DNA from: Sphingomicrobium astaxanthinifaciens
Lineage (GTDB): Bacteria > Pseudomonadota > Alphaproteobacteria > Sphingomonadales > Sphingomonadaceae
Assembly (NCBI RefSeq): GCF_022865105.1
Contig: NZ_JAKNYM010000002.1
Coordinates: 219,501-283,500, forward strand
DNA: 64,000 nt
Direction: 5' to 3'
Shown here one piece after another: positions 1-64,000 of this stretch; within the stretch, counting starts at the first letter, position 1; each line of letters starts with the position of its first letter. The notes beneath the pieces are model-generated. The model was not told the origin of the DNA. It was given only the letters and a program-made list of their open reading frames with translations, and did no database searches. A program made the position numbers and the translations under genes.

Positions 1-1533
1 CGCGCCAACTGGAGCCTCAGCCTCGAGACCAACAGCCGGCGGCAGGGGCATTGGGGCCCTGAAGTCGTGACCGGTCCCGACGGCGCGCTGCTGGTCACCC
101 GCGACGAGTTCGGCATCTACAACAGCGACAGCCCCGAGATCGCGGGCAGCTATTCGCGCCGCGCGCGCAACGGCAACGAGTTCAACGCCAACGCCTCCGC
201 CCAGCTCAACATCCAGCGCAACCGCATCAGCGGCGCCATCGTCGAGGCCGACGGCACCCGCTTCGAGGAACTGTTCCGCGGCGGCGAGGACGAATGGAAC
301 GCCGAGCTCGGGCTCGACTATGCCTTCGACCTGGGCCCCGGGCGGCTCAAGCTGATCGGGCTCCAGCGCAACGAACACTCGCCCGTCTATGACGAATTCG
401 GCATCGTCGGCGGGCGCCGCGATCGCTTCGAACAGGTGATCGACGAGAATGAATCGATCGTGCGCGGCGAATATGGCTGGTCGCGCGGGCAGAGCGACTG
501 GGAGCTCAGCCTCGAGGGCGCCTACAACAGCCTCTCGCAGGAAGCCGAACTGATCGCGCTCCCGGCGACGGGCAGCGCGACGGTGACGCTCCTGCCGGGC
601 AACCGCATCGAGGAATTGCGCAGCGAGGCGATCGCCAGCCTCTCGCGCCCACTGTCACCGCGGCTGTCGCTCCAGCTCAACGGCGGCGCCGAATTCAGCT
701 CGATCGCGGCGGGCGCGGCCGATCCGCGCGCCTACCTGCGCCCCAAGGGCTCGGCGGCGCTGAGCTGGCGCGCCAGCGATGACGTCACCATCGATGCCAA
801 GCTCGAGCGCGTCGTCGACCAGCTCAACTTCTTCGACTTCCTCGCCGCGGTCGACGTGCAGGACGGACAGGACCGCGGGCGCAACAACGAGATCGTCCCG
901 CCGCAGCGCTGGCGCGCGCGGGTCGAGGGTATCGTCCGGCTCGGCGCCTATGGCAGCCTGACCCCCTATGCGCAGGGCGAGATCATCGAGGACGTGATCG
1001 AGGCGATCCCCACCAGCCCGACCGAGGAAGCGCTCGGCAATGCCGGCGATGCGACCGCGTGGGTGGTCGGGGTCGACGGCACCATCCTGCTTGCCCCGCT
1101 CGGGGTCGCGGGCGCGCGGCTCGACCTGCACGCGCATACCGGCGATTCGCGTTTCACAGACCCCTTGCTCGGGACCACCCGCGCGCTCAACGGGCAGGAA
1201 TATACCCACGCCCGGCTGCAATATCGCCACGACCTGCCGGGCAGCGACCTCGCCTATGGCGGCAGCATCCAGCGCCGTCACATGGGGGGCAGCTTCCGCC
1301 TCGACCAGTTCGCGCGGCGCTTCAACGCGGGCTGGCAGGCCGAGCTGTTCGTCGAGCACAAGGACGTACTCGGGCTGCAGGTCACCGCGGGGGTCAACAA
1401 CCTCTTCAACTCGACCGACAATTTCGAGCGCATCGCCTATGTCGACCGCCGCGACGGCCCGATCGCCTTCTTCGAGGACCGCGCGCGCGAATACGGTCGC
1501 ATCGTCTACGTCAACGTGGCCGGGCGCTTCTAG
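1..1533 (+). CDS. TonB-dependent outer-membrane receptor, C-terminal part
   Basis: The reading frame is open from the first base of the window, so the start and the plug domain lie outside; about 510 residues of beta-barrel remain. The protein alternates polar and hydrophobic residues with many aromatic ones. Near the end it has the VNNLFN motif common in TonB-dependent receptors, and it finishes in a terminal Phe (VAGRF), the usual recognition signal of outer-membrane barrels. The family imports iron chelates, cobalamin or sugars using energy from TonB. The substrate cannot be read here, but the facing feoAB genes make an iron-related ligand plausible (inference). It converges on feoB with a 15-base gap. 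Confidence 0.85.
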   Translation, partial: RANWSLSLETNSRRQGHWGPEVVTGPDGALLVTRDEFGIYNSDSPEIAGSYSRRARNGNEFNANASAQLNIQRNRISGAIVEADGTRFEELFRGGEDEWNAELGLDYAFDLGPGRLKLIGLQRNEHSPVYDEFGIVGGRRDRFEQVIDENESIVRGEYGWSRGQSDWELSLEGAYNSLSQEAELIALPATGSATVTLLPGNRIEELRSEAIASLSRPLSPRLSLQLNGGAEFSSIAAGAADPRAYLRPKGSAALSWRASDDVTIDAKLERVVDQLNFFDFLAAVDVQDGQDRGRNNEIVPPQRWRARVEGIVRLGAYGSLTPYAQGEIIEDVIEAIPTSPTEEALGNAGDATAWVVGVDGTILLAPLGVAGARLDLHAHTGDSRFTDPLLGTTRALNGQEYTHARLQYRHDLPGSDLAYGGSIQRRHMGGSFRLDQFARRFNAGWQAELFVEHKDVLGLQVTAGVNNLFNSTDNFERIAYVDRRDGPIAFFEDRAREYGRIVYVNVAGRF

Positions 1534-1548
1534 CCCGGCGCGGCGGCG

Positions 1549-3399
1549 CTAGCCGAGCCCGAAGGCGACCGCGGTCCAGTAGGTCGCGCCCGCCGCGACA
1601 TAGGCGACCGCGAACAGGTAGCCGGTCATGAAAAGCGGCCATTTCCAGCCGTTGGTCTCGCGCCGGGTCACCGCGATCGTCGAGATGCATTGCGGAGCGA
1701 ACACGAACCACGCGAGGAAGGCCAGCGCGGTCGCCAGGCTCCAGCGCCCGGCGAGCCGCGTCTCGAGCGTCTCGAGCCCGGCCTCGTCTTCGGCGTCGAG
1801 CGCATAGACCGTGCCGATCGCCGCCACCGCCACCTCGCGCGCCGCCATCGCCGGCAACAGCGCCAGGCTGATGTCGCGGTTGAAGCCGATCGGTTCGACG
1901 ACGACGTGGATCGCATCGCCGATCTGTCCCGCGATCGAGACCTCGGACTGCACCTCGCCCTGTCCCGCTTTGGGGTAGGAAGCGAGCGCCCAGAGTATGA
2001 CCGTCGTTACCGCGATGATCGTGCCCGCGCGCTTGAGGAAGATCCACGCCCGCTGCCACAGCCCGATCAGCACGTCGCCGAACCGCGGAAGCTGGTATTT
2101 GGGCAGTTCCATCATGAAGGCCGCACCGCCCCCGCGCACCACCTTCGCCCGCAGCAGGGTCCCGAGCAGCACCGCGCCGGCGATCCCCGCGACATAGAGG
2201 CCGAACAAGACCAGCCCCTGCAGCCCGATGCCCGGGCCGACCGTGACCTCGGGGATGAAGGCGGCGATGATCAGCGTGTAGACGGGCAGCCGCGCCGAAC
2301 AGGTCATCAGCGGCGCGATGAGGATCGTCAGCAGGCGGTCCTTGGGATCATCGATCGTCCGCGTCGCCATGATCCCCGGGACCGCGCAGGCAAAGCTCGA
2401 GAGCAGCGGGATGAACGCCGCGCCGTTGAGCCCGGCGCGGCGCATCACCCGGTCCATGATGAACGCGGCGCGGGTCATGTAGCCCGAGCTTTCGAGCATC
2501 AGGATGAAGAGGAACAGGATGAGGATCTGGGGCAGGAAGACGACCACCGCGCCGACCCCCGCGAACAGTCCGTCGACGACGAGCGAGCGCAGCCAGCCTT
2601 CGGGCAGCGCCGCGCCGATGCTGTTGCCCGCGCCGATCGCCAGCGCTTCGAGCAGGTCGGCGGGGGGCGCGGCCCAGGCGAACACCGCCTGGAACATCAC
2701 GAACAGGAGCCCCGCGAGGATCAAGGGCCCCGCGAGCGGATGGAGCAGCACCGCATCGAGCCGGTGGGTCAGCGCGCGCGACGGCGATTCGGCGACGATC
2801 GCGGCCCGGGCGATCGCCCGCGCGCGATGCTGGAGCGACAGGCCATCGCTCGACGGTGCGGCGGGTTCGGGGCGGTCCCGCCGCGCGACCGCCGCGCTGG
2901 CCAGCGCCTCGCGCACCGCCTCGATCCCTCGGCGCCGCACCGCGACGGTCTCGATCACCGGCACGCCGAGCTCGGCCTCGAGCCGGCGCGCGTCGAGCTC
3001 GAGCCCGTCGCGCTTGGCAAGGTCGAGCATGTTGAGCGCCACCACCGTCGGCAGCCCGAGGTCGATCAGCTGGAGCGCGAAGCGCAGGTGGTTGTCGAGG
3101 TTGGCGGCGTCGAGCACGATCAGCAGCGCGTCGGGCAGCCGCTCATAGTCGCCCTCCCCGAGCAGCACGCTGCGCGTCACCTGCTCGTCGGGGCTCGCCG
3201 CCTCGAGGTCATAGGCCCCCGGCAGGTCGACGATCTCGGCGGGGCGCCCGTCGGGCAGCGTCAGCTTGCCGACGTGGCGCTCGACCGTGACCCCGGGATA
3301 GTTGGCGATCTTCTGGCGCGCGCCGGTGAGCGCGTTGAACAGCGCGCTCTTGCCGGCATTGGGATTGCCGGCGACGGCGATCAGCGGGAGGCGGTTCAC
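1549..3399 (-). CDS. feoB: Ferrous iron transport protein B (FeoB)
   Basis: Inner-membrane Fe(II) permease of 616 residues with an N-terminal G-protein domain. The G1 loop GNPNAGKS is at residues 11-18, followed by the family motifs NYPGVTVE (switch I) and DLPGAYDL (G3). The C-terminal two thirds carry several hydrophobic segments and the Gate-type regions. The length fits the shorter alphaproteobacterial form rather than the 770-residue enterobacterial one. The start is GTG at 3399 and overlaps the feoA stop by four bases (GTGA), so the two are translationally coupled. No feoC follows; the next gene is the convergent receptor. Confidence 0.97.
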   Translation of the reverse strand: MNRLPLIAVAGNPNAGKSALFNALTGARQKIANYPGVTVERHVGKLTLPDGRPAEIVDLPGAYDLEAASPDEQVTRSVLLGEGDYERLPDALLIVLDAANLDNHLRFALQLIDLGLPTVVALNMLDLAKRDGLELDARRLEAELGVPVIETVAVRRRGIEAVREALASAAVARRDRPEPAAPSSDGLSLQHRARAIARAAIVAESPSRALTHRLDAVLLHPLAGPLILAGLLFVMFQAVFAWAAPPADLLEALAIGAGNSIGAALPEGWLRSLVVDGLFAGVGAVVVFLPQILILFLFILMLESSGYMTRAAFIMDRVMRRAGLNGAAFIPLLSSFACAVPGIMATRTIDDPKDRLLTILIAPLMTCSARLPVYTLIIAAFIPEVTVGPGIGLQGLVLFGLYVAGIAGAVLLGTLLRAKVVRGGGAAFMMELPKYQLPRFGDVLIGLWQRAWIFLKRAGTIIAVTTVILWALASYPKAGQGEVQSEVSIAGQIGDAIHVVVEPIGFNRDISLALLPAMAAREVAVAAIGTVYALDAEDEAGLETLETRLAGRWSLATALAFLAWFVFAPQCISTIAVTRRETNGWKWPLFMTGYLFAVAYVAAGATYWTAVAFGLG

Positions 3400-3677
3400 G
3401 CCGCGGCGGTCGCTGGCGAAGCGGTGGCGAGCCCGATCGCGCGGGCATGCGCGCGGCTGATCGCGACCGTCATGCGCCCGACCCGAACCGCGAGCGGGTC
3501 GGCTCCGAAGGGACCGCGATGGAGCGCCGTCACCTGTACCCCCTCGTCGAAGCCGAAATGGCGGAGCCGCAGCGCATCGCGCGGGGCCAGCGCATCCCAG
3601 TCGATCGCGGCGACACGACCCGACGTCCCTAGCGCGAGCTGGTCAAGGGTCCGGAGAATCGCAGGGGTCTCGGTCAT
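3396..3677 (-). CDS. feoA: Ferrous iron transport protein A (FeoA)
   Basis: A small cytosolic SH3-like protein of 93 residues needed for FeoB activity. The second half, with PFGADPLAVRV followed by a basic helix-like end, fits the FeoA fold, where this region forms the last beta strands. It is the first gene of a two-gene feoAB unit. The ATG at 3677 is only about five bases from a Fur-box-like sequence and lacks a clear Shine-Dalgarno sequence, so a very short or leaderless transcript is possible (inference). Confidence 0.9.
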   Translation of the reverse strand: MTETPAILRTLDQLALGTSGRVAAIDWDALAPRDALRLRHFGFDEGVQVTALHRGPFGADPLAVRVGRMTVAISRAHARAIGLATASPATAAA

Positions 3678-3681
3678 TATT

Positions 3682-3700
3682 GCAACTGATTATCATTACT
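3682..3700 (-). promoter_or_regulatory. Fur-box-like site upstream of feoA
   Basis: Read on the minus strand, AGTAATGATAATCAGTTGC matches the classical 19-base Fur box GATAATGATAATCATTATC at 14 positions, with the left half almost perfect. It lies directly upstream of feoA, the place expected for iron-dependent repression of ferrous iron uptake. Confidence 0.65.
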
Positions 3701-3747
3701 GAATGGCGCGGGCCAGCCTTTTCCTAACCGCCCCGCGCGCGCCGGCC

Positions 3748-4413
3748 TCAGCTGCTCGGCGGGTAGCGCAATCGACCGAGAAAGCGCGCCAGCGAGAAGC
3801 GCCGTTCGGCGCCGCCGGTCCATCGCGCCTTCCACTTCTCGAACTGCATGACATCGTCGATCCGGCGGTCGAGGAAGGCGGCGGTCTCGGCCCAGCCCTC
3901 GCTGTCGTCGTCGAGCCATGCATAGAGCGTCGAGCCGTAGACGCCGGTCAGCGTCGCGCGCTTGGTATAGTGGTTGTAATCGGTCGACGTATCGCCGGCC
4001 AGCCGCCACATCGCATCGGCGCTGCGCCACGCGGTCTTCGCCGCGAGCGGCAGGTTCTGCGGCAGCGACAGGATCGACAGGCCGCTGCGCACCGCCTCGC
4101 GCGCGGGCGCCGCCGCCTCGAGCCGCCACCACACCAGCGCGCGGATGCGGTCGCGGATCTTGAGCGGGGCGATCTTCTCGGGCGGGAAGGCGGCGACCAT
4201 CGCCACGTCGATGCTCTCGATCCACGCCGCGACCATGTCGCCCGGGTCCTTGGGCCACGCCAGCCGCGCCACGTCACGGTCGATCCCCAGCTGGTCGGCG
4301 GCGAGGTCGACCGCCTCGCTCGTCCAGCCGTCGAACACGGCGTTCTCGGCCACTGCGGGGGCCAGTCTGAGGCGAGTCGCGTCGAGCGGGGTCGGGTCGG
4401 CCATCCCCTTCAT
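3748..4413 (-). CDS. COQ9 family protein (ubiquinone biosynthesis lipid-binding factor)
   Basis: A 221-residue protein of the COQ9/RpsU-like family. The C-terminal half has the typical run of Trp- and Tyr-rich helices (WRSADAMWRLAGDTSTDYN, then YTKRATL and a Tyr-Trp-Asp segment) that form the lipid-binding fold related to TetR. COQ9 presents ubiquinone precursors to the COQ7 hydroxylase. The start at 4413 gives an ATGA overlap with the EamA gene upstream; a second ATG at 4404 is possible. A UbiH-type hydroxylase is found at 56.7 kb in the same window. Confidence 0.85.
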   Translation of the reverse strand: MKGMADPTPLDATRLRLAPAVAENAVFDGWTSEAVDLAADQLGIDRDVARLAWPKDPGDMVAAWIESIDVAMVAAFPPEKIAPLKIRDRIRALVWWRLEAAAPAREAVRSGLSILSLPQNLPLAAKTAWRSADAMWRLAGDTSTDYNHYTKRATLTGVYGSTLYAWLDDDSEGWAETAAFLDRRIDDVMQFEKWKARWTGGAERRFSLARFLGRLRYPPSS

Positions 4414-5285
4414 GTGGCGGCTGCGATGCGCGGGCGCAAGCGCACGAGCACCAGCGCCGCCCCGATCATCACCGCGCCGGCCCAGTCGCGGGGCGTGAAG
4501 ATCTCGCCATAGACGAGCCAGCCGGTCACCCCCGCCACCGCGGGCTGGGTGAGCAGCCCGAGCCCCACCACCAGCGGGGGCAGCCGACCGATCGCGTAGA
4601 CCAGCAGCCCCTGCCCCACCACCTGGCTCGACAGCGCGAGCAGCAGCACCGGGCCCCAGTCGACCGGCACCAGCGTGGCGGGGGTCGCCGCCGCCAGCGG
4701 GAGCAGCATCAGCGCGCCGAACAGGCTGACCCAGGCGAGCAGCGGCAGCGGCGCCAGCGCGGGACGCGCCCGGTCGACCGCGATGAGATAGCCCGCGTAG
4801 AGCAGCCCGGCGGTCAGGCACAGGATGTCGCCCCAGAAGGTGGCGGGCCCGAGATCGAGGCTGCCCGACAGCAAGAGCAGGCTGCCGGCGGCCGCGAGCA
4901 GCAGCGCGCCGACCTGCGCCGGGCGCGGCCAGGTGCGCGCGAGCAGCAGCCCGTAGCAAGCGAAGGCGAAGCTGCCGAAATTGCCGAACAGCACGCTGTT
5001 GCCCATCTTTGTCAGAAGGATTCCCTGGTGCCACGCGGCGAGGTCGGCGGCGAAGAAGAAGGCGGCGAGGAGCAGGAGGATCGTCAGCGGGCGCGGCGGC
5101 GGGCGCAGCCGCGCGCCGAGCGCGGCGGCGAGCGCGAACAGCATCGCGCTGCCGAGCGCGAGCCGCCAGAAGCCGCTCGCCACCGGCCCGACATCGGCGA
5201 GCCGCACGAACCACGGCCCGACCGCGAGCGCGCTGGCGCCGACGAGCAGCGCGAGCAGCGGCAGCGGCGTGACCGGGCGTTCCAT
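4410..5285 (-). CDS. EamA/DMT superfamily transporter
   Basis: An integral membrane protein of 291 residues with about ten hydrophobic helices in two repeated EamA halves, the normal size of the drug/metabolite transporter superfamily. Substrate is unknown; relatives export amino acids or other metabolites. The start ATG at 5285 begins MERPVTPL. Its stop overlaps the COQ9 start (ATGA), so both are in one transcript, although no functional link is evident. It is divergent from the Old Yellow Enzyme gene, with 81 bases between. Confidence 0.88.
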   Translation of the reverse strand: MERPVTPLPLLALLVGASALAVGPWFVRLADVGPVASGFWRLALGSAMLFALAAALGARLRPPPRPLTILLLLAAFFFAADLAAWHQGILLTKMGNSVLFGNFGSFAFACYGLLLARTWPRPAQVGALLLAAAGSLLLLSGSLDLGPATFWGDILCLTAGLLYAGYLIAVDRARPALAPLPLLAWVSLFGALMLLPLAAATPATLVPVDWGPVLLLALSSQVVGQGLLVYAIGRLPPLVVGLGLLTQPAVAGVTGWLVYGEIFTPRDWAGAVMIGAALVLVRLRPRIAAAT

Positions 5286-5366
5286 CTTTTCGCCCTTGGA
5301 GCGGGTTGAAAGCGGAAACAAGCGTGTTGACATGCATTGGCCCATAGACCCGCCCCAAGGAGCCCC

Positions 5367-6455
5367 ATGCCCAACCTGTTCGACCCCATCGACCTCGGCG
5401 ACCTCGCCTGCCCCAATCGCATCGTCATGGCCCCGCTTACCCGCGGCCGCGCCGACCGCGCGGGGGTCCACGGTCCGCTCGCGGTCGAATATTATCGCCA
5501 GCGCGCCGACGCCGGGCTGATCATCTCGGAAGCCACCGGGATCAGCCGCGAAGGCCTCGGCTGGCCCTACGCGCCGGGCCTGTGGAGCGAACGCCAGGTC
5601 GAGGGCTGGAAGCCGGTGACCGAGGCGGTCCACGCGGCCGGCGGGCGGATCGTCGCCCAGCTTTGGCACATGGGGCGGCTCGTCCATCCCGACCTCGGCG
5701 GCGGGCCGCCGGTCTCGGCCAGCGCGACGCGCGGCCCGCATCGCCTTCACACCTACGAGGGCAAGAAGGACCCGGTCACCGCGCGCGCGCTGACGCGCGA
5801 CGAGATCGCGCGCGTGGTCGGCGACTATGTCCATGCCGCCGCCAACGCGATCCGCGCCGGCTTCGACGGGGTGCAGGTGCATGGCGCCAATGGCTATCTG
5901 GTCGACCAGTTCCTGCGCGATAGCGCCAACCACCGCGACGACGATTATGGCGGCAGCGCCGAGAACCGCATGCGCTTCCTGCGCGAGATCCTGCTCGGCA
6001 TCGGCGGCGAGATCGGGATGGGGCGGACCGGGCTGCGCTTGTCGCCGATCGGCGAGGTCAACGGGGTCGACGACAGCGCCCCCGAGGACACCTTCACCAA
6101 GGTCGCGGCGATGCTCGAGGAGATCGGGCTGCCGTGGCTCGAGATGCGCGAGCCGGGCGATGAATCCTCCTTCGTCGCCGCCGCGCACGAGCGCGTCAGC
6201 CCGGCGATGCAGGAGGTCTTCTCGGGGCCGATCGGGCTCAACAGCGACCTCGACCGCGCCTCGGGGCAGGCGCTGCTCGATGCGGGCACCGCCGACTTCA
6301 TCGCCTTCGGCCGCCCGTTCATCGCCAATCCCGACCTCGTGCGGCGCCTGCGCGAGGACGCCCCGCTCAACGCGCCCGATCCCGCGACCTTCTACAGCCG
6401 CGGCGCCGAGGGCTATGTCGATTATCCCCAGCTCGAGGAGGCCCCCGCCCGATGA
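5367..6455 (+). CDS. Old Yellow Enzyme family NADH:flavin oxidoreductase (alkene reductase)
   Basis: An FMN-dependent TIM-barrel enzyme of 362 residues that reduces activated C=C bonds and often nitro compounds, with NAD(P)H. It has the hallmark stretch HGANGYLVDQFL around residues 171-182, then RDDDYGGSAENRMRF, and near the end FGRPFIANPDLV, as in NemA/OYE. The start at 5367 is chosen because AAGGAG lies five bases upstream; an upstream in-frame ATG at 5337 lacks such a site. It overlaps the SOUL gene by ATGA, forming a two-gene unit. Confidence 0.93.
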   Translation: MPNLFDPIDLGDLACPNRIVMAPLTRGRADRAGVHGPLAVEYYRQRADAGLIISEATGISREGLGWPYAPGLWSERQVEGWKPVTEAVHAAGGRIVAQLWHMGRLVHPDLGGGPPVSASATRGPHRLHTYEGKKDPVTARALTRDEIARVVGDYVHAAANAIRAGFDGVQVHGANGYLVDQFLRDSANHRDDDYGGSAENRMRFLREILLGIGGEIGMGRTGLRLSPIGEVNGVDDSAPEDTFTKVAAMLEEIGLPWLEMREPGDESSFVAAAHERVSPAMQEVFSGPIGLNSDLDRASGQALLDAGTADFIAFGRPFIANPDLVRRLREDAPLNAPDPATFYSRGAEGYVDYPQLEEAPAR

Positions 6456-7081
6456 CCAAGACGCGATCGAACCGGTGGAAATGGATCGGCGGCGCCGCCG
6501 CGATCGGCGGGCTCGCGCTGCTCGGCGGGCTGCGCTACTTCCTCAAGGAGCGCGCCACCCCCGAACCCCCCTATCTCGTCCATGACGAGGAGGGGCGCTT
6601 CGCGGTGCGCGACTATCCCGGTTTCTGGGTCGCCGAGACGACCGCCTACGGCAACCGTCGCAGCGCGATCCGCTCAGGCTTCCGCACGCTGGCGGACTAT
6701 ATCTTCGCGCGAAGCCACGACGGTGACACGGTGGCGATGACCGCCCCCGTGATCGAGCAGCAGGTCGGCGAGGGGCGCTGGAAGATCCGCTTCGTCATGC
6801 CCGAGGGCGAGGATCCGCGCAGCCTGCCCGCGCCCCCCAGCGGCGTGCGGCTCGAGCAGGTGGTCGGCGCGCGCTTCGCGGTGGTCCGCTTCGCCGGGGC
6901 GCCAGGCGACTATGATCTCGAGGCCGAGGAATTGGCGCTGCGCGGGTGGCTGCGCGAGCGCGGCGACACGGTGGTCGGCGAGCCGCTCTACGCCTTCTAC
7001 AATTCGCCCGCGATTCCCGGCCCGCTGCGGCGCAACGAGGTCTGGCTCGAGCTCGCGGTCCCGCCCCCCGCCGCCGACTAG
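6452..7081 (+). CDS. SOUL-family haem-binding protein
   Basis: 209 residues. A basic N-terminus is followed by a hydrophobic segment at about residues 11-29, probably a signal anchor, and then the SOUL/HEBP domain with EGRFAVRDYPGFWVAET and the conserved MTAPVIEQ. SOUL proteins bind haem or other tetrapyrroles; the physiological role in bacteria is unclear. It starts inside the stop of the Old Yellow Enzyme gene (ATGA) and converges on ribH with 17 bases between them. Confidence 0.88.
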   Translation: MTKTRSNRWKWIGGAAAIGGLALLGGLRYFLKERATPEPPYLVHDEEGRFAVRDYPGFWVAETTAYGNRRSAIRSGFRTLADYIFARSHDGDTVAMTAPVIEQQVGEGRWKIRFVMPEGEDPRSLPAPPSGVRLEQVVGARFAVVRFAGAPGDYDLEAEELALRGWLRERGDTVVGEPLYAFYNSPAIPGPLRRNEVWLELAVPPPAAD

Positions 7082-7098
7082 CCGCGGCGCGCGCGCTG

Positions 7099-7521
7099 CT
7101 ACTGCGCGAAGCGGTCGTGCAATTCCATCATCGCGAGCACCGCCCTGGCCGCCTCGCCCCCCTTGTCCTTGCGCTTGGGATCGGCGCGGACCTCGGCCTG
7201 GTCGCGGTTCTCGACGGTGAGGATCGCGTTGCCGATCGCCAGCCCGTCGAGCGTCAGCGCCATCAGCCCGCGCGCGCTCTCGCCCGAGACGATCTCGAAA
7301 TGATAGGTCTCGCCACGGATCACCACCCCGACCGCGACATAGCCGTCGTACCGCCCCGACTGCGCCGCCAGCGCGATCGCGCCGGGCAGTTCGAGCGCGC
7401 CCGGCACGGTGATCGTCTCGTGGCTGTGCCCCGCCGCCTCGAGCGCGTCCTTAACCCCCTGCAGCAGCTGGTTGTTGAGACCCTCGTAATAGCGTGCCTC
7501 GGCGATCAGGATCTTGCCCAT
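7099..7521 (-). CDS. ribH: 6,7-dimethyl-8-ribityllumazine synthase
   Basis: A 140-residue enzyme that joins 5-amino-6-ribitylamino-uracil and 3,4-dihydroxy-2-butanone 4-phosphate, the penultimate step of riboflavin synthesis. The substrate-binding motif [10 protein letters not shown], then [14 protein letters not shown] with the conserved His, and the late region [10 protein letters not shown] match the family. The ATG at 7521 forms a TGATG junction with the ribB stop; a GTG at 7524 is an alternative. It is the last gene of the leftward ribD-ribE-ribB-ribH cluster. The usual partner nusB does not follow. Confidence 0.96.
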
Positions 7522-8801
7522 CACTCGTCCCCCGTCTCGATGCCGCGTTCCTCGACGATGCGCAGCCCGTAGCCGTCGAGCGCCACCGGCGCATGCCGCG
7601 TATTGGTCAGCAGGATCATGTCCTGCAGGCCCAGCGCGGCGAGGATCTGCGCGCCGATGCCGTAGCCGCGCAGCGCCGGGCCGGTGGTCGCCGGGCGCCC
7701 CGAGCGCAGGTCGGTCGAGCGGCTGAGGCTGCGCGGGGCGGCGGCGTGAAGCGCGACGATGACCCCGCGCCCCTCGCGCTCGATCATCCGCATCGCGCCC
7801 TTGAGCAGCCCCGCGCGCTCGCCCTTCTCGCCGAGCACGTCGGCGAACAGGTCGAGGCTGTGCATCCGCACCAGCGTGGGCGCCTCGGGGTCGACCGTGC
7901 CGTGCACCAGCGCCAGCTGCTCCTCGCCGCTGGCCTTGTCGCGATAGACGCGCGCGTGCCAGCGCGCGCCGGTCGCGCTCGTGAAATCGCTGTCGGAGAC
8001 CTGCTCGACCATGTGATCCGAGCGCAGGCGGTAGGCGATGAGGTCGCGGATGGTGCCGATCTTGAGCCCGTGCTCAGCGGCATAGTCGATGAGGTCGTCC
8101 AACCGCGCCATCGTGCCGTCCTCGCGCATGATCTCGCAGATCACCCCCGAGGGGTTGAGCCCGGCCAGCCGCGCCACGTCGACCGCCGCCTCGGTGTGCC
8201 CGGCGCGCACCAGCACCCCGCCCGGCTGCGCGGTGAGCGGGAAGACGTGCCCCGGCGACACGATCTCGTCGGGGCCGTTGTTGGCATCGATCGCGACCGC
8301 GATCGTGCGGGCGCGGTCGGCCGCGCTAATCCCGGTGGTGACCCCCTCGCGCGCCTCGATCGAGACGGTGAAGGCGGTCTGCATGCTCTCGCGATTGACC
8401 CGCGCCATCGGCTCAAGCCCGAGCTGCTCGACCCGCTCCTTGGTTAGCGCGAGGCAGATCAGCCCGCGTCCGTGGCGGGCCATGAAGTTGATCGCCGCCG
8501 GGGTCGCCATCTGCGCGGGGATGACCAGATCGCCCTCGTTCTCGCGATCGTCGTCGTCGACGAGGATGAACATCCGCCCGTTGCGCGCCTCGTCGATGAT
8601 CGTCTCGGCATCGGCGAGCACGTCGGCGCGCCCGATCACGCGTTCGAGCCGTGCGAGCGTCTCGGCGGTCGGGTTCCACTCGGGGGTGCCCAGCTTGCGC
8701 AGGCTGTTGGGGTGGAGCCCCGCTGCGCGGGCCAGCCCGGCGCGGGTCATCTTGCCGTCATCGACAAGCGATGTGATGCGATCGAGGAGTTCGGTAGCCA
8801 T
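7521..8801 (-). CDS. ribB: HTH-RibB-degenerate RibA fusion: 3,4-dihydroxy-2-butanone 4-phosphate synthase
   Basis: 426 residues in three parts. Residues 1-60 form a helix-turn-helix of the Cro/XRE type ([15 protein letters not shown], then [13 protein letters not shown]), which ordinary RibB proteins lack. Residues 66-265 are a complete DHBP synthase with [12 protein letters not shown] at 81-92 and [16 protein letters not shown] at 200-215, so ribulose 5-phosphate conversion should be intact. Residues 266-426 resemble GTP cyclohydrolase II, but the zinc cysteines are absent ([11 protein letters not shown] where HSECLTGD is expected) and RQEGRGIGL is missing. An inverted repeat lies 11 bases upstream of the start; self-regulation by the HTH is inferred. 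Confidence 0.93.
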
Positions 8802-8812
8802 GGCAGGGCAAT

Positions 8813-8830
8813 ATCACATTCCAATGTGAT
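8813..8830. promoter_or_regulatory. Perfect inverted repeat upstream of ribB (candidate operator)
   Basis: ATCACATT-CC-AATGTGAT: two perfect 8-base arms around two bases, in the 47-base gap between ribE and ribB and just ahead of the ribB start. A half-site-like ATGTGAT also occurs at 8771-8777 inside the first ribB codons. The repeat is oriented TCACA...TGTGA, the inverse of a CRP site. It suits a dimeric HTH protein, and the encoded RibB carries such a domain. Confidence 0.6.
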
Positions 8831-8848
8831 GTCCAGCCGCCGCGTCGG

Positions 8849-9463
8849 CTATTGCGCTGTCGGCTCGCGCGCCGCGAGCATGCGCTCGAGATAGCGCGCG
8901 AGCACGTCGATCTCGAGGTTGAGCCGGCGCCCCACCGCGACCGTGTCGAAGGTGGTGTGCTGCGCGGTGTGCGGGATGAGGTTGACGGTGAAGCGGGTGG
9001 CCGCGCCCGCGTCCTCGACGTCGTTAACGGTCAGGCTCACCCCGTCGAGCGTGACCGAGCCCTTCGCCGCCAGCGCCGCGCCGAGCCGCCGCGGGGCCTC
9101 GAGCTTGAGGCGCAGCGAGCCGCCCTCTTCCTCGCTCGCCACCAGCTCGGCGAGCCCGTCGACATGCCCCGTGACGATATGCCCGCCCAGTTCGTCCCCC
9201 ATCCTGAGCGCGCGTTCGAGGTTGAGCCGCGCGCCTTTGACCCACAGGCCCGGCGCGGTCTTGGACACCGTCTCGCCCGACACGTCGACCGCGAACCAGT
9301 CCTCGCCCTTGTCGACCACCGTGAGGCAGGCGCCCGAACAGGCGATCGAGGCGCCGAGGTCGACGCTGTCCATGTCATAGTCGCAGCCGATCACCAGCCG
9401 CTTGTCGCCGCGCTCCTCGACGCTGCGCACGGTGCCGATGTCGGTGATGATGCCTGTGAACAT
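8849..9463 (-). CDS. ribE: Riboflavin synthase alpha chain
   Basis: 204 residues, the usual length, with two repeated lumazine-binding barrels. Each begins with a recognisable motif: [10 protein letters not shown] at the N-terminus and [11 protein letters not shown] at about residue 93. It catalyses dismutation of two lumazines into riboflavin. The start at 9463 (MFTGII) has AGGAAGG upstream. It is followed by ribB after a 47-base gap that carries the inverted repeat, so ribB may be separately controlled. Confidence 0.97.
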
Positions 9464-9556
9464 GCTGGGCCTTCCTGTGTGACCCCCGCCGCTTATCGTT
9501 TCGAGCGCCTGCTGCAAAGCCGTCGCGCGCGGGTAGTCGCTTCAACAAATCTGATA

Positions 9557-10525
9557 TCAGTTTTCGTCGGGGCGATGATCGCGCAGCCGTTCGTAGACTT
9601 CGCGGCGATCGATCCCGAGGTCGGCCCCCTCGCCGATCGCCCAGCGCCCATGCGCGTCATTGATCCGGTCGAGCCCGACATAGCCGATCGAGCTCTGCCC
9701 CTCGCCGATCAGGATCGGCGCGCGATAGATCAGGATGCGGTCGACCAGGTCGGCCTTGAGGAAGGCGGTCGCCACCCCCGACCCGCCCTCGACCAGCAGG
9801 TCGTTGGCGGGCAGCCCGTGGATATCGGCGGGGTCGCGCAGCACCGACCAGCCCTCGGGCGCGTCCATCGTCCGGCTCAGGAGGAGGCGGCGGGGGGACC
9901 AGTCCTCGAGCCCGGGCAGCCGCACGTCGAGCCCGGGCGCGTCGGCCTCGTAGGTGCCGCGCCCGACGAGGATCATGTCGGCGCGGGCGCGTTCGCGATG
10001 GACGTCTGCGCGCGCCTCGGCCCCGGTGAGCCACTTCGATTCGCCCGAGGGGAGCGCGATCTTGCCGTCGATCGACAACGCGAGCTTGAGCGTCACCCGC
10101 GGTCGCCCCAGCGCGAGCCGCGTGAAATAGCCGCCGAGGCTGCGCGCCGCGCGCGTCGCGCCGCGCCCCGTCTCGACCTTGATCCCCGCCGCGCGCAGGA
10201 GCGCGATGCCCGCGCCCGCGGTGCGCGGGTCGGGGTCGGTGCAGGCGATGACGACCTTGCCGATCCCCGCCTCCTCGATCAGCCGCGCGCAGGTCGGGCC
10301 GCGCTCGCTTTCGTGCGCGCACGGTTCGAGCGTCACGTAGAGGCTGGCGCCCCGCGCCCGCGCGCCCGCGCGCTCGAGCGCCATGGCTTCGGCATGCGGG
10401 CGCCCGCCGGGGCGGGTCGCACCCTCGCCGACGATCGCGCCATCGCGCACGATGACGCAGCCGACCGCGGGGTTGGGAGCCGTGCGCCCCCGCGCCTTCT
10501 CGCCCAGGTCGATCGCCCGCGCCAT
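9557..10525 (-). CDS. ribD: Bifunctional riboflavin deaminase/reductase RibD
   Basis: 322 residues. The N-terminal deaminase carries the zinc-binding HAE (GGRPHAEAMAL) and PCAHxxxxxxC (EPCAHESERGPTC) motifs; the C-terminal reductase half has LKLALSIDGKIA and a late VEGG. It deaminates and reduces the pyrimidine intermediate in riboflavin synthesis. It opens the rib cluster here. No FMN riboswitch sequence is visible before ribD or ribB. CTGATATCAG, a 10-base palindrome, overlaps its stop codon at 9551-9560; it has no known function. Confidence 0.96.
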   Translation of the reverse strand: MARAIDLGEKARGRTAPNPAVGCVIVRDGAIVGEGATRPGGRPHAEAMALERAGARARGASLYVTLEPCAHESERGPTCARLIEEAGIGKVVIACTDPDPRTAGAGIALLRAAGIKVETGRGATRAARSLGGYFTRLALGRPRVTLKLALSIDGKIALPSGESKWLTGAEARADVHRERARADMILVGRGTYEADAPGLDVRLPGLEDWSPRRLLLSRTMDAPEGWSVLRDPADIHGLPANDLLVEGGSGVATAFLKADLVDRILIYRAPILIGEGQSSIGYVGLDRINDAHGRWAIGEGADLGIDRREVYERLRDHRPDEN

Positions 10526-10551
10526 CGCGGTCGCGGACGTGATCTTCGCGC

Positions 10552-10878
10552 TCAGAGACCCGCCCTCTCGAGCGCGTCGTCGATCTTCTGGAATTCCTGC
10601 TGCCGCGCCCTGGCCCGCGCCTCGATCGCCTCCTGGTCGGCTTCCTGCCGCGCGACGATCTCGGCGTCGCTGCGATCCGAATCATACAGCTCGACATAGG
10701 TCACGCTGCGCCCCGGCGAGGTGTTGACCTTCGAATCGACGAAGAACAGCACGAGGATGATCGACACCACCAGCACCGACAGCGTCAGCCCGATCAGGTG
10801 ATCGCGATCGCGGTGCGCGATGAAGCGCTTGATGTCGCCCCACGCGGCGCGTGGACGGAAGGGGGGAATGACCGGCAT
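10552..10878 (-). CDS. Small single-pass membrane protein with C-terminal coiled coil, unknown function
   Basis: 108 residues. A proline- and arginine-rich cytosolic start (MPVIPPFRPRA) and IKRFIAHRDRDHL precede one transmembrane helix at about residues 29-48, then a periplasmic segment and a charged helix rich in Ala, Arg, Glu and Gln (residues 70-105), probably a coiled coil. I do not recognise a named family. It sits between tonB and ribD on the same strand, 56 bases after tonB and 26 before ribD. The start at 10878 is the first Met leading directly into the conserved-looking part. Confidence 0.7.
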   Translation of the reverse strand: MPVIPPFRPRAAWGDIKRFIAHRDRDHLIGLTLSVLVVSIILVLFFVDSKVNTSPGRSVTYVELYDSDRSDAEIVARQEADQEAIEARARARQQEFQKIDDALERAGL

Positions 10879-10934
10879 GGGGACAAGATAGGATGCCGGG
10901 CGCGGCCGCGCCAGCCCCGTGCCCGCGCGCGCCG

Positions 10935-11642
10935 TCATTCGAGGACGAACCGCAGCCGGACGTTGACCGCGCTCGCGATCGCCACCCCGTCGCGCCGCGC
11001 CGGGGCATAGCGCCAGACGCGCCGGATGTGCTCGCTCGCCTCGCGCAGGAACACCGGGTCGACCGGCCCGAGCGGCTCGACGTCGACGATCCGCCCGTCG
11101 GAGTCGATGCTGAGCCGGAGCCGCAGTTCGGCCTCCTCCTGCGCGCGGATCTTGGAACGCGGATAGTCGGGCTGGAGATCGCTCCCGCTGGTAAGCAGCC
11201 GCGCCGCGACGAGCACCGGCGGTGGCGGCGGCGGCGGCGCGACCACGGGTGCCGCGGCGCGGGCGGGAGGCCCCGTCGCGGGCGGCCCGGCGCGCGGCGC
11301 GGGGCGCGGCTCGATCGTCGGCTTGGGATCGACGAACGGGGTCGCCCGCACGGTGCTGACCTTGGGCACCGCCACGCGCGGCTCGGGCAGCGTCAGCCGC
11401 GCGGGCGGGGGCGGCGCATCGCGCGCGGGCGGGGGCGGCGGCGCGGGGGGCGGCGGCGGGGGCAACGGGGGCGGGGGCTCGAGCGGGAGCAGGTCGACCC
11501 GGGTCAGGGGCGCCACCGCGTGCTCGACCAGCTGCGGGGGCGCGGTCAGCGCGACGCCGACCACCCCCGCATGCGCGGCGGCGACGAGCAGCAGCGGCAC
11601 CGTCGAACGGTGCGCCGAACGAGGCGAGCGATATCCGAGCAT
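10935..11642 (-). CDS. tonB: Energy transducer TonB
   Basis: 235 residues with the three-part TonB design: a hydrophobic N-terminal anchor (residues 14-33), a long proline-rich spacer (about 55-150, including runs of six Pro) and a C-terminal alpha/beta domain (DYPRSKIRAQEEAEL, then LRLSIDSDGRIVDVEPLG and a YAPARRDG motif). It couples the proton motive force to outer-membrane receptors such as the one at the left edge. No exbB or exbD lies next to it. It is separated from gltX upstream by 100 bases that hold two short hairpins. Confidence 0.93.
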   Translation of the reverse strand: MLGYRSPRSAHRSTVPLLLVAAAHAGVVGVALTAPPQLVEHAVAPLTRVDLLPLEPPPPLPPPPPPAPPPPPARDAPPPPARLTLPEPRVAVPKVSTVRATPFVDPKPTIEPRPAPRAGPPATGPPARAAAPVVAPPPPPPPVLVAARLLTSGSDLQPDYPRSKIRAQEEAELRLRLSIDSDGRIVDVEPLGPVDPVFLREASEHIRRVWRYAPARRDGVAIASAVNVRLRFVLE

Positions 11643-11742
11643 CGCGAAGGCGTCCTTCGACCCCCTGCTCGCTCCAGTATATCAGCCCCCCCGGAATTAT
11701 CCAGTTTCGTGGCCGAAACGGGCTAGTGATTTTCTAGCTTTT
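11643..11742 (-). promoter_or_regulatory. gltX-tonB intergenic region with two inverted repeats
   Basis: Two small inverted repeats are visible: GTTTCG-tggc-CGAAAC at 11704-11719 and GCTAG-tgatttt-CTAGC at 11722-11738. On the minus strand a TATACT sequence near 11677 could be a -10 element for tonB, but the -35 is weak. No good Fur-box match is seen. The region probably holds the tonB promoter. Confidence 0.35.
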
Positions 11743-13044
11743 TCAGCTACCTAGCCGCGCCAGTGCGCGCCGCTTGTCGATCAGGGGGAGGAGCGCCGCC
11801 ATCTCGGGGCCGGCGCTGCGCCCGGTCAGCGCGCGCCGCAAGGGCAGGAACAGCGCCTTGCCCTTGCGCCCGGTGCGCGCCTTGAGCGCGGTAGTCAGCT
11901 TGCCCCACGCCTCCTCGTCCCACTCGAGCCCGGCCGCGACCGCGCCCGCCGCGGCGAGGTAGGCGCGGTCCTCCTCGCTCGGTTCGGGCGCCTCGATCTC
12001 GCCGTCGAACACCGCAGCCCAGCCCGCCGTCTCGTCGAGCCGCTCGAGGTTGCCGCGCAGCACCTGCCAGCGCGCCGCGTCGATCGCCGCGGGAAGCCGA
12101 TCGACGACATCGGCATAGTCGGTCGCATGGAGCAGCCGCGCGTTGACGATGGCCACCTCGTCCCACGCGAACCGCGCCGGCGCGCGCCCGAAGCTGGCGA
12201 GGTCGAATCCCGCCGCCAGCGCGGCAATGTCGGGCGCGGGCTCGACCGGCTGCGAGGTGCCGATCCGCGCCAGCACCGAGAGCAGCGCCATCGGCTCGAA
12301 CCCGCGATCGTCGAGTGCCGCCAGCCCCTCGGCGCCCGCGCGCTTGGACAGCTTGCCCTCCTCCGAGACGATCAGCGCCGTATGGGCGAGCGTCGGGCGG
12401 TCCGCGCCGATCGCGTCGAACATCTGCAGCTGAATCGCCGAATTGGTGACATGGTCCTCGCCGCGCACGACATGGCTGATCGCATGGTCGGCGTCGTCGA
12501 TCACGCTCGGCAGCAGGTAGAGCCACGACCCGTCGGCGCGGCGGATGACCGGATCGGACAGGTTGGCGGGCTCGAAACGCTGGGGGCCGCGCACCGCGTC
12601 CTCCCATTCGATCGGCGCGGCATGGTCGAGCCGGAAGCGCCAGTGCGGGGCGACGCCCTCGACCGGCGCATTCTCGCCCTCGGGACGCTCGTAGATGGGC
12701 GGCAGCCCGCGGCCGAGCAGCACCTTGCGCCGCAGTTCGAGCTCCTCAGGGGTCTCGTAGCAGGCGTAGACGCGCCCCGCGCGCTGCAGCGCATCGAAGA
12801 CCTCGGCATAGCGCACGATGCGATCCGACTGGCAGAAGCTGGCGTCGGGGGTCAGCCCGAGACGGTCGAGGTCGTGCCGGATGGCGTCGGCGAACTCGGG
12901 GCGCGAGCGCTCGACATCGGTATCGTCGAGCCGCAGCAGGAACTGTCCCCCCGCCTTGCGCGCGAGCAGGCAGTTGTGCAGCGCGGTGCGGATGTTGCCG
13001 ACGTGCAGCCGGCCGGTCGGCGAGGGAGCGAAGCGCGTTTTCAT
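11743..13044 (-). CDS. gltX: Glutamyl-tRNA synthetase, short GluRS2-like form
   Basis: Class I synthetase of 433 residues that charges tRNA-Glu. The HIGH region reads FAPSPTGRLHVGN near the start and the KMSKS loop is KLSKR, both functional variants for GluRS. The C-terminal anticodon-binding part is present but compact. Many alphaproteobacteria have two GltX paralogues, and this length fits the second type, which may have narrowed tRNA specificity (family knowledge; not testable here). It is followed by tonB and preceded by the lipoprotein gene. Confidence 0.93.
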   Translation of the reverse strand: MKTRFAPSPTGRLHVGNIRTALHNCLLARKAGGQFLLRLDDTDVERSRPEFADAIRHDLDRLGLTPDASFCQSDRIVRYAEVFDALQRAGRVYACYETPEELELRRKVLLGRGLPPIYERPEGENAPVEGVAPHWRFRLDHAAPIEWEDAVRGPQRFEPANLSDPVIRRADGSWLYLLPSVIDDADHAISHVVRGEDHVTNSAIQLQMFDAIGADRPTLAHTALIVSEEGKLSKRAGAEGLAALDDRGFEPMALLSVLARIGTSQPVEPAPDIAALAAGFDLASFGRAPARFAWDEVAIVNARLLHATDYADVVDRLPAAIDAARWQVLRGNLERLDETAGWAAVFDGEIEAPEPSEEDRAYLAAAGAVAAGLEWDEEAWGKLTTALKARTGRKGKALFLPLRRALTGRSAGPEMAALLPLIDKRRALARLGS

Positions 13045-13100
13045 GGCCGCGCTGTTAAGCCGCCCGCGGCGCGCTGTCACCTCCCCCGCGCGCGCGCCGC

Positions 13101-13583
13101 TCAGTCGGCGGCGCCGTCTACCGGCGCGAGGCGCAGCGTGCCGCCCGGCCCCGAGATCAGCAGTTCGTGCCCGGTGTCGGCGATGATGTTCGATTGCGGC
13201 ACCACGTCCTCGATCAGCACCTCGCCATCGGTCTGCGGGCGGTCGCAGCCGCCGGTGTCGGTGCCGAGGTGTTCGGGGGCGATCATGTTGCCCTCGCGGT
13301 TGAGCGCGAAGCGCATCGTCACGCAGGCGCTGTTCACCGTCATCGTCCCGTCGTCTCCGAAGCGCGCGATCGCGGGGAAGACCGAGGGCAGCTTGAGATT
13401 GTTGTGCGCAATCACCTGCCACTGGCCGTCGAGCGCGAGTTCGGCGGCCTCGGGGGCGGGCTCCTGCGTGCCCAGCGCGGCCGCGTCCTGCACGTCGGGA
13501 TCCTCGGGCGCCTCGGCATCGGCGCAGGCGACGAGCAGCAGGGGCAGGGCAAGCACGGGGGCGAGGAGGCTGTTCTTGGTCAT
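13101..13583 (-). CDS. META/HslJ-like lipoprotein
   Basis: 160 residues. A signal peptide ends in a lipobox (LLVAC, Cys at about residue 20), then an acidic linker, then a META-type beta domain (residues 50-155) starting LDGQWQVIAHNN and containing SACVTMRFALN and a late Gly-rich strand. META/HslJ proteins are secreted and linked to stress or antibiotic tolerance in some species, but the biochemical role is unknown. The ATG at 13583 overlaps the nadE stop (ATGA), so it is cotranscribed with nadE. Confidence 0.75.
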   Translation of the reverse strand: MTKNSLLAPVLALPLLLVACADAEAPEDPDVQDAAALGTQEPAPEAAELALDGQWQVIAHNNLKLPSVFPAIARFGDDGTMTVNSACVTMRFALNREGNMIAPEHLGTDTGGCDRPQTDGEVLIEDVVPQSNIIADTGHELLISGPGGTLRLAPVDGAAD

Positions 13584-15241
13584 GGGGTTCCGGTCCTGAA
13601 GGCGTTGGTGATGGGATAGCGGCGGTCGCGACCGAAGTTGCGACGCCCGATTTTAACCCCGATCGGGGCCTGGCGGCGCTTGTATTCGGCGCGCAGCACG
13701 AGCTTCTCGATCTCGGCGACGAGCGCCGCGTCGGCCCCCGTCTGCCGCGCCGTCGCGGCGACCGATTGCTCTTCCTCGATCAGCGCTTCGAGGATGCGGT
13801 CGAGCAGCTTGTAGGGGGGCAGGCTGTCCTCGTCCTTCTGGTCGTGCCTGAGCTCGGCGGTCGGCGGCTTGGTGATGACGTTCATCGGCATGACCGGCCC
13901 GTCGGGGCCCTTGGCGCGGCGCGGCTTGTGGCGGTTGCGCCAGCGCGACAGCGCGAAACAGGTCGACTTGTAGGCGTCCTTGAGCACGTTATAGCCCCCC
14001 GCCATGTCGCCGTAGAGCGTGGCATAGCCGACGCTCATCTCGCTCTTGTTGCCGGTGGTCAGCAGCATCGGCCCGAACTTGTTCGACAGCGCCATCAGCG
14101 TGACCATCCGCAGCCGCGACTGGAGATTTTCCTCGGTGGTGTCGGGCGCCCGGCCCTCGAAACTGGGCCCGAGCATCGCGTGCAGCGCCTCGGTCGCGGG
14201 CTTGATCGGGATGATGTCGTAGCGGCAGCCGAGCAGCTCGGCGCAGGCCTTGGCATCCTCGAGGCTGTCCGAACTGGTATAGTCCGAGGGCAGCATCACG
14301 CACCACACCCGCTCGGGGCCGAGCGCATCGACCGCGATCGCCGCCGACAGCGCGCTGTCGATGCCCCCCGACAGCCCGAGGATCACCCCGGGAAAGCCGT
14401 TGCCGTCCACATATTCGGCGAGCCCGACCATCATCGCGTGGTAGACATCCTCGGGATAGGGATCGAGCGGGGTCTTCACGCCCTCGGCGCAGGTCCAGCC
14501 GTCGGCCCCCTTTTCCCAGTCGGTCAGCACCAGCGTCTCGTCCCAGTCGGGCAGCTGGACAGGGATCCCCCCGCCGGTGTTGACGATGAAGCTCGACCCG
14601 TCGAACGCCAGCTCATCCTGCCCGCCGACCCGGTTGAGGTAGGCCAGCGGCACCCCGCTCTCGGTCACCCGCTCGCGCACCATCTTCTGGCGCGTCTCGT
14701 CCTTGTCGAACTCGTAGGGACTGCCGTTGATGACGAGGAGGAGTTCGGCCCCTTCGTCGGACAGGTGGTGGCACACGCGCTCGAGCCAGATGTCCTCGCA
14801 GATCGGCAGCCCCAGCTTGATCCCGTTCCACGTCACCGGCGCGGGCAGCGGGCCGGGCTCGAACACGCGCCGCTCGTCGAACGTGCCGTAATTGGGCAGC
14901 TCGTGCTTGGCGCGCCAGGCGCTGATCCCGCCCTTCTCGGCGAGGAACACCGCATTGTAGAGCGCACCGTCATGGTGGTGGATGCCCCCGAAGACGATCG
15001 CCGGCCCGCCGTCGGCGGTGGCATCGGCGACATCCTCGTTGGCCTCCATGGCACGGCGCACGAAGGCCGGCTTGAGCACGAGGTCCTCGGTCGGGTAGCC
15101 GGTGACCTGCATCTCGGGGAACAGCACGAGGTCGGCGCCCGCCGCGGCGGCGCGTTGGCGCCACTCGAGCATCGCGGCGACATTGCCGGCGAGATCGCCG
15201 ACCCTCTGGTTCATCTGGCACAGCGCGAGGCGAAATTTCAT
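13580..15241 (-). CDS. nadE: Glutamine-dependent NAD+ synthetase
   Basis: 553 residues, two domains. The N-terminal nitrilase-like glutaminase has the catalytic triad Glu43 ([10 protein letters not shown]), Lys112 and Cys148 (LPICEDIW). The C-terminal ATP pyrophosphatase has SGGIDS at 291-296. It amidates deamido-NAD using ammonia from glutamine. It is divergent from prs, whose product PRPP feeds NAD and nucleotide synthesis; 101 bases separate the two starts and must hold both promoters. Confidence 0.97.
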
Positions 15242-15342
15242 CCGACCCGCTTAAGCGCGCGACGCCGTGCCCACAAGCTTGTGCTGGGGCGCGTCGCCCC
15301 GCTAAGGAAACGGCACATCTTCTTCTTGGGGGCTCCCAGCAC

Positions 15343-16275
15343 ATGAAACTGCTCGCCGGCAACTCGAACCCGCCGCTCGCCAAGGCGATCGCGGATTATC
15401 TCGAACTCCCGTTGGTCGAGGCCAGCGTCAAGCGCTTCGCCGACGAGGAGATTTTCGTCGAGGTGCACGAGAATGTGCGCGGGCAGGACATGTTCGTGAT
15501 CCAGTCGACGAGCTACCCCGCCAACGACAACATGATGGAACTGCTCATCATGATCGACGCGCTGCGCCGGGCCTCGGCCAAGCGCATCACCGCGGTGCTC
15601 CCCTATTTCGGCTACGCCCGGCAGGACCGCAAGCCGGGGCCGCGCACGCCCATCTCGGCCAAGCTCGTCGCCAACCTCATCACGCAGGCGGGCGCCGACC
15701 GCGTGCTGACGATGGATCTCCACGCCGGGCAGATCCAGGGCTTCTTCGACATCCCCACCGACAATTTGTGGGCCGCGCCAGTCATGGCCGCCGACATCCA
15801 GGCGCGCTACGGCGACAAGAAGATCGCGGTCGTCTCGCCGGACGTCGGCGGGGTGGTCCGCGCGCGCAGCCTCGCCAAGCGGCTCGACAACGCCCCGCTG
15901 GCGATCGTCGACAAGCGCCGCGAGCGCGCGGGCGAAAGCGAAGTCATGAACATCATCGGCGAGGTCGAGGGGCATGCCTGCATCCTCATCGACGATATCG
16001 TCGATTCGGGCGGCACGCTCTGCAACGCCGCCGCCGCGCTGAAGGAGCAGGGCGCGACCGACGTAATGGCCTATTGCTCGCACGGCGTCCTCTCGGGCGC
16101 GGCCGAAGCCAAGATCAATGCATCGGTCCTCAACGAGCTCGTGGTCACCGATTCGATCCACCACGAAGGCATGGGCGACAGCGAGAAAATCCGCACCCTC
16201 ACCATCGCCCCCCTCTTCGGCGAAGCGATCAGCCGCATCGCCGACGAGAGTTCGGTGTCGAGCCTGTTCGATTGA
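15343..16275 (+). CDS. prs: Ribose-phosphate pyrophosphokinase
   Basis: 310 residues, normal for PRPP synthetase. It has the ATP/Mg signature [12 protein letters not shown] around residues 127-138 and the PRPP-binding loop [12 protein letters not shown] near residue 216. It makes PRPP for purine, pyrimidine, histidine, tryptophan and NAD synthesis. Its stop overlaps the TTG start of a small secreted protein, so the two are probably cotranscribed. Confidence 0.97.
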
Positions 16276-16604
16276 TCGCGCACCTCCTCCTTGCCGCGCT
16301 CGGGACGGTCGACCCGGCACGCGCGCTCGGCCAATGTCTCGAGAATGAGCAGCGCGATACGCCACGGGTCGAATGCTACGTCCCGGCGATCGCGTCCGAG
16401 CGCGCACGCATCGCCGCCGCGCTGCCCGGCGCGGTCGCCAACCATGGCAGCGCCGTGGTCGAGGCCCATTCGGCTTGGCAGGCGTTTGTCGACCGCAAAT
16501 GCAAAATCACGCTCGGGGCCGGTGGCGGGTCCGAGCAGATCGCTGCCTGCTGGCTCGGGGAATCGCGCCGCCATGCCGACTGGCTCGAGGACGCCGCCTT
16601 CTAG
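16272..16604 (+). CDS. Secreted LprI-like (DUF1311) protein
   Basis: 110 residues if started at TTG 16272, which overlaps the prs stop by four bases (TTGA). A short hydrophobic signal peptide (about residues 1-17) precedes CLENE and a domain with the LprI/DUF1311 spacing: paired Cys residues and an A..AW.AFVD..C pattern, then a second GGS...C. Members of this family include a mycobacterial lysozyme inhibitor; a role in protecting peptidoglycan is only a possibility. There is no Met codon near the start, which is why the gene is easy to miss. Confidence 0.65.
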
Positions 16605-16647
16605 TCCTTGCAGAATCGCCGCGCCCTCGCTAAGTGCGCAGCCGATC

Positions 16648-16663
16648 TTCCAAATCATTGGAA
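16648..16663. repeat. Inverted repeat upstream of rpmI
   Basis: TTCCAA-ATCA-TTGGAA, perfect 6-base arms with a 4-base loop, in the 144-base gap between the LprI-like gene and rpmI. A second GC-rich repeat, GTCGCG...CGCGAC, lies just downstream at about 16709-16732. These could form leader structures for the ribosomal protein transcript or mark a regulator site; no terminator U-tract follows. Confidence 0.4.
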
Positions 16664-16748
16664 ATCCGACCGGTCCGGCCAACTAGGCTGCCGCGGCAGG
16701 TCGAAATCGTCGTCGCGCCTTCAGACGCGACATGAAACGGAGACGAAA

Positions 16749-16949
16749 ATGCCGAAGATGAAGACCAAGAGCGGCGTCAAGAAGCGCTTCAAGATGACCG
16801 CTTCGGGCAAGGTCAAGCACGGGGTCGCGGGCAAGCGACACCGGCTGATCAGCCACAACGCCAAGTACATCCGCCAGAACCGCGGCACCGAGGTGCTGCC
16901 TGCCTGCGACGCCAAGCGTCTCAAGCAGTGGGCGCCCTACGGCCTCTAA
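16749..16949 (+). CDS. rpmI: 50S ribosomal protein L35
   Basis: 66 residues, strongly basic, with the L35 N-terminus [15 protein letters not shown] and the motif [12 protein letters not shown]. It is a late-assembled component of the large subunit. The start at 16749 is the standard L35 Met. It is followed 21 bases later by rplT, the usual partner; infC, which often precedes the pair, is not here. Confidence 0.97.
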
Positions 16950-16970
16950 GAACTGACGGAGAGATAAGAC

Positions 16971-17342
16971 ATGGCACGCGTCAAACGGGGTGTTACCACC
17001 CGCGCCAAGCATAAGCGCATCCTCAAGGAAGCCCGCGGCTATTACGGTCGCCGCAAGAACACCATCCGCATCGCCCGTCAGGCGGTCGAAAAGGCCGGCC
17101 AGTACGCCTATCGCGATCGCAAGGTGAAGAAGCGCAGCTTCCGCGCGCTCTGGATCCAGCGCATCAACGCCGCGGTCCGCGCCGAGGGCCTGACCTACGG
17201 TCGCTTCATGCACGGGCTCAAGCTCGCCGGCATCGAGCTCGACCGCAAGGTCCTCGCCGACATGGCGATGCACGAAGCCGAGGCCTTCTCGGCGATCGTC
17301 GCGCAGGTCAAGAAGGCGCTTCCCGCCGAAGCCGCCGCCTAA
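16971..17342 (+). CDS. rplT: 50S ribosomal protein L20
   Basis: 123 residues, basic, starting [19 protein letters not shown] and containing [13 protein letters not shown] and [19 protein letters not shown], all typical of L20, which binds 23S rRNA early in assembly. It forms an operon with rpmI and is followed by a strong intrinsic terminator. Confidence 0.98.
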
Positions 17343-17364
17343 GGCCGGCTCGACCGAATGAACG

Positions 17365-17399
17365 AGGGCGCCGGGGAGACAGTCTCCGGCGCCCTTTTT
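17365..17399 (+). terminator. Rho-independent terminator after rpmI-rplT
   Basis: AGGGCGCCGG pairs with CCGGCGCCCT (stem extended to about 13 pairs, five-base loop) and is followed by TTTTT. It ends 106 bases before pheS, separating the two units. Confidence 0.93.
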
Positions 17400-17505
17400 C
17401 ATGCCCGCGCCGCGCCACCCTCCGCCGGCGATCGGGTGGTCGTGCAGCATCGCGCCTTGAAACAGCCCTCGCCAAGCGGCTAGGCGAGGCCGCGAAGGAA
17501 GAAAC

Positions 17506-18582
17506 ATGCCCGCACCCGAAGACCTCGTTTCGCTCTACACCGCCAAGGTGGCCGCCGCGCCCGACCTCGCCGCGCTCGATGCCGTGCGCGTCGAGGCGCT
17601 GGGCAAGCAGGGGGCGATCACCCAGCTGCTCAAGACGCTGGGCAAGATGGACCCCGACACGCGCAAGGTCGAGGGGCCGCGGATCCAGGCCGCGCGGCAG
17701 GCGGTCGCCGACGCCATCGAGGCGCGCAAGGCCGCGCTAGAGCATGAAGCGCTCGAGGCCCGCCTCGCCAGCGAGCGGCTCGACCTCTCGCTGCCGGTCG
17801 AGGAGACCCCGCTCGGCAGCGTGCACCCGGTCAGCCAGGTCATGGACGAGCTCTCCGAGATCTTCGCCGACATGGGCTTTGCCGTCGCCGAGGGCCCCGA
17901 GATCGAGGACGACTGGCACAATTTCGAGGCGCTCAACATTCCCGAGGCGCACCCCGCGCGCGCGATGCAGGATACCTTCTACGTCGACACCGGCGAAGAG
18001 GGCGCCCCGCCGGTGCTGCGCACCCATACCTCGCCGGTGCAGATCCGCACCATGATGCGCGAGGAGCCGCCCCTCCGCATCATCGCGCCGGGCCGCGTCT
18101 ATCGCTCGGACAGCGACGCGACCCACACCCCAATGTTCCACCAGGTCGAGGGCCTCGTCATCGATCGCGACATCCACATGGGTCACCTCAAGTGGACGCT
18201 CGAGACCTTCCTCAAGGCCTTTTTCGAGCGCGACGACATCGTGCTGCGCCTGCGCCCCAGCTACTTCCCCTTCACCGAACCCTCGGCCGAGGTCGACGTC
18301 GGCTGGTCCGAGCAGAAGGGCCGCCGCGTCGTCGGCGGGTCCGAAGGCTGGATGGAGGTGCTCGGCAGCGGCATGGTCCATCCCAAGGTGATCGCCAATT
18401 GCGGGCTCGATCCCGACGAATGGCAGGGCTTCGCCTTCGGCTGCGGTATCGACCGCCTCGCTATGCTCAAATATGGCATGGACGATTTGCGCGCCTTCTT
18501 CGACGGCGACCTTCGCTGGCTCAAACATTATGGATTCGGCATGCTCGACACCCCCACCCTGTCGGCGGGAGTCGGCGCATGA
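17506..18582 (+). CDS. pheS: Phenylalanyl-tRNA synthetase alpha subunit
   Basis: 358 residues. An N-terminal coiled coil (about 1-100) is followed by the class II catalytic core: [10 protein letters not shown], the motif 2 region [22 protein letters not shown] and motif 3 [13 protein letters not shown]. It charges tRNA-Phe as an alpha2beta2 enzyme. GGAAG lies just before the ATG. The stop overlaps the pheT start (ATGA). Confidence 0.98.
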
Positions 18583-21026
18583 AGTTCACCCTCTCCTGGC
18601 TCAAGGAGCATCTCGACACCGATGCGAGCCCCGAGCAGATCGCGGCGACGCTGACCGCCATCGGGCTCGAGGTCGAGGACGTCACCAACCCCGCCGAGGC
18701 GCTGCGCCCCTTCAAGGTCGCCAAGGTCATCTCGGCCGAAAGGCACCCGCAGGCCGACAAGCTGCAGGTGCTCTCGGTCGATGCCGGCGAGGGGCCGATG
18801 CAGATCGTCTGCGGCGCGCCCAACGCGCGCGCGGGGATGAAGGGGGTGTTCGGCGGCCCCGGCACCTATGTCCCCGGCCCCGGCTTCACGCTCGGCAACG
18901 CCACCATCCGCGGGGTCGATTCCTCGGGCATGATGTGCTCGGCGCGCGAGCTCGAACTGGGCGAGGACCATGACGGCATCATCGAGCTGCCCGCCGATGC
19001 CCCGGTCGGCCAAAGCTATGCCGATTATGCCGATCTCGACGACCCCGTGTTCGACGTCAACGTGCTCGCCAACCGCCCCGACTGCATGGGGGTGCATGGC
19101 ATCGCGCGCGACCTCGCCGCCGCCGGGCTCGGGACCCTGCGCCGTCCCGACAGCGATGCGCTGCCGCCGAGCGAGGACACCCCCCCCGTGGACGTGCGGA
19201 TCGAGGGCGAGGGGTGCACCGTCTTCTGGCGCCGCGCGATCCGGGGCGTGAAGAACGGGCAGAGCCCCGAATGGCTGCAGCGCCGCCTCAAGGCGGTCGG
19301 GCAGAAGCCGATCAGCGCGCTCGTCGACGTCACCAACTATTTCACGCTCGACCGCGCCCGCCCGCTGCACGTCTACGACCTCGCCAAGCTGCAGGGGGAC
19401 ATCGTCGTCCGCCGCGGGCGCGGCGAGGCGGATCGCTTCATGGCGCTCAACGATAAGGAATATGTCCCCACCGAGGAGGATATCGTCATCGCCGACGATC
19501 GCGGTGCGATCGGGCTCGGCGGGGTCATCGGCGGGGCCGCGACCGGGGTCGACGAGTCGACCACCGACCTGCTCGTCGAGAGCGCCTGGTTCGACCCCGA
19601 GACGGTGGCGCGGACCGGCCAGCGGCACAATCTGGTGACCGATGCGCGGATGCGCTTCGAACGTGGGGTCGACCCGGCGTCGACGCGCGAGGGGGTCGAG
19701 GCACCGGTGCGGATGATGATCGCGCACGCCGGCGGCACCGCCAGCGCCCCGGCGGTCACCGACGTCTCCCCGCCCGAGGGCTATCCCTACCGCCGCAACG
19801 TGGTCGCCTATCGCCCGCAGCGGCTCGCCGAACTCGCCGGCATCGACCTTGCCGACGAAGCCCAGCGCGCGCTGCTCGAACGGCTGGCGATCCACCCCAC
19901 CGACGTGGCGCGCTTGTGCGAGGATCACGCCGACCCCGCCGCCGCTGCGCGCCACTACGAGGCCGTCGCGCGCAAGGGCGGCTGGCTGCTTCACATCCCC
20001 AGCTGGCGCCCCGACATCGAGGGCGAGGCCGACGTGGTCGAGGAAATCGCGCGCCTTCACGGCTATGACAAGATTCCCTCGACCCCGCTCGCGCGGCCCT
20101 TCGGGGTGGCGCGCCCGACCGCGACGCGCGCGCAGGTCGCCGAGCGCCGGCTGCGCCGCACCGCCGCGGCGCGCGGGCTCCACGAGGCGATCACCTGGAG
20201 CTTTGTCTCCGACGCACAGGCGGCCCCCTTCGGCGGCGGCGCCCACCGGCTCGCCAACCCGATCAGCGAAGAGCTCAAGGTCATGCGCCCCTCGCTCCTG
20301 CCCGGGCTCGCCGCCGCGGCGCGGCGCAACCTCGACCGGGGCCAGTCCTCGGTGCGGCTGTTCGAGATCGGTCGCCGCTACCTCGCCGAGGGCGAGAAGC
20401 CGACGGCGACGCTGCTCCTTGTCGGCGAGGCGCGCCCGCGGGGCTGGGCCGCGGGCAAGGCACGCGCGTTCGATCCCTATGACGCCAAGGCCGAGGCCTA
20501 TGCGCTGCTCGAGGCCGCGGGGGCGCCGACCGGCAACCTCGCCATCTTCGAGGGGGCGGGCGCCGACTGGCATCCCGGTCGCTCGGCCGCGCTCGGGCTC
20601 GGGCCGAAGAAGATTCTCGCCCGCTTCGGCGAACTCCACCCCGCGCTGCTGAAGACGCTCGACCTGCCCGAGGGCACGGTGGCCGCCGAGATCTACCTCG
20701 ACGCCATCCCCGCCCCGCGCAGCAAGGAGCGCGCCCGCGTCGCCTACGCCCCCCCCGCGCTCCAGCCGGTGACCCGCGACTATGCCTTCTTCGTCCCCGA
20801 GGACCTGCAGGCCGCGCAGCTCGAACGCGCGGTCGCGGGGGCCGACAAGAAGCGCATCGTGGCGACCCGCATCTTCGACCGCTTCGAGGGCAAGGACGGG
20901 CTCAGCCTCGCGATCGAGGTCACGCTCCAGCCGCGCGACAAGAGCTTCACCGATGAGGAACTGGCCGAGCTCTCGCAGAAGATCGTGACCGCCGCCGCGG
21001 CCAAGGGCGCCAAGCTGCGGACCTAG
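18579..21026 (+). CDS. pheT: Phenylalanyl-tRNA synthetase beta subunit
   Basis: 815 residues, full length. In order: the N-terminal [13 protein letters not shown], a tRNA-binding EMAP-type domain (about 40-150), the B3/B4 editing domain with the conserved DVTNYF segment, the B5 domain, a catalytic-like core and a C-terminal ferredoxin-like anticodon domain ([10 protein letters not shown] onwards). It starts at the ATGA overlap with pheS. Its stop codon overlaps the stop codon of plsC on the other strand. Confidence 0.97.
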
Positions 21027-21742
21027 CGCGCTGCGTCGTCCGCCGGGGCCGACGGGTCCTCGTGGACGAAGCGATTGATCGCCTCGTGCACCGCGCGCTC
21101 GATCTCCTCGCGCGACAGCCCGGGGGGAATCACGTCGCCGACGTGGAAGCGCACTGTGCCCGCCTGCTTGACGAAGCCCTTGGGCCACACGTGGATCGAA
21201 TCATGCGCGATCGGGATCACCGGCATGCCGAGCATGCGGTAGAGCCCGGCGAACCCCGCGCCGAGCTTGGGGGCGGCGCCCGCGGGCACCCGCGTGCCCT
21301 CGGGAAAGATCACGATCGGGCGACCGTCGGCCTGCGCCTTGCGCCCGCGCTTGACCATGTCGCGCAGCGCCTTGGCCCCCGCTTTGCGATCGACCCCGAT
21401 CACCCCGAACACGCGCGTCACCCAGCCCCACAGCGGCAGGTCGACCAGTTCCTGCTTCATCACCACGATCGGGGTGCGGGCGAAACGCAGCGTGTCGACC
21501 GCCTCGAGCATCGCGTGGTGCTTGACCGCGATCAGATAGGCGCCCTCGGGCACCTCGCGGTTCCACACGAAGCGGATCCGCAGCACGTGCTTGACCAGCC
21601 AGCGATGGAACACCGCCCAGAAGCGCACCACCGCGCGCAGCGGGCCGCGCCCGAGCGGCGTGACGAGCAGCGCGACGGTGCACACGAGCACGGTTCCCGG
21701 GTAGAAGATCAGGGCGAACAGGAGGCTGCGCAGGAGGTTCAT
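21023..21742 (-). CDS. plsC: 1-acyl-sn-glycerol-3-phosphate acyltransferase family protein
   Basis: 239 residues with an N-terminal membrane segment and the PlsC motifs: KHHAMLE, the HX4E variant of the catalytic HX4D seen in many proteobacterial members, and FPEGTRVPAG for glycerol-phosphate binding. It probably makes phosphatidic acid at the inner membrane. It is the last gene of the ftsE-ftsX-ydcF-plsC chain and starts inside the ydcF stop (ATGA). A paralogue elsewhere cannot be excluded, so the exact acyltransferase role is inferred. Confidence 0.85.
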   Translation of the reverse strand: MNLLRSLLFALIFYPGTVLVCTVALLVTPLGRGPLRAVVRFWAVFHRWLVKHVLRIRFVWNREVPEGAYLIAVKHHAMLEAVDTLRFARTPIVVMKQELVDLPLWGWVTRVFGVIGVDRKAGAKALRDMVKRGRKAQADGRPIVIFPEGTRVPAGAAPKLGAGFAGLYRMLGMPVIPIAHDSIHVWPKGFVKQAGTVRFHVGDVIPPGLSREEIERAVHEAINRFVHEDPSAPADDAAR

Positions 21743-22272
21743 AGCCCGGCCCAGATGCCGATCCGGCGCAGCACATATTTGTTATATTCGGAAAAGAGGA
21801 TCAGCAGCGAGGGCTCGGTCGGCACCGCGTCCTCGATGATGACCACTTCCTCGCCCAGCGCGGCGCGAAATTCGAAGGCGGCGCGGCGCATGTGCCAGTC
21901 GCTCGTGACCAGCGCGATCTCGTCGATGTCGTTGGCCTCGATCCACGCCTTGGCTTCCTCGGCATTGGTCCTGGTATCGACCGATTCCGACCCGATGGTG
22001 ATGCAGCAGTCGAACAGACCCTCGCGGCCGCCCGTCACCTCGACGAGGTCGGCCTGCGTCACCAGCGGGTCGGCGCCCGCGATCAGCAGCTTGTCGACGC
22101 GCTGCTGTTCGAGCCGCTCGATGCCCTGCTCGATCCGCCCGCTGCCCCCGGTCAGCACGACCGCCGCATCGGCCACCTCGTCTTCCGGCGCGGGGCGCCC
22201 GAGGCTCACCGCGAAGAGGATGAAACCGATGGCGTAGACGCCGACGAGCAGGGAGAAGAGACGCAGGATCAT
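21739..22272 (-). CDS. YdcF/DUF218 family membrane protein
   Basis: 177 residues: one N-terminal transmembrane helix, then the DUF218 domain with AAVVLTGGSGRIEQGIE, a Ser-Glu-(S/N)T region (GSESVDTRTNAEEAKAW) and TSDWHMRRA, a motif in which the His is conserved. Related proteins (SanA, ElyC) affect envelope integrity and lipid-carrier or vancomycin resistance phenotypes; the exact reaction is not settled. It is translationally coupled to ftsX before it and plsC after it. Confidence 0.85.
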   Translation of the reverse strand: MILRLFSLLVGVYAIGFILFAVSLGRPAPEDEVADAAVVLTGGSGRIEQGIERLEQQRVDKLLIAGADPLVTQADLVEVTGGREGLFDCCITIGSESVDTRTNAEEAKAWIEANDIDEIALVTSDWHMRRAAFEFRAALGEEVVIIEDAVPTEPSLLILFSEYNKYVLRRIGIWAGL

Positions 22273-23135
22273 GGCTGCCGATGCAGATCGCGCAGGATCG
22301 TCGCGCGCGCAACCACATATGCGATCGATGCGGCGAGCGGAGGCAGCAGGAAGAGCAGCGCGAGGTCGCCCGCGTCGATCAGCCGCGCGCCGCCGACGAG
22401 GAATGACAGGCTCGCCCCCCCGCTGCGCGAGACCGCGAACAGCAACAGGATCGCGAGCAGGCTGCCGAGCGTGCCCCCGCTCAGCGCGTCGCGCGCGATG
22501 CGCCGGTCGAACTGGCGCGCCACCTGCCCGTCGGTCGCCCCCATCCCGTGCAGCGTGGCGATGGTGGCGCGGTTGGCGGCCAGCGCGGCGCGGGTCGCCA
22601 GCACCACCGCCGCCGCCGCCGCCAGCGCGATCGCGAGCACCAGCCCGAGCCCGGCCAGCGCGACCGCGCGCAACGCCCCGAGGAGCGGCGCCAGTGTCTC
22701 CGCCTGCGCCGCCAGCCCCGCGCCGGGGTAGCGATCGGCGAGCGCGGCCTCGAGCGCGGTGGCGCGGCCCTCGACCCGCACCTCGACCAGCGCGGGCAGT
22801 GGCAGGTCGGCCTCGCGGGCGGCGGGGCCGAGCCAGCGGGCGAGCAGTGCGTCGACCTCGGCGCGCGGCACCGCCGTGGCCTCGGTCACGCCGGGCTGCG
22901 CGGCGACGAAGCGCGCGAGCGCGTCGGCCTCGTCCGCCCCGCCCGGCAGCTGCACGACATAGTCGCCCGCGCTCGCGGCGGCGACCAGCCGGCTGCCGTT
23001 GGCCAGCGCCAGCCCCGCCGCGCCGGTCACCGTCATCACGAACAGCATGATCGCGAGCAGGTAGCCGGTCGCCCCTGCCCCCTTGCCGCGCAGCCCGGGC
23101 AGCAGGCTGGTCTCGCGCGGGGCGCGCGCGCTCAC
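22269..23135 (-). CDS. ftsX: Cell division protein FtsX
   Basis: 288 residues: a cytosolic start, the first transmembrane helix (about 24-46), an extracytoplasmic loop (about 50-155) and three further helices, the FtsX/MacB-like permease plan. With FtsE it activates septal peptidoglycan hydrolases. The start is GTG at 23135, overlapping the ftsE stop (GTGA). Sequence conservation of FtsX is low, but the context with ftsE is decisive. Confidence 0.92.
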   Translation of the reverse strand: MSARAPRETSLLPGLRGKGAGATGYLLAIMLFVMTVTGAAGLALANGSRLVAAASAGDYVVQLPGGADEADALARFVAAQPGVTEATAVPRAEVDALLARWLGPAAREADLPLPALVEVRVEGRATALEAALADRYPGAGLAAQAETLAPLLGALRAVALAGLGLVLAIALAAAAAVVLATRAALAANRATIATLHGMGATDGQVARQFDRRIARDALSGGTLGSLLAILLLFAVSRSGGASLSFLVGGARLIDAGDLALLFLLPPLAASIAYVVARATILRDLHRQP

Positions 23136-23833
23136 GAAGCCTCCCGCCGCGGCGGGTGGCGCAGCGCGCCGGTCGGATCGTTGAAGGTGCCGCGGTCGAG
23201 CCGCAGCAGGGTGGCCCCCGGGGTCTGCTTGACCAGCGACAGGTCGTGGGTGGCCACGAACACGGTGGTGCCGAGCCGGTTCAACCCGCTGAACAGCGAC
23301 AGCAGCCGCCCGGCCATCTCGGCATCGACATTGCCGGTCGGCTCGTCGGCGACCAGCAGCTCGGGCTTGCCGATCACCGCGCGCGCGATCGCGACGCGCT
23401 GCTGCTCGCCCCCCGACAGGGTGGGCGGGCGCGCGGTGGCGCGGTCGGCGAGCCCGACCCAGTCGAGCATCTCGGCGACCGGCCCCGCGATCTCCTCCTC
23501 GTCATGCCCCATGATCCGTAGCGGCAGCGCGACATTGTCATAGGCCGACAGTTCGTCGACCAGCCGGAAGTCCTGGTAGACAATGCCGATCCGCCGCCGC
23601 AGCGCGGGCAACGCGTGGCGTGGCAGCGCGAGGATGTCCTCGTCGAACAGGGTGATGCGCCCGCGCGTCGGCTTCTGCGCGAGATAGAGCAGCTTGAGCA
23701 GCGAGGTCTTGCCCGCCCCCGAGGGGCCCGTGAGATAGTAGAACCCGCCCCGCGCGAGCTTGAAATCGAGGTCGTGGAGGACTTCGGCGCCGGTGCCATA
23801 GCGCAGCCCGACATGGTCGAAGGCGGCGATCAT
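23132..23833 (-). CDS. ftsE: Cell division ATP-binding protein FtsE
   Basis: 233 residues, an ABC ATPase. Walker A GPSGAGKT is at 36-43, the signature LSGGEQQRVAIARA near 139 and Walker B LLVADEPTGNVD near 160. It works with FtsX at the divisome. It heads a four-gene chain with ftsX, ydcF and plsC, and is divergent from the zinc-ribbon protein gene with 114 bases between. Confidence 0.96.
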   Translation of the reverse strand: MIAAFDHVGLRYGTGAEVLHDLDFKLARGGFYYLTGPSGAGKTSLLKLLYLAQKPTRGRITLFDEDILALPRHALPALRRRIGIVYQDFRLVDELSAYDNVALPLRIMGHDEEEIAGPVAEMLDWVGLADRATARPPTLSGGEQQRVAIARAVIGKPELLVADEPTGNVDAEMAGRLLSLFSGLNRLGTTVFVATHDLSLVKQTPGATLLRLDRGTFNDPTGALRHPPRREAS

Positions 23834-23947
23834 GCCGCCGGCTCCGTCCGCCGCATCCCCGCCCCGGCCCGACTCCCCCGATTACCGCCAAAACTTGCCA
23901 TCGGCGCCATGTTGCGCTTTGTGCCTTAAAAGTCGAGTGGGGAAACC

Positions 23948-24847
23948 ATGATCCTAACCTGTCCCGCCTGTGCGACGCGCTACAATGTCAAACCGGGGGC
24001 AATCCCCCCCGAGGGGCGCACCGTGCGCTGCGCCAATTGCGGCCACAAATGGCACGCCGAGGCCGAGGCCGAGACCCCGTCCGGGGCCGAGACCGAGGCT
24101 CAGGCTGGGGCCGAGCCGAGCCCGCCGCCCGAGCGCGCCCCCGACCCGGCGCCCGCGCCCGAGCCGGCGACCGCCGCGGTCGAGCCCGACGCGCCCGAAC
24201 CCGAGTCCGAGCCTGGACCCGCGGCGCCCGAACCGACCCCCGAGCCCGAGCCCGAGCCCGAGCCAGACCCCGAGCTCGTCGCTGATCCCGACCCCGCGCT
24301 CGTCGCCGAGGTCGAGGCCCAGGCCGAGCAGCAGGCCGACGCGATCGCCGAGGAACGGGCGACCGAGCCCTTCGCGGCCGAACCGGTGCACGACATCGGC
24401 TTCACCGGGATCGAACTCGACGACGAGCCCGCGCCGCGGCGTCGCTGGTGGCCGTGGCTGCTCGCGCTGCTCGTCATCGTCGCCGCGGTGGTCGCCGCCG
24501 CGCTGTTCGCCCCGCCACAATGGAAGGACCGGCTGGGGCTCGCCGAGGCCGGCCCCGCCGCCGACAGCCCGCTCGAACTCGTCCTCACCAGCCAGTCGCG
24601 CACCAAGCTGCCGAGCGGCAACGAACTGCTCACCTTTGGCGGCCGGGTGGTCAATTCCTCGCCCCAGCCGCAGGACGTGCCGCCGATCCGGGCCGAGCTG
24701 ATCGATGCCGCGGGCACGGTCGTCTACAGCTGGACGATCGCCCCGCCCGCGCCCCGTCTCGAGCCGGGGCAGAGCGCCAGTTTCAACAGCGCCGAGGCCG
24801 ATATTCCGGCGAGCGCGCGCGACCTCAGCCTGACCTTCGCCAACTAG
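23948..24847 (+). CDS. MJ0042-type zinc-ribbon and DUF3426 membrane protein
   Basis: 299 residues. Residues 1-38 form a zinc ribbon with two CxxC pairs (CPAC and CANC). Residues 39-130 are an extreme Pro/Glu/Ala-rich linker with repeated Glu-Pro and Asp-Pro pairs. A transmembrane helix (about 160-183) follows RRRWWPW, and the C-terminus is a DUF3426 beta domain (about 200-299). The family is common in proteobacteria and of unknown function; the layout suggests a cytosolic metal-binding head joined to a periplasmic domain. Confidence 0.85.
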   Translation: MILTCPACATRYNVKPGAIPPEGRTVRCANCGHKWHAEAEAETPSGAETEAQAGAEPSPPPERAPDPAPAPEPATAAVEPDAPEPESEPGPAAPEPTPEPEPEPEPDPELVADPDPALVAEVEAQAEQQADAIAEERATEPFAAEPVHDIGFTGIELDDEPAPRRRWWPWLLALLVIVAAVVAAALFAPPQWKDRLGLAEAGPAADSPLELVLTSQSRTKLPSGNELLTFGGRVVNSSPQPQDVPPIRAELIDAAGTVVYSWTIAPPAPRLEPGQSASFNSAEADIPASARDLSLTFAN

Positions 24848-24946
24848 GCGCCAAAAAGCGCCGACAGGGCCTTGCCGGGTCCCGATTCGCCTGCTAGAGG
24901 GCGCGCCTTACCAGCGTGGACCGCTTCGGTCCGCGATGCTCCGGGT

Positions 24947-25033
24947 GCGGTCGTGGCGGAACTGGTAGACGCGCAACGTTGAGGTCGTTGTGGCCGAAAG
25001 GCCGTGGAAGTTCGAGTCTTCTCGACCGCACCA
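24947..25033 (+). tRNA. tRNA-Leu (anticodon GAG)
   Basis: 87 nucleotides with encoded CCA. The acceptor stem GCGGTCG (24947-24953) pairs with CGACCGC (25023-25029). The anticodon stem CAACG/CGTTG encloses the loop TTGAGGT, anticodon GAG, reading CUC/CUU leucine codons. A long variable arm (GGCC-gaaa-GGCC) is typical of tRNA-Leu. Confidence 0.96.
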
Positions 25034-25060
25034 TTTTCCTCCCCTGCAAGGACGAGCAAC

Positions 25061-25082
25061 CAACCGCCCCCTCGGGCGGTTG
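25061..25082 (+). promoter_or_regulatory. Perfect 9-bp hairpin between tRNA-Leu and the msrB start
   Basis: CAACCGCCC-cctc-GGGCGGTTG; the 3' arm ends at the GAGG sequence that would be the msrB ribosome-binding site. There is no U-tract, so it is not a classical terminator. It may protect the tRNA 3' processing end or limit msrB translation. Confidence 0.5.
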
Positions 25083-25089
25083 AGGCCCC

Positions 25090-25491
25090 ATGGCCGACAA
25101 GCATCTCACCGACGCCGAGTGGCGCGACCGCCTGAGCCCCGAACAGTTTCGCATCCTGCGCGAGGCGGGTACCGAGCCCCCCTTCTCGGGCGCGTTGAAC
25201 GACGAGAAACGCCCCGGCACCTACCGCTGCGCGGCCTGCGGCGAGGAGCTGTTCAAGGGCGATGCCAAATATGATTCGGGCTCGGGCTGGCCCAGCTTCA
25301 CCGCCCCGGCGGACCGGGACAGGATCGACGAACATGCCGATTCCAGCCACGGGATGGAGCGGGTGGAAATTCGCTGTTCAGCTTGCGGGGGCCACCTTGG
25401 CCATGTCTTTCCCGACGGTCCCGGCCCGACAGGGCTGCGCTATTGCGTCAATTCGGCGAGCCTCGAGTTCGAGCCCGAGGCCGACGACTGA
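25090..25491 (+). CDS. msrB: Peptide-methionine (R)-S-oxide reductase
   Basis: 133 residues. It has the structural zinc site CAAC plus CSAC, the motif [19 protein letters not shown], and the active-site segment RYCVNSASL with the catalytic Cys. It repairs R-methionine sulfoxide in oxidised proteins. It lies 57 bases after tRNA-Leu, on the same strand, and 49 bases before the PBP gene. Confidence 0.97.
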
Positions 25492-25540
25492 GCAATAGCC
25501 GCTTGCCCCCGCCCGGTCGTCGCCCTACCCCCGGAGGCGC

Positions 25541-27655
25541 ATGAGCCAGAGCATCAGGAAAATCGCGTTTCGTCTCGCCAAGTGGGGCGCCGCGCTTGCC
25601 GTCCTCGGGGTCCTCGCGCTCGCCGCCGCGGTCTTCATCGCCTACCAGTCGCTCCCCAGCTACGAGCAGTTGCGCACGCGCACCGACCTCGGGCAGACGA
25701 TCCGCGTCCGCGCCGCCGACGACAGCATCCTCGTCTCGATGGGCCCCAGTTTCGGGCGCTGGCTCGCCTATGACGAGATCCCTCTGACGATGAAGGAAGC
25801 GATGGTCGCGGTCGAGGACCGCCGCTTCCGCTCGCACCCCGGGGTCGACCCGATCGGCATCGCGCGCGGCATGTGGGTGTCGATCAAGGCGGGCGACGGT
25901 CCCGGTGGCGCACGCGGCGTCTCGACCATCACCCAGCAGGTCGCGCGCAACATCTTCCTGACCCCCGACCGCAGCCTCGTGCGCAAGATGCGCGAGGGCG
26001 TCATCGCGCTGGCGCTCGAGCAGAAATTCTCCAAGGACCAGATCCTCGAGCTCTACCTCAACCGGGTCTATTTCGGCGGCGGCGCCTATGGCATCGACGC
26101 CGCCTCCAACACCTTCTTCGGGCATCCCGCGACCGAGATGACGCTGGGCGAGGCGACGATCATCGCCGGGCTCGTCAAGGCGCCCTCCAATTATTCGCCC
26201 ACCGCCGACCCGGAAGCCGCGCGGGGCCGCGCCAGCGTGGTGCTCGATTCGATGGTTCGCTACGGCTTCGTCTCGGCGCAGGAAGCCGCCGAGGTCGACC
26301 CCGCCGAGATCAATATCCAGAAGCCGATGGGCGGCAACGCCTCGCGCTACTTCGTCGACTGGGCGCTGCCCCAGCTCGACACGCTGATCCGCGAGACCTC
26401 CGAGGCGATCGACGTCTACACCACGCTCGACCCCAAGATGCAGCAATGGGCCTCGGAGGCGGTCAACGCGCATGCCCCCGCGGGCGCGCAGGGCGCGCTC
26501 GTCGCGATCGACCGCGACGGCGCCGTGCGCGCGATGATCGGCGGCAAGGACTATGTCGAATCGATCTACAACCGCGCCGCGGTCGCCCGGCGCCAGCCGG
26601 GTTCGGCCTTCAAACTGTTCGTCTATCTCACCGCGCTCGAACGCGGGCTGCGCCCCGACGATGTCGTCATGGACGAAGCGGTGACCATCGACGGCTGGAC
26701 CCCGCGCAACGCCAACCGCACCTTCCTCGGCCCGATCACGCTGCGCGAGGCCTTCGCCCGCTCGGTCAATACCATCAGCGCGCAGATCGGGCAGGAGATG
26801 GGCTTTGGCACCATCGCCGCGATGGCCAGCCGCTTCGGCATCTCGGACCCGATCGACACCTATCCCTCGATGGTGCTCGGGACCAGCGAGGTGCGCCTCC
26901 TCGACATGACCCGCGCCTATGCCGCGGTGGCGCGCGGGGGCGTCTCGCTTCCCCCTTATGCGATCACCAAGGTGGTCACCGCCGAGGGGCGCCTGCTCTA
27001 CAGCCACCAGCCCGCCGCGCCGCGTGTCCTCGTCGCGCCCTGGGTCGCGGCCGACATGATCGACCTCCTCCAGACCGGGGTGCGCTCGGGCACCGGGCGC
27101 GCGGCCTATCTCGGGCGCCCGACCGCGGGCAAGACGGGGACCACCCAGTCCAATCGCGATGGCTGGTTCATCGGCTTTTCCTCGGGGCTCACCGCCGGGG
27201 TGTGGATGGGCAATGACGACAACCGCCCGGTGCGCGGGTTGCAGGGCGGCACCGCCCCCGCGCGCGCCTTCCGCGACTTCATGAGCCGCGCCGTGGCCGG
27301 CCGCCCGGTCGAGCCCTTCGAGACCCCCGGCGAGCTGCCCGACTGGCAGCTCGAGCCCGACGAGGAGGCGTGGATGGAGGGCGACCCGCTGCTCGACCCC
27401 TATGGCGCACCGATCGAGGCCGAGCCGCTCGACCCGCTCGCACCGCTGCCGGGAGAGGGTCCGCCCGCAGTCGACGAGGATTGGCTCGACGACGTCCTGC
27501 GCCGCGACGGGCCGCGCCCCAACCCGCTCGAGCGGCCCGCGCCGCCGCCGGCGCCCCCCGCGCCCCAGCCGCGCGCGCGCGACAATCCCGAGGCGGTCCG
27601 GGTCGAACCGCTCGTGCCGCCTTCAGGCGCCGACCAGCCGCAACCCCGGCGCTAG
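25541..27655 (+). CDS. Class A penicillin-binding protein (PBP1A family)
   Basis: 704 residues. A transmembrane anchor (about 12-35) is followed by a GT51 glycosyltransferase domain with the catalytic VEDRRFRSHPGVD near residue 90, and a transpeptidase domain with GSAFK (active Ser near 354), SVNT (near 408) and KTGTT (near 530). The last 130 residues are Pro- and acid-rich. It polymerises and cross-links peptidoglycan. GGAGG lies just before the ATG. Its 3' end overlaps the convergent YgjP-type gene by 33 bases. Confidence 0.95.
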   Translation: MSQSIRKIAFRLAKWGAALAVLGVLALAAAVFIAYQSLPSYEQLRTRTDLGQTIRVRAADDSILVSMGPSFGRWLAYDEIPLTMKEAMVAVEDRRFRSHPGVDPIGIARGMWVSIKAGDGPGGARGVSTITQQVARNIFLTPDRSLVRKMREGVIALALEQKFSKDQILELYLNRVYFGGGAYGIDAASNTFFGHPATEMTLGEATIIAGLVKAPSNYSPTADPEAARGRASVVLDSMVRYGFVSAQEAAEVDPAEINIQKPMGGNASRYFVDWALPQLDTLIRETSEAIDVYTTLDPKMQQWASEAVNAHAPAGAQGALVAIDRDGAVRAMIGGKDYVESIYNRAAVARRQPGSAFKLFVYLTALERGLRPDDVVMDEAVTIDGWTPRNANRTFLGPITLREAFARSVNTISAQIGQEMGFGTIAAMASRFGISDPIDTYPSMVLGTSEVRLLDMTRAYAAVARGGVSLPPYAITKVVTAEGRLLYSHQPAAPRVLVAPWVAADMIDLLQTGVRSGTGRAAYLGRPTAGKTGTTQSNRDGWFIGFSSGLTAGVWMGNDDNRPVRGLQGGTAPARAFRDFMSRAVAGRPVEPFETPGELPDWQLEPDEEAWMEGDPLLDPYGAPIEAEPLDPLAPLPGEGPPAVDEDWLDDVLRRDGPRPNPLERPAPPPAPPAPQPRARDNPEAVRVEPLVPPSGADQPQPRR

Positions 27656-28324
27656 CGCGCGCAAGGCAGCGCGGGCGCGCTGCGGATCCCCCTCGTAGAG
27701 CGCCGCCTCGGCGGCGCGAAAGGCAGGCGAATGGTCCATGTGCAGACGGTGCGCCACTTCGTGCGCGGCGACGTAGCGGCGCAGCGGGTCGGGCACGAGC
27801 ACCAGCCGCCACGAGAAACGCAGGTCTCCGCGCGCCGAACAGCTCCCCCAGCGGCCCTTCGCGTCGCCCACGCTGACCGCGCGCACGTCGACCCCGGCCG
27901 CCGCCGCATAAGCGGCGACATCGGCCGCCAGCAACCGCCGGGCCTCGTCGCGCAGGAAGCCCTCGACCCGCCGCGCGAACCCCGCCGCGGGGCCGCCGAT
28001 GCGCAGGGCGCCATCGTCGAGCACAGGGCGGCGCGGGGCGGCGGGGTCGTAGACCAGCCGCAACGTCGCGCCGCGAAAGGGGATCGACGCGCCCGGTTCG
28101 AAGGGCCGCGCCTCGGGCCGCGCCGCGCGCTGGCGCGCGATCCATGCCGCCTCGCCCTCGGCCCATGCCAGCGCCGCGCGCGCCGACCCGCGCTTTGGCA
28201 GCACCAGCCGCACCCGATCGCGCACCGCATCGTAGCGCAACGAGAAGCGCCGCGCGCGAGCGTGCCGCACGAGGTCGACCGCGATCGGCGGCTCGAGGCT
28301 CGCGATCAGCGGCTCAGAGCGCAC
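27623..28324 (-). CDS. YgjP/DUF45-type metallopeptidase
   Basis: 233 residues. The C-terminal part has the zinc site HEVAHRLHMDHSPAF and, before it, the family motif GRWGSCSARGDLRFSWRL. The family is WSS-like/SprT-related; its biological substrates are unknown. It overlaps the PBP gene at the 3' end (tail to tail) and the UPF0260 gene at its 5' end by 11 bases, on the same strand. Confidence 0.88.
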   Translation of the reverse strand: MRSEPLIASLEPPIAVDLVRHARARRFSLRYDAVRDRVRLVLPKRGSARAALAWAEGEAAWIARQRAARPEARPFEPGASIPFRGATLRLVYDPAAPRRPVLDDGALRIGGPAAGFARRVEGFLRDEARRLLAADVAAYAAAAGVDVRAVSVGDAKGRWGSCSARGDLRFSWRLVLVPDPLRRYVAAHEVAHRLHMDHSPAFRAAEAALYEGDPQRARAALRALAPGLRLVGA

Positions 28325-28751
28325 GATCGACGAGGTGATGTTCGATGTCGCCGGCCTCGTCCTCGCTCACCGTCCAGCCGCGCACCGACTGGCCTTCGCG
28401 ATGCACGGCCTCGGGGTCGCCGCACAGCAAATGGTGCCAGACCGGCAGCGGCTTGTCCTCGGCGCGCAGCCGATAGGCGCAGGTCGAAGGTAGCCAGCGC
28501 GTCGCCGCCACCTTGTCGGCGGTCAATTGCAGACAATCGGGGACGTGAGTCTTGCGCTCGCCATAGTTGGTGCAGCGCCCGCTTTGCCTATCGAGCAGCC
28601 GGCACGCCACGTTGGTCGGATAATGGGCGCCGGTGTCGGCATCCTCGGCCTTGTGCAGGCAGCAGCGCCCGCAGCCGTCGCACAGGGCCTCCCACTGCCC
28701 CGCGTCGAGTTCAGCCAAGGGCTTTTCCCAGAACGGTTTTTTGCTATTCAT
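28314..28751 (-). CDS. UPF0260/YcgN-type cysteine-cluster protein
   Basis: 145 residues with the family's Cys pattern: LCDGCGRCCLHK, then TNVACRLLD, GRCTNYGER, PDCLQL and STCAYRL. It resembles E. coli YcgN throughout. The Cys residues probably bind zinc or an iron-sulfur cluster; function is unknown. It begins 60 bases from the divergent ankyrin gene and is likely cotranscribed with the YgjP-type gene. Confidence 0.9.
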   Translation of the reverse strand: MNSKKPFWEKPLAELDAGQWEALCDGCGRCCLHKAEDADTGAHYPTNVACRLLDRQSGRCTNYGERKTHVPDCLQLTADKVAATRWLPSTCAYRLRAEDKPLPVWHHLLCGDPEAVHREGQSVRGWTVSEDEAGDIEHHLVDRAL

Positions 28752-28811
28752 CGGGGCGACCTTGGGCGGCCACGCCCGCATCTTCAAGTCGGAATAACAA
28801 GGACCCCGTCC

Positions 28812-29438
28812 ATGGCTCGCTTCCTCTTCGCCGCGCTCGCCGGCCTCACCCTGGTCACCGCACCCGCCGGCGCCGCCGCGCAGGGACGCTCCGACGGCGA
28901 GAGCTTCGTGGCCGCGGTGCGCGAGGGCGATTCCGGCAAGACCTTCGAGTTCCTCAATAGCCTCGACTTCCGCGCGCTGGACTATCGCAGCGTGACCGGC
29001 GAGACCGCGCTCCACGTCGCGCTCGCCGACAAGCGCCCGAGCTGGGTGCGGCTGCTGCTCCAGCGCGGCGCCAACCCCGACCTCAAGCGTGGCGACGGCA
29101 TGCCCCCGCTGATGATCGCCACCGAACGGCAGGATCTCGGCAGCGTCGAGGCGTTGCTGCGCCGGCGCGCCAACCCCAACGCGACCAACCGCGCGGGCGA
29201 GACCGCGCTCATGCTCGCGGTGCGGCTGCGCAACGCGGACATCGTCAAGGCGCTGCTCGACAAGGGGGCCGATGCCGATATCGCGGACAGTTCGGCGGGG
29301 CTGAGCGCGCGCGACTACGCCCGGCGCGACACCCGCAACCCGCAGCTGCTGGCGCTGATCGAGGCCGCCGAGGCGCCCGCCAGCGAGGCCGACGACGCGC
29401 AGAGCGAGGGACTCACCTTCGGCCCGATCCTGCGCTGA
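28812..29438 (+). CDS. Exported ankyrin-repeat protein
   Basis: 208 residues. The signal peptide (about 1-23) ends AGAAAQG. Four ankyrin repeats follow (about 60-185), recognisable by GETALHVAL, G.PPLMIATERQ, GETALMLAVRLRN and the A..GADADI turns. Ankyrin repeats bind proteins; partner unknown. It stands alone between the divergent UPF0260 gene and the convergent mmcB. Confidence 0.85.
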   Translation: MARFLFAALAGLTLVTAPAGAAAQGRSDGESFVAAVREGDSGKTFEFLNSLDFRALDYRSVTGETALHVALADKRPSWVRLLLQRGANPDLKRGDGMPPLMIATERQDLGSVEALLRRRANPNATNRAGETALMLAVRLRNADIVKALLDKGADADIADSSAGLSARDYARRDTRNPQLLALIEAAEAPASEADDAQSEGLTFGPILR

Positions 29439-29440
29439 CG

Positions 29441-29908
29441 CTAGCGCTCGTCGCCGAGGCTCGGGTCGAGCCCGGCCGCAAGCCGCCGCGCGGCGCGCCG
29501 GGCAAAGCGCGCGGTCTCGGCCTTGCGCCGCGCCGGGGCGAGCGCCGCCTCGCTCGCCTCGCGCCGGATCGCCGCGTCGTAGCGATCGGCGACCACCAGC
29601 CCCGATCGCTCGGGCAGGAAGGCGGAGTCCTCGCAGGCCGCCGCCAGCTCGGGGGTCACCGCCCAGTAGAAGCGGTCGCAATAGTCGAGATAGTCGTGCC
29701 ACTTGCTATCGCCGAGCAGGTCGGCGCGCGCGACCTTGACCTCGACGATCACCAGCTTGCCCTTGGCGTCGAGCCCCATCAGGTCGGCGCGCCGCCCGTT
29801 GGGCAGCGGCACTTCGCAGATCATGAAGGTGCTCGCCCGCGCGAACAGGCGGGTCACGCCGCGCGCGACGTCGAGCGCGACCGGGGGCGAATCGGAAAGG
29901 CAGTCCAT
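29441..29908 (-). CDS. mmcB: MmcB family DNA repair protein
   Basis: 155 residues. The nuclease-like core reads CEVPLPNGRRADLMGLDAKGKLVIVEVK, matching the PD-(D/E)xK arrangement (Asp then ExK), and is followed by SKWHDYLDYCDRFYW. MmcB was named in Caulobacter as a DNA-damage protein. The ATG at 29908 has AGGG upstream; a GTG at 29917 is possible. It follows sleB after a terminator, so it probably has its own promoter. Confidence 0.85.
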   Translation of the reverse strand: MDCLSDSPPVALDVARGVTRLFARASTFMICEVPLPNGRRADLMGLDAKGKLVIVEVKVARADLLGDSKWHDYLDYCDRFYWAVTPELAAACEDSAFLPERSGLVVADRYDAAIRREASEAALAPARRKAETARFARRAARRLAAGLDPSLGDER

Positions 29909-29934
29909 CGCCGCCACCCTAGCGACGACGAGAA

Positions 29935-29970
29935 CAAAAGGCGACCACCGGGACCCGCCCGGGGGTCGCC
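29935..29970 (-). terminator. Rho-independent terminator after sleB-type gene
   Basis: On the minus strand GGCGAC pairs with GTCGCC, with an inner CCGGG/CCCGG pairing, followed by TTTTG. It lies directly after the hydrolase stop codon and before mmcB. Confidence 0.85.
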
Positions 29971-29974
29971 GGAC

Positions 29975-30664
29975 TCAATGATACTGGTAGAAGATGTGGT
30001 TGCCGATCGCGCCCATCCGCTTGAGTCGCCAGCGCGGGCGCACGTAATTGGCGTGGAAGAAGAGCGCATCGCCCATCTCGGTCTCGGCATGCCCCGCGTC
30101 GGCGATCCGCGCCACCGCGACCGCGGTGCGCCACGCCCGGCTCTGGCGCTTGGGCTGCGGCATCCGGCCACCGCGTACGAAGCTGAACTGGCGATGCTGC
30201 TTGATCACCGCGCAATAGCTGTCGGGAAAGCGATGATGGTCGGCGCGGTTGAGGATCACCTCGGCGACCGCGAGCTGGCCGTCGAGCGGCTCGCCGCGGG
30301 TCTCGAAATAGACCGCGCGGGCGAGGCATTCCATCTGCTCGTTGCGCGGGGCGGTACCCGCGAAAAGGTCGACCAGCGCCTTGAGGTCCTCGGGCAGCTC
30401 GGGCTCGTCGTCGATCGCCGTCATCGGCTCGCCGACCGGGCCGAGCACCCGGTCCAGCGCCGCGGCGTCGCCGCTCAGCAGTTCGCCCTGGTCGAGCAAT
30501 TGTTCGGTCGCGGGCTGCATGACCTCGGGCAGGGCAACCACCGGGACCAGCGCCGATCCGGTCATCGGCAGGCTGGCGATATTGGGAACGTCGCGCGCGG
30601 GGGCGACGGCGGTGGTTGCGGTCGCCGCCAACGCGAAGGCGGCAAGTCGAAGACTGACGTTCAT
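29975..30664 (-). CDS. SleB-type cell wall hydrolase
   Basis: 229 residues. A signal peptide (MNVSLRL to about residue 24) precedes a linker and the Hydrolase_2 (SleB) domain of about residues 115-229, with CLARAVYFETRGEPLDGQLAVAEVILNR containing the catalytic Glu and FSFVRGG. It should cleave peptidoglycan in the periplasm. The start at 30664 has GGGATGGGA upstream; 30670 is an alternative. The 167-base gap upstream contains no gene. Confidence 0.9.
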   Translation of the reverse strand: MNVSLRLAAFALAATATTAVAPARDVPNIASLPMTGSALVPVVALPEVMQPATEQLLDQGELLSGDAAALDRVLGPVGEPMTAIDDEPELPEDLKALVDLFAGTAPRNEQMECLARAVYFETRGEPLDGQLAVAEVILNRADHHRFPDSYCAVIKQHRQFSFVRGGRMPQPKRQSRAWRTAVAVARIADAGHAETEMGDALFFHANYVRPRWRLKRMGAIGNHIFYQYH

Positions 30665-30831
30665 TCCCATCCCGGTCTTGGCGGTGCGCTTGCTAATTCG
30701 GGAGCCGGACAGCGATGCGTCCGCACGAAAGATCCACCCGAAAAGCTTGCAACCCCGACTGCGTGATGCGTGCAACTTGCCGCACCCTCCGCTTCAATCC
30801 CGGCGGGCATTGTACGCAAAAGATGGCAAAA

Positions 30832-31173
30832 TCAAGAAAGCGAAATGGCGTCGTGCCGGAACCGCTCGGCATCGGGCAGGTCGAGTTCGAGCACCCAAAG
30901 GTCAGGGTCGAAACCCCGGCGTTTGGCGATAAATGCTTGCAAATCAAGCGGATCGCCGAGATCGGTGGGGCCGATATCGGCCCATTCATATGTCCCGGAG
31001 CGGGACAATTCGCGCCCCAGGCAAAAGCGCGGGCGCCCGCGTTCGAGTAGCAGGAGGAGCAGCGACCCGCGCTCGGCGTCACCCCGATGCAACACCATCG
31101 CCATCCCCCCCGCGGCCTCGGCGGCGCGCATCAGGGCGCGCGCCTCGAGCCCCGCGGGCAGCCGGTCGCTCAT
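30832..31173 (-). CDS. DUF1491 family protein
   Basis: 113 residues, starting MSDRLPAGLEARALMRAAEAAGGMAMVLHRGD, followed by a hydrophobic strand and the closing LDLPDAERF; this fits DUF1491, an alphaproteobacterial family of unknown function. It overlaps the thioesterase gene upstream (ATGA) and ends the chain hpf-ptsN-thioesterase-DUF1491. Confidence 0.8.
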   Translation of the reverse strand: MSDRLPAGLEARALMRAAEAAGGMAMVLHRGDAERGSLLLLLLERGRPRFCLGRELSRSGTYEWADIGPTDLGDPLDLQAFIAKRRGFDPDLWVLELDLPDAERFRHDAISLS

Positions 31174-31649
31174 GCCTCGGTCCGGTACCCGTCGAGCCCC
31201 GCGAGCGCGATCCGGCTGCGCATGAAGGTGCCGGTCCCGCGCGCGCACTCCTCGCCCGCGGCGTCGACGATCCGCGCCTCGGCGACGAGCACGCGGCGGC
31301 GACCCGACACCCATTGCCCCTCAGCGACGGCGGGTCCCGCCGCCATCGGCCGCGAGAAATGGAGGTTGAAGGCGGTGGTCAGGAGGAAGCGATCGCTCAC
31401 CAGCCCGTTGGCGGCGAAGAAGGCGGCATCGTCGAGCATCTTGAAATAGACCGCGCCATGCGCCGCGCCGGCGGCGTGGAAATGGCGCTCCTCAACGGTG
31501 AAGTCGATCCGCGCCCGCCCCGCCTCGGCCAGCGTCAGCCGCGAGATGAAGCGCTGGTTGATCGGCGCCGCGGCATAGAGCTGCTCGAGCCCGCGCAGGT
31601 GCGCCTCGAGCCCGCTCGGATGCTCCAGGTCAGGCGGTGGTGCGTTCAT
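31170..31649 (-). CDS. PaaI-type hotdog thioesterase
   Basis: 159 residues with a hotdog fold. HAAGAAHGAVYFKMLDDAAFFAAN is the PaaI-type catalytic helix region with the HG and acidic residues, followed by the central strands. It probably hydrolyses acyl-CoA; substrate unknown. The ATG at 31649 (or GTG 31652) lies within the end of ptsN, an overlap of about 20 bases, and the gene overlaps DUF1491 by ATGA. Confidence 0.85.
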   Translation of the reverse strand: MNAPPPDLEHPSGLEAHLRGLEQLYAAAPINQRFISRLTLAEAGRARIDFTVEERHFHAAGAAHGAVYFKMLDDAAFFAANGLVSDRFLLTTAFNLHFSRPMAAGPAVAEGQWVSGRRRVLVAEARIVDAAGEECARGTGTFMRSRIALAGLDGYRTEA

Positions 31650-32094
31650 CACAGCTCATCAGCACCGCCGCGAAGGCGTCGCGATCGCGCGCGCCGCGCA
31701 ACCGTTCGATCGTCGCCCCGTCGCGCGCCGCGCGGCTGACCGCGGCGAGCGCGCGCAGGTGCTCGGCCCCGCGATCGGGAGGCGAGAGGAGGAGGAAGAG
31801 CAGATCGACGGGCATCTTGTCGATCGCCTTGTAGTCGACCGGCGATTCGAGCCGCAGGACCATCCCGTAGACCCGGTCGAGCCCGGCGATCTTGCCGTGG
31901 GGAATCGCGATGCCGCCGCCGAAGCCGGTGCTGCCGAGCCGTTCGCGCTCGACCAGCGACTCGACCACCCGCGCCGGTTCGAGCCCGAGCTTGAGCCCGG
32001 CGATCTGCCCCATCTGCTGGAGCAGCGCACGCTTGTCCTTGACGGTTACGTCGAGACGGATCGACGCCGTGTCGATGAAATCACTCAAATTCAT
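31630..32094 (-). CDS. ptsN: Nitrogen regulatory PTS IIA component
   Basis: 154 residues with a fructose-type EIIA domain. His66 in GIAIPHGKI is the phosphorylation site. It acts at the end of the nitrogen PTS chain (PtsP-PtsO-PtsN), regulating potassium, nitrogen and stress responses. It follows hpf by 57 bases, the familiar pairing, but no rpoN is in the window. Confidence 0.95.
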   Translation of the reverse strand: MNLSDFIDTASIRLDVTVKDKRALLQQMGQIAGLKLGLEPARVVESLVERERLGSTGFGGGIAIPHGKIAGLDRVYGMVLRLESPVDYKAIDKMPVDLLFLLLSPPDRGAEHLRALAAVSRAARDGATIERLRGARDRDAFAAVLMSCDERTTA

Positions 32095-32151
32095 AATGGT
32101 ACTCTTTGCCCTCCCTGGCGGGGGGCTCTTTAACGCTCGCAGACGCTTTTG

Positions 32152-32718
32152 TCAGCCTCGACCCGGTTCGACCCAGCCGATCGTCCCGTCATCACGTCGA
32201 TAAACCATGTTGAGTTCATCGGACTGGGTGTTGCGGAACATCAGCGCGTTGGCGTTGCGCAGGTCGAGCATCATCACCGCATCGCCCACGCTCGCCTTGG
32301 GGATGTCGGTATGCGTCTCGGCGACGATCGCGGGGGCCTCGCTCGCGGGCTGGTCATCGTCACCGCCGATCTCGAGCACGCGATAGTCGGCCTCGGCGGG
32401 CAGGTCGGGCATCGGTTCGGAGCGCCGCTCGCGCAGCCGCTCGGCATAGCGCTTGAGCTGGCGTTCGATCTTGTCGGCCGCCCCCTCGAAGGCGACGTGC
32501 GCGTCGCCCGCGCGATTGCTCGCCTTGAGCACATGGCCGTTGGAGACGGGGGCGACGATGTCGCAGCGGAACTGGTCGTGGGGAGCACGCCCGAAGGTCA
32601 CGTTGGCCGCCACCGCGCGCGAAAAATATTTCTCGGTCATCGACTCGATCCGATCGGCGACGTGATCCTGCAAGGCGGCACCGGTATCGACCTGGTGGCC
32701 GGCGACACGGATGTCCAT
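32152..32718 (-). CDS. hpf: Ribosome hibernation promoting factor, long form
   Basis: 188 residues. An N-terminal S30AE domain (MDIRVAGHQVDTG, about 1-100) and a C-terminal dimerisation domain (ASVGDAVMMLDLRNANALMF...W) identify the long HPF that pairs 70S ribosomes into 100S particles in stationary phase. The start at 32718 has GAGGAGGAG upstream. ptsN lies downstream; dnaQ upstream after 57 bases. Confidence 0.95.
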   Translation of the reverse strand: MDIRVAGHQVDTGAALQDHVADRIESMTEKYFSRAVAANVTFGRAPHDQFRCDIVAPVSNGHVLKASNRAGDAHVAFEGAADKIERQLKRYAERLRERRSEPMPDLPAEADYRVLEIGGDDDQPASEAPAIVAETHTDIPKASVGDAVMMLDLRNANALMFRNTQSDELNMVYRRDDGTIGWVEPGRG

Positions 32719-32775
32719 GCGCTCCTCCTCTTTCTCTGCTGCCCGGCGGCGAGACACCGGCGGGGCCCTGGCAGC

Positions 32776-33486
32776 CTAGGTGGACACTCCCATGCGGTCC
32801 CACAAGGGATCGTCCATCCGGGCGATGAAATTACGATGCGCCGCGGCTTCTTGTTCCGTCGCCGCGTGCGCCCGCGCGGCGCGCGGTGCGGCGGGGGCGA
32901 CGGGGGCCGTGACCGCGACCGCGATCGGCGCCGCCTCGCGCGCCATCTCGGCCGGGTCGAGCCCCAGCCCGATCTGCCGCCCGCCGGTAAGTTCGATATA
33001 GACCTGCGCGAGCAGTTCGGCGTCGAGCAGCGCGCCATGCTTGACGCGCGCCGAGCGATCGACCCCGAAGCGCCCGCACAGCGCATCGAGGCTATGCTTG
33101 GCGCCCGGGAACTTGCCGCGCGCGATCGCCAGCGTGTCGACCATCCGGCTCATGCACACCGCCTCGCGCTGGCACAGCCCCAGCTCGTGGTTGAGGAAGC
33201 CGAAATCGAAGCTCGCGTTGTGCGCGACCAGCGGGTCGCCGCCGATGAAGTCGAGCAGTTCCTCGACCTTGTCGCGGAACAGCGGCTGGCCCGACAGGAA
33301 GGTCTCCGACAGGCCATGCACCGCCTCGGCCTCCGAGGGCATCGAGCGCTCGGGGTTGAAATAGGCGTGGAAGCTGCGCCCCGTCTCGACCCGCCCCACC
33401 AGTTCGATGCAGCCGATTTCGACCATGCGATCGCCCCCCGCGGGCGACAGGCCCGTGGTCTCGGTATCGAAAATGATTTCCCGCAT
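32776..33486 (-). CDS. dnaQ: DNA polymerase III epsilon subunit (proofreading exonuclease)
   Basis: 236 residues. The DEDDh exonuclease motifs are FDTETTG at 6-12, HNASFDFGFL in the middle and HGALLDAELL later. The C-terminal 60 residues are Ala/Pro-rich and would bind the polymerase subunit. A second possible ATG at 33495 would form TAATG with the coaE stop. It ends the leftward origin-flanking unit maf-aroE-coaE-dnaQ. Confidence 0.95.
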   Translation of the reverse strand: MREIIFDTETTGLSPAGGDRMVEIGCIELVGRVETGRSFHAYFNPERSMPSEAEAVHGLSETFLSGQPLFRDKVEELLDFIGGDPLVAHNASFDFGFLNHELGLCQREAVCMSRMVDTLAIARGKFPGAKHSLDALCGRFGVDRSARVKHGALLDAELLAQVYIELTGGRQIGLGLDPAEMAREAAPIAVAVTAPVAPAAPRAARAHAATEQEAAAHRNFIARMDDPLWDRMGVST

Positions 33487-33494
33487 GCCGCGCA

Positions 33495-34088
33495 TTATGC
33501 GCCCCGCGCGAGGCCGAGGCAAGCGAGGATCTCTTCGACCTGGCGTTCGCTGTGCGCGAGCGAACCGCCCGTGTCGATCACGAAATCGGCGCGCTTGCGC
33601 TTGTCGGAGTCGGGCATTTGGCGGGCGCGGATCGCGGCGAACTTGGCGGGCGTCATGCCGGGCCGGGCGAGGACTCGCTCGGCCTGCACCGCGGCGGGGG
33701 CCGAGACCACGATCACCCGGTCGAACTGCGCCTCGCCCCCGGTCTCGAACAGGAGCGGGATATCGAACAGCAGCGCGGGCTTGTCCGCGTTGGCGAGGAT
33801 GAATCGGGTCCGCTCCTCGTGCACCGCCGGATGGACCAGCATCTCGAGCCGCGCCAGCTGGTCGGGATCGCCCAGCACCCGCTGCGCCAGCGCCTCGCGG
33901 TCGACCCCGTCGGGTCCGGTCGTCCCCGGGAATTGCTCCTCGATCGGTTCGACCAGCGCGCCTCCCGGGCCCTGCAGCCGACGTACCGCCGCATCGGCGT
34001 CGAACAGCGGGATACCCCGCGCCGCGAACATCGCCGCCACGGTCGACTTGCCCATCCCGATCGACCCGGTCAGCGCCAGCTTGATCAT
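33495..34088 (-). CDS. coaE: Dephospho-CoA kinase
   Basis: 197 residues. The P-loop LTGSIGMGKST is at 7-17, and FDADAAVRRL follows with the substrate Asp. It performs the last step of CoA synthesis. It overlaps aroE (ATGA) and abuts dnaQ. Confidence 0.95.
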   Translation of the reverse strand: MIKLALTGSIGMGKSTVAAMFAARGIPLFDADAAVRRLQGPGGALVEPIEEQFPGTTGPDGVDREALAQRVLGDPDQLARLEMLVHPAVHEERTRFILANADKPALLFDIPLLFETGGEAQFDRVIVVSAPAAVQAERVLARPGMTPAKFAAIRARQMPDSDKRKRADFVIDTGGSLAHSERQVEEILACLGLARGA

Positions 34089-34954
34089 GCCCGCAACCGC
34101 GCCAGCAGCGCTGCATCGTCGCGCCGGTCGGGGGCGCGGCCGAAGAACAGCTCGTAGCTCGCGGCGGCCTGCTCGACGAGCATGTCGATCCCGTCGACGA
34201 TCCCCAGCCCGCGCGCCTTGGCGGCCTTGAGCAGGTCGGTCTCGACCGGGGCCGAGACCATGTCGAACACCCAGCCCTCCTCGCCCAGCCGCGACACGTC
34301 GCAATTGAGGCACTCGCGCCCGACCATGCCGAGCGGGGTGGCGTTGATCACCCCGTCGCCCTCGGGCGGGGTGTCGAGCGGCACCGGCTGGTAGGCGAGC
34401 CCGAACTGCACCGCGAGCTGCACCGCCTTCTGCAGGTTGCGCGCGTGGATCACGATCCCGCCATGGCCGAGCGCGGCCGCCGCGACCAGGACCGCGCGCG
34501 CCGCACCCCCCGTGCCGTAGAGATGCAGCCGCGCCATCGGCCGCCCCGCTTCGTGCAGCCGTGCCAGCAGCAGCATCACCGCGCCGACATCGCTGTTGCC
34601 GGCGATCACGCGGCCCTCGCGCGGGAGCAGCAGGTTGGCCGCCCCCGCCGCCACCGCGCGGTCGGTCGCCTCGTCGGCGAGCCGGATCGCCTCGAGCTTG
34701 ATCGGCATCGTCACGTTGCACCCCAGCCACGCCGGGTCGCCACGCCGCTGCGCCAGATAGTCGGCGAGCCCGTCGCGCCCGACGCGGGTGCGCTCGTAGC
34801 GCGCCGCCAGCCCCGCGTCGGCGGCGAGCCAGTGGGCGTGGATCTCGGGCGACTTGGATTGCGCGATCGGGTCGCCGATCACCTCGGCATAGGCCCCCTC
34901 GGGTAGCGCGGGCGCGGGGGCGGACGTCGGCGCGGGCGGCGTCGACGCGCTCAC
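34085..34954 (-). CDS. aroE: Shikimate dehydrogenase
   Basis: 289 residues. The shikimate-binding region (GDPIAQSKSPEIH near residue 22; NVTMPIK near 74) and the NADP fold with GTGGAARA near 145 match AroE. It reduces 3-dehydroshikimate in the aromatic pathway, which also feeds the trp genes at the right edge. The GTG start at 34954 overlaps the maf stop (GTGA). The first 15 residues form a Pro/Ala-rich extension. Confidence 0.94.
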   Translation of the reverse strand: MSASTPPAPTSAPAPALPEGAYAEVIGDPIAQSKSPEIHAHWLAADAGLAARYERTRVGRDGLADYLAQRRGDPAWLGCNVTMPIKLEAIRLADEATDRAVAAGAANLLLPREGRVIAGNSDVGAVMLLLARLHEAGRPMARLHLYGTGGAARAVLVAAAALGHGGIVIHARNLQKAVQLAVQFGLAYQPVPLDTPPEGDGVINATPLGMVGRECLNCDVSRLGEEGWVFDMVSAPVETDLLKAAKARGLGIVDGIDMLVEQAAASYELFFGRAPDRRDDAALLARLRA

Positions 34955-35526
34955 TGCTGCAACACCCCGCGCCGCCGCAGCGCTCCCAGCAGCGGTAGCA
35001 GCGGCATGCCGAGGATGGTGAAATAGCTGCCGTCCATCGTCTCGAACAAATTGACCCCCGGCCCCTCCATCCGGAACACCCCGACGCAATAAGCGACCTC
35101 GGGCCACTCGGCCTCGAGATAGTGCTCGATGAAGGCGTCGGACAGCTCGCGCACGCGCAACCAGGCGGTCTCGCCGTGCACCCAGTCGACCTGCCCGCCC
35201 TTGGCGATCGCCACCGCGCTCGACAGCCCCATCAGCCGGCCCGAGAAATAGCGCAGGTGCTCGGCCGCCTGCGCGCGTGTCTCGGGCTTGTCGAACAGCC
35301 GCCCGTCGACCGAGACGACGCTGTCCGAGCCGATCACATAGCCATCGCCCTCGACCGAGATCGCCTTGGCCTCGGCGAGGTGGCGTGCCAGCGTCTCGCC
35401 ATCGCCGCCGTGGCGCGCCTTGATGACATCCTCGTCGACCATCGGTTTCATCGTCTCGTAGGCGATCCCGGCCTGGTCGAGCATGGCGCGGCGGATGGGG
35501 CTGGTGGAGGCCAGGATGAGGGGCAT
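34951..35526 (-). CDS. maf: Maf family nucleotide pyrophosphatase
   Basis: 191 residues. LILASTSPIRR at the N-terminus and GSDSVVSVDGR with the metal-binding Asp, then the DKPETRAQAAEHL motif, are diagnostic of Maf, which hydrolyses modified or canonical NTPs. The start at 35526 lies at the edge of the presumed origin, and the gene is transcribed away from it. Confidence 0.94.
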   Translation of the reverse strand: MPLILASTSPIRRAMLDQAGIAYETMKPMVDEDVIKARHGGDGETLARHLAEAKAISVEGDGYVIGSDSVVSVDGRLFDKPETRAQAAEHLRYFSGRLMGLSSAVAIAKGGQVDWVHGETAWLRVRELSDAFIEHYLEAEWPEVAYCVGVFRMEGPGVNLFETMDGSYFTILGMPLLPLLGALRRRGVLQQ

Positions 35527-35537
35527 GGGCACCGTCT

Positions 35538-35546
35538 TGTGGAAAA
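35538..35546 (-). other. DnaA-box-like site 1
   Basis: TGTGGAAAA on the plus strand; one mismatch from TGTGGATAA, the complement of the consensus box. Confidence 0.55.
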
Positions 35547-35629
35547 CTCTGTGGCTGGGCCTAGCGCGAAACGGGGGGTCGCGCCAATCCGCGATCTCGC
35601 CCCCGCTTCGCCGATTCTTGTCCGCCGCT

Positions 35630-35638
35630 TCATCCACA
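35630..35638 (+). other. DnaA-box-like site 2
   Basis: TCATCCACA; one mismatch from TTATCCACA. Confidence 0.6.
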
Positions 35639-35661
35639 GCGCGCCAACCGGAGTGGAATTC

Positions 35662-35670
35662 TGTGGATAG
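35662..35670 (-). other. DnaA-box-like site 3
   Basis: TGTGGATAG on the plus strand; one mismatch from TGTGGATAA, in opposite orientation to site 2 and 23 bases from it. Confidence 0.6.
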
Positions 35671-35827
35671 CGGGTACGAACCGGCGCGCTCGCGAGGGCG
35701 GCGGCGCGGCGGCGTGAATCGCGCGCGCTGTTGGCAAATGCGGTATCCGCGCCTAAGCCCCGCTGCCAAGCGGCCAATTACTTCATGAATCCTTTTCTAT
35801 ATATCTAAGAAAGAAAGAAGAGAGAGG

Positions 35828-36862
35828 GTGGCGAACAACTCGACGACCAAGCGCCTGCTCGGCGTGCTGCGCGGCGAACGGCACGATCCGCCGCCGGCCT
35901 GGATGATGCGGCAGGCGGGGCGCTACCTGCCCGAATATCGCGAGCTGCGCGCCGAGAAGGGGGGGTTCCTCGATCTCGTCTACGATCCCGCCGCGGCGGC
36001 CGAGATCACGCTCCAGCCCTTGCGCCGTTTCGCGTTCGAGGGCGCGATCCTGTTTTCCGACATCCTCATCGTCCCCTATGCCCTCGGGCAGGACCTCGCC
36101 TTCGTGGCGGGCGAGGGTCCGCGGCTGTCCCCCACCCTCGACACCACCCCGCTCGAGCGGCTCGAGCGGCGGCCCGAACGGCTCGACCCGATCTACGAGA
36201 CGGTGCGCCGGGTGAAAGCGCAGCTCGATCCCTCGATCACCCTGCTCGGCTTTGCCGGCAGCCCGTGGACCGTGGCCACCTACATGGTCGCGGGGCAGGG
36301 CTCGAAGGACCAGATGGCGGCGCGCGTCATGGCCTATGGCGAGCGCGAGCGCTTCGCCGCGCTGATCGAGGCGATCGCGGACATGACGGTCGACTATCTT
36401 TCGGGGCAGGTCGAGGCGGGTGCCGACGCGGTCCAGCTGTTCGACAGCTGGTCTGGCAGCCTGTCGCCCGACGAATTCGCCGCCTGGGTGTTCGAACCCA
36501 CGCGCCGCATCGTCGCGGCCTTCAAGGCGCGCCATCCGGAGGTGCCGGTGATCGGCTTCCCCAAGGGCGCGGGCGAGAAGCTCCCGCTCTACGCGCGCGA
36601 AACGGGGGTCGATGCGGTCGGCGTCGACGAGACCATCGACCCCGACTGGGCGCACGCCAACCTGCCCGCGGGGCTGCCCGTCCAGGGCAATCTCGACCCC
36701 CTCCTCCTGATCGGCGGCGGCGAGCGGCTCGAGGCCGCGGTCGACAAGATCAAGGCTGCCTTCGCGGAGCGCCCGCACATCTTCAACCTCGGCCATGGCA
36801 TCGACAAGTCGACCCCGATCGCTAATGTCGAGACGATGATCGCGCGGGTGAAGGGGGCTTAG
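35828..36862 (+). CDS. hemE: Uroporphyrinogen decarboxylase
   Basis: 344 residues. PPAWMMRQAGRYLPEYRE near residue 20 is the substrate-binding signature and GFAGSPWTVATYM near 140 is also conserved. It converts uroporphyrinogen III to coproporphyrinogen III. The start is GTG at 35828 behind a long purine-rich run that can serve as ribosome-binding site. It is immediately right of the presumed origin; hemJ follows after two bases. Confidence 0.96.
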   Translation: MANNSTTKRLLGVLRGERHDPPPAWMMRQAGRYLPEYRELRAEKGGFLDLVYDPAAAAEITLQPLRRFAFEGAILFSDILIVPYALGQDLAFVAGEGPRLSPTLDTTPLERLERRPERLDPIYETVRRVKAQLDPSITLLGFAGSPWTVATYMVAGQGSKDQMAARVMAYGERERFAALIEAIADMTVDYLSGQVEAGADAVQLFDSWSGSLSPDEFAAWVFEPTRRIVAAFKARHPEVPVIGFPKGAGEKLPLYARETGVDAVGVDETIDPDWAHANLPAGLPVQGNLDPLLLIGGGERLEAAVDKIKAAFAERPHIFNLGHGIDKSTPIANVETMIARVKGA

Positions 36863-36864
36863 GG

Positions 36865-37317
36865 ATGGACGGCATGATCGGCTGGCTCGGCGCCGCCGCC
36901 ATCTGGGTCAAGGCGGCGCATGTCATCTTCGTCATCTTCTGGATCGCCGGCCTTTTCATCGTCCCGCGCTATTACGTCCACCACCACGAGACGACCCCCG
37001 GCTCGGCCGAGGACCGCGGCTGGATCGAGCGCGAGGATCGCGCCCGCACCATCATCCTCCTGCCGGCGATGCTCGTCACGTGGGCGCTCGGGCTCGCGCT
37101 CGCCCTCAACGGCGGCTATCTCACCGCCGGCTGGTTCCATGCGAAGCTGCTGCTCGTCGTCCTGCTCACCGGCTACCAGGGGTGGGTTTCCGCCTTCGGC
37201 AAGAAGCTCGCCGCGGGCCAGCGCCCGCTCGAGGGACGCACGCTGCGGCTGCTCAACGAGGTGCCGGGGATCGCGACCATCCTGATCGTCATCCTCGCGG
37301 TGGTTCGCCCCTTCTGA
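36865..37317 (+). CDS. hemJ: Protoporphyrinogen IX oxidase HemJ
   Basis: 150 residues with four hydrophobic helices. KAAHVIFVIFWIAGLF with the conserved His, and PRYYVHHHE, are HemJ hallmarks. It oxidises protoporphyrinogen IX in the inner membrane in bacteria that lack HemG or HemY. It is coupled to hemE, giving a short haem unit. Confidence 0.93.
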   Translation: MDGMIGWLGAAAIWVKAAHVIFVIFWIAGLFIVPRYYVHHHETTPGSAEDRGWIEREDRARTIILLPAMLVTWALGLALALNGGYLTAGWFHAKLLLVVLLTGYQGWVSAFGKKLAAGQRPLEGRTLRLLNEVPGIATILIVILAVVRPF

Positions 37318-37484
37318 GGGAACGCGGTAGCGTGCGCGCGGTTGACTAGGGCGAGACCGACGCTTACCGGCTGGGGTCTCGACGCGCGGCCCGACTTTTC
37401 TCGCCGCGACGGTGCGTTCCCATCGCGTCCTGCGACCACGTACCGGGTTTCCCAGACCCATTTTTCGATAAGGCCGATCCGCCC

Positions 37485-38744
<1,260 letters not shown>

Positions 38745-38768
38745 TGCGCAACGGGGGTTTAGCCGATC

Positions 38769-39503
38769 ATGTTTGACCAAATGCTTCTGATGCTCGCGGC
38801 GGCTTCGGCCGAGGGTCTGTCGTTCGGCGGTCCTGCCGACATCTGGGCGGCCATCGTCAAGGACTTCTCGAACATCACCTCGCCGACCGCGATGGCAGCC
38901 TTCCTCCAAGTGCTCGCGATCGACCTCGTGCTCGCGGGGGACAATGCGATCGTCGTCGGCGCGCTCGCCGCAGGGCTCCCGCCCGAGCAGCGGCGCAAGG
39001 TCATCATCATCGGCGTGCTCGCCGCGCTCGTCCTGCGCATCCTGTTCGCGCTGATCGTGGTGCAGCTGCTGCAGATCGTCGGGCTGATCTTCGCGGGCGG
39101 TCTGCTCCTGCTGTGGGTCAGCTGGAAGATGTGGCGCGAACTGCACCACATGGGCGAAAGCCCCGGCAGCCCCGAGATCGAGGGCGACGAGCATTCGGGG
39201 GTCAAGCCGGTCAAGAGCTTCGCTGCCGCCGCCTGGGCGGTCGCGGTCGCCGACGTGTCGATGAGCCTCGACAACGTCCTCGCGGTCGCGGGCGCGGCCA
39301 AGGATCATCCGGGGATCCTCATCGTCGGCCTCATCCTCTCGGTCGCGCTGATGGGCGTGGCGGCCAACGTCATCGCCAAATATATCGAGCGCTACAAGTG
39401 GATCGCCTATGTCGGGCTGGCGGTCATCCTGTGGGTCGCGGGCAACATGATCTATGACGGGATCGTCGATCCGACGGTCGGGGTCGGCACCCTGCTCGGC
39501 TGA
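38769..39503 (+). CDS. TerC family integral membrane protein
   Basis: 244 residues with about seven transmembrane helices. The paired acidic motifs LDLVLAGDNAIVV-type (near 50-63) and DVSMSLDNVLAVAG (near 160-173) define TerC/Alx/YjbE proteins, which are linked to manganese or other metal export to secreted proteins and to tellurite resistance. It starts 24 bases after rho and overlaps mnmE by one base (TGATG). Confidence 0.9.
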   Translation: MFDQMLLMLAAASAEGLSFGGPADIWAAIVKDFSNITSPTAMAAFLQVLAIDLVLAGDNAIVVGALAAGLPPEQRRKVIIIGVLAALVLRILFALIVVQLLQIVGLIFAGGLLLLWVSWKMWRELHHMGESPGSPEIEGDEHSGVKPVKSFAAAAWAVAVADVSMSLDNVLAVAGAAKDHPGILIVGLILSVALMGVAANVIAKYIERYKWIAYVGLAVILWVAGNMIYDGIVDPTVGVGTLLG

Positions 39504-40771
39504 TGTCGGGCGGCACGATTGTCGCATTGTCCTCGGGCGCGCTGCCCGCCGCGATCGCGATCGTGCGCGCTTCGGGCCCCGATGCCTTCGCGGGGGCGGC
39601 GATGCTCGGTGCCAGCCCCGAGGCGGCCCGCGCGCGCTATGCGCGGCTGCGCGACCCCGCCGACGACAGCCTGCTCGACGAGGCGCTGGTGCTGGGGTTT
39701 CGCGCCCCGCACAGCGCCACGGGCGAGGATATCGTCGAATATCAAGTCCACGGTAGCCGGGCGGTGGTCGACCGGCTGCTCGACCTCCTGACCGCGCGCG
39801 CGGGCACCCGGCTCGCCGCGCCCGGCGAGTTCACCCGCCGCGCGCTTGCCAATGGCAAGATGGACCTCATCGCCGCCGAAGCGCTGGGCGACCTGCTCCA
39901 CGCCGAGACCGAACTGCAGCGCAAGGTCGCGCTGCGCCAGTATCGCACCGGGCTCGGGCAGGGGTTTGCCGCGCTCGAGGCGCGGCTGATCGACCTGTCG
40001 GCGCAGGCCGAGGCGGCGATCGACTATGTCGGCGACGAGGAGGAGACAGGGCGGATCGCGCACCTCGAGGCGGCGATCACCGCGTTGCGGGGGGACGTCG
40101 AGGCGCTGCTCGCGCTGCCCGAAAGGCGGCCGCTCCAGGACGGGATCCGACTTGTCCTCGCTGGCCCGGTCAATGCCGGAAAATCGTCTCTTTTCAATAC
40201 CTTGGCGGGATATGATCGTGCCATCGTCAGCGGCGAGGCGGGGACCACGCGCGATACCATCGAACTGCCGTTGCGGATCGACGGGATCGCCTACCTGCTG
40301 GTCGACACCGCCGGCTGGCGCAGCGGCGCGGGCACCGTCGAGGCTGAGGGCATCGCGCGCGCGCGCAGCGCGGTCGACGAGGCGGATATCCTGCTCTGGC
40401 TGGGGGCGCCCGACGCTGCCCCCCCACACCCCCACTGCCTCGCCATCGCCGCCAAGGCCGACCTCGCACTTGAAGTGCCGGCGGGCGCGATCGCGGTCTC
40501 GGCGCACACCGGGGTGGGGATCCCCGCGCTGTTCGAGGCCATCGCCGAGCACGCCCGCGCGCTCCTCCCCAGCCCCGACGAAGCCACCCTCAACCGTCGG
40601 CAACGCGCGCAGGTGCGCGCGATGGCCGATGCGCTCGAGGGCGGGGAGGATCCGGTCCTCCTCGCCGAGCAGCTGCGCGCCGCGCGGCTCGCGCTGGCCG
40701 AGCTGCGCGGCGATGCGCGGCTCGACGACGTCCTCGATCGGATCTTCGGCAAGTTTTGCCTCGGCAAATGA
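39503..40771 (+). CDS. mnmE: tRNA uridine-5-carboxymethylaminomethyl synthase GTPase MnmE
   Basis: 422 residues: N-terminal tetrahydrofolate-binding domain (about 1-110), helical domain, and an inserted G domain with GPVNAGKS at 221-228, GTTRDTIE at 248-255 and DTAGWR at 268-273. The usual G4 motif NKxD reads AKAD at 317-320. The catalytic C-terminal FCLGK is present. With MnmG it modifies the wobble uridine of several tRNAs. A parS site begins at the base after its stop. Confidence 0.96.
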   Translation: MSGGTIVALSSGALPAAIAIVRASGPDAFAGAAMLGASPEAARARYARLRDPADDSLLDEALVLGFRAPHSATGEDIVEYQVHGSRAVVDRLLDLLTARAGTRLAAPGEFTRRALANGKMDLIAAEALGDLLHAETELQRKVALRQYRTGLGQGFAALEARLIDLSAQAEAAIDYVGDEEETGRIAHLEAAITALRGDVEALLALPERRPLQDGIRLVLAGPVNAGKSSLFNTLAGYDRAIVSGEAGTTRDTIELPLRIDGIAYLLVDTAGWRSGAGTVEAEGIARARSAVDEADILLWLGAPDAAPPHPHCLAIAAKADLALEVPAGAIAVSAHTGVGIPALFEAIAEHARALLPSPDEATLNRRQRAQVRAMADALEGGEDPVLLAEQLRAARLALAELRGDARLDDVLDRIFGKFCLGK

Positions 40772-40787
40772 TGTTTCACGTGAAACG
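40772..40787. other. parS site 1 (mnmE-mnmG gap)
   Basis: TGTTTCACGTGAAACG: 15/16 to the consensus parS TGTTTCACGTGAAACA. It directly follows the mnmE stop codon and is 5 kb from the presumed oriC. Confidence 0.9.
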
Positions 40788-40825
40788 GTCTTGCCATCGG
40801 CGGGTCGCGTGGGCAGAGCGCCGCC

Positions 40826-42619
40826 ATGACTGATGTCGTCGTCATCGGGGCGGGTCACGCCGGAGTGGAAGCCGCGCTTGCCGCGGCGCGCCGCGGCGCG
40901 TCGGTTACGCTGGTCAGCTTCGACCGCGACAATATCGGGCAGATGTCATGCAACCCGTCGATCGGGGGGGTGGGCAAGGGGCACCTGGTGCGCGAGCTCG
41001 ACGTGTTCCAGGGGGTGCAGGGCTGGGCCGCCGACCGCGCTGCGATCCACCACCGGCTGCTCAATCGCAGCAAGGGGGCGGCGGTATACGGCCCGCGGGT
41101 ACAGGCGGACCGGCGATTGTTCGCCGCCGCTGTGCGCGCGCGTGTCGCCGCCGCCTCGATCGATTTCATCGCCGACGAGGTCACCGCGATCGAATTGCAG
41201 GGCGACCGGCTTGCCGGGGTCCGGCTCGCGGGCGGGGATCGGCTCGATTGTCGCAGTCTCGTCGTCGCCACCGGCACCTTCCTCGGCGGGCGGCTGTTCC
41301 GGGGGCTCGCGACCGAACAGGGCGGGCGCGTCGAGGAGCGCGCCGCCAGCCTGCTCGGCGAACAGTTCGCCGATCTCGGGCTGATCGCGGGGCGGCTCAA
41401 GACCGGCACTCCGCCGCGGCTCGACGGGCGGACCATCGACTGGGCGCGGCTGACCCCCCAACCCAGCGACGCCGAGCGTTGGACCATGTCGATCCAGCCC
41501 GGGGGGGCGCCGCCACCCCAACTCGCCTGCGCGATCACCCGCACCAACCCGCGCACCCATGAGGTCATCGCGCGTCACGCCGATCGCTCGCCGCTCTATG
41601 CGGGCGATATCGGCGGCCGCGGCCCGCGCTATTGCCCCTCGATCGAGGACAAGGTGCGCCGCTTCGCCGATCGCGACGGTCACCAGCTCTTCCTCGAACC
41701 CGAGGGGCTCGACACCCCGCTGGTCTACCCCAACGGCATCTCCACCTCGCTGCCGCTCGACGCGCAGCGTGAAATGATGGCGACCATCGAGGGGCTCGAA
41801 CAATGTGTCATCGCGACTGCCGGCTATGCAGTCGAATATGGCTATAGCGACCCGCTCGCGCTCGGGCCCACGCTCGAACACCGCGATATCGGCGGGCTGT
41901 TCCTCGCCGGACAGATCAACGGCACCACCGGCTACGAGGAGGCGGCGACGCTGGGGCTGGTCGCCGGGCTCAACGCCGCGGCGCGCGCGTGCGATCTCGA
42001 TCCCCTTACCTTCGACCGCCGCGAGAGCTATATCGGCGTCCTGGTCGACGACCTCACGCTCCAGGGGGTGAGCGAACCCTATCGGATGATGACCGCGCGC
42101 GCCGAGCGCCGCCTCTACCTGCGGGCCGACAATGCGGTCGAGCGGCTCGCCACGCGGGCGGGGAAGAGCGGGATCTCCGACGCGCACCGCGCGCGGCTCG
42201 ACCGCCATCTCGCGGCCAAGCAGGCCGCGCGCGAGGGGCTCGACCAGCCGATGGTAGATCCGCGCGACCCCGACGCCCGCCCTCCCCGCCCGCTCCGCTA
42301 CTGGCTGACCCGCTGCGACACGCGCGAGGCCGCGCTCGAGGCGCTGGGGTCCGGGGCTGCGGCGCAGGAAGTGGGGCACGATGTCTATTACGCCCCCTAT
42401 GTCGACCGCCAACAGCGCGATTGGGAGACGGTCAATCGCGATCTCCAGGTGCCCATTCCGGCGGCGTTCGATTTCGCAAGGGTGCCGGGGCTGTCGGCGG
42501 AAATGATAGAGCGGCTCAGCGCCGCGCGCCCCGATACGCTCGCCCGCGCGGCGCAGGTCCGCGGCATTACCCCGACCGCGCTCACCTCCTTGCATTTTGC
42601 GCTGCGCCATGCTCGCTGA
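40826..42619 (+). CDS. mnmG: tRNA uridine-5-carboxymethylaminomethyl enzyme MnmG
   Basis: 597 residues. The FAD motif VIGAGHAGVEAALAAARRG is at 5-23, followed by CNPSIGGVGKGHLVRELD, which contains the active Cys, and GTPPRLDGRT. It works with MnmE. It overlaps rsmG by 11 bases. Confidence 0.97.
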   Translation: MTDVVVIGAGHAGVEAALAAARRGASVTLVSFDRDNIGQMSCNPSIGGVGKGHLVRELDVFQGVQGWAADRAAIHHRLLNRSKGAAVYGPRVQADRRLFAAAVRARVAAASIDFIADEVTAIELQGDRLAGVRLAGGDRLDCRSLVVATGTFLGGRLFRGLATEQGGRVEERAASLLGEQFADLGLIAGRLKTGTPPRLDGRTIDWARLTPQPSDAERWTMSIQPGGAPPPQLACAITRTNPRTHEVIARHADRSPLYAGDIGGRGPRYCPSIEDKVRRFADRDGHQLFLEPEGLDTPLVYPNGISTSLPLDAQREMMATIEGLEQCVIATAGYAVEYGYSDPLALGPTLEHRDIGGLFLAGQINGTTGYEEAATLGLVAGLNAAARACDLDPLTFDRRESYIGVLVDDLTLQGVSEPYRMMTARAERRLYLRADNAVERLATRAGKSGISDAHRARLDRHLAAKQAAREGLDQPMVDPRDPDARPPRPLRYWLTRCDTREAALEALGSGAAAQEVGHDVYYAPYVDRQQRDWETVNRDLQVPIPAAFDFARVPGLSAEMIERLSAARPDTLARAAQVRGITPTALTSLHFALRHAR

Positions 42620-43235
42620 TCGCTTTGTCAAGGCGTCGGGGTGCCCTGTTTCACGTGAAACAGTCGAAAGGCTCGAGGCCTTCGCGGCGCGGCTGCTGGC
42701 CGCCAACCGGACCCAGAACCTCATCGCCAAGTCGACCGAGGCCGAGCTATTCGAGCGCCACCTGCTCGATGGCGCACAGCTGTTGCGGTATGACCCGCGC
42801 CCCACCGCGCGCTGGGTCGATATCGGGTCGGGGCCCGGGTTGCCGGGGATCGTGCTCGCGATCCTGCACGAGGGGCCGGTGACGCTGGTCGAGCCGCGCG
42901 GGCTGCGGGTCGCCTTCCTCGAATCGACGATCGCCGCGCTGGGGCTCGAGCAGTGCCGAGTCGTTGCGGGCAAGGCGGCGGCGGCGACGGGCGATTATGA
43001 CGTGATCACCGGCCGCGCGGTCGCCGCGCTCGGCAAGTTCCTCGACCTTTCCCACCATCTATCCACAGAAAAGACGCGCTGGATCCTGCCCAAGGGCAAA
43101 AAGGCGCTCGAGGAACTGGAAGAGGCCCGTCGCTTCTGGCACCTTCAAGCCCGGGTGGAAGAGAGCCTGACCGACCCGGACGCCAAGATCGTCCTCGTCG
43201 AACGGGCCAAGCGCAAGCGGAGGGGCCGGCCATGA
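42609..43235 (+). CDS. rsmG: 16S rRNA (guanine527-N7)-methyltransferase
   Basis: 208 residues with a Rossmann SAM domain: WVDIGSGPGLPGIVLAI near residue 71 and SRAV-type GRAVAALGK near 137. It methylates G527 of 16S rRNA. The start at 42609 is within the mnmG end. A perfect parS lies in its coding sequence as codons for Val-Ser-Arg-Glu-Thr at residues 14-18. It is coupled to parA (ATGA). Confidence 0.95.
   Translation: MLADRFVKASGCPVSRETVERLEAFAARLLAANRTQNLIAKSTEAELFERHLLDGAQLLRYDPRPTARWVDIGSGPGLPGIVLAILHEGPVTLVEPRGLRVAFLESTIAALGLEQCRVVAGKAAAATGDYDVITGRAVAALGKFLDLSHHLSTEKTRWILPKGKKALEELEEARRFWHLQARVEESLTDPDAKIVLVERAKRKRRGRP
42647..42662. other. parS site 2 (inside rsmG)
   Basis: TGTTTCACGTGAAACA: a perfect 16-base match to the consensus palindrome bound by ParB, embedded in the rsmG coding sequence and 1.9 kb from site 1. 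Confidence 0.96.
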
Positions 43236-44017
43236 TCACAATAGCCATCGCCAACCAGAAGGGCGGGGTCGGCAAGACGACGACCGCGATCAATCTCGCG
43301 ACCGCACTGGCAGCGATCGGGTGGAAGGTCCTGCTCGTCGATCTCGACCCGCAGGGGAATGCCAGCACCGGGCTCGGGATCGGGGCCAGCGATCGCGAGC
43401 GGTCGAGCTACGACCTGCTCGTCGAGGACGAGGGCGTCGAGCGCCTGGCGCGCGCTACCAAGGTGCCCCGGCTCGATATCGTCCCCGCCACCGTCGACCT
43501 GTCGGGGGCCGAGATCGAGATGGTGGAGTTGAGCGACCGCGTGACCCGGCTGCGCGACAAGTTCGCGCGGATTCCCGAGGGGAAATGGGACATTTGCCTG
43601 ATCGATTGCCCGCCCTCGCTCGGGCTGCTCACCGTCAATGCGATGGTCGCCGCGCGGCATCTTCTCGTGCCGCTGCAATGCGAGTTCTTCGCGCTCGAGG
43701 GGCTGTCGCAGCTGCTCAAGACGGTCGACCGGGTTCGCGGCGGGGTGAACCGCGAGCTCGAGATCCTCGGGATCGCGCTGACCATGTACGATCGCCGCAA
43801 CAACCTGTCGCAGCATGTTGCCGACGATGTCCGCGCCTGCCTCGGCGACAAGGTGCTCAACACCATCATCCCGCGCAACGTGCGCGTTTCCGAAGCGCCG
43901 AGCCACGGCATCCCGGCGCTCGTCTATGACCTCAAATGCCCGGGGAGCGCGGCCTATCTCAGCCTCGCGCGCGAGATCATCGATCGCCTCCCCGCGCTCG
44001 CCAGGGAGGCAGCATGA
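43232..44017 (+). CDS. parA: Chromosome partitioning ATPase ParA
   Basis: 261 residues. The deviant Walker A KGGVGKTT is at 10-17, DLDPQGNASTGL in the middle 30s-40s and DCPPSLG near 128. It binds the nucleoid and moves ParB-parS complexes. It is coupled to rsmG before it and parB after it by ATGA overlaps. Confidence 0.97.
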   Translation: MITIAIANQKGGVGKTTTAINLATALAAIGWKVLLVDLDPQGNASTGLGIGASDRERSSYDLLVEDEGVERLARATKVPRLDIVPATVDLSGAEIEMVELSDRVTRLRDKFARIPEGKWDICLIDCPPSLGLLTVNAMVAARHLLVPLQCEFFALEGLSQLLKTVDRVRGGVNRELEILGIALTMYDRRNNLSQHVADDVRACLGDKVLNTIIPRNVRVSEAPSHGIPALVYDLKCPGSAAYLSLAREIIDRLPALAREAA

Positions 44018-44874
44018 TGGCTCGTCCCGCCGGTCTCGGTCGCGGCCTGTCCGCGCTGCTCGAGGATAGCCCCGCCGCCGTCGCGGGCGACACGCAGGGT
44101 ATTCGACAGCTACCGATCGACAAGGTCGAGCCCCACCCCGACCAGCCGCGGCGCCAGTTCGACCGCCCCGCGCTCGAGGAGCTCGCGCAGTCGATCGCCC
44201 AGCGCGGGGTCCTGCAGCCGATCCTCGTGCGTCCGGTCGGCGACCGCTTCCAGATCATCGCCGGCGAACGCCGCTGGCGCGCGGCGCAGATCGCGCAATT
44301 TCATGAGGTGCCCGCGATCGTGCGCGACAGCGACGACAGCGCGGTCGCCGAGATGGCGATCGTCGAGAATGTCCAGCGCGAGGACCTCAACGCACTCGAA
44401 GAGGCGCGCGCCTACGCGGCGCTCGTCGAGAATTTTGAGTATTCCCAAGGGGATATCGCCAAACGGGTGGGCAAGTCGCGCAGCCATGTCGCCAACCTTA
44501 TTCGGCTCCTCGAGCTCCCCGAGGCGGTGCAGCAGATGCTGATGGACGGGCGCATCAGCATGGGGCATGCGCGCGCGCTGATCGGGCAGGATAATGCGGT
44601 CGAGCTCGCGAACCACGCGATCGCGCACGACCTGTCGGTCCGCGAGGTCGAGGCGCTGGTCAAGAAGGGCCGCCCGCCCCAAAAGGCGAGCGCCGGCACG
44701 ACAGCGGCCCAGAACAACCCCGATATCGCCGCGCTCGAACGCCAACTCGGCGACCTGCTTGGGCTCAAGGTCCAGGTCAGCCACGGGGCCAATGGGGGCA
44801 AGGTCCAGCTGGGCTACCGCACGCTCGACCAGCTCGACATGATCTGCCAGCGCCTCTCGGGCGAGGCGATCTGA
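44014..44874 (+). CDS. parB: Chromosome partitioning protein ParB
   Basis: 286 residues. The N-terminus RPAGLGRGLSALL is the ParA-interacting segment; GERRWRAAQ and VENVQREDLN are the CTP-binding/arginine-patch region; an HTH (GDIAKRVGKSRSHVANLIRLLELP) binds parS; the C-terminus dimerises. Two matching parS sites lie upstream. GGGAGG precedes the ATG at 44014. It converges on holA with seven bases between. Confidence 0.97.
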   Translation: MMARPAGLGRGLSALLEDSPAAVAGDTQGIRQLPIDKVEPHPDQPRRQFDRPALEELAQSIAQRGVLQPILVRPVGDRFQIIAGERRWRAAQIAQFHEVPAIVRDSDDSAVAEMAIVENVQREDLNALEEARAYAALVENFEYSQGDIAKRVGKSRSHVANLIRLLELPEAVQQMLMDGRISMGHARALIGQDNAVELANHAIAHDLSVREVEALVKKGRPPQKASAGTTAAQNNPDIAALERQLGDLLGLKVQVSHGANGGKVQLGYRTLDQLDMICQRLSGEAI

Positions 44875-44881
44875 CGGGCGT

Positions 44882-45883
44882 CTAGCGCCTGCGGCGCGCG
44901 GCGCGCGCGATCGCGAGCAATTCCTCGCCCAGCGCCGCCCGCTTGGATCCGGGCTCGAGCATCGCCGCGCGCTCGGCCGCGACGGCGCGTGCCGCCACCC
45001 GGTCGAGCTGGCGCGCCGGCCACTTGTCGAGCAGGCGCGCGACCAGCGGCTTGTCCTTCCAGAACAGCGCCCGGCCCTGCGAGGCGATGACCTGCTGCGA
45101 CGATTCGCCCGCAGCGATCCGCGCCGCCAGCGGCAGTAGCTGCTGGACTCGCCGCTGCACCGCCCGCCAGACCAACACCGCCTCGCTCGCCTGCGGCGAC
45201 ACGGCGCCGAGCGCGGCCTCGACCGCGGCGATGTCGCCATCCATCGCGCTGTCGCCCACCGCCATCCATTCGGTGACGCCATAGGCCGCACCCACGGCGT
45301 CGATCGCCTCGTGGGTCACCTGCGTTTCGGGAGCGACGAACAGCGCCAGCTTCTCGATCTCGCGCGCGGCGAGGTCGCGGTTGAGGTCGCAGGTCTCGGC
45401 GATCCGCTCGGGCACGCCGGGATCGGGATGCAGCCCCTTGGCCGTGAACAGCGCGGCGACGTCGCGGACGAGGTCGCGGCGCGACGGTTCGTAGCTGACA
45501 AGCGCGACCGCATCCTGCGAACTCTCTACCAATTTCAATAACTTGCTCGACTTGGCGAGGGTGCCGCCTATGGCGATGACCGGATATTCGGTGGTCGGCG
45601 CGCCGAGCAGCGCGTCGGCGGCGGGGAGCAGCTCGTTGCCGACCGGCTCGAGCCAGATCAGCTTGGCGTCACCAAACAGCCCGGCGCCAGCGGCCTCGTC
45701 GACGAGGCGCCCGGGATCGCCCTTGAAACCGCCGGGGTCGAGCGCGCTGCGTTCGCCCCCGAGCGCCGCGGCGAGCTTGGCAGCCGCCGCGCGCGAACCC
45801 GAGACATCGACCCCGTGGAACAGGTAGAGCCGCAGCGGATCCCGCTTGAGGAACTGGGCGATGTCCGTGGCTTTCGCCTTCAC
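44882..45883 (-). CDS. holA: DNA polymerase III delta subunit
   Basis: 333 residues with AAA+ clamp-loader fold. LYLFHGVDVSGSRAAAAKLA at the start and the IWLEPVG segment match HolA; no P-loop is needed in this subunit. It opens the beta clamp. The start is GTG at 45883, overlapping the lptE stop (GTGA). The chain leuS-lptE-holA is typical of alphaproteobacteria. Confidence 0.92.
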   Translation of the reverse strand: MKAKATDIAQFLKRDPLRLYLFHGVDVSGSRAAAAKLAAALGGERSALDPGGFKGDPGRLVDEAAGAGLFGDAKLIWLEPVGNELLPAADALLGAPTTEYPVIAIGGTLAKSSKLLKLVESSQDAVALVSYEPSRRDLVRDVAALFTAKGLHPDPGVPERIAETCDLNRDLAAREIEKLALFVAPETQVTHEAIDAVGAAYGVTEWMAVGDSAMDGDIAAVEAALGAVSPQASEAVLVWRAVQRRVQQLLPLAARIAAGESSQQVIASQGRALFWKDKPLVARLLDKWPARQLDRVAARAVAAERAAMLEPGSKRAALGEELLAIARAARRRR

Positions 45884-46380
45884 GGGGTGCCGATTCGGTC
45901 GAAATAGAGCGCGAGCCGCGCGACGATGTCATCGGCGACCTCCATGCTCAGCCGTTCGAGCGCGCTTTGCTCGGCGGCGACGGTGGCATAGGGCGAGGAG
46001 GTGATGTCGATCCCCGCGTCGAACCCCGCGGTGGCGTCGACGAGCGTTTCACCGGTGGCGAGGTCGACCAGCTGGTAACGCGCGCGCAAGGCACGGCGTT
46101 CGCGGGTCGCGCCGGCATCGCCGCGCAGCCCGAACTTGGTGATGTCGTCGTCGATCACCACGTCGAGCCGATAGCGGGCGTCCGCCGCCTCGCCCGCCCC
46201 CGCGAGGCGGTCGACCAGCGCGTTGCGCAACAGCCAGCCCGAGCGTTCGTCGATCGGCGCGACCATGACTTCGCGCAGCGACTGCGCGGTCGCCGAGGTC
46301 GCCCCCGCGCCGTAGAGCGGGCGCAGCCCGCACGCCGCGAGCGGGGCGGCCAGCAGCAGGAGGGCGAGCGCGCGCGTCAT
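45880..46380 (-). CDS. lptE: LPS-assembly lipoprotein LptE
   Basis: 166 residues. A signal peptide with lipobox LAAC (Cys17), then GLRPLYG, the typical first strand of LptE. It plugs LptD in the outer membrane to insert lipopolysaccharide. It starts within the leuS stop (ATGA) and overlaps holA. Similarity of LptE proteins is low; context adds weight. Confidence 0.88.
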
Positions 46381-48899
46381 GCGACGATGTTGACCAGCCG
46401 ATCGGGCACGACGATCACCTTGCGCGGCGGCTTGCCCTCGAGCAGCGCCTGGATCTTGTCGAGCGCCAGCGCCTGCGCCTCGACCGCGTCCTTCGCGGTG
46501 CCCCGCGCGACGCTCATCTTGTCGCGCAGCTTGCCGTTGACCTGGACGACGATGACGGCCTCCTCGGCGACCAGCTTGGCGGGGTCATGCACCGGCCACG
46601 CGGCCTCGGCCACCAGTCCGGCGCCACCGCGCACCGCATGCGCCTCCTCGGCCAGATGCGGCGCCATCGGCGCGACGAGCCGGACCAGCGTATCGATCGC
46701 CTCGTCGCGGGTGGCCGAGGCCGCGGCCTTCTCGATCGCCGAGACGAGCTCGTAGAGCGCGGCGACGGCCTTGTTGAACTGCAACCCCTCGATCGCGCTG
46801 GTGACCGCCGCGATGGCCTGGTGGCGCTTGACGTCGAGCGCCTTGTCGACGCCCGCCGCACCGCGCTCGGCCTGCGCCAGCTTCCAGACGCGCTGGACGA
46901 AGCGATTGGCCCCTTCGATCCCCGCTTCGGACCATTCGAGGTCGCGCTCGGGCGGGCTGTCGGACAGCATGAACCAGCGCACCGCATCGGCGCCGTAGCG
47001 GGCGATCATCGGATCGGGATCGACCACGTTGCGCTTCGACTTGGACATCTTCTCGACGCGGCCGCGCTCGACGGCGGCGCCGGTGGCCCGCTCGACCATC
47101 TCGCCGTCGGTGCCGACCCCGAGCTCCTCGGGGCTGAGCCAGCGACCGTCGAGGCTCTTGTAGGTCTCGTGGGTGACCATGCCCTGGGTGAAGAGGCCGG
47201 CAAAAGGTTCGGGTGCCTCGAGGCCCGTGTGCTTGGAAAGCGCGCGGGCGATGAAGCGGGCGTAGAGCAGGTGCAGGATCGCATGCTCGACCCCGCCGAT
47301 ATACTGCCCGACCGGGAGCCATTTGTTGGCCTCGGCGGCGTCGAAGGGCCGGTCGTCCGGCTGCGAGGCGAAGCGGATATAATACCAGGACGAATCGACG
47401 AAGGTGTCGAGCGTGTCGGTCTCGCGCCGCGCCGCGCCGTCGCATTTCGGGCAGGTCGTGACCTGCCACTGGGCGTGGCGGTCGAGCGGGTTGCCGGGAA
47501 TGTCGAAGCTGACGTCCTCGGGCAGGACGATCGGCAGCTGGTCCTTGGGTACCGGTTGCGGGCCGCATTTGTCGCAATGGACGATCGGGATCGGGGTGCC
47601 CCAGTAGCGCTGGCGGCTGACGCCCCAGTCGCGCAGGCGCCACGTCGTCTTGGCCTCGCCCCACCCGTCCTTCTCGGCGCGCGCGATCACCTCGGCCTTG
47701 GCCGCGTCGGTGTCCATGCCGTCGAGGAAACGCGAATTGACCGCGACACCCGCCTCGGTGTCGGCCTCGCCCTCGATGGGCTTGTCGGCCTCGTCCGCGC
47801 TCGGGGCGACGACGCGCTGGATGGGCAGTCCGTATTTGGTCGCGAATTCGAAGTCGCGCTGGTCATGTCCGGGCACGCCGAAGACGGCGCCGGTGCCATA
47901 GTCCATGAGCACGAAATTGGCGATGAAAACGGGGAGTTTCCATGCCGCATCGAAGGGATGCACCGCGCCGATCCCGGTGTTGTAACCTTCCTTCTCGGCC
48001 GTCTCGATCTCGGCCGCGCTGGTCCCGCCCTGCTTGACCTTGTCGATGAAGGCGGCGGCTTCGGGATTGTCCTTCGCCACTGCCTGCGCGAGCGGGTGGT
48101 CGGCGGCGACCGCGACGAAGCTCGCGCCGAAGATGGTGTCGGGGCGCGTGGTGAAGACGGTGACCTTGTCCGCGCCCCCGACGGTCTCGTCGAGCGCGAA
48201 GTCGAACTGCATGCCGACCGACTTGCCGATCCAGTTTTCCTGCATCAGCCGCACCTTGTCGGGCCAGCGGTCGAGATCGCCGAGGCCGTCGAGCAGCTCC
48301 TCGGCGAAATCGGTGATGCGGAAGAACCATTGCGACAGCTTCTTGCGCTCGACCGGGGCGCCCGAGCGCCAGCCCTTGCCGTCGATCACCTGCTCGTTGG
48401 CGAGCACGGTCATGTCGACCGGGTCCCAATTGACCTCGCTTTCCTTGCGGAAGACGAGACCCGCGTCATAGAGGTCGAGGAAGAGCGCCTGCTCGTGGCC
48501 GTAATAATCGGGCTCGCAGGTCGCCAGCTCGCGGCTCCAGTCGAGCGCGAAGCCGAGGCGCTTCAACTGCGCGCGCATCGTCGCGATATTCTCGCGGGTC
48601 CATGCCCCGGGATGGACCTTGCGCTCCATCGCGGCATTCTCGGCGGGCATGCCGAAGGCGTCCCACCCCATCGGGTGGAGCACCTCGAAGCCCTGCATCC
48701 GCTTATAGCGCGCAAGCACGTCGCCCATCGTGTAATTGCGGACATGGCCCATGTGGATGCGCCCCGAGGGATAGGGGAACATCTCGAGGACATAGGCCTT
48801 GGGGCGATCCGAGGCGCTATCGGCCTCGAAGGTCCGCTGCGCGTCCCATCTGTCCTGCCAGCGCCGCTCGGCGGCCGCCGAGTCGAAGCGGTCGGTCAT
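46377..48899 (-). CDS. leuS: Leucyl-tRNA synthetase
   Basis: 840 residues. HIGH motif in [17 protein letters not shown] near 40-56, the CP1 editing domain (about 220-410, with [10 protein letters not shown]) and [12 protein letters not shown] near 625. It charges tRNA-Leu, one species of which is encoded at 24.9 kb. It starts three bases after the DUF3576 gene and overlaps lptE. Confidence 0.98.
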
Positions 48900-48902
48900 G
48901 CT

Positions 48903-49346
48903 TTATCCTGCGGGCGCGATGGTGGTACGGCGAATGTCGCGGGCGCGGGTGAGGATGATGTCCTCGAGCTTCTGCACGGTGGCGGCCTCGACCGGCGCGG
49001 CGACCCACATGCCATCCTTTAGGACCTCGCGCGCGGCGGTCACGCGCACCGCGTCGGAGCGCAGGCTGGCGTCGAGGATCGCGGCGGTCAGCTTGATCCG
49101 CTCGCCCGGGGTGTTGGGGTTGGCATACCAGTCGGTCAGCACGATCCCGTTCGAGGCATCAGCCTGCAGCAGCGGGGCGAAGCTCAGCGTGTCGATCGCC
49201 GCCTGCCACAGATAGGCGTTGACCCCGATCTGGGTCATTTGCGCGGGCGCCATCGCGACGGGGGTCATCGCGCGGTTGCCGCCGCCGCAGGCGGTCAGGG
49301 CCAGCGCGCTGGCAGCGATCAGCCCGGTGGAAAGGGGGAATTTCAT
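48903..49346 (-). CDS. DUF3576 lipoprotein
   Basis: 147 residues. Signal peptide with lipobox LTAC (Cys20), then IGVNAYLWQAAIDTLSF and IVLTDWYANPNTPGERIK, the signature of DUF3576, found beside leuS in many alphaproteobacteria. Function unknown; probably outer-membrane attached. It leads the leftward DUF3576-leuS-lptE-holA unit. Confidence 0.88.
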   Translation of the reverse strand: MKFPLSTGLIAASALALTACGGGNRAMTPVAMAPAQMTQIGVNAYLWQAAIDTLSFAPLLQADASNGIVLTDWYANPNTPGERIKLTAAILDASLRSDAVRVTAAREVLKDGMWVAAPVEAATVQKLEDIILTRARDIRRTTIAPAG

Positions 49347-49505
49347 GACGATAGGCCTCGTGATCTTGGTCGGTTCGCTTCGTGCCTAGCCCCATGCCGG
49401 GGGCTTGTGAAGGCGGATCATTGTGGGACGCGGGCCACAGTCGCGACGAAAGCGGATTCTGAGTCATGGAACGATCGGCTTCGCCGCGCTATGTTTACCG
49501 GAGCA

Positions 49506-50276
49506 ATGGAGTCGGACCGAGTGACCATCGAGGGGCGCAAATCGAACAAGGCGGGCAAGCGCGGCGGCGTGCTGCTGATGCTCGGCTGCGCGATCGGCCT
49601 TGCCGCCACCTCGATTCCCGCGCTCGCCGCGGTCAGCCTGGTCGACGCCGCGGGCGCGCCCCCGGCGCGTAGCCAGACGGGGCGCTTCACCCCGGCCGGC
49701 GCCGACCCGCGGCTCGCCGCCGTCTTCGCCAACCGCAAGCCGTCGAACAGCGGCTTCACCCCGGCGGGCAGCAACCGCGAGGAACCCCGCAAGCTCGAGG
49801 TGGCGGCGCGCGGTTCGTCGAGCAGCGCCCCCGGCGCCGCGCCGACGCGTCGCGTCGCCGAGGTCGTCGACTCGCCGCGCCGCAGCGCCACCCTCACCCC
49901 GAGCAATTACGATCTGGGGGTCGATGTCGGCTGGAAACGTTTCCGCCTGTCGACCGAGGTGGCCGAACAGAACAATCAGGGCGGCCCGGCCTTGCTGAGC
50001 CGCGACCGGGCGCGCGTCGGGCTGAGCTATGGCACGAAGGTGAGCGGGCAGGTCGCGGTGTCGGCCGATCGCGAGACCAGCCGCGCGGTCCCGAGCATCC
50101 GCGCCACCGACAGCTATGCGCTCGACGTCGGCGGTGCGGTCAAGATCACCAACAATATCGCCATCACCGGCGGGGTGCGCTACCGCATCGATCAGGAACG
50201 CCTGCCCGAGGCCGATCTCGACGGGCGCCGCTATGACAGCCAGGCGGTCTACGTCGGCACCAAGCTCAAGTTCTAG
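49506..50276 (+). CDS. Predicted outer-membrane protein with FTPAG repeats, unknown function
   Basis: 256 residues. A basic start and hydrophobic segment (about 21-42, ending IPALAAV) act as a signal peptide. The mature N-terminus has two FTPAG motifs (RFTPAGADPRLAAVFANR and GFTPAGSN). The C-terminal half alternates like beta strands and ends in YVGTKLKF with terminal Phe, as in outer-membrane barrels, though it is short for a complete one. The start is uncertain; an ATG at 49491 is also in frame. I do not recognise a named family. It is divergent from the DUF3576 gene by 159 bases. Confidence 0.7.
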   Translation: MESDRVTIEGRKSNKAGKRGGVLLMLGCAIGLAATSIPALAAVSLVDAAGAPPARSQTGRFTPAGADPRLAAVFANRKPSNSGFTPAGSNREEPRKLEVAARGSSSSAPGAAPTRRVAEVVDSPRRSATLTPSNYDLGVDVGWKRFRLSTEVAEQNNQGGPALLSRDRARVGLSYGTKVSGQVAVSADRETSRAVPSIRATDSYALDVGGAVKITNNIAITGGVRYRIDQERLPEADLDGRRYDSQAVYVGTKLKF

Positions 50277-50791
50277 CGCGCCAGCGCGCTGATCCCCGCC
50301 CATCCCGCAAAGTCCGCCGCCAGCGCGCGCCAGGCGCGAGCGTCCATTCCCCCCAGCGCGATCGCGGGACAGCCACACAGCCGCGCCAGCCGCCGCGCGC
50401 GCGCTGCGCCCAGCGTCGCCGCGCCGGGGTGCGAGGCGGTCGCATGGACCGGCGAGACATAGGCCAAGGCCGCCCCCGCGCGCCGCGCCGCGAGGGCTTC
50501 GCCCGGGTCGTGCACCGGCAGGCTGAAGCGCATCCCGCGCGTCGGCCCGGAGGGGCGATGCACCAGCGCCGCGCCCACCGCCCGGGCGAGCGCCACGTCG
50601 CCCGCCACCGACAGGACCAGCCCCCGCGCGCGCGCCAGCCGCGCGACCCGGTGCGCCAGCGCGGCGCGATCGGCGGGCGGCAGCCGGTCGTGCCGCAGCA
50701 CCACCCCACTGCCGCGCGGCAGCGCCAGCAGGCTCGGCCACAAGCGGGCGCCGAGGCGCTCGTCGGTGAAGAGGGTCTGGCGGGGAGGCAT
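50273..50791 (-). CDS. Short thiamine-phosphate-synthase-like protein (ThiE/TenI family)
   Basis: 172 residues against about 210 for ThiE. LFTDERLG at the start, AGAALAYVSPVHATASHPGAATLG and CPAIALGGMD near the end follow the ThiE barrel. The first part of the barrel is shortened, and several ThiE phosphate and substrate motifs are hard to find, so it may be TenI-like or inactive. AGGAGA precedes the ATG at 50791. It is divergent from the PLP homeostasis gene, with starts 22 bases apart, and shares a few bases with the preceding gene's end. Confidence 0.75.
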   Translation of the reverse strand: MPPRQTLFTDERLGARLWPSLLALPRGSGVVLRHDRLPPADRAALAHRVARLARARGLVLSVAGDVALARAVGAALVHRPSGPTRGMRFSLPVHDPGEALAARRAGAALAYVSPVHATASHPGAATLGAARARRLARLCGCPAIALGGMDARAWRALAADFAGWAGISALAR

Positions 50792-50813
50792 CGGCTCTCC
50801 TATAGCGCGCGGC

Positions 50814-51461
50814 ATGCACAAGCTGGAAGAGACGAAGGCGCGGATCGCGCTCGCGGCGCGGCGCGCGGGACGCGAGGCGCTGCCGACGCTGGTCGCGGTG
50901 TCCAAGACGCGCACCCCCGAGGAGATCCGCCCGCTGCTCGCCGCGGGACAGCGCGATTTCGGCGAGAATCGTGTGCAGGAGGCGCAGGACAAGTGGCCGG
51001 CGCTCAAGGCCGAGCATCCCGATGTGCGCTTGCACATGGTCGGCCAGCTCCAGTCGAACAAGGCGCAGGAGGCCGTCGCGCTGTTCGATGCGATCCATTC
51101 GCTCGATCGCCCCTCGCTGGTGCGCGCGATCGCCAAGGCGGTCGCGGCGTCGGGGCGTCGGCCCGACCTCTACGTCCAGGTCAATATCGGCGCCGAGCCG
51201 CAGAAGGGCGGGGTTGCGGTGGACGCGCTCGGCGAGCTGCTCGCGCTCGCGCGCGGCGAGGGGCTGTCGATCGCGGGGTTGATGTGCATTCCCCCCGCCG
51301 ATCTTGAATCGGCGCCCTTCTTCGCGCTGCTCGCCGAGCTCGCGCGGCGTCATGACGTCGCCGGGCTGTCGATGGGGATGAGCCACGATGTCGAGAGCGC
51401 GGTGATACAGGGGGCGAGCGTGGTCCGGATCGGCACCGCGCTATTCGGACCGCGCGGCTGA
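50814..51461 (+). CDS. YggS-type pyridoxal phosphate homeostasis protein
   Basis: 215 residues. The PLP lysine is Lys31 in VAVSKTR; GENRVQEA, HMVGQLQSNK and the final MGMSHD...IRIGTALFG phosphate-binding region are complete. It buffers PLP and affects amino-acid metabolism. Its start is 22 bases from the divergent thiE-like start, leaving almost no promoter space. Confidence 0.95.
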   Translation: MHKLEETKARIALAARRAGREALPTLVAVSKTRTPEEIRPLLAAGQRDFGENRVQEAQDKWPALKAEHPDVRLHMVGQLQSNKAQEAVALFDAIHSLDRPSLVRAIAKAVAASGRRPDLYVQVNIGAEPQKGGVAVDALGELLALARGEGLSIAGLMCIPPADLESAPFFALLAELARRHDVAGLSMGMSHDVESAVIQGASVVRIGTALFGPRG

Positions 51462-51485
51462 CGGGTCGCTTGTGCCCACGCGCCC

Positions 51486-52528
<1,043 letters not shown>

Positions 52529-52532
<4 letters not shown>

Positions 52533-53320
52533 AGCGCGATCTCGCACACCAGCGGGACGTGGTCCGACGGCTTTTCCCAGCTCCGCACGGGTTCGTGGAC
52601 CTCGTGGTGCACCACCTTGCCGGCGAGCACCGGGCTCGCCCACATATGGTCGAGCCGCCGCCCGCGATCGTTCTTGGTGTGGTCCTTCGAGCGATAGCTC
52701 CACCAGGTGTAGCAGCGTTGCGGCGCGGGAATGAAGCGGCGGCCAAGGTCGACCCAGTCGTGCGCTGCCTGGAGGCGCTCGAGCGCCGCGATCTCGATCG
52801 GAGTGTGGCTGACTACCTTGAGCAGCGCCTTGTGGCTCCACACGTCGCACTCGAGCGGTGCCACGTTGAAGTCGCCAACGAGCAAAGTCGGCTCAGCCAA
52901 CTTTTGAGCCCACGCCGTCATTCGGTCAATGAAGTCGAGCTTCTGGCCGAACTTGGGATTTTCGGCGCGGTCGGGCACGTCGCCGCCGGCGGGCACATAG
53001 ACATTCTCGAGCCGGAACTGCCCGGCGACGCGCACCCCGACATGGCGCGCCTCGCCATTGTCCTGCCAGTCATGGCGCAGGTCTTCCTCGAGCGGCACTC
53101 GGGCGATGGTCGCCACCCCGTGGTGCATGCGCTGCCCGTTGAGCGCGATATGCCGGTACCCGCGCTCCTCGAAGAAGCCGCGCGGGAAGGCGCTATTGTC
53201 GGCCTTGGTCTCCTGCAGGCACAGGATATCGGGGTCGGCATGGTCGAGGAACCGGCTGACGAGGTCGGGGCGGGCGCGAACGGAATTGATGTTCCAGCTG
53301 GCAATCTTGAGGCGGGTCAC
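52529..53320 (-). CDS. xth: Exodeoxyribonuclease III
   Basis: 263 residues of the EEP nuclease fold: IASWNINSVRAR at the start, metal-binding Glu37 in LQETKAD, LLVGDFNVAP, and the closing SDHVPLV. It repairs abasic sites and 3' damage. The start is GTG at 53320 (VTRLKIASWN). Its stop overlaps the ribA start. The 268-base region upstream is non-coding. Confidence 0.95.
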
Positions 53321-53588
53321 GAGGCGACGGGCACTTTCGGCAAGGGGTGATCTGGGCTCGACCCTTAGCCGCCCCTCCCCGGCCCCGCAAATCCTCACGG
53401 GCCCGACAAGCAAAAGGCCCCCGCTCCGGGGGCGTGGAGCGAGGGCCGACCTAGCGTTCGTCACGCAAGGCGATAGCCGACATCACCGGGTAACAGGGGG
53501 AAACCCCGGACATCGACAATCGTCATAGCTTTACGCGCCGCAAGCTTTCGCTTTGCTGAACGGTTTTAAATGCAAACCGAAAAAATTC
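53321..53588. other. Gene-free stretch between xth and lolA with structured elements
   Basis: No credible gene. It holds a terminator hairpin (53412-53433), a GGGG-GAAA-CCCC tetraloop hairpin (about 53497-53507, flanked by CCGGG/CCCGG), and an inverted repeat CGGTTT...AAACCG near 53561-53579 beside a run of six A. The xth promoter should be in the left part; an RNA gene is possible. Confidence 0.5.
53412..53433 (-). terminator. Rho-independent terminator downstream of lolA
   Basis: On the minus strand GCCCCC-ggagc-GGGGGC is followed by CTTTT. It would end the lolA transcript, or a small RNA, before xth. Confidence 0.8.
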
Positions 53589-54203
53589 TTAGGTTGGATC
53601 ACGATAGCGGAATTTGCTGTCGGGGATGGCGACGTTGTAGCGCTGGTTTCGGAGCGTCACCGCGGTGCGCTTGTTCTGCGCATCGATCGCGGTCCAACCC
53701 TCGAGCCGCAGCCCGCCCGGATAGGCGCCGTTCTTGGTGAAGGCGAGGATCAGCGTACCGAATTCGGGGCGCCGCGCATCGCGCGCGCGCACGATCACGA
53801 CCCGGTCGTCGCGGCTCGGCACGATCCGCGCGATCCGCCCGAGGTCGGGTTTGCTGTCGAGCAGCACCGACAGCGGCGAATTGGCGATTTCCCAGCTCGA
53901 CTTCTGCCCCACCTCATAATCGAGGAAGTGCAGGTTGGTCCCGTCGCCCACGAGCAGCATGTTGGCGTTGGCGCCATAGTCGAAGCGCACCTTGCCCGGG
54001 CGCTTGAGCGAGAGATCGCCCGAGATCGAGCGGTTCTTGCCGTCGGTCTGGGTGAAGCTCGCGGTCAACGACCGGGTCGCGGCGAGATGCCGCTCGACCT
54101 GCTCGATACTCGCCTTGGCGGGCTGCGCGGTGGCGGGCACCGCGAGGGTCGCGGCGGCAACCACCGCGACGGGCAATGCGAGATGCTTGGCCAGCGAATC
54201 CAT
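53589..54203 (-). CDS. lolA: LolA-family outer-membrane lipoprotein carrier
   Basis: 204 residues. Signal peptide (about 1-26, ending ATAQPA), then VERHLAATRSLTASFTQTD, LKRPGKVRFDY and the lipid-binding half-barrel of LolA. It carries lipoproteins across the periplasm. AGGAG precedes the ATG at 54203. It follows ftsK by 97 bases, as in many proteobacteria. Confidence 0.88.
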   Translation of the reverse strand: MDSLAKHLALPVAVVAAATLAVPATAQPAKASIEQVERHLAATRSLTASFTQTDGKNRSISGDLSLKRPGKVRFDYGANANMLLVGDGTNLHFLDYEVGQKSSWEIANSPLSVLLDSKPDLGRIARIVPSRDDRVVIVRARDARRPEFGTLILAFTKNGAYPGGLRLEGWTAIDAQNKRTAVTLRNQRYNVAIPDSKFRYRDPT

Positions 54204-54300
54204 GAAAACGATCTCCTGAAAATCTCGGGGCCTTGTGGCCGACCCCGGTTGAATGCGCACTGAACTTCCCGGTTCCGGGCAGTTCAGCCGTTGTCCCGCC

Positions 54301-56640
54301 TCACAGCGGCTGGCCGTCGCGGTCGATCAGCACGTCGCGGCGGCCGACATGGTCGGGCGGGCCGACCAGCCCCTCGTCCTCCATCCGCTCGATCAGCCGC
54401 GCGGCGGTGTTGTAGCCGACCCGCAGCTGCCGCTGGAGATAGGAGGTCGAGGCCTTCTGGCTGGTGGCGACGATCTGGATCGCCTGGCGGAACTGCTGGG
54501 TTTCGGCGTCGTCCTCGCCCGAGGGTTCGCCGTCGAGGCTGAAGCCCCCGTCCTCGGGTTCCTCGGTGACCGCCTGGATATAGTCCGGGGTGCCCTGCGC
54601 GCGCCAGAAATCGGCCACCGCGCGCACCTCCTCGTCCGAGACGAAGGGCCCGTGGACGCGCTCGATCTTCTTGCCGCCGGGCAGGTAGAGCATGTCGCCC
54701 TTGCCGAGCAGCTGTTCGGCCCCCTGTTCGCCAAGGATAGTGCGCGAATCGATCTTGCTGGTGACCGCGAAGCTGATGCGGGTGGGCAGGTTGGCCTTGA
54801 TCACCCCGGTGATGACATCGACGCTCGGGCGCTGGGTTGCCATGATCAGGTGGATCCCCGCCGCGCGCGCCTTCTGCGCCAGCCGCTGGATCAGGAATTC
54901 GACCTCCTTGCCCGCGGTCATCATCAGGTCGGCGAGCTCGTCGACCACCACCACGATCTGCGGCAGCGGGGCATAGTCGAGCTCCTCGATCTCGTAGGTC
55001 GGCTGCCCGGTCTCGGCGTCATAGCCGGTCTGCACCTTGCGCTCCAATGGCTTGCCCTTGGCGCGCGCCTCGATCACCTTCTTGTTGAACCCCGACAACT
55101 GGCGCACCGACAGGCTCGCCATCATACGATAGCGCTCCTCCATCTGCTCGACCGTCCACTTGAGCGCGCGGATCGCTTTGGGCGGTTCGGTCACCACCGG
55201 GGCGAGGAGGTGGGGGATATCGTCGTAGATGCTCAGTTCGAGCATCTTGGGATCGATCATGATCATCCGGCATTCGTCGGGGCTGAGCCGATAGAGCAAG
55301 CTCATGATCATCGCGTTGAGGCCCACCGACTTGCCCGACCCGGTGGTCCCCGCGACCAGCAGGTGCGGCATCGGCGCGAGGTCGGCAATCACCGGCTCGC
55401 CGCCGATATTCTTGCCGAGGATGATGGGAAGCGAGCGACCGTCGCGGGCGAAGTCCTCGCTGCCGAGCAGTTCGCGCATATTGACCATGTCGCGCTGCGC
55501 GTTGGGCAGTTCGATCCCGATCACGCTGCGCCCGGGGATGGTGGCGACGCGCGCCGACAGCGCGCTCATGTTGCGCGCGATGTCGTCGGCGAGCTGGATC
55601 ACCCGGCTCGCCTTGATCCCGCTCGCGGGTTCGAGCTCGTACATGGTGACGACCGGCCCGGGCTTTACCTCGACGATGTCGCCGCGCACATGAAAATCCT
55701 CGAGCACGCTCTCGAGGAGGCGCGCGTTGCGCTCGAGCGCGGCCTTGTCGACCCGCGCGTTGACCGCCTCGCCGGGGGGCGTGAGCAGGTCGAGCGCGGG
55801 CAATTCGTAGCCGTCGCCCAGCGCGAGGCTCGCCTGCTGCCCGCTCGCCGCCTGCCGCTTGGGGCGCGGGGTCGCGGCGGCGATGACGGGGGCGGCGGGT
55901 TCGGCGACCTCGACTTCGGCGCGCGGCGGCCTGGCGGTCTTCTCGCGTTTCTTGCGGCGTTCGCGCGCGGGCGCGGCCGCCTTGTCGCGTCGCAGCCGCG
56001 GCGCCCGCAGCGCGTCGCGTTCGGGCAGCAGCTTCGCCAGCGCCGCGCGCTCCTCCGCGCGCAGGGCCAGCGCCATCGCGAACAGCGCGATGCCGCCGAG
56101 CGCGGCGATGATCATCAGCGACAGCCGCACCGGCCCCTCGATCGCACGATCGCCGATCAGCCCGACCCCGCTCTCGACCAGCGCGGCGCCGCCCATGCCC
56201 GCCAGCCCGCCCCACCCGGCGGGCAAATCGCTGAGGCTGCGGTCCGACAGGAGCGACAGCGCGGTGCCGATGCACAGCGCCGCGGCGAGCCCGAGCAGGA
56301 TCGCACGCCGCGCGCTGCCCGTCTCGGCCAGCCGCAGCCATCGCCAGCCGCCGACTAGCAGCAGCGGCACGACCAGCACCGCGGCCAGCCCGAACCCCTG
56401 CAGCAGCGCATCGCTCGCATAGGCGCCGAACGCGCCGAGCCAGTTGTGCGGCGGCCCCCCGGCCGCGGTCGAGAAGGACGGATCGGTGCGTTCGTGGCTG
56501 GCCAGCGCCAGCGCCAACGCGCCCCCGCCCAGCACCATCGCCAGCCCGCCGAGCCGCCGCGCGAGGTCCGCGAAAAAGCCCTCGATCCCCTCGCCCGCGG
56601 CGCGCGCGCCACGGGTCACCTTGCCGGCCTTGCTCGCCAT
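54301..56640 (-). CDS. ftsK: DNA translocase FtsK
   Basis: 779 residues: four N-terminal membrane helices (about 28-175), a charged linker (Arg/Lys/Ala/Pro), alpha and beta motor domains with Walker A AGTTGSGKS and Walker B VVVVDELADLMM, and a C-terminal winged-helix gamma domain (RQLRVGYNTAARLIERMEDEGL). It couples septation to chromosome dimer resolution. The start at 56640 has GAAGGGG at good distance; 56646 is an alternative. It is divergent from the hydroxylase gene. Confidence 0.97.
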   Translation of the reverse strand: MASKAGKVTRGARAAGEGIEGFFADLARRLGGLAMVLGGGALALALASHERTDPSFSTAAGGPPHNWLGAFGAYASDALLQGFGLAAVLVVPLLLVGGWRWLRLAETGSARRAILLGLAAALCIGTALSLLSDRSLSDLPAGWGGLAGMGGAALVESGVGLIGDRAIEGPVRLSLMIIAALGGIALFAMALALRAEERAALAKLLPERDALRAPRLRRDKAAAPARERRKKREKTARPPRAEVEVAEPAAPVIAAATPRPKRQAASGQQASLALGDGYELPALDLLTPPGEAVNARVDKAALERNARLLESVLEDFHVRGDIVEVKPGPVVTMYELEPASGIKASRVIQLADDIARNMSALSARVATIPGRSVIGIELPNAQRDMVNMRELLGSEDFARDGRSLPIILGKNIGGEPVIADLAPMPHLLVAGTTGSGKSVGLNAMIMSLLYRLSPDECRMIMIDPKMLELSIYDDIPHLLAPVVTEPPKAIRALKWTVEQMEERYRMMASLSVRQLSGFNKKVIEARAKGKPLERKVQTGYDAETGQPTYEIEELDYAPLPQIVVVVDELADLMMTAGKEVEFLIQRLAQKARAAGIHLIMATQRPSVDVITGVIKANLPTRISFAVTSKIDSRTILGEQGAEQLLGKGDMLYLPGGKKIERVHGPFVSDEEVRAVADFWRAQGTPDYIQAVTEEPEDGGFSLDGEPSGEDDAETQQFRQAIQIVATSQKASTSYLQRQLRVGYNTAARLIERMEDEGLVGPPDHVGRRDVLIDRDGQPL

Positions 56641-56735
56641 GCCCATTCCCCTTCGAAGCGGCCAATATAGCGGCGGGGCCGGGGGGGCGGTCAACGCCCT
56701 ATCGCTCGCCCGCCAAAAGCCCTATCGAAGCGGCT

Positions 56736-57950
56736 ATGAGCGATGTCATCATCTCGGGCGGGGGCCTCGTCGGCCTCGCCTTCGCCGCGGCGCTCGACAG
56801 CGCCGGGCTGCGCGCCACCCTCGTCGATCCCGCCGATCCCGACGCGCGCGCCAACGCCGCCTTCGACGGCCGCACCAGCGCGGTCAGCTCCTCTTCGCGG
56901 CGGATGTTCGAGGTCGTCGGCATCGCCCCCCATTTTCCCGAACCCGGGAACCCGATCCGGACCATCAAGGTCGCCGACGGGCTGGCCGAGGGCGGGCTCG
57001 CCTTCGAGGCGGGGGCGGAGGAGGAACCGCTCGGCTGGATGCACGAGAACCGCCATCTTCGCGAAGCGCTCCTCAAGCGCGCGCGCGCGGGCCGCCATCT
57101 CGACCTGCGTTACGGCCGCCACGCGGTGGCGACGCGGCGCGATGCCAACAGGGTGCGGATGACCCTCGACGATGGCAGCGAGATCGCCGCGCCGCTGCTG
57201 GTCGGCGCCGAGGGGCGCAATTCGCCCACCCGCGAGGCGGCGGGGATCCGGGTGGCGCGCTGGAAATATGACCATCATGCGATCGTCTCGACGCTCGCGC
57301 ACGCGCGCCCGCACGGCGATGTCGCGTGGGAAATCTTCTATCCCGGCGGCCCGTTCGCGCTGCTACCGATGACCGACCTGCCCGACGGGCGCCACCGCTC
57401 GGCGCTCGTCTGGTCGGTCCCGACCGCCGATTCGCCCGGGCTGCTCAAGCTCCCGGACGAGGTTTTCGCCGCCGAGGCGGAGCGCGCGATGGGTGGTTTT
57501 CTCGGCGCCATCGAGATGCTGAGCCCGCGTTCGACCTACCCGCTCGGCTTCCACCACACGGCGCGGCTCACCGCCGAGCGGATGGCGCTGATCGGCGATG
57601 CCGCGCACGGCATCCACCCGATCGCGGGGCAGGGGGTCAACCTGGGCTATCGCGACGCCGCCGCGCTCGCCGAGGTGCTGGTCGAGGGCCGCCGGCTGGG
57701 GATGGACCCGGGCGATGCGCAGCTGCTCGAGCGCTACGAACGCTGGCGCAGCCTCGACACGCTGAGCGTGGCCGCCGCGACCGACGGGCTCACCCGGCTC
57801 TACGGGGTGCCCGGGCGCACCGCGTCGATGGTGCGGCGGCTCGGCATGGGGCTGGTCAACCGCTTCGGGCCGCTCAAGGAGAAGCTCAAGCAGGAAGCGC
57901 AGGGGACGAGCGGCGACCTGCCGCTGCTGCTGCGCGGGCTGCCGATCTAG
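56736..57950 (+). CDS. UbiH/UbiF/COQ6-type FAD-dependent hydroxylase
   Basis: 404 residues. The FAD motif ISGGGLVGLAFAAAL is at 6-20, the DG motif middle, and LIGDAAHGIHPIAGQGVNLGYRD near 284-307. It hydroxylates the ubiquinone ring; which carbon (UbiH, UbiF or UbiL type) cannot be told from sequence alone. It is divergent from ftsK and converges on the LON-domain gene. COQ9, in the same pathway, is at 3.7 kb. Confidence 0.9.
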   Translation: MSDVIISGGGLVGLAFAAALDSAGLRATLVDPADPDARANAAFDGRTSAVSSSSRRMFEVVGIAPHFPEPGNPIRTIKVADGLAEGGLAFEAGAEEEPLGWMHENRHLREALLKRARAGRHLDLRYGRHAVATRRDANRVRMTLDDGSEIAAPLLVGAEGRNSPTREAAGIRVARWKYDHHAIVSTLAHARPHGDVAWEIFYPGGPFALLPMTDLPDGRHRSALVWSVPTADSPGLLKLPDEVFAAEAERAMGGFLGAIEMLSPRSTYPLGFHHTARLTAERMALIGDAAHGIHPIAGQGVNLGYRDAAALAEVLVEGRRLGMDPGDAQLLERYERWRSLDTLSVAAATDGLTRLYGVPGRTASMVRRLGMGLVNRFGPLKEKLKQEAQGTSGDLPLLLRGLPI

Positions 57951-57958
57951 CCGCGCCG

Positions 57959-58591
57959 CTACTGCAGCGTCTGGTCGGCCTCGGGACCGCCCGGCGCGAT
58001 GCGCTGGAACTGCATCAGCTGGACCAGCAGGTCGGCGCGCCCCGCCAGCGCGCGCTCCTCGAGCAGCGCCTGCTTGGAGGGGATGTCGAAGGGCGCGACC
58101 TGCGCGATCGCGTTGATCAGCGTCTCGTCGTCGAGCCGCGCCACCGCCTCCCAGTCGACCTCGAGCCCGAGCGCGTCGCCAAAGGCGCGCGCCTCCTGTT
58201 CGACCGACGCCCGCCGCGCCGGGCCGAGCGAGCCGATGACACTGTCGTCATAGGCGGCAAGGTCGACATCGAGCTGGCGGTAGAGCGTGTCGACCTGCGG
58301 CTCGCGGATCGCGCGAAAGCGCTCGACGCCCTCGAGGATGATGTTGAAGCGCCCGTCGTCGAGTTCCTCGAGCGCGACGATGTCGCCGATGCACCCGACC
58401 TGGTGGAGCGCGCGCTCGTCTTCCGGGTCGAGCGGCTGGATCATCGCGATCCGCCCGTCGCTGTCGATGGCGTCGCGCACCATGTCGCGATAGCGCGCCT
58501 CGAAGATATGCAGCGGCAATTGCGCGCGCGGGAAGAGGATGGCCCCCGCGAGCGGGAAGATTCGCACGCGCGTCGGGCGCGCGTCCATCAT
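57959..58591 (-). CDS. LON substrate-binding domain protein
   Basis: 210 residues, consisting only of a Lon N-terminal (LAN/PUA-like) domain: IFPLAGAILFPRAQLPLHIFEARYRDMV and a later DIVALEELDDGRFNIILEGVERF. No ATPase or protease domain. It may act as an adaptor or substrate binder; role unknown. It is coupled to the thioredoxin-TPR gene by ATGA, a pairing common in alphaproteobacteria. Confidence 0.9.
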   Translation of the reverse strand: MMDARPTRVRIFPLAGAILFPRAQLPLHIFEARYRDMVRDAIDSDGRIAMIQPLDPEDERALHQVGCIGDIVALEELDDGRFNIILEGVERFRAIREPQVDTLYRQLDVDLAAYDDSVIGSLGPARRASVEQEARAFGDALGLEVDWEAVARLDDETLINAIAQVAPFDIPSKQALLEERALAGRADLLVQLMQFQRIAPGGPEADQTLQ

Positions 58592-59499
58592 GTGAAGAGC
58601 ACCGCCGACAGTCGCCGCCGCTGGGTCTTCGACCAGTCGTCCTCGAGCCCCGCCGCCTCGATCAGCTCGAGCAGCGTGGTGCGCGCCTTGCCGTCTTCCC
58701 AGTCGCGATCGCGGCCGATGATCTCGAGGAGCTGGTCGGCGGCGGCATCGCGCTCGCCGTCGGCCATCGCCGCCTCGGCGAGCTTGAAGCGCGCCGCGTG
58801 ATCGTCGGGGTCGGCCTCGAGCCGGGCGACATAGGGGCTGGTATCGACCGCGTCCTCGCCGAGCCGCGCCATCTTGAGCTGGGCGCGCGCTTGCGCGACG
58901 GCGGGATCGGCGGCGAGCTTGTCGTCGAGCCCGTCGAGCAACGTCGCGGCGGCCTCGGCCTGCCCGGCGAGGATCTGCGCACGCGCCATTCCGGCGATCG
59001 CCCGGGGGTGGTCGGGGGCCAGCTCCCTGATCTGCGAGAACAGGATGATCGCGCGCTCGCCGTCGCCCGATTCGAGCACCTGCTCGCCCATCTCGAGCAG
59101 CGGCTCGACCTGCTGCTCGGCCGTCTGCGCGTCGCCCTCGAGGGGGAGCTGGCGGATCATCTGGTCGAGCACCTGCTTGAGCTGGCCGGGGGTGCGATAC
59201 TGGGTCAGGTCGCCGAGCGGCTGGCCTTGGAAGATGGCATAGACCGTCGGCACCGACTGGATGCGGAACTGCGCGGCGATGAACTTCTGTTCGTCGACAT
59301 CGACCTTGGCGAGCATCACCCCCTTGTCGGCATAGTCGCTCGCGACCTGCTCGAGGATCGGGGTCAGCTGCTTGCACGGACCGCACCATGCGGCAGTGAA
59401 CTGGAGGATCACCAGCTTCGACATCGAGGGGGTGATCACCTCGTCCTCGAACCGCTTGAGCGCCGTCTTGTCGTCCTCGCTCATGCCCAGCGTCGCCAT
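58588..59499 (-). CDS. Thioredoxin-TPR protein (YbbN/CnoX family)
   Basis: 303 residues. The N-terminal thioredoxin domain (about 15-120) has AAWCGPCKQ, so both redox Cys are present, followed by TPR-like helices to the C-terminus. In E. coli YbbN/CnoX is a chaperone-linked redox protein that loses the second Cys; here CGPC suggests true thioredoxin activity. The start at 59499 is MATLGMSED. The LON gene follows. Confidence 0.9.
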   Translation of the reverse strand: MATLGMSEDDKTALKRFEDEVITPSMSKLVILQFTAAWCGPCKQLTPILEQVASDYADKGVMLAKVDVDEQKFIAAQFRIQSVPTVYAIFQGQPLGDLTQYRTPGQLKQVLDQMIRQLPLEGDAQTAEQQVEPLLEMGEQVLESGDGERAIILFSQIRELAPDHPRAIAGMARAQILAGQAEAAATLLDGLDDKLAADPAVAQARAQLKMARLGEDAVDTSPYVARLEADPDDHAARFKLAEAAMADGERDAAADQLLEIIGRDRDWEDGKARTTLLELIEAAGLEDDWSKTQRRRLSAVLFT

Positions 59500-59659
59500 T
59501 GCCTCATCCCCGTCTACTTGGTTGGTCCGTTGACCGTCATATGGGGTTCGGGGCGGGTCGCACAACCGGGGCTTGAGAATAGGGGTTGCGGCAACCCCCG
59601 GGTGCCGCTATCTGCGCCTCCACCCGGTCGGGACGCACTGATTCCCGATCCGCCGATGA

Positions 59660-59734
59660 GCGGGCGTAGCTCAGGGGTAGAGCACAACCTTGCCAAGGTT
59701 GGGGTCGAGGGTTCGAATCCCTTCGCCCGCTCCA
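59660..59734 (+). tRNA. tRNA-Gly (anticodon GCC)
   Basis: 75 nucleotides with encoded CCA. The acceptor stem GCGGGCG pairs with CGCCCGC (59724-59730), then T and CCA. The anticodon stem ACCTT/AAGGT encloses GCC, reading GGC/GGU. The T-loop TTCGAAT is standard. TTTTT follows closely, a possible terminator tail. Confidence 0.97.
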
Positions 59735-59820
59735 TTTTTCCCACCGTGACAAGCGATTGGCTGCCTTCGGGGCGGCGTGGCGATGCCGCGTCCAAGCGCG
59801 CCCTCGATGCGAAGGGGCGC

Positions 59821-60066
59821 TCAGCCGTTGCCGACGCTGCGGACCTCGAGATCGCCCCGCGCGATCGCGAGGGCGACGAGGTGGGTCCGGTTGCGCGCGC
59901 CCATCTTGTAGCGGATATTTTCGATATAGCGTTCGACCGTGCGCGCCGCGAGCCCGACCGCGGCGGCGATCTGCCGCGCCGATCGGCCGGTGGCGACGAG
60001 CTCGAGGATCTCGCTTTCCCTCGGGGTCAATCGTGTCGCACCGTTCGCCACGCTGGAAATGATCAT
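59821..60066 (-). CDS. Single-domain LuxR-type HTH regulator
   Basis: 81 residues, made up almost only of a LuxR C-terminal HTH (LTPRESEILELVATGRSARQIAAAVGLAARTVERYIENIRYKMGARNRTHLVALA), without receiver or ligand domain. Such stand-alone domains bind DNA as dimers and are often regulated by expression level alone. Target unknown. It has no partner kinase nearby and is flanked by tRNA-Gly and a 335-base gap. Confidence 0.88.
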   Translation of the reverse strand: MIISSVANGATRLTPRESEILELVATGRSARQIAAAVGLAARTVERYIENIRYKMGARNRTHLVALAIARGDLEVRSVGNG

Positions 60067-60145
60067 GCCACCGGCTCCCCTATCGCGTCTGGATCTCGCG
60101 CTTGAAATTTAAGCCGGACATTAACATCAATTACCCCGGAGAGTC

Positions 60146-60421
60146 ATGCTGTGGTGGTCGATTGACGATGAAATCCCTTCTTTTCCGCTGGATTCCGGCC
60201 GGTTCCGCGACATAAATCGCCGCGCCGCGCGGGTCGCGGGCCCCCTCACCCGCGCCGACCGGACGGGCTGGGGGGCGATCGGTGACCCGAGTCGCCCGCC
60301 TGGAGGGGCGCGGCGCGGCCGTTGGCGGGCGCTCGCGCGCTGGCCTCTGGCCGCCGCCGCGCGGCTGTGGCAACAGGTGCGGAGGCGAGGGGAGGAGGCC
60401 CATGATCGAATTGCTGCATAG
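60146..60421 (+). CDS. Possible small protein upstream of DUF2721 gene
   Basis: An open frame of 91 codons begins ATG with GGAGAG five bases upstream, and ends 20 bases inside the DUF2721 gene. The first 30 residues (MLWWSIDDEI...) look protein-like, but the rest is Arg/Ala/Gly-rich as expected of a random GC-rich frame. No family is recognised. It lies in a 335-base stretch (60067-60401) that otherwise holds no gene, only promoters for the LuxR gene and the DUF2721 gene. Confidence 0.3.
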   Translation: MLWWSIDDEIPSFPLDSGRFRDINRRAARVAGPLTRADRTGWGAIGDPSRPPGGARRGRWRALARWPLAAAARLWQQVRRRGEEAHDRIAA

Positions 60422-60926
60422 TGCCGGGATGGCCGACCTGATCGCGCGCACCGCCTCGACCCCCAAGGTGCAGGGGATCCTCCAGCTGAGCCTCGCCCCC
60501 GTCTTCCTGCTCGCGGGGATCGGCGCCTTCCTCAACGTCATGAACATCCGCCTCACCTGGCTGGTCGAGCGGATCAACGCGATCGAGAGCGCGCTCGAGG
60601 ATCGCCCGGTGCCGCGGCTGGCCGAACAGCTCCCGCTCCTGCTGCGGCGCCAGCGCTACGCCCACCATGCGGTCAACCTGTCGACCGCCGCCGCGTTGAT
60701 GATCTGCCTCGTCGTCGGGCTGTTGTTCGTGTCCGCCTTCGTGCGCACCCCGCTGGGGACGCTCGTCGCCCTCTCGTGGATCGGCGCGATGGCGCTCATC
60801 TTCACCGCGCTGACCTTCTTCCTGCGAGAGACCTCGCTGGCCACGCGCAACCTCGCCGACAGCCGCGAACTGTCGCGCCGGATCGCGCGGAGCGAGCAGG
60901 CGGGCGAGGAGCCGCGCGAAGCCTAG
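60402..60926 (+). CDS. DUF2721 membrane protein
   Basis: 174 residues with three hydrophobic segments (about 25-45, 92-112, 118-140). QGILQLSLAPVFLLAGIGAFLNVMNIRLTWLVERIN is the typical DUF2721 beginning. Function unknown. GGAGGAGG precedes the ATG at 60402. It converges on trpA with a 4-base overlap of ends. Confidence 0.88.
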   Translation: MIELLHSAGMADLIARTASTPKVQGILQLSLAPVFLLAGIGAFLNVMNIRLTWLVERINAIESALEDRPVPRLAEQLPLLLRRQRYAHHAVNLSTAAALMICLVVGLLFVSAFVRTPLGTLVALSWIGAMALIFTALTFFLRETSLATRNLADSRELSRRIARSEQAGEEPREA

Positions 60927-61719
60927 CCCCGCGTCGCCGCCTTGAGCGTGGCGACGAACTCGCGCACCGCGGCGGCGGGATCGCTCGCCGCCTGCGCCGC
61001 CGCCACGATCGCGCTGCCGCAGATCACCCCCGCCGCGCCCGCCGCGAGCCCGGCGCGCACTTGTGCCGGGGTCGAGATCCCGAAGCCGAGGACCGGAGGC
61101 GGTGCGCCCAGTGCGCGCAGCCGATCGAACAGCGCGTCATGGTCGAGCGCCATGTCGGCGCGCTGCCCGGTCACCCCCGCGCGGGCGACGCAATAGATGT
61201 AGCCCGACCCGAGCGCGGCGATCCGTTCGAGCGCCGCGGCGCCGGTGTTGGGCGCGGCAATCAGCACCGGGTCGAGCCCGGCCTCGCGCGCGGCATCGGC
61301 GAAGCGGGCGGCCTCGAGGCTCGGGACGTCGGCGACCAGCAGGCTATCGGCGCCCGCCCGCGCGGCCGCCGCGCAGAAATCCTCGAGCCCGCGGGCGACG
61401 ACGAGGTTGGCGTAGGTCAGGATCCCGATCGGCACCTCGGCATGGCGCTCGCGCAGCCGGGCGATGAGCTCGAACGAGGCGCGCGGCGTGATCCCCCCCG
61501 CCAGCGCCCGCTGCGCGGCGGCCTGGATCACCGGCCCGTCGGCGACCGGGTCGGAAAATGCGATCCCCACCTCGAGCATGTCGGCGCCCCCGGCGACCGC
61601 CGCGTCGAGCAGCGCGAAGCTGGTCTCGGCATCGGGATCGCCGAGCATCAGAAAAGCCCCGAGCGCGCCCTCCCCGGCGGCATCGAGCCGCGCGAACATT
61701 CGTCCGTAGCGCTGGTGTC

Positions 61720-61723
<4 letters not shown>
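60923..61723 (-). CDS. trpA: Tryptophan synthase alpha chain
   Basis: 266 residues, TIM barrel. Catalytic Glu51 ([11 protein letters not shown]) and Asp62 (ADGP) are both present. It cleaves indole-3-glycerol phosphate and passes indole to TrpB. It is coupled to trpB by ATGA and is the last gene of the operon. Confidence 0.96.
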
Positions 61724-62897
<1,174 letters not shown>

Positions 62898-62901
<4 letters not shown>

Positions 62902-64000
62902 TGTCCGCTCCTGCGGTCGGGGTGGCGCAGCGCCGCGAACAGCGCTTCGACCTTGGCCGGGTCCTTGGTCCCCGGCGCCGCCTCTACCCCCGAGCAGATG
63001 TCGAGCCCATAGGCGCCGGCGCGCGCCGCGGCGCGCACGTTGTCGGGGCCGATCCCCCCCGCGAGGAAGGCGCGGGTCAGGTCGTCGCGGCCGGCGATGC
63101 GGCGCCAGTCGAAGGCGACCCCCGTGCCCCCGCTGCGCGTGCCGATGCGCGTGTCGAACAGCGTGCGGTCGGCCTGCGGCACGGCATCGATCGCCGTGCC
63201 CTCGACCCCGGCCAGCGCCCAGCATTCGGTGCCCGCGCGCAGGTGCGGGCGCAGCGCGCCGATCTTGGCGCCGGCGCCGGGCTCGTGGAGCTGCACCACG
63301 TCGAGGCGCAACGCGCGGCTCGCGGCGGCGATCTCCTCGGGCGGCTGGCCGCGGAACACGCCGACCGTCTGCATCCCGAACTGGCCGGCCATCATGGTCA
63401 GCGTGCGGGCCCGCTCGACGTCGATTGCGCGCGGGGTGCCCGGCACGAAGATGAAGCCAACATGGCTCGCGCCCTGCCGCGCCGCGAGCGCGACGTCGGC
63501 AACCCGCGTCATCCCGCACAGCTTGACCGGCCCGTGCACCAGCTGGCGCGCGGCGAGCGCGATATCGTCCGCCGCCATCAGCGCCGAGCCGACGAGGAAG
63601 CCGTCGACATGGCGCGCGAGCCGTTGCGCATCGGCGTGGCTCGCGATCCCGCTTTCGCTCACCAGCACGACGTCGTGCGGGACGCGCGGGGCGAGCGCCT
63701 CGGTCACCGCGAGGTCGGTGGTCAATGTCTTGAGGTTGCGGTTGTTGATGCCGACGAGCCGCGCCCCGAGCCCGAGCGCGCGGTCGAGCTCGGTCGCGTC
63801 ATGGACCTCGACGAGCACGTCCATGTCGAACCGCGCGGCGCGGGCCATCACCGCCCGGGCGGTCGCATCGTCGAGCACCGAGAGCATCGCCAGCACCGCG
63901 TCGGCCCCCGCCGCGCGCACCTCGTCCACCTGCCGCGGGTCGACGATGAAGTCCTTGGCGAGGATCGGTCCGCCATAGTCCTTGCGCAAGGTGGCGAGCA
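62898..64000 (-). CDS. trpC: Fused indole-3-glycerol-phosphate synthase / phosphoribosylanthranilate isomerase (TrpCF), 5' end outside window
   Basis: At least 366 codons in one frame, open to the right edge. The first part is the C-terminal half of Trp[29 protein letters not shown] and GFLVGSALM. After a short join at [12 protein letters not shown] comes a complete TrpF with [24 protein letters not shown] and LAGGIGPDN. This is the TrpC-TrpF order and join of the enterobacterial bifunctional enzyme; in most alphaproteobacteria the genes are separate. No stop or frameshift separates the halves. It is coupled to trpB by ATGA, so the order is trpCF-trpB-trpA. Confidence 0.93.

What the first reader, a model, noticed from the sequence alone, without database searches (positions are those of the whole stretch)
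7521..8830. RibB fused to a helix-turn-helix, next to an operator-like perfect inverted repeat
Residues 1-60 of this RibB form a Cro/XRE-like HTH, and 11 bases upstream of its start lies ATCACATT-CC-AATGTGAT. No FMN riboswitch is visible in the cluster. Together this suggests that the enzyme represses its own gene, perhaps sensing substrate or flavin through its catalytic or dead RibA domain. The HTH and repeat are seen; the regulation is inferred.
Basis: partly seen in the sequence, partly recalled or inferred. Interest (0 to 1): 0.8.

Follow-up and report, generated by a model that had tools for sequence, protein, structure and literature searches.

The report
Vitamin B2 enzyme with phage-like repressor domain
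In many bacteria of the family Sphingomonadaceae an enzyme that makes vitamin B2 carries a small DNA-binding domain resembling a phage repressor, and a matching DNA target sits just in front of its own gene, so the enzyme very probably turns its own production down.

Summary
RibB (7521-8801, minus strand) has a 60-residue Cro/C1-type helix-turn-helix (HTH) before an intact DHBP synthase and a dead GTP cyclohydrolase II domain; the repeat ATCACATTCCAATGTGAT (8813-8830) lies 11 bases upstream. In 132 HTH-ribB loci, CACA-N6-TGTG is 8/8 in 124 and 7/8 in 8 within 100 bases of the start; it is 8/8 in 0 of 18 HTH-less ribB loci of the family and 0 of 20 of the order. In 56 HTH+ genomes 34 of 36 strict matches are at ribB, and the site stays with HTH-ribB outside the rib operon. 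It usually fills the space between a TTG (-35) and a TA (-10). FMN riboswitches: 0 of 61 genus genomes and 1 of 169 in the family, there before an HTH-less rib operon. A phage Cro-like relative has the same operator at the same distance, suggesting capture of a phage cro cassette. Best reading: RibB dimers bind the operator and block RNA polymerase (negative autoregulation). Binding, repression and leaderless start are inferred; ligand sensing is untested.

The parts
7521..8801 (-). ribB gene: HTH-DHBP synthase-dead RibA (HTH-RibBX), 426 aa
8616..8801 (-). Cro/C1-type HTH domain, residues 1-62; helix-turn-helix at about residues 20-36
8028..8606 (-). DHBP synthase domain (residues 66-258), DRENEGD and other motif residues invariant in 44 aligned sequences
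   Evidence: PF00926 E 3.8e-84; TIGR00506 over cut-off
7548..7994 (-). degenerate GTP cyclohydrolase II (RibX) domain (residues 270-418), zinc cysteines missing
   Evidence: PF00925; far under the TIGR00505 cut-off
8813..8830 (.). operator: perfect inverted repeat ATCACATT-CC-AATGTGAT
8831..8836 (-). proposed -35 element CTGGAC (TTG-type in many relatives)
   Evidence: inferred from column composition in 99 loci and offsets in 132; no consensus promoter found
8808..8813 (-). proposed -10 element TATTGC (TA conserved in 83 of 132 at this offset); would put +1 on the A of ATG (8801)
   Evidence: inferred; not a consensus -10
8849..9517 (-). ribE, riboflavin synthase, upstream in the same cluster
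   Evidence: Lum_binding
7099..7524 (-). ribH, lumazine synthase, overlaps the ribB end and would share its control if co-transcribed
   Evidence: DMRL_synthase
9557..10525 (-). ribD, first rib gene of the cluster; no operator-like site near it
51486..52850 (-). separate ribA with the Cys motif of GTP cyclohydrolase II present; no operator

Best explanation
HTH-RibB is both the DHBP synthase of the riboflavin pathway and the repressor of its own gene. DHBP synthase is a homodimer (recalled). The dimer would present two HTH domains to the two-fold symmetric operator TCACATTNNAATGTGA. The operator usually fills the spacer between the -35 and -10 elements, so bound RibB would shut out RNA polymerase and lower transcription of ribB (and ribH behind it) when enough enzyme is present: a Cro-like homeostatic loop in a lineage nearly devoid of FMN riboswitches. 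Shown: the anatomy, the co-occurrence of HTH and operator, the near single-site distribution, the conserved geometry. Inferred: binding, repression, leaderless start. Open: whether a ligand (Ru5P, FMN, GTP or another) gates binding.
For: Co-occurrence: CACA-N6-TGTG 8/8 in 124 and 7/8 in 8 of 132 HTH+ loci; 8/8 in 0 of 18 HTH- family loci and 0 of 20 HTH- order loci (one of the 20 has 7/8), against 2 of 3939 background 100-base windows of the HTH+ loci (one start codon, L094, corrected). In the tree the HTH- family rows need 3 changes, of which 2 are forced by well-supported branches, so HTH and operator probably went together more than once. Three genomes with both kinds of RibB (G249, G225, G178) have the operator only at the HTH+ copy, 7/8 in G249. 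The operator stays with the gene: at 11/14 or better in 66 of 70 HTH+ loci without ribE in the stretch held upstream and 62 of 62 with it. In 56 HTH+ genomes a strict search gave 36 sites in 34 genomes, 34 of them at ribB, the other 2 inside reading frames. Geometry: both TTG at -9 to -5 and TA at +15 to +17 in 56 of 132; TA at +16 in 83, and for 71 of those the predicted +1 falls within 2 bases of the first base of the start codon. A phage Cro-like relative (AAGLHPNTLRD) has a 12/14 operator at -29 in the gap to an S24/CI-type repressor; 17 of 20,000 shuffles as good, 1 also placed at -26 to -31.
Against: No binding or expression data. The window's own -35/-10 (CTGGAC, TATTGC) are not consensus and the promoter scan found none; 18 of 132 loci have neither TTG nor TA at the expected offsets; for 5 of the 83 the predicted +1 falls just inside the start codon. 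In 20 loci the best full site is at -57 to -61, not near -28, so the architecture varies. Single-sequence HTH matches are under Pfam cut-offs. At 2 mismatches some HTH+ genomes hold further sites over control (30 non-genus HTH+ genomes: 88 sites against 19 for the reversed pattern), so a wider set of weak sites is not excluded; HTH-less order genomes show an even larger excess (10 genomes: 72 against 20), so it is not tied to the HTH. HTH-less relatives in the family do without HTH, operator and, as far as searched, riboswitch, so this control is not indispensable.
Confidence: 0.85

Rival explanations
1. A separate stand-alone regulator binds the repeat; the HTH on RibB has another role (for example protein contact) or none.
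For: There is no direct binding evidence for RibB. The repeat looks like any HTH operator.
Against: The repeat goes with the HTH and is missing without it in the same family. Strict matches are almost only at ribB. The own genome has no second strong match to this HTH profile (next best E 0.12). A phage relative of the HTH has the same operator.
Confidence: 0.08
2. The repeat acts as RNA (hairpin, attenuator or translational block), not as a DNA operator.
For: A 7-8 pair hairpin could form in a read-through transcript from ribE (by eye, not folded here).
Against: The inner pairs A-T, C-G, A-T of CACA/TGTG keep the same letters in 132, 132 and 131 of 132 sites and the outer C-G in 122, while the two central pairs fail to pair (G-U allowed) in 21 and 75 of 132: letters, not pairing, are conserved. 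47 of 100 loci have an extra lone half-site ATGTGA 20-24 bases upstream (0.16 expected). With the predicted start the repeat is not in the transcript (inference). Rfam finds nothing there.
Confidence: 0.03
3. The autorepression is gated by a flavin or pathway ligand bound in the DHBP synthase site or the dead RibA domain, so that HTH-RibB replaces the FMN riboswitch as a true feedback sensor. (A stronger form of the best explanation, not exclusive of it.)
For: FMN riboswitch in 0 of 61 genus genomes and 1 of 169 in the family, that one before a rib operon whose RibBA has no HTH. The X domain of Shewanella RibBX is said to modulate RibB activity by an unknown mechanism (passage in PMC10012899). 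RbkR in archaea is listed as gene regulator and enzyme (passage in PMC8305020).
Against: The dead RibA domain also occurs in HTH-less relatives, so it did not evolve for this. Cro proteins work without ligands (recalled). No ligand data. HTH-less family members have no riboswitch either, as far as searched.
Confidence: 0.35

Closest known systems
RbkR, archaeal riboflavin kinase with N-terminal HTH (seen as a table passage in PMC8305020; other details recalled)
   Same: A riboflavin-pathway enzyme fused at its N-terminus to an HTH and acting as gene regulator.
   Different: Other enzyme (riboflavin kinase, not DHBP synthase) and other domain of life; here apparently one site at its own gene and a phage Cro-like HTH.
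RibBX (Shewanella, Aeromonas, Bradyrhizobium)
   Same: DHBP synthase fused to a RibA-like domain without residues for GTP cyclohydrolase II (passages in PMC10012899).
   Different: No HTH is mentioned in the passages seen; all 18 PDB matches to this protein begin at residue 60 or later.
Phage Cro / C1 repressors, e.g. the Cro-position gene of viral contig L297
   Same: Related small HTH, nearly the same recognition segment, same operator, same distance to the start codon, same upstream half-site offset.
   Different: Stand-alone protein beside a CI-type repressor, not fused to an enzyme.
NadR, PutA, BirA (recalled)
   Same: Metabolic enzymes with a DNA-binding domain that repress genes of their own pathway.
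   Different: Unrelated enzymes and DNA-binding domains; ligand gating known there, unknown here.
Wolbachia wBmxR1/wBmxR2 (passages in PMC3518464)
   Same: Regulators that bind the promoter of a riboflavin gene (ribA) in an alphaproteobacterium.
   Different: Stand-alone proteins reported as activators, not fused to the enzyme.

Membership tests
Cro/C1-type (XRE) HTH DNA-binding domain | Profile match | tested here: inconclusive
   Own sequence under the cut-off; of 30 relatives HTH_3 matches 20, HTH_31 16, HTH_26 16 at E up to 0.1, best 1.1e-4 (HTH_35 in 5, best 2e-5)
Cro/C1-type (XRE) HTH DNA-binding domain | Helical bundle with helix-turn-helix, fold match to known repressors | tested here: met
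   Model pLDDT 84; top 20 PDB matches mostly repressor-type HTH proteins with probability 0.91-0.99, but E 0.22 or more for this short domain
Cro/C1-type (XRE) HTH DNA-binding domain | Binds a palindromic operator as a dimer | not testable with these tools
   Operator conservation is indirect evidence only
RibBX | DHBP synthase domain intact | tested here: met
   PF00926 E 3.8e-84, TIGR00506 235.3 bits over cut-off 177.45, motif residues invariant in 44 sequences
RibBX | RibA-like domain without zinc/catalytic residues | tested here: met
   [14 protein letters not shown] in place of the Cys motif; separate RibA with the Cys motif at 51486-52850
RbkR-type enzyme-regulator | Riboflavin kinase domain plus HTH | tested here: not met
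   Enzyme is DHBP synthase/RibX
FMN-riboswitch-controlled rib operon | RF00050 upstream of rib genes | tested here: not met
   None in the window, the genome or 60 genus relatives

The most novel reading that the evidence does not exclude
A temperate-phage cro cassette (promoter with operator in its spacer, upstream half-site, leaderless start and Cro-like DNA-binding domain) was captured whole in front of ribB in an ancestor of Sphingomonadaceae. It became a self-contained one-gene autoregulation module that took the place of the FMN riboswitch, turning the enzyme itself, possibly through ligand binding, into the sensor of the pathway.
Probability: 0.45. Interest if true: 0.87.

Novelty: new variant of a known kind. 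Interest (0 to 1): 0.77.

Why it matters
FMN riboswitches are the textbook bacterial control of vitamin B2 synthesis. Here a large bacterial family appears to do mostly without them and to use an enzyme that is its own repressor. With one protein, one main site and one gene, binding, set point and ligand gating can be tested directly. It would also be a concrete case of phage repressor parts domesticated as a ready-made promoter-operator-repressor module for a core metabolic enzyme, and a natural fusion module for synthetic autoregulation or flavin production.

Tried and rejected
Riboswitch or other RNA control: the only Rfam match in the window is a tRNA; RF00050 is absent in the genome and 60 genus relatives; rejected. 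Repeat conserved merely because it overlaps the end of ribE: rejected; operator starts overlap ribE coding in 5 of 62 loci, and 66 of 70 loci without ribE upstream keep it. Wider regulon: the two extra strict sites lie inside reading frames and are not taken as members. At 2 mismatches 10 genus genomes have 11 sites (1 for the reversed pattern), 30 other HTH+ genomes 88 (19), 10 HTH- family genomes 12 (7), 10 HTH- order genomes 72 (20); single HTH+ genomes reach 12 (4), 7 (0) and 5 (0). Weak extra sites in some genera are therefore not excluded, but the excess is not tied to the HTH. G125, HTH+, has no site at that setting. Full-length AlphaFold model was poor (pLDDT 71, residues 27-45 without helix), so the HTH was modelled alone. 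Profile search of solved structures with the HTH gave only weak matches (best E 0.076, an O-methyltransferase; an XRE regulator at 0.63). Of the phage-like relatives, L299 and L316 showed no full 4-N6-4 palindrome at the expected place and L298 only 3 of 4 pairs: covariation of recognition helix with operator is suggestive only. L295 and L317-L324 were not resolved. Consensus promoter scan found nothing. NrdR as owner of the site (similar box, recalled) was set aside by argument, without a search.

Limits of the counts: the list was cut at its weak end; 120 of its listed rows were fetched, the others (mostly further members of genera already taken) were left out before their upstream regions were seen. 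Of the own genus 30 loci (the best-scoring, window included) were examined, out of 61 genomes. Before the L094 start fix 118 of 132 HTH+ loci reached 12/14, after it 119. One HTH- family locus (L150) reached 10/14. L164 (order) aligned poorly; it was kept in the HTH-less counts and dropped from the tree. The tree used 96 of 170 loci; HTH+ loci were thinned by number before the build. Names of the family rest on contig-length matches such as L177/L006.

Papers: only search listings and passages (PMC12542839; PMC3518464; PMC5599777; PMC10012899; PMC8305020; PMC13028884; PMC7713065) were seen; no paper was read in full.

Full report
What was checked. The protein is 426 aa: residues 66-257 are DHBP synthase (E 3.8e-84), residues 270-418 a RibA-like domain, and the first 60 residues weakly match Cro/C1 HTH models. 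The zinc-ligand cysteines of GTP cyclohydrolase II are missing; a separate RibA with the Cys motif lies at 51486-52850. The genome has one full-length RibB match, this one, and a second, RibA-only match. The cluster is ribD-ribE-ribB-ribH. No FMN riboswitch is in the window, the genome or 60 genus relatives.

The HTH. Alignment of 30 relatives shows invariant A24, A27-G28-L29-H30, N32, L34-R35, W42-N43-P44, T48 and L52. HTH_3, HTH_31 and HTH_26 match 20, 16 and 16 of them weakly. A model of the domain alone (mean pLDDT 84) has helices 2-15, 20-26, 33-36 and 46-62. Its PDB ranking is led by HipB, C.EcoT38IS, CapH, ClgR and P22 c2 repressor, with high probability but E of 0.22 or more.

Distribution. 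All 60 genus relatives have a RibB match; the best match starts at residue 1-4 in 58, and the other two (G037, G011) are split or at contig edges. In 169 family genomes (own included) 166 have a match; most listed matches start at residues 1-8, a minority at about 41-61, and the list is cut at its weak end. Of 39 genomes from other families of the order 37 have a match; those listed that reach the RibB domain begin at residue 47 or later, except G074 (from 21, with two stops inside). The 80 named loci kept by the collection scan (Sphingomicrobium, Sphingomonas, Novosphingobium, Sphingopyxis, Blastomonas, Sphingobium and others) all carry the HTH on a frame with the RibB motif ENEGD. In 337 genomes of the class 9 match the HTH profile: 4 are RibBs of this family, 2 small stand-alone proteins (L292, L293), 2 long proteins (L294, L296; what follows the HTH in L296 looks RuBisCO-like by eye), 1 unresolved (L295). 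A tree of 96 RibBs places HTH-less family members among HTH+ ones; HTH+ needs 4 changes (3 forced), HTH-less family 3 (2 forced). One gain and several losses is the simplest reading, not a proven one.

Operator. Upstream regions of 132 HTH+ loci (30 own genus, 102 rest of the family) and 38 HTH-less loci (18 family, 20 order) were compared. Scored against TCACATTNNAATGTGA, 29 of 30 and 89 of 102 HTH+ loci reach 12 of 14; 0 of 18 and 0 of 20 HTH-less loci do, and the share among dinucleotide shuffles rounds to 0.0. After correcting one start codon 119 of 132 reach 12 and all 132 reach 10; the frame CACA-N6-TGTG is 8/8 in 124 and 7/8 in 8. HTH-less loci never reach 8/8 (one order locus 7/8), and 2 of 3939 background windows do. 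In 99 sites at -26 to -33 the letters CACA and TGTG are kept in 98 or 99. The site is unique in the own genome. In 56 HTH+ genomes 34 of 36 strict matches are at ribB; 22 genomes have no strict match, which allows one mismatch only. At 2 mismatches further sites appear in HTH+ and HTH-less genomes alike (numbers under Tried and rejected).

Context tests. 70 of 132 HTH+ loci have no ribE in the roughly 1.5 kb held upstream (shorter at contig ends), yet 66 of these have the operator at 11/14 or better; 62 of 62 with ribE do. Three genomes with an HTH+ and an HTH-less RibB have the operator only at the HTH+ copy. One genome of 169 (G252) has an FMN riboswitch; it precedes ribD-ribE-RibBA-ribH with a Cys-motif RibBA without HTH. 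That this is G252's single RibB match (E 1.1e-91, row not listed) is inferred. Two genomes of the same genus (G106, G195) have HTH-RibB with a 14/14 operator. HTH-less family members in the sample have neither system, so what controls them is unknown.

Promoter geometry. TTG is commonest 6-8 bases upstream of the operator (67 occurrences in 132 loci) and TA directly behind it (offset 16 in 83 of 132). Taken as -35 and -10 this gives a spacer of about 17 bases filled by the operator, and a +1 within 2 bases of the first base of the start codon in 71 of those 83, exactly on it in 41. Shine-Dalgarno-like pairing is scarce in loci with the site at -26 to -33 (6 of 99 at -6 kcal/mol or lower, against 28 of 132 shuffled leaders). 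The window's own hexamers are not consensus and a plain promoter scan finds nothing. A lone half-site ATGTGA lies 20-24 bases upstream of the operator in 47 of 100 loci (0.16 expected). In 20 loci the better site is at about -57 to -61 instead.

Origin. The nearest non-RibB relatives found are small stand-alone proteins, several beside repressor-like genes of phages or prophages. In viral contig L297 the gene (AAGLHPNTLRD) lies divergently to a protein with S24 peptidase and HTH matches. The gap contains TCACATTCAGATGTGT at -29 (12/14), with ATGTGA 21 bases upstream. 17 of 20,000 shuffles of that gap hold as good a site, 1 also at -26 to -31. Relatives with other recognition segments have 4-N6-4 palindromes: L313 CGCA/TGCG at -25, L301 CGTA/TACG at -24 of the ATG chosen (-33 of the start used); L298 has 3 of 4 pairs at -28, L299 and L316 no full one there. 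This supports the HTH-operator assignment and suggests, from few examples, that the module came from a phage cro.

Mechanism. Most likely is autorepression by occlusion of the promoter, with the DHBP synthase dimer providing the two-fold symmetry: a set-point control like that of Cro. Ligand gating is possible (RibX is said to modulate RibB in Shewanella, passage in PMC10012899) but untested. Library searches for riboflavin with RibB, HTH and Sphingomonas, HTH-fused DHBP synthase, RibBX, FMN riboswitch in Sphingomonadales and ribB autorepressor listed no title or abstract start describing this fusion. Searches had more hits than were listed, and the library lacks most subscription journals, so absence from print is not shown. 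It is filed as a new variant of a known kind (enzyme-repressor fusions such as RbkR), with an unusual probable origin.

Noticed in passing
L287 (G252:C1:1156500-1166500): The one family genome of 169 with an FMN riboswitch has a rib operon of another type (ribD-ribE-RibBA with the Cys motif-ribH, no HTH), as if swapped in.
   Followed up: partly
L137-L154: 18 HTH-less ribB loci in the family have no operator, and the riboswitch scan of the family found none in their genomes; how they are controlled is unknown.
   Followed up: partly
L297 2380-2704; also L298, L301, L313: Phage or prophage Cro-like genes related to the RibB HTH; changes of the recognition segment seem to track half-site changes CACA, CGCA, CGTA.
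   Followed up: partly
HTH-ribB upstream regions in the family: Second element: a lone half-site 20-24 bases upstream of the main operator in 47 of 100 loci; in 20 other loci the better full site is at about -57 to -61.
   Followed up: partly
L020, L027, L029, L188, L236 (genus relatives), about 50 bases upstream of ribB: A second inverted repeat of the kind GGAACA-N4-TGTTCC lies between ribE and the operator in some genus members; not explained.
   Followed up: no
L296 1477-3120; possibly L294: In another family of the class a weakly related HTH precedes what looks by eye like a RuBisCO-like protein: perhaps another enzyme-HTH fusion.
   Followed up: no
window 51486-52850: Stand-alone RibA with a long N-terminal extension and the Cys motif, without operator or riboswitch.
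   Followed up: partly
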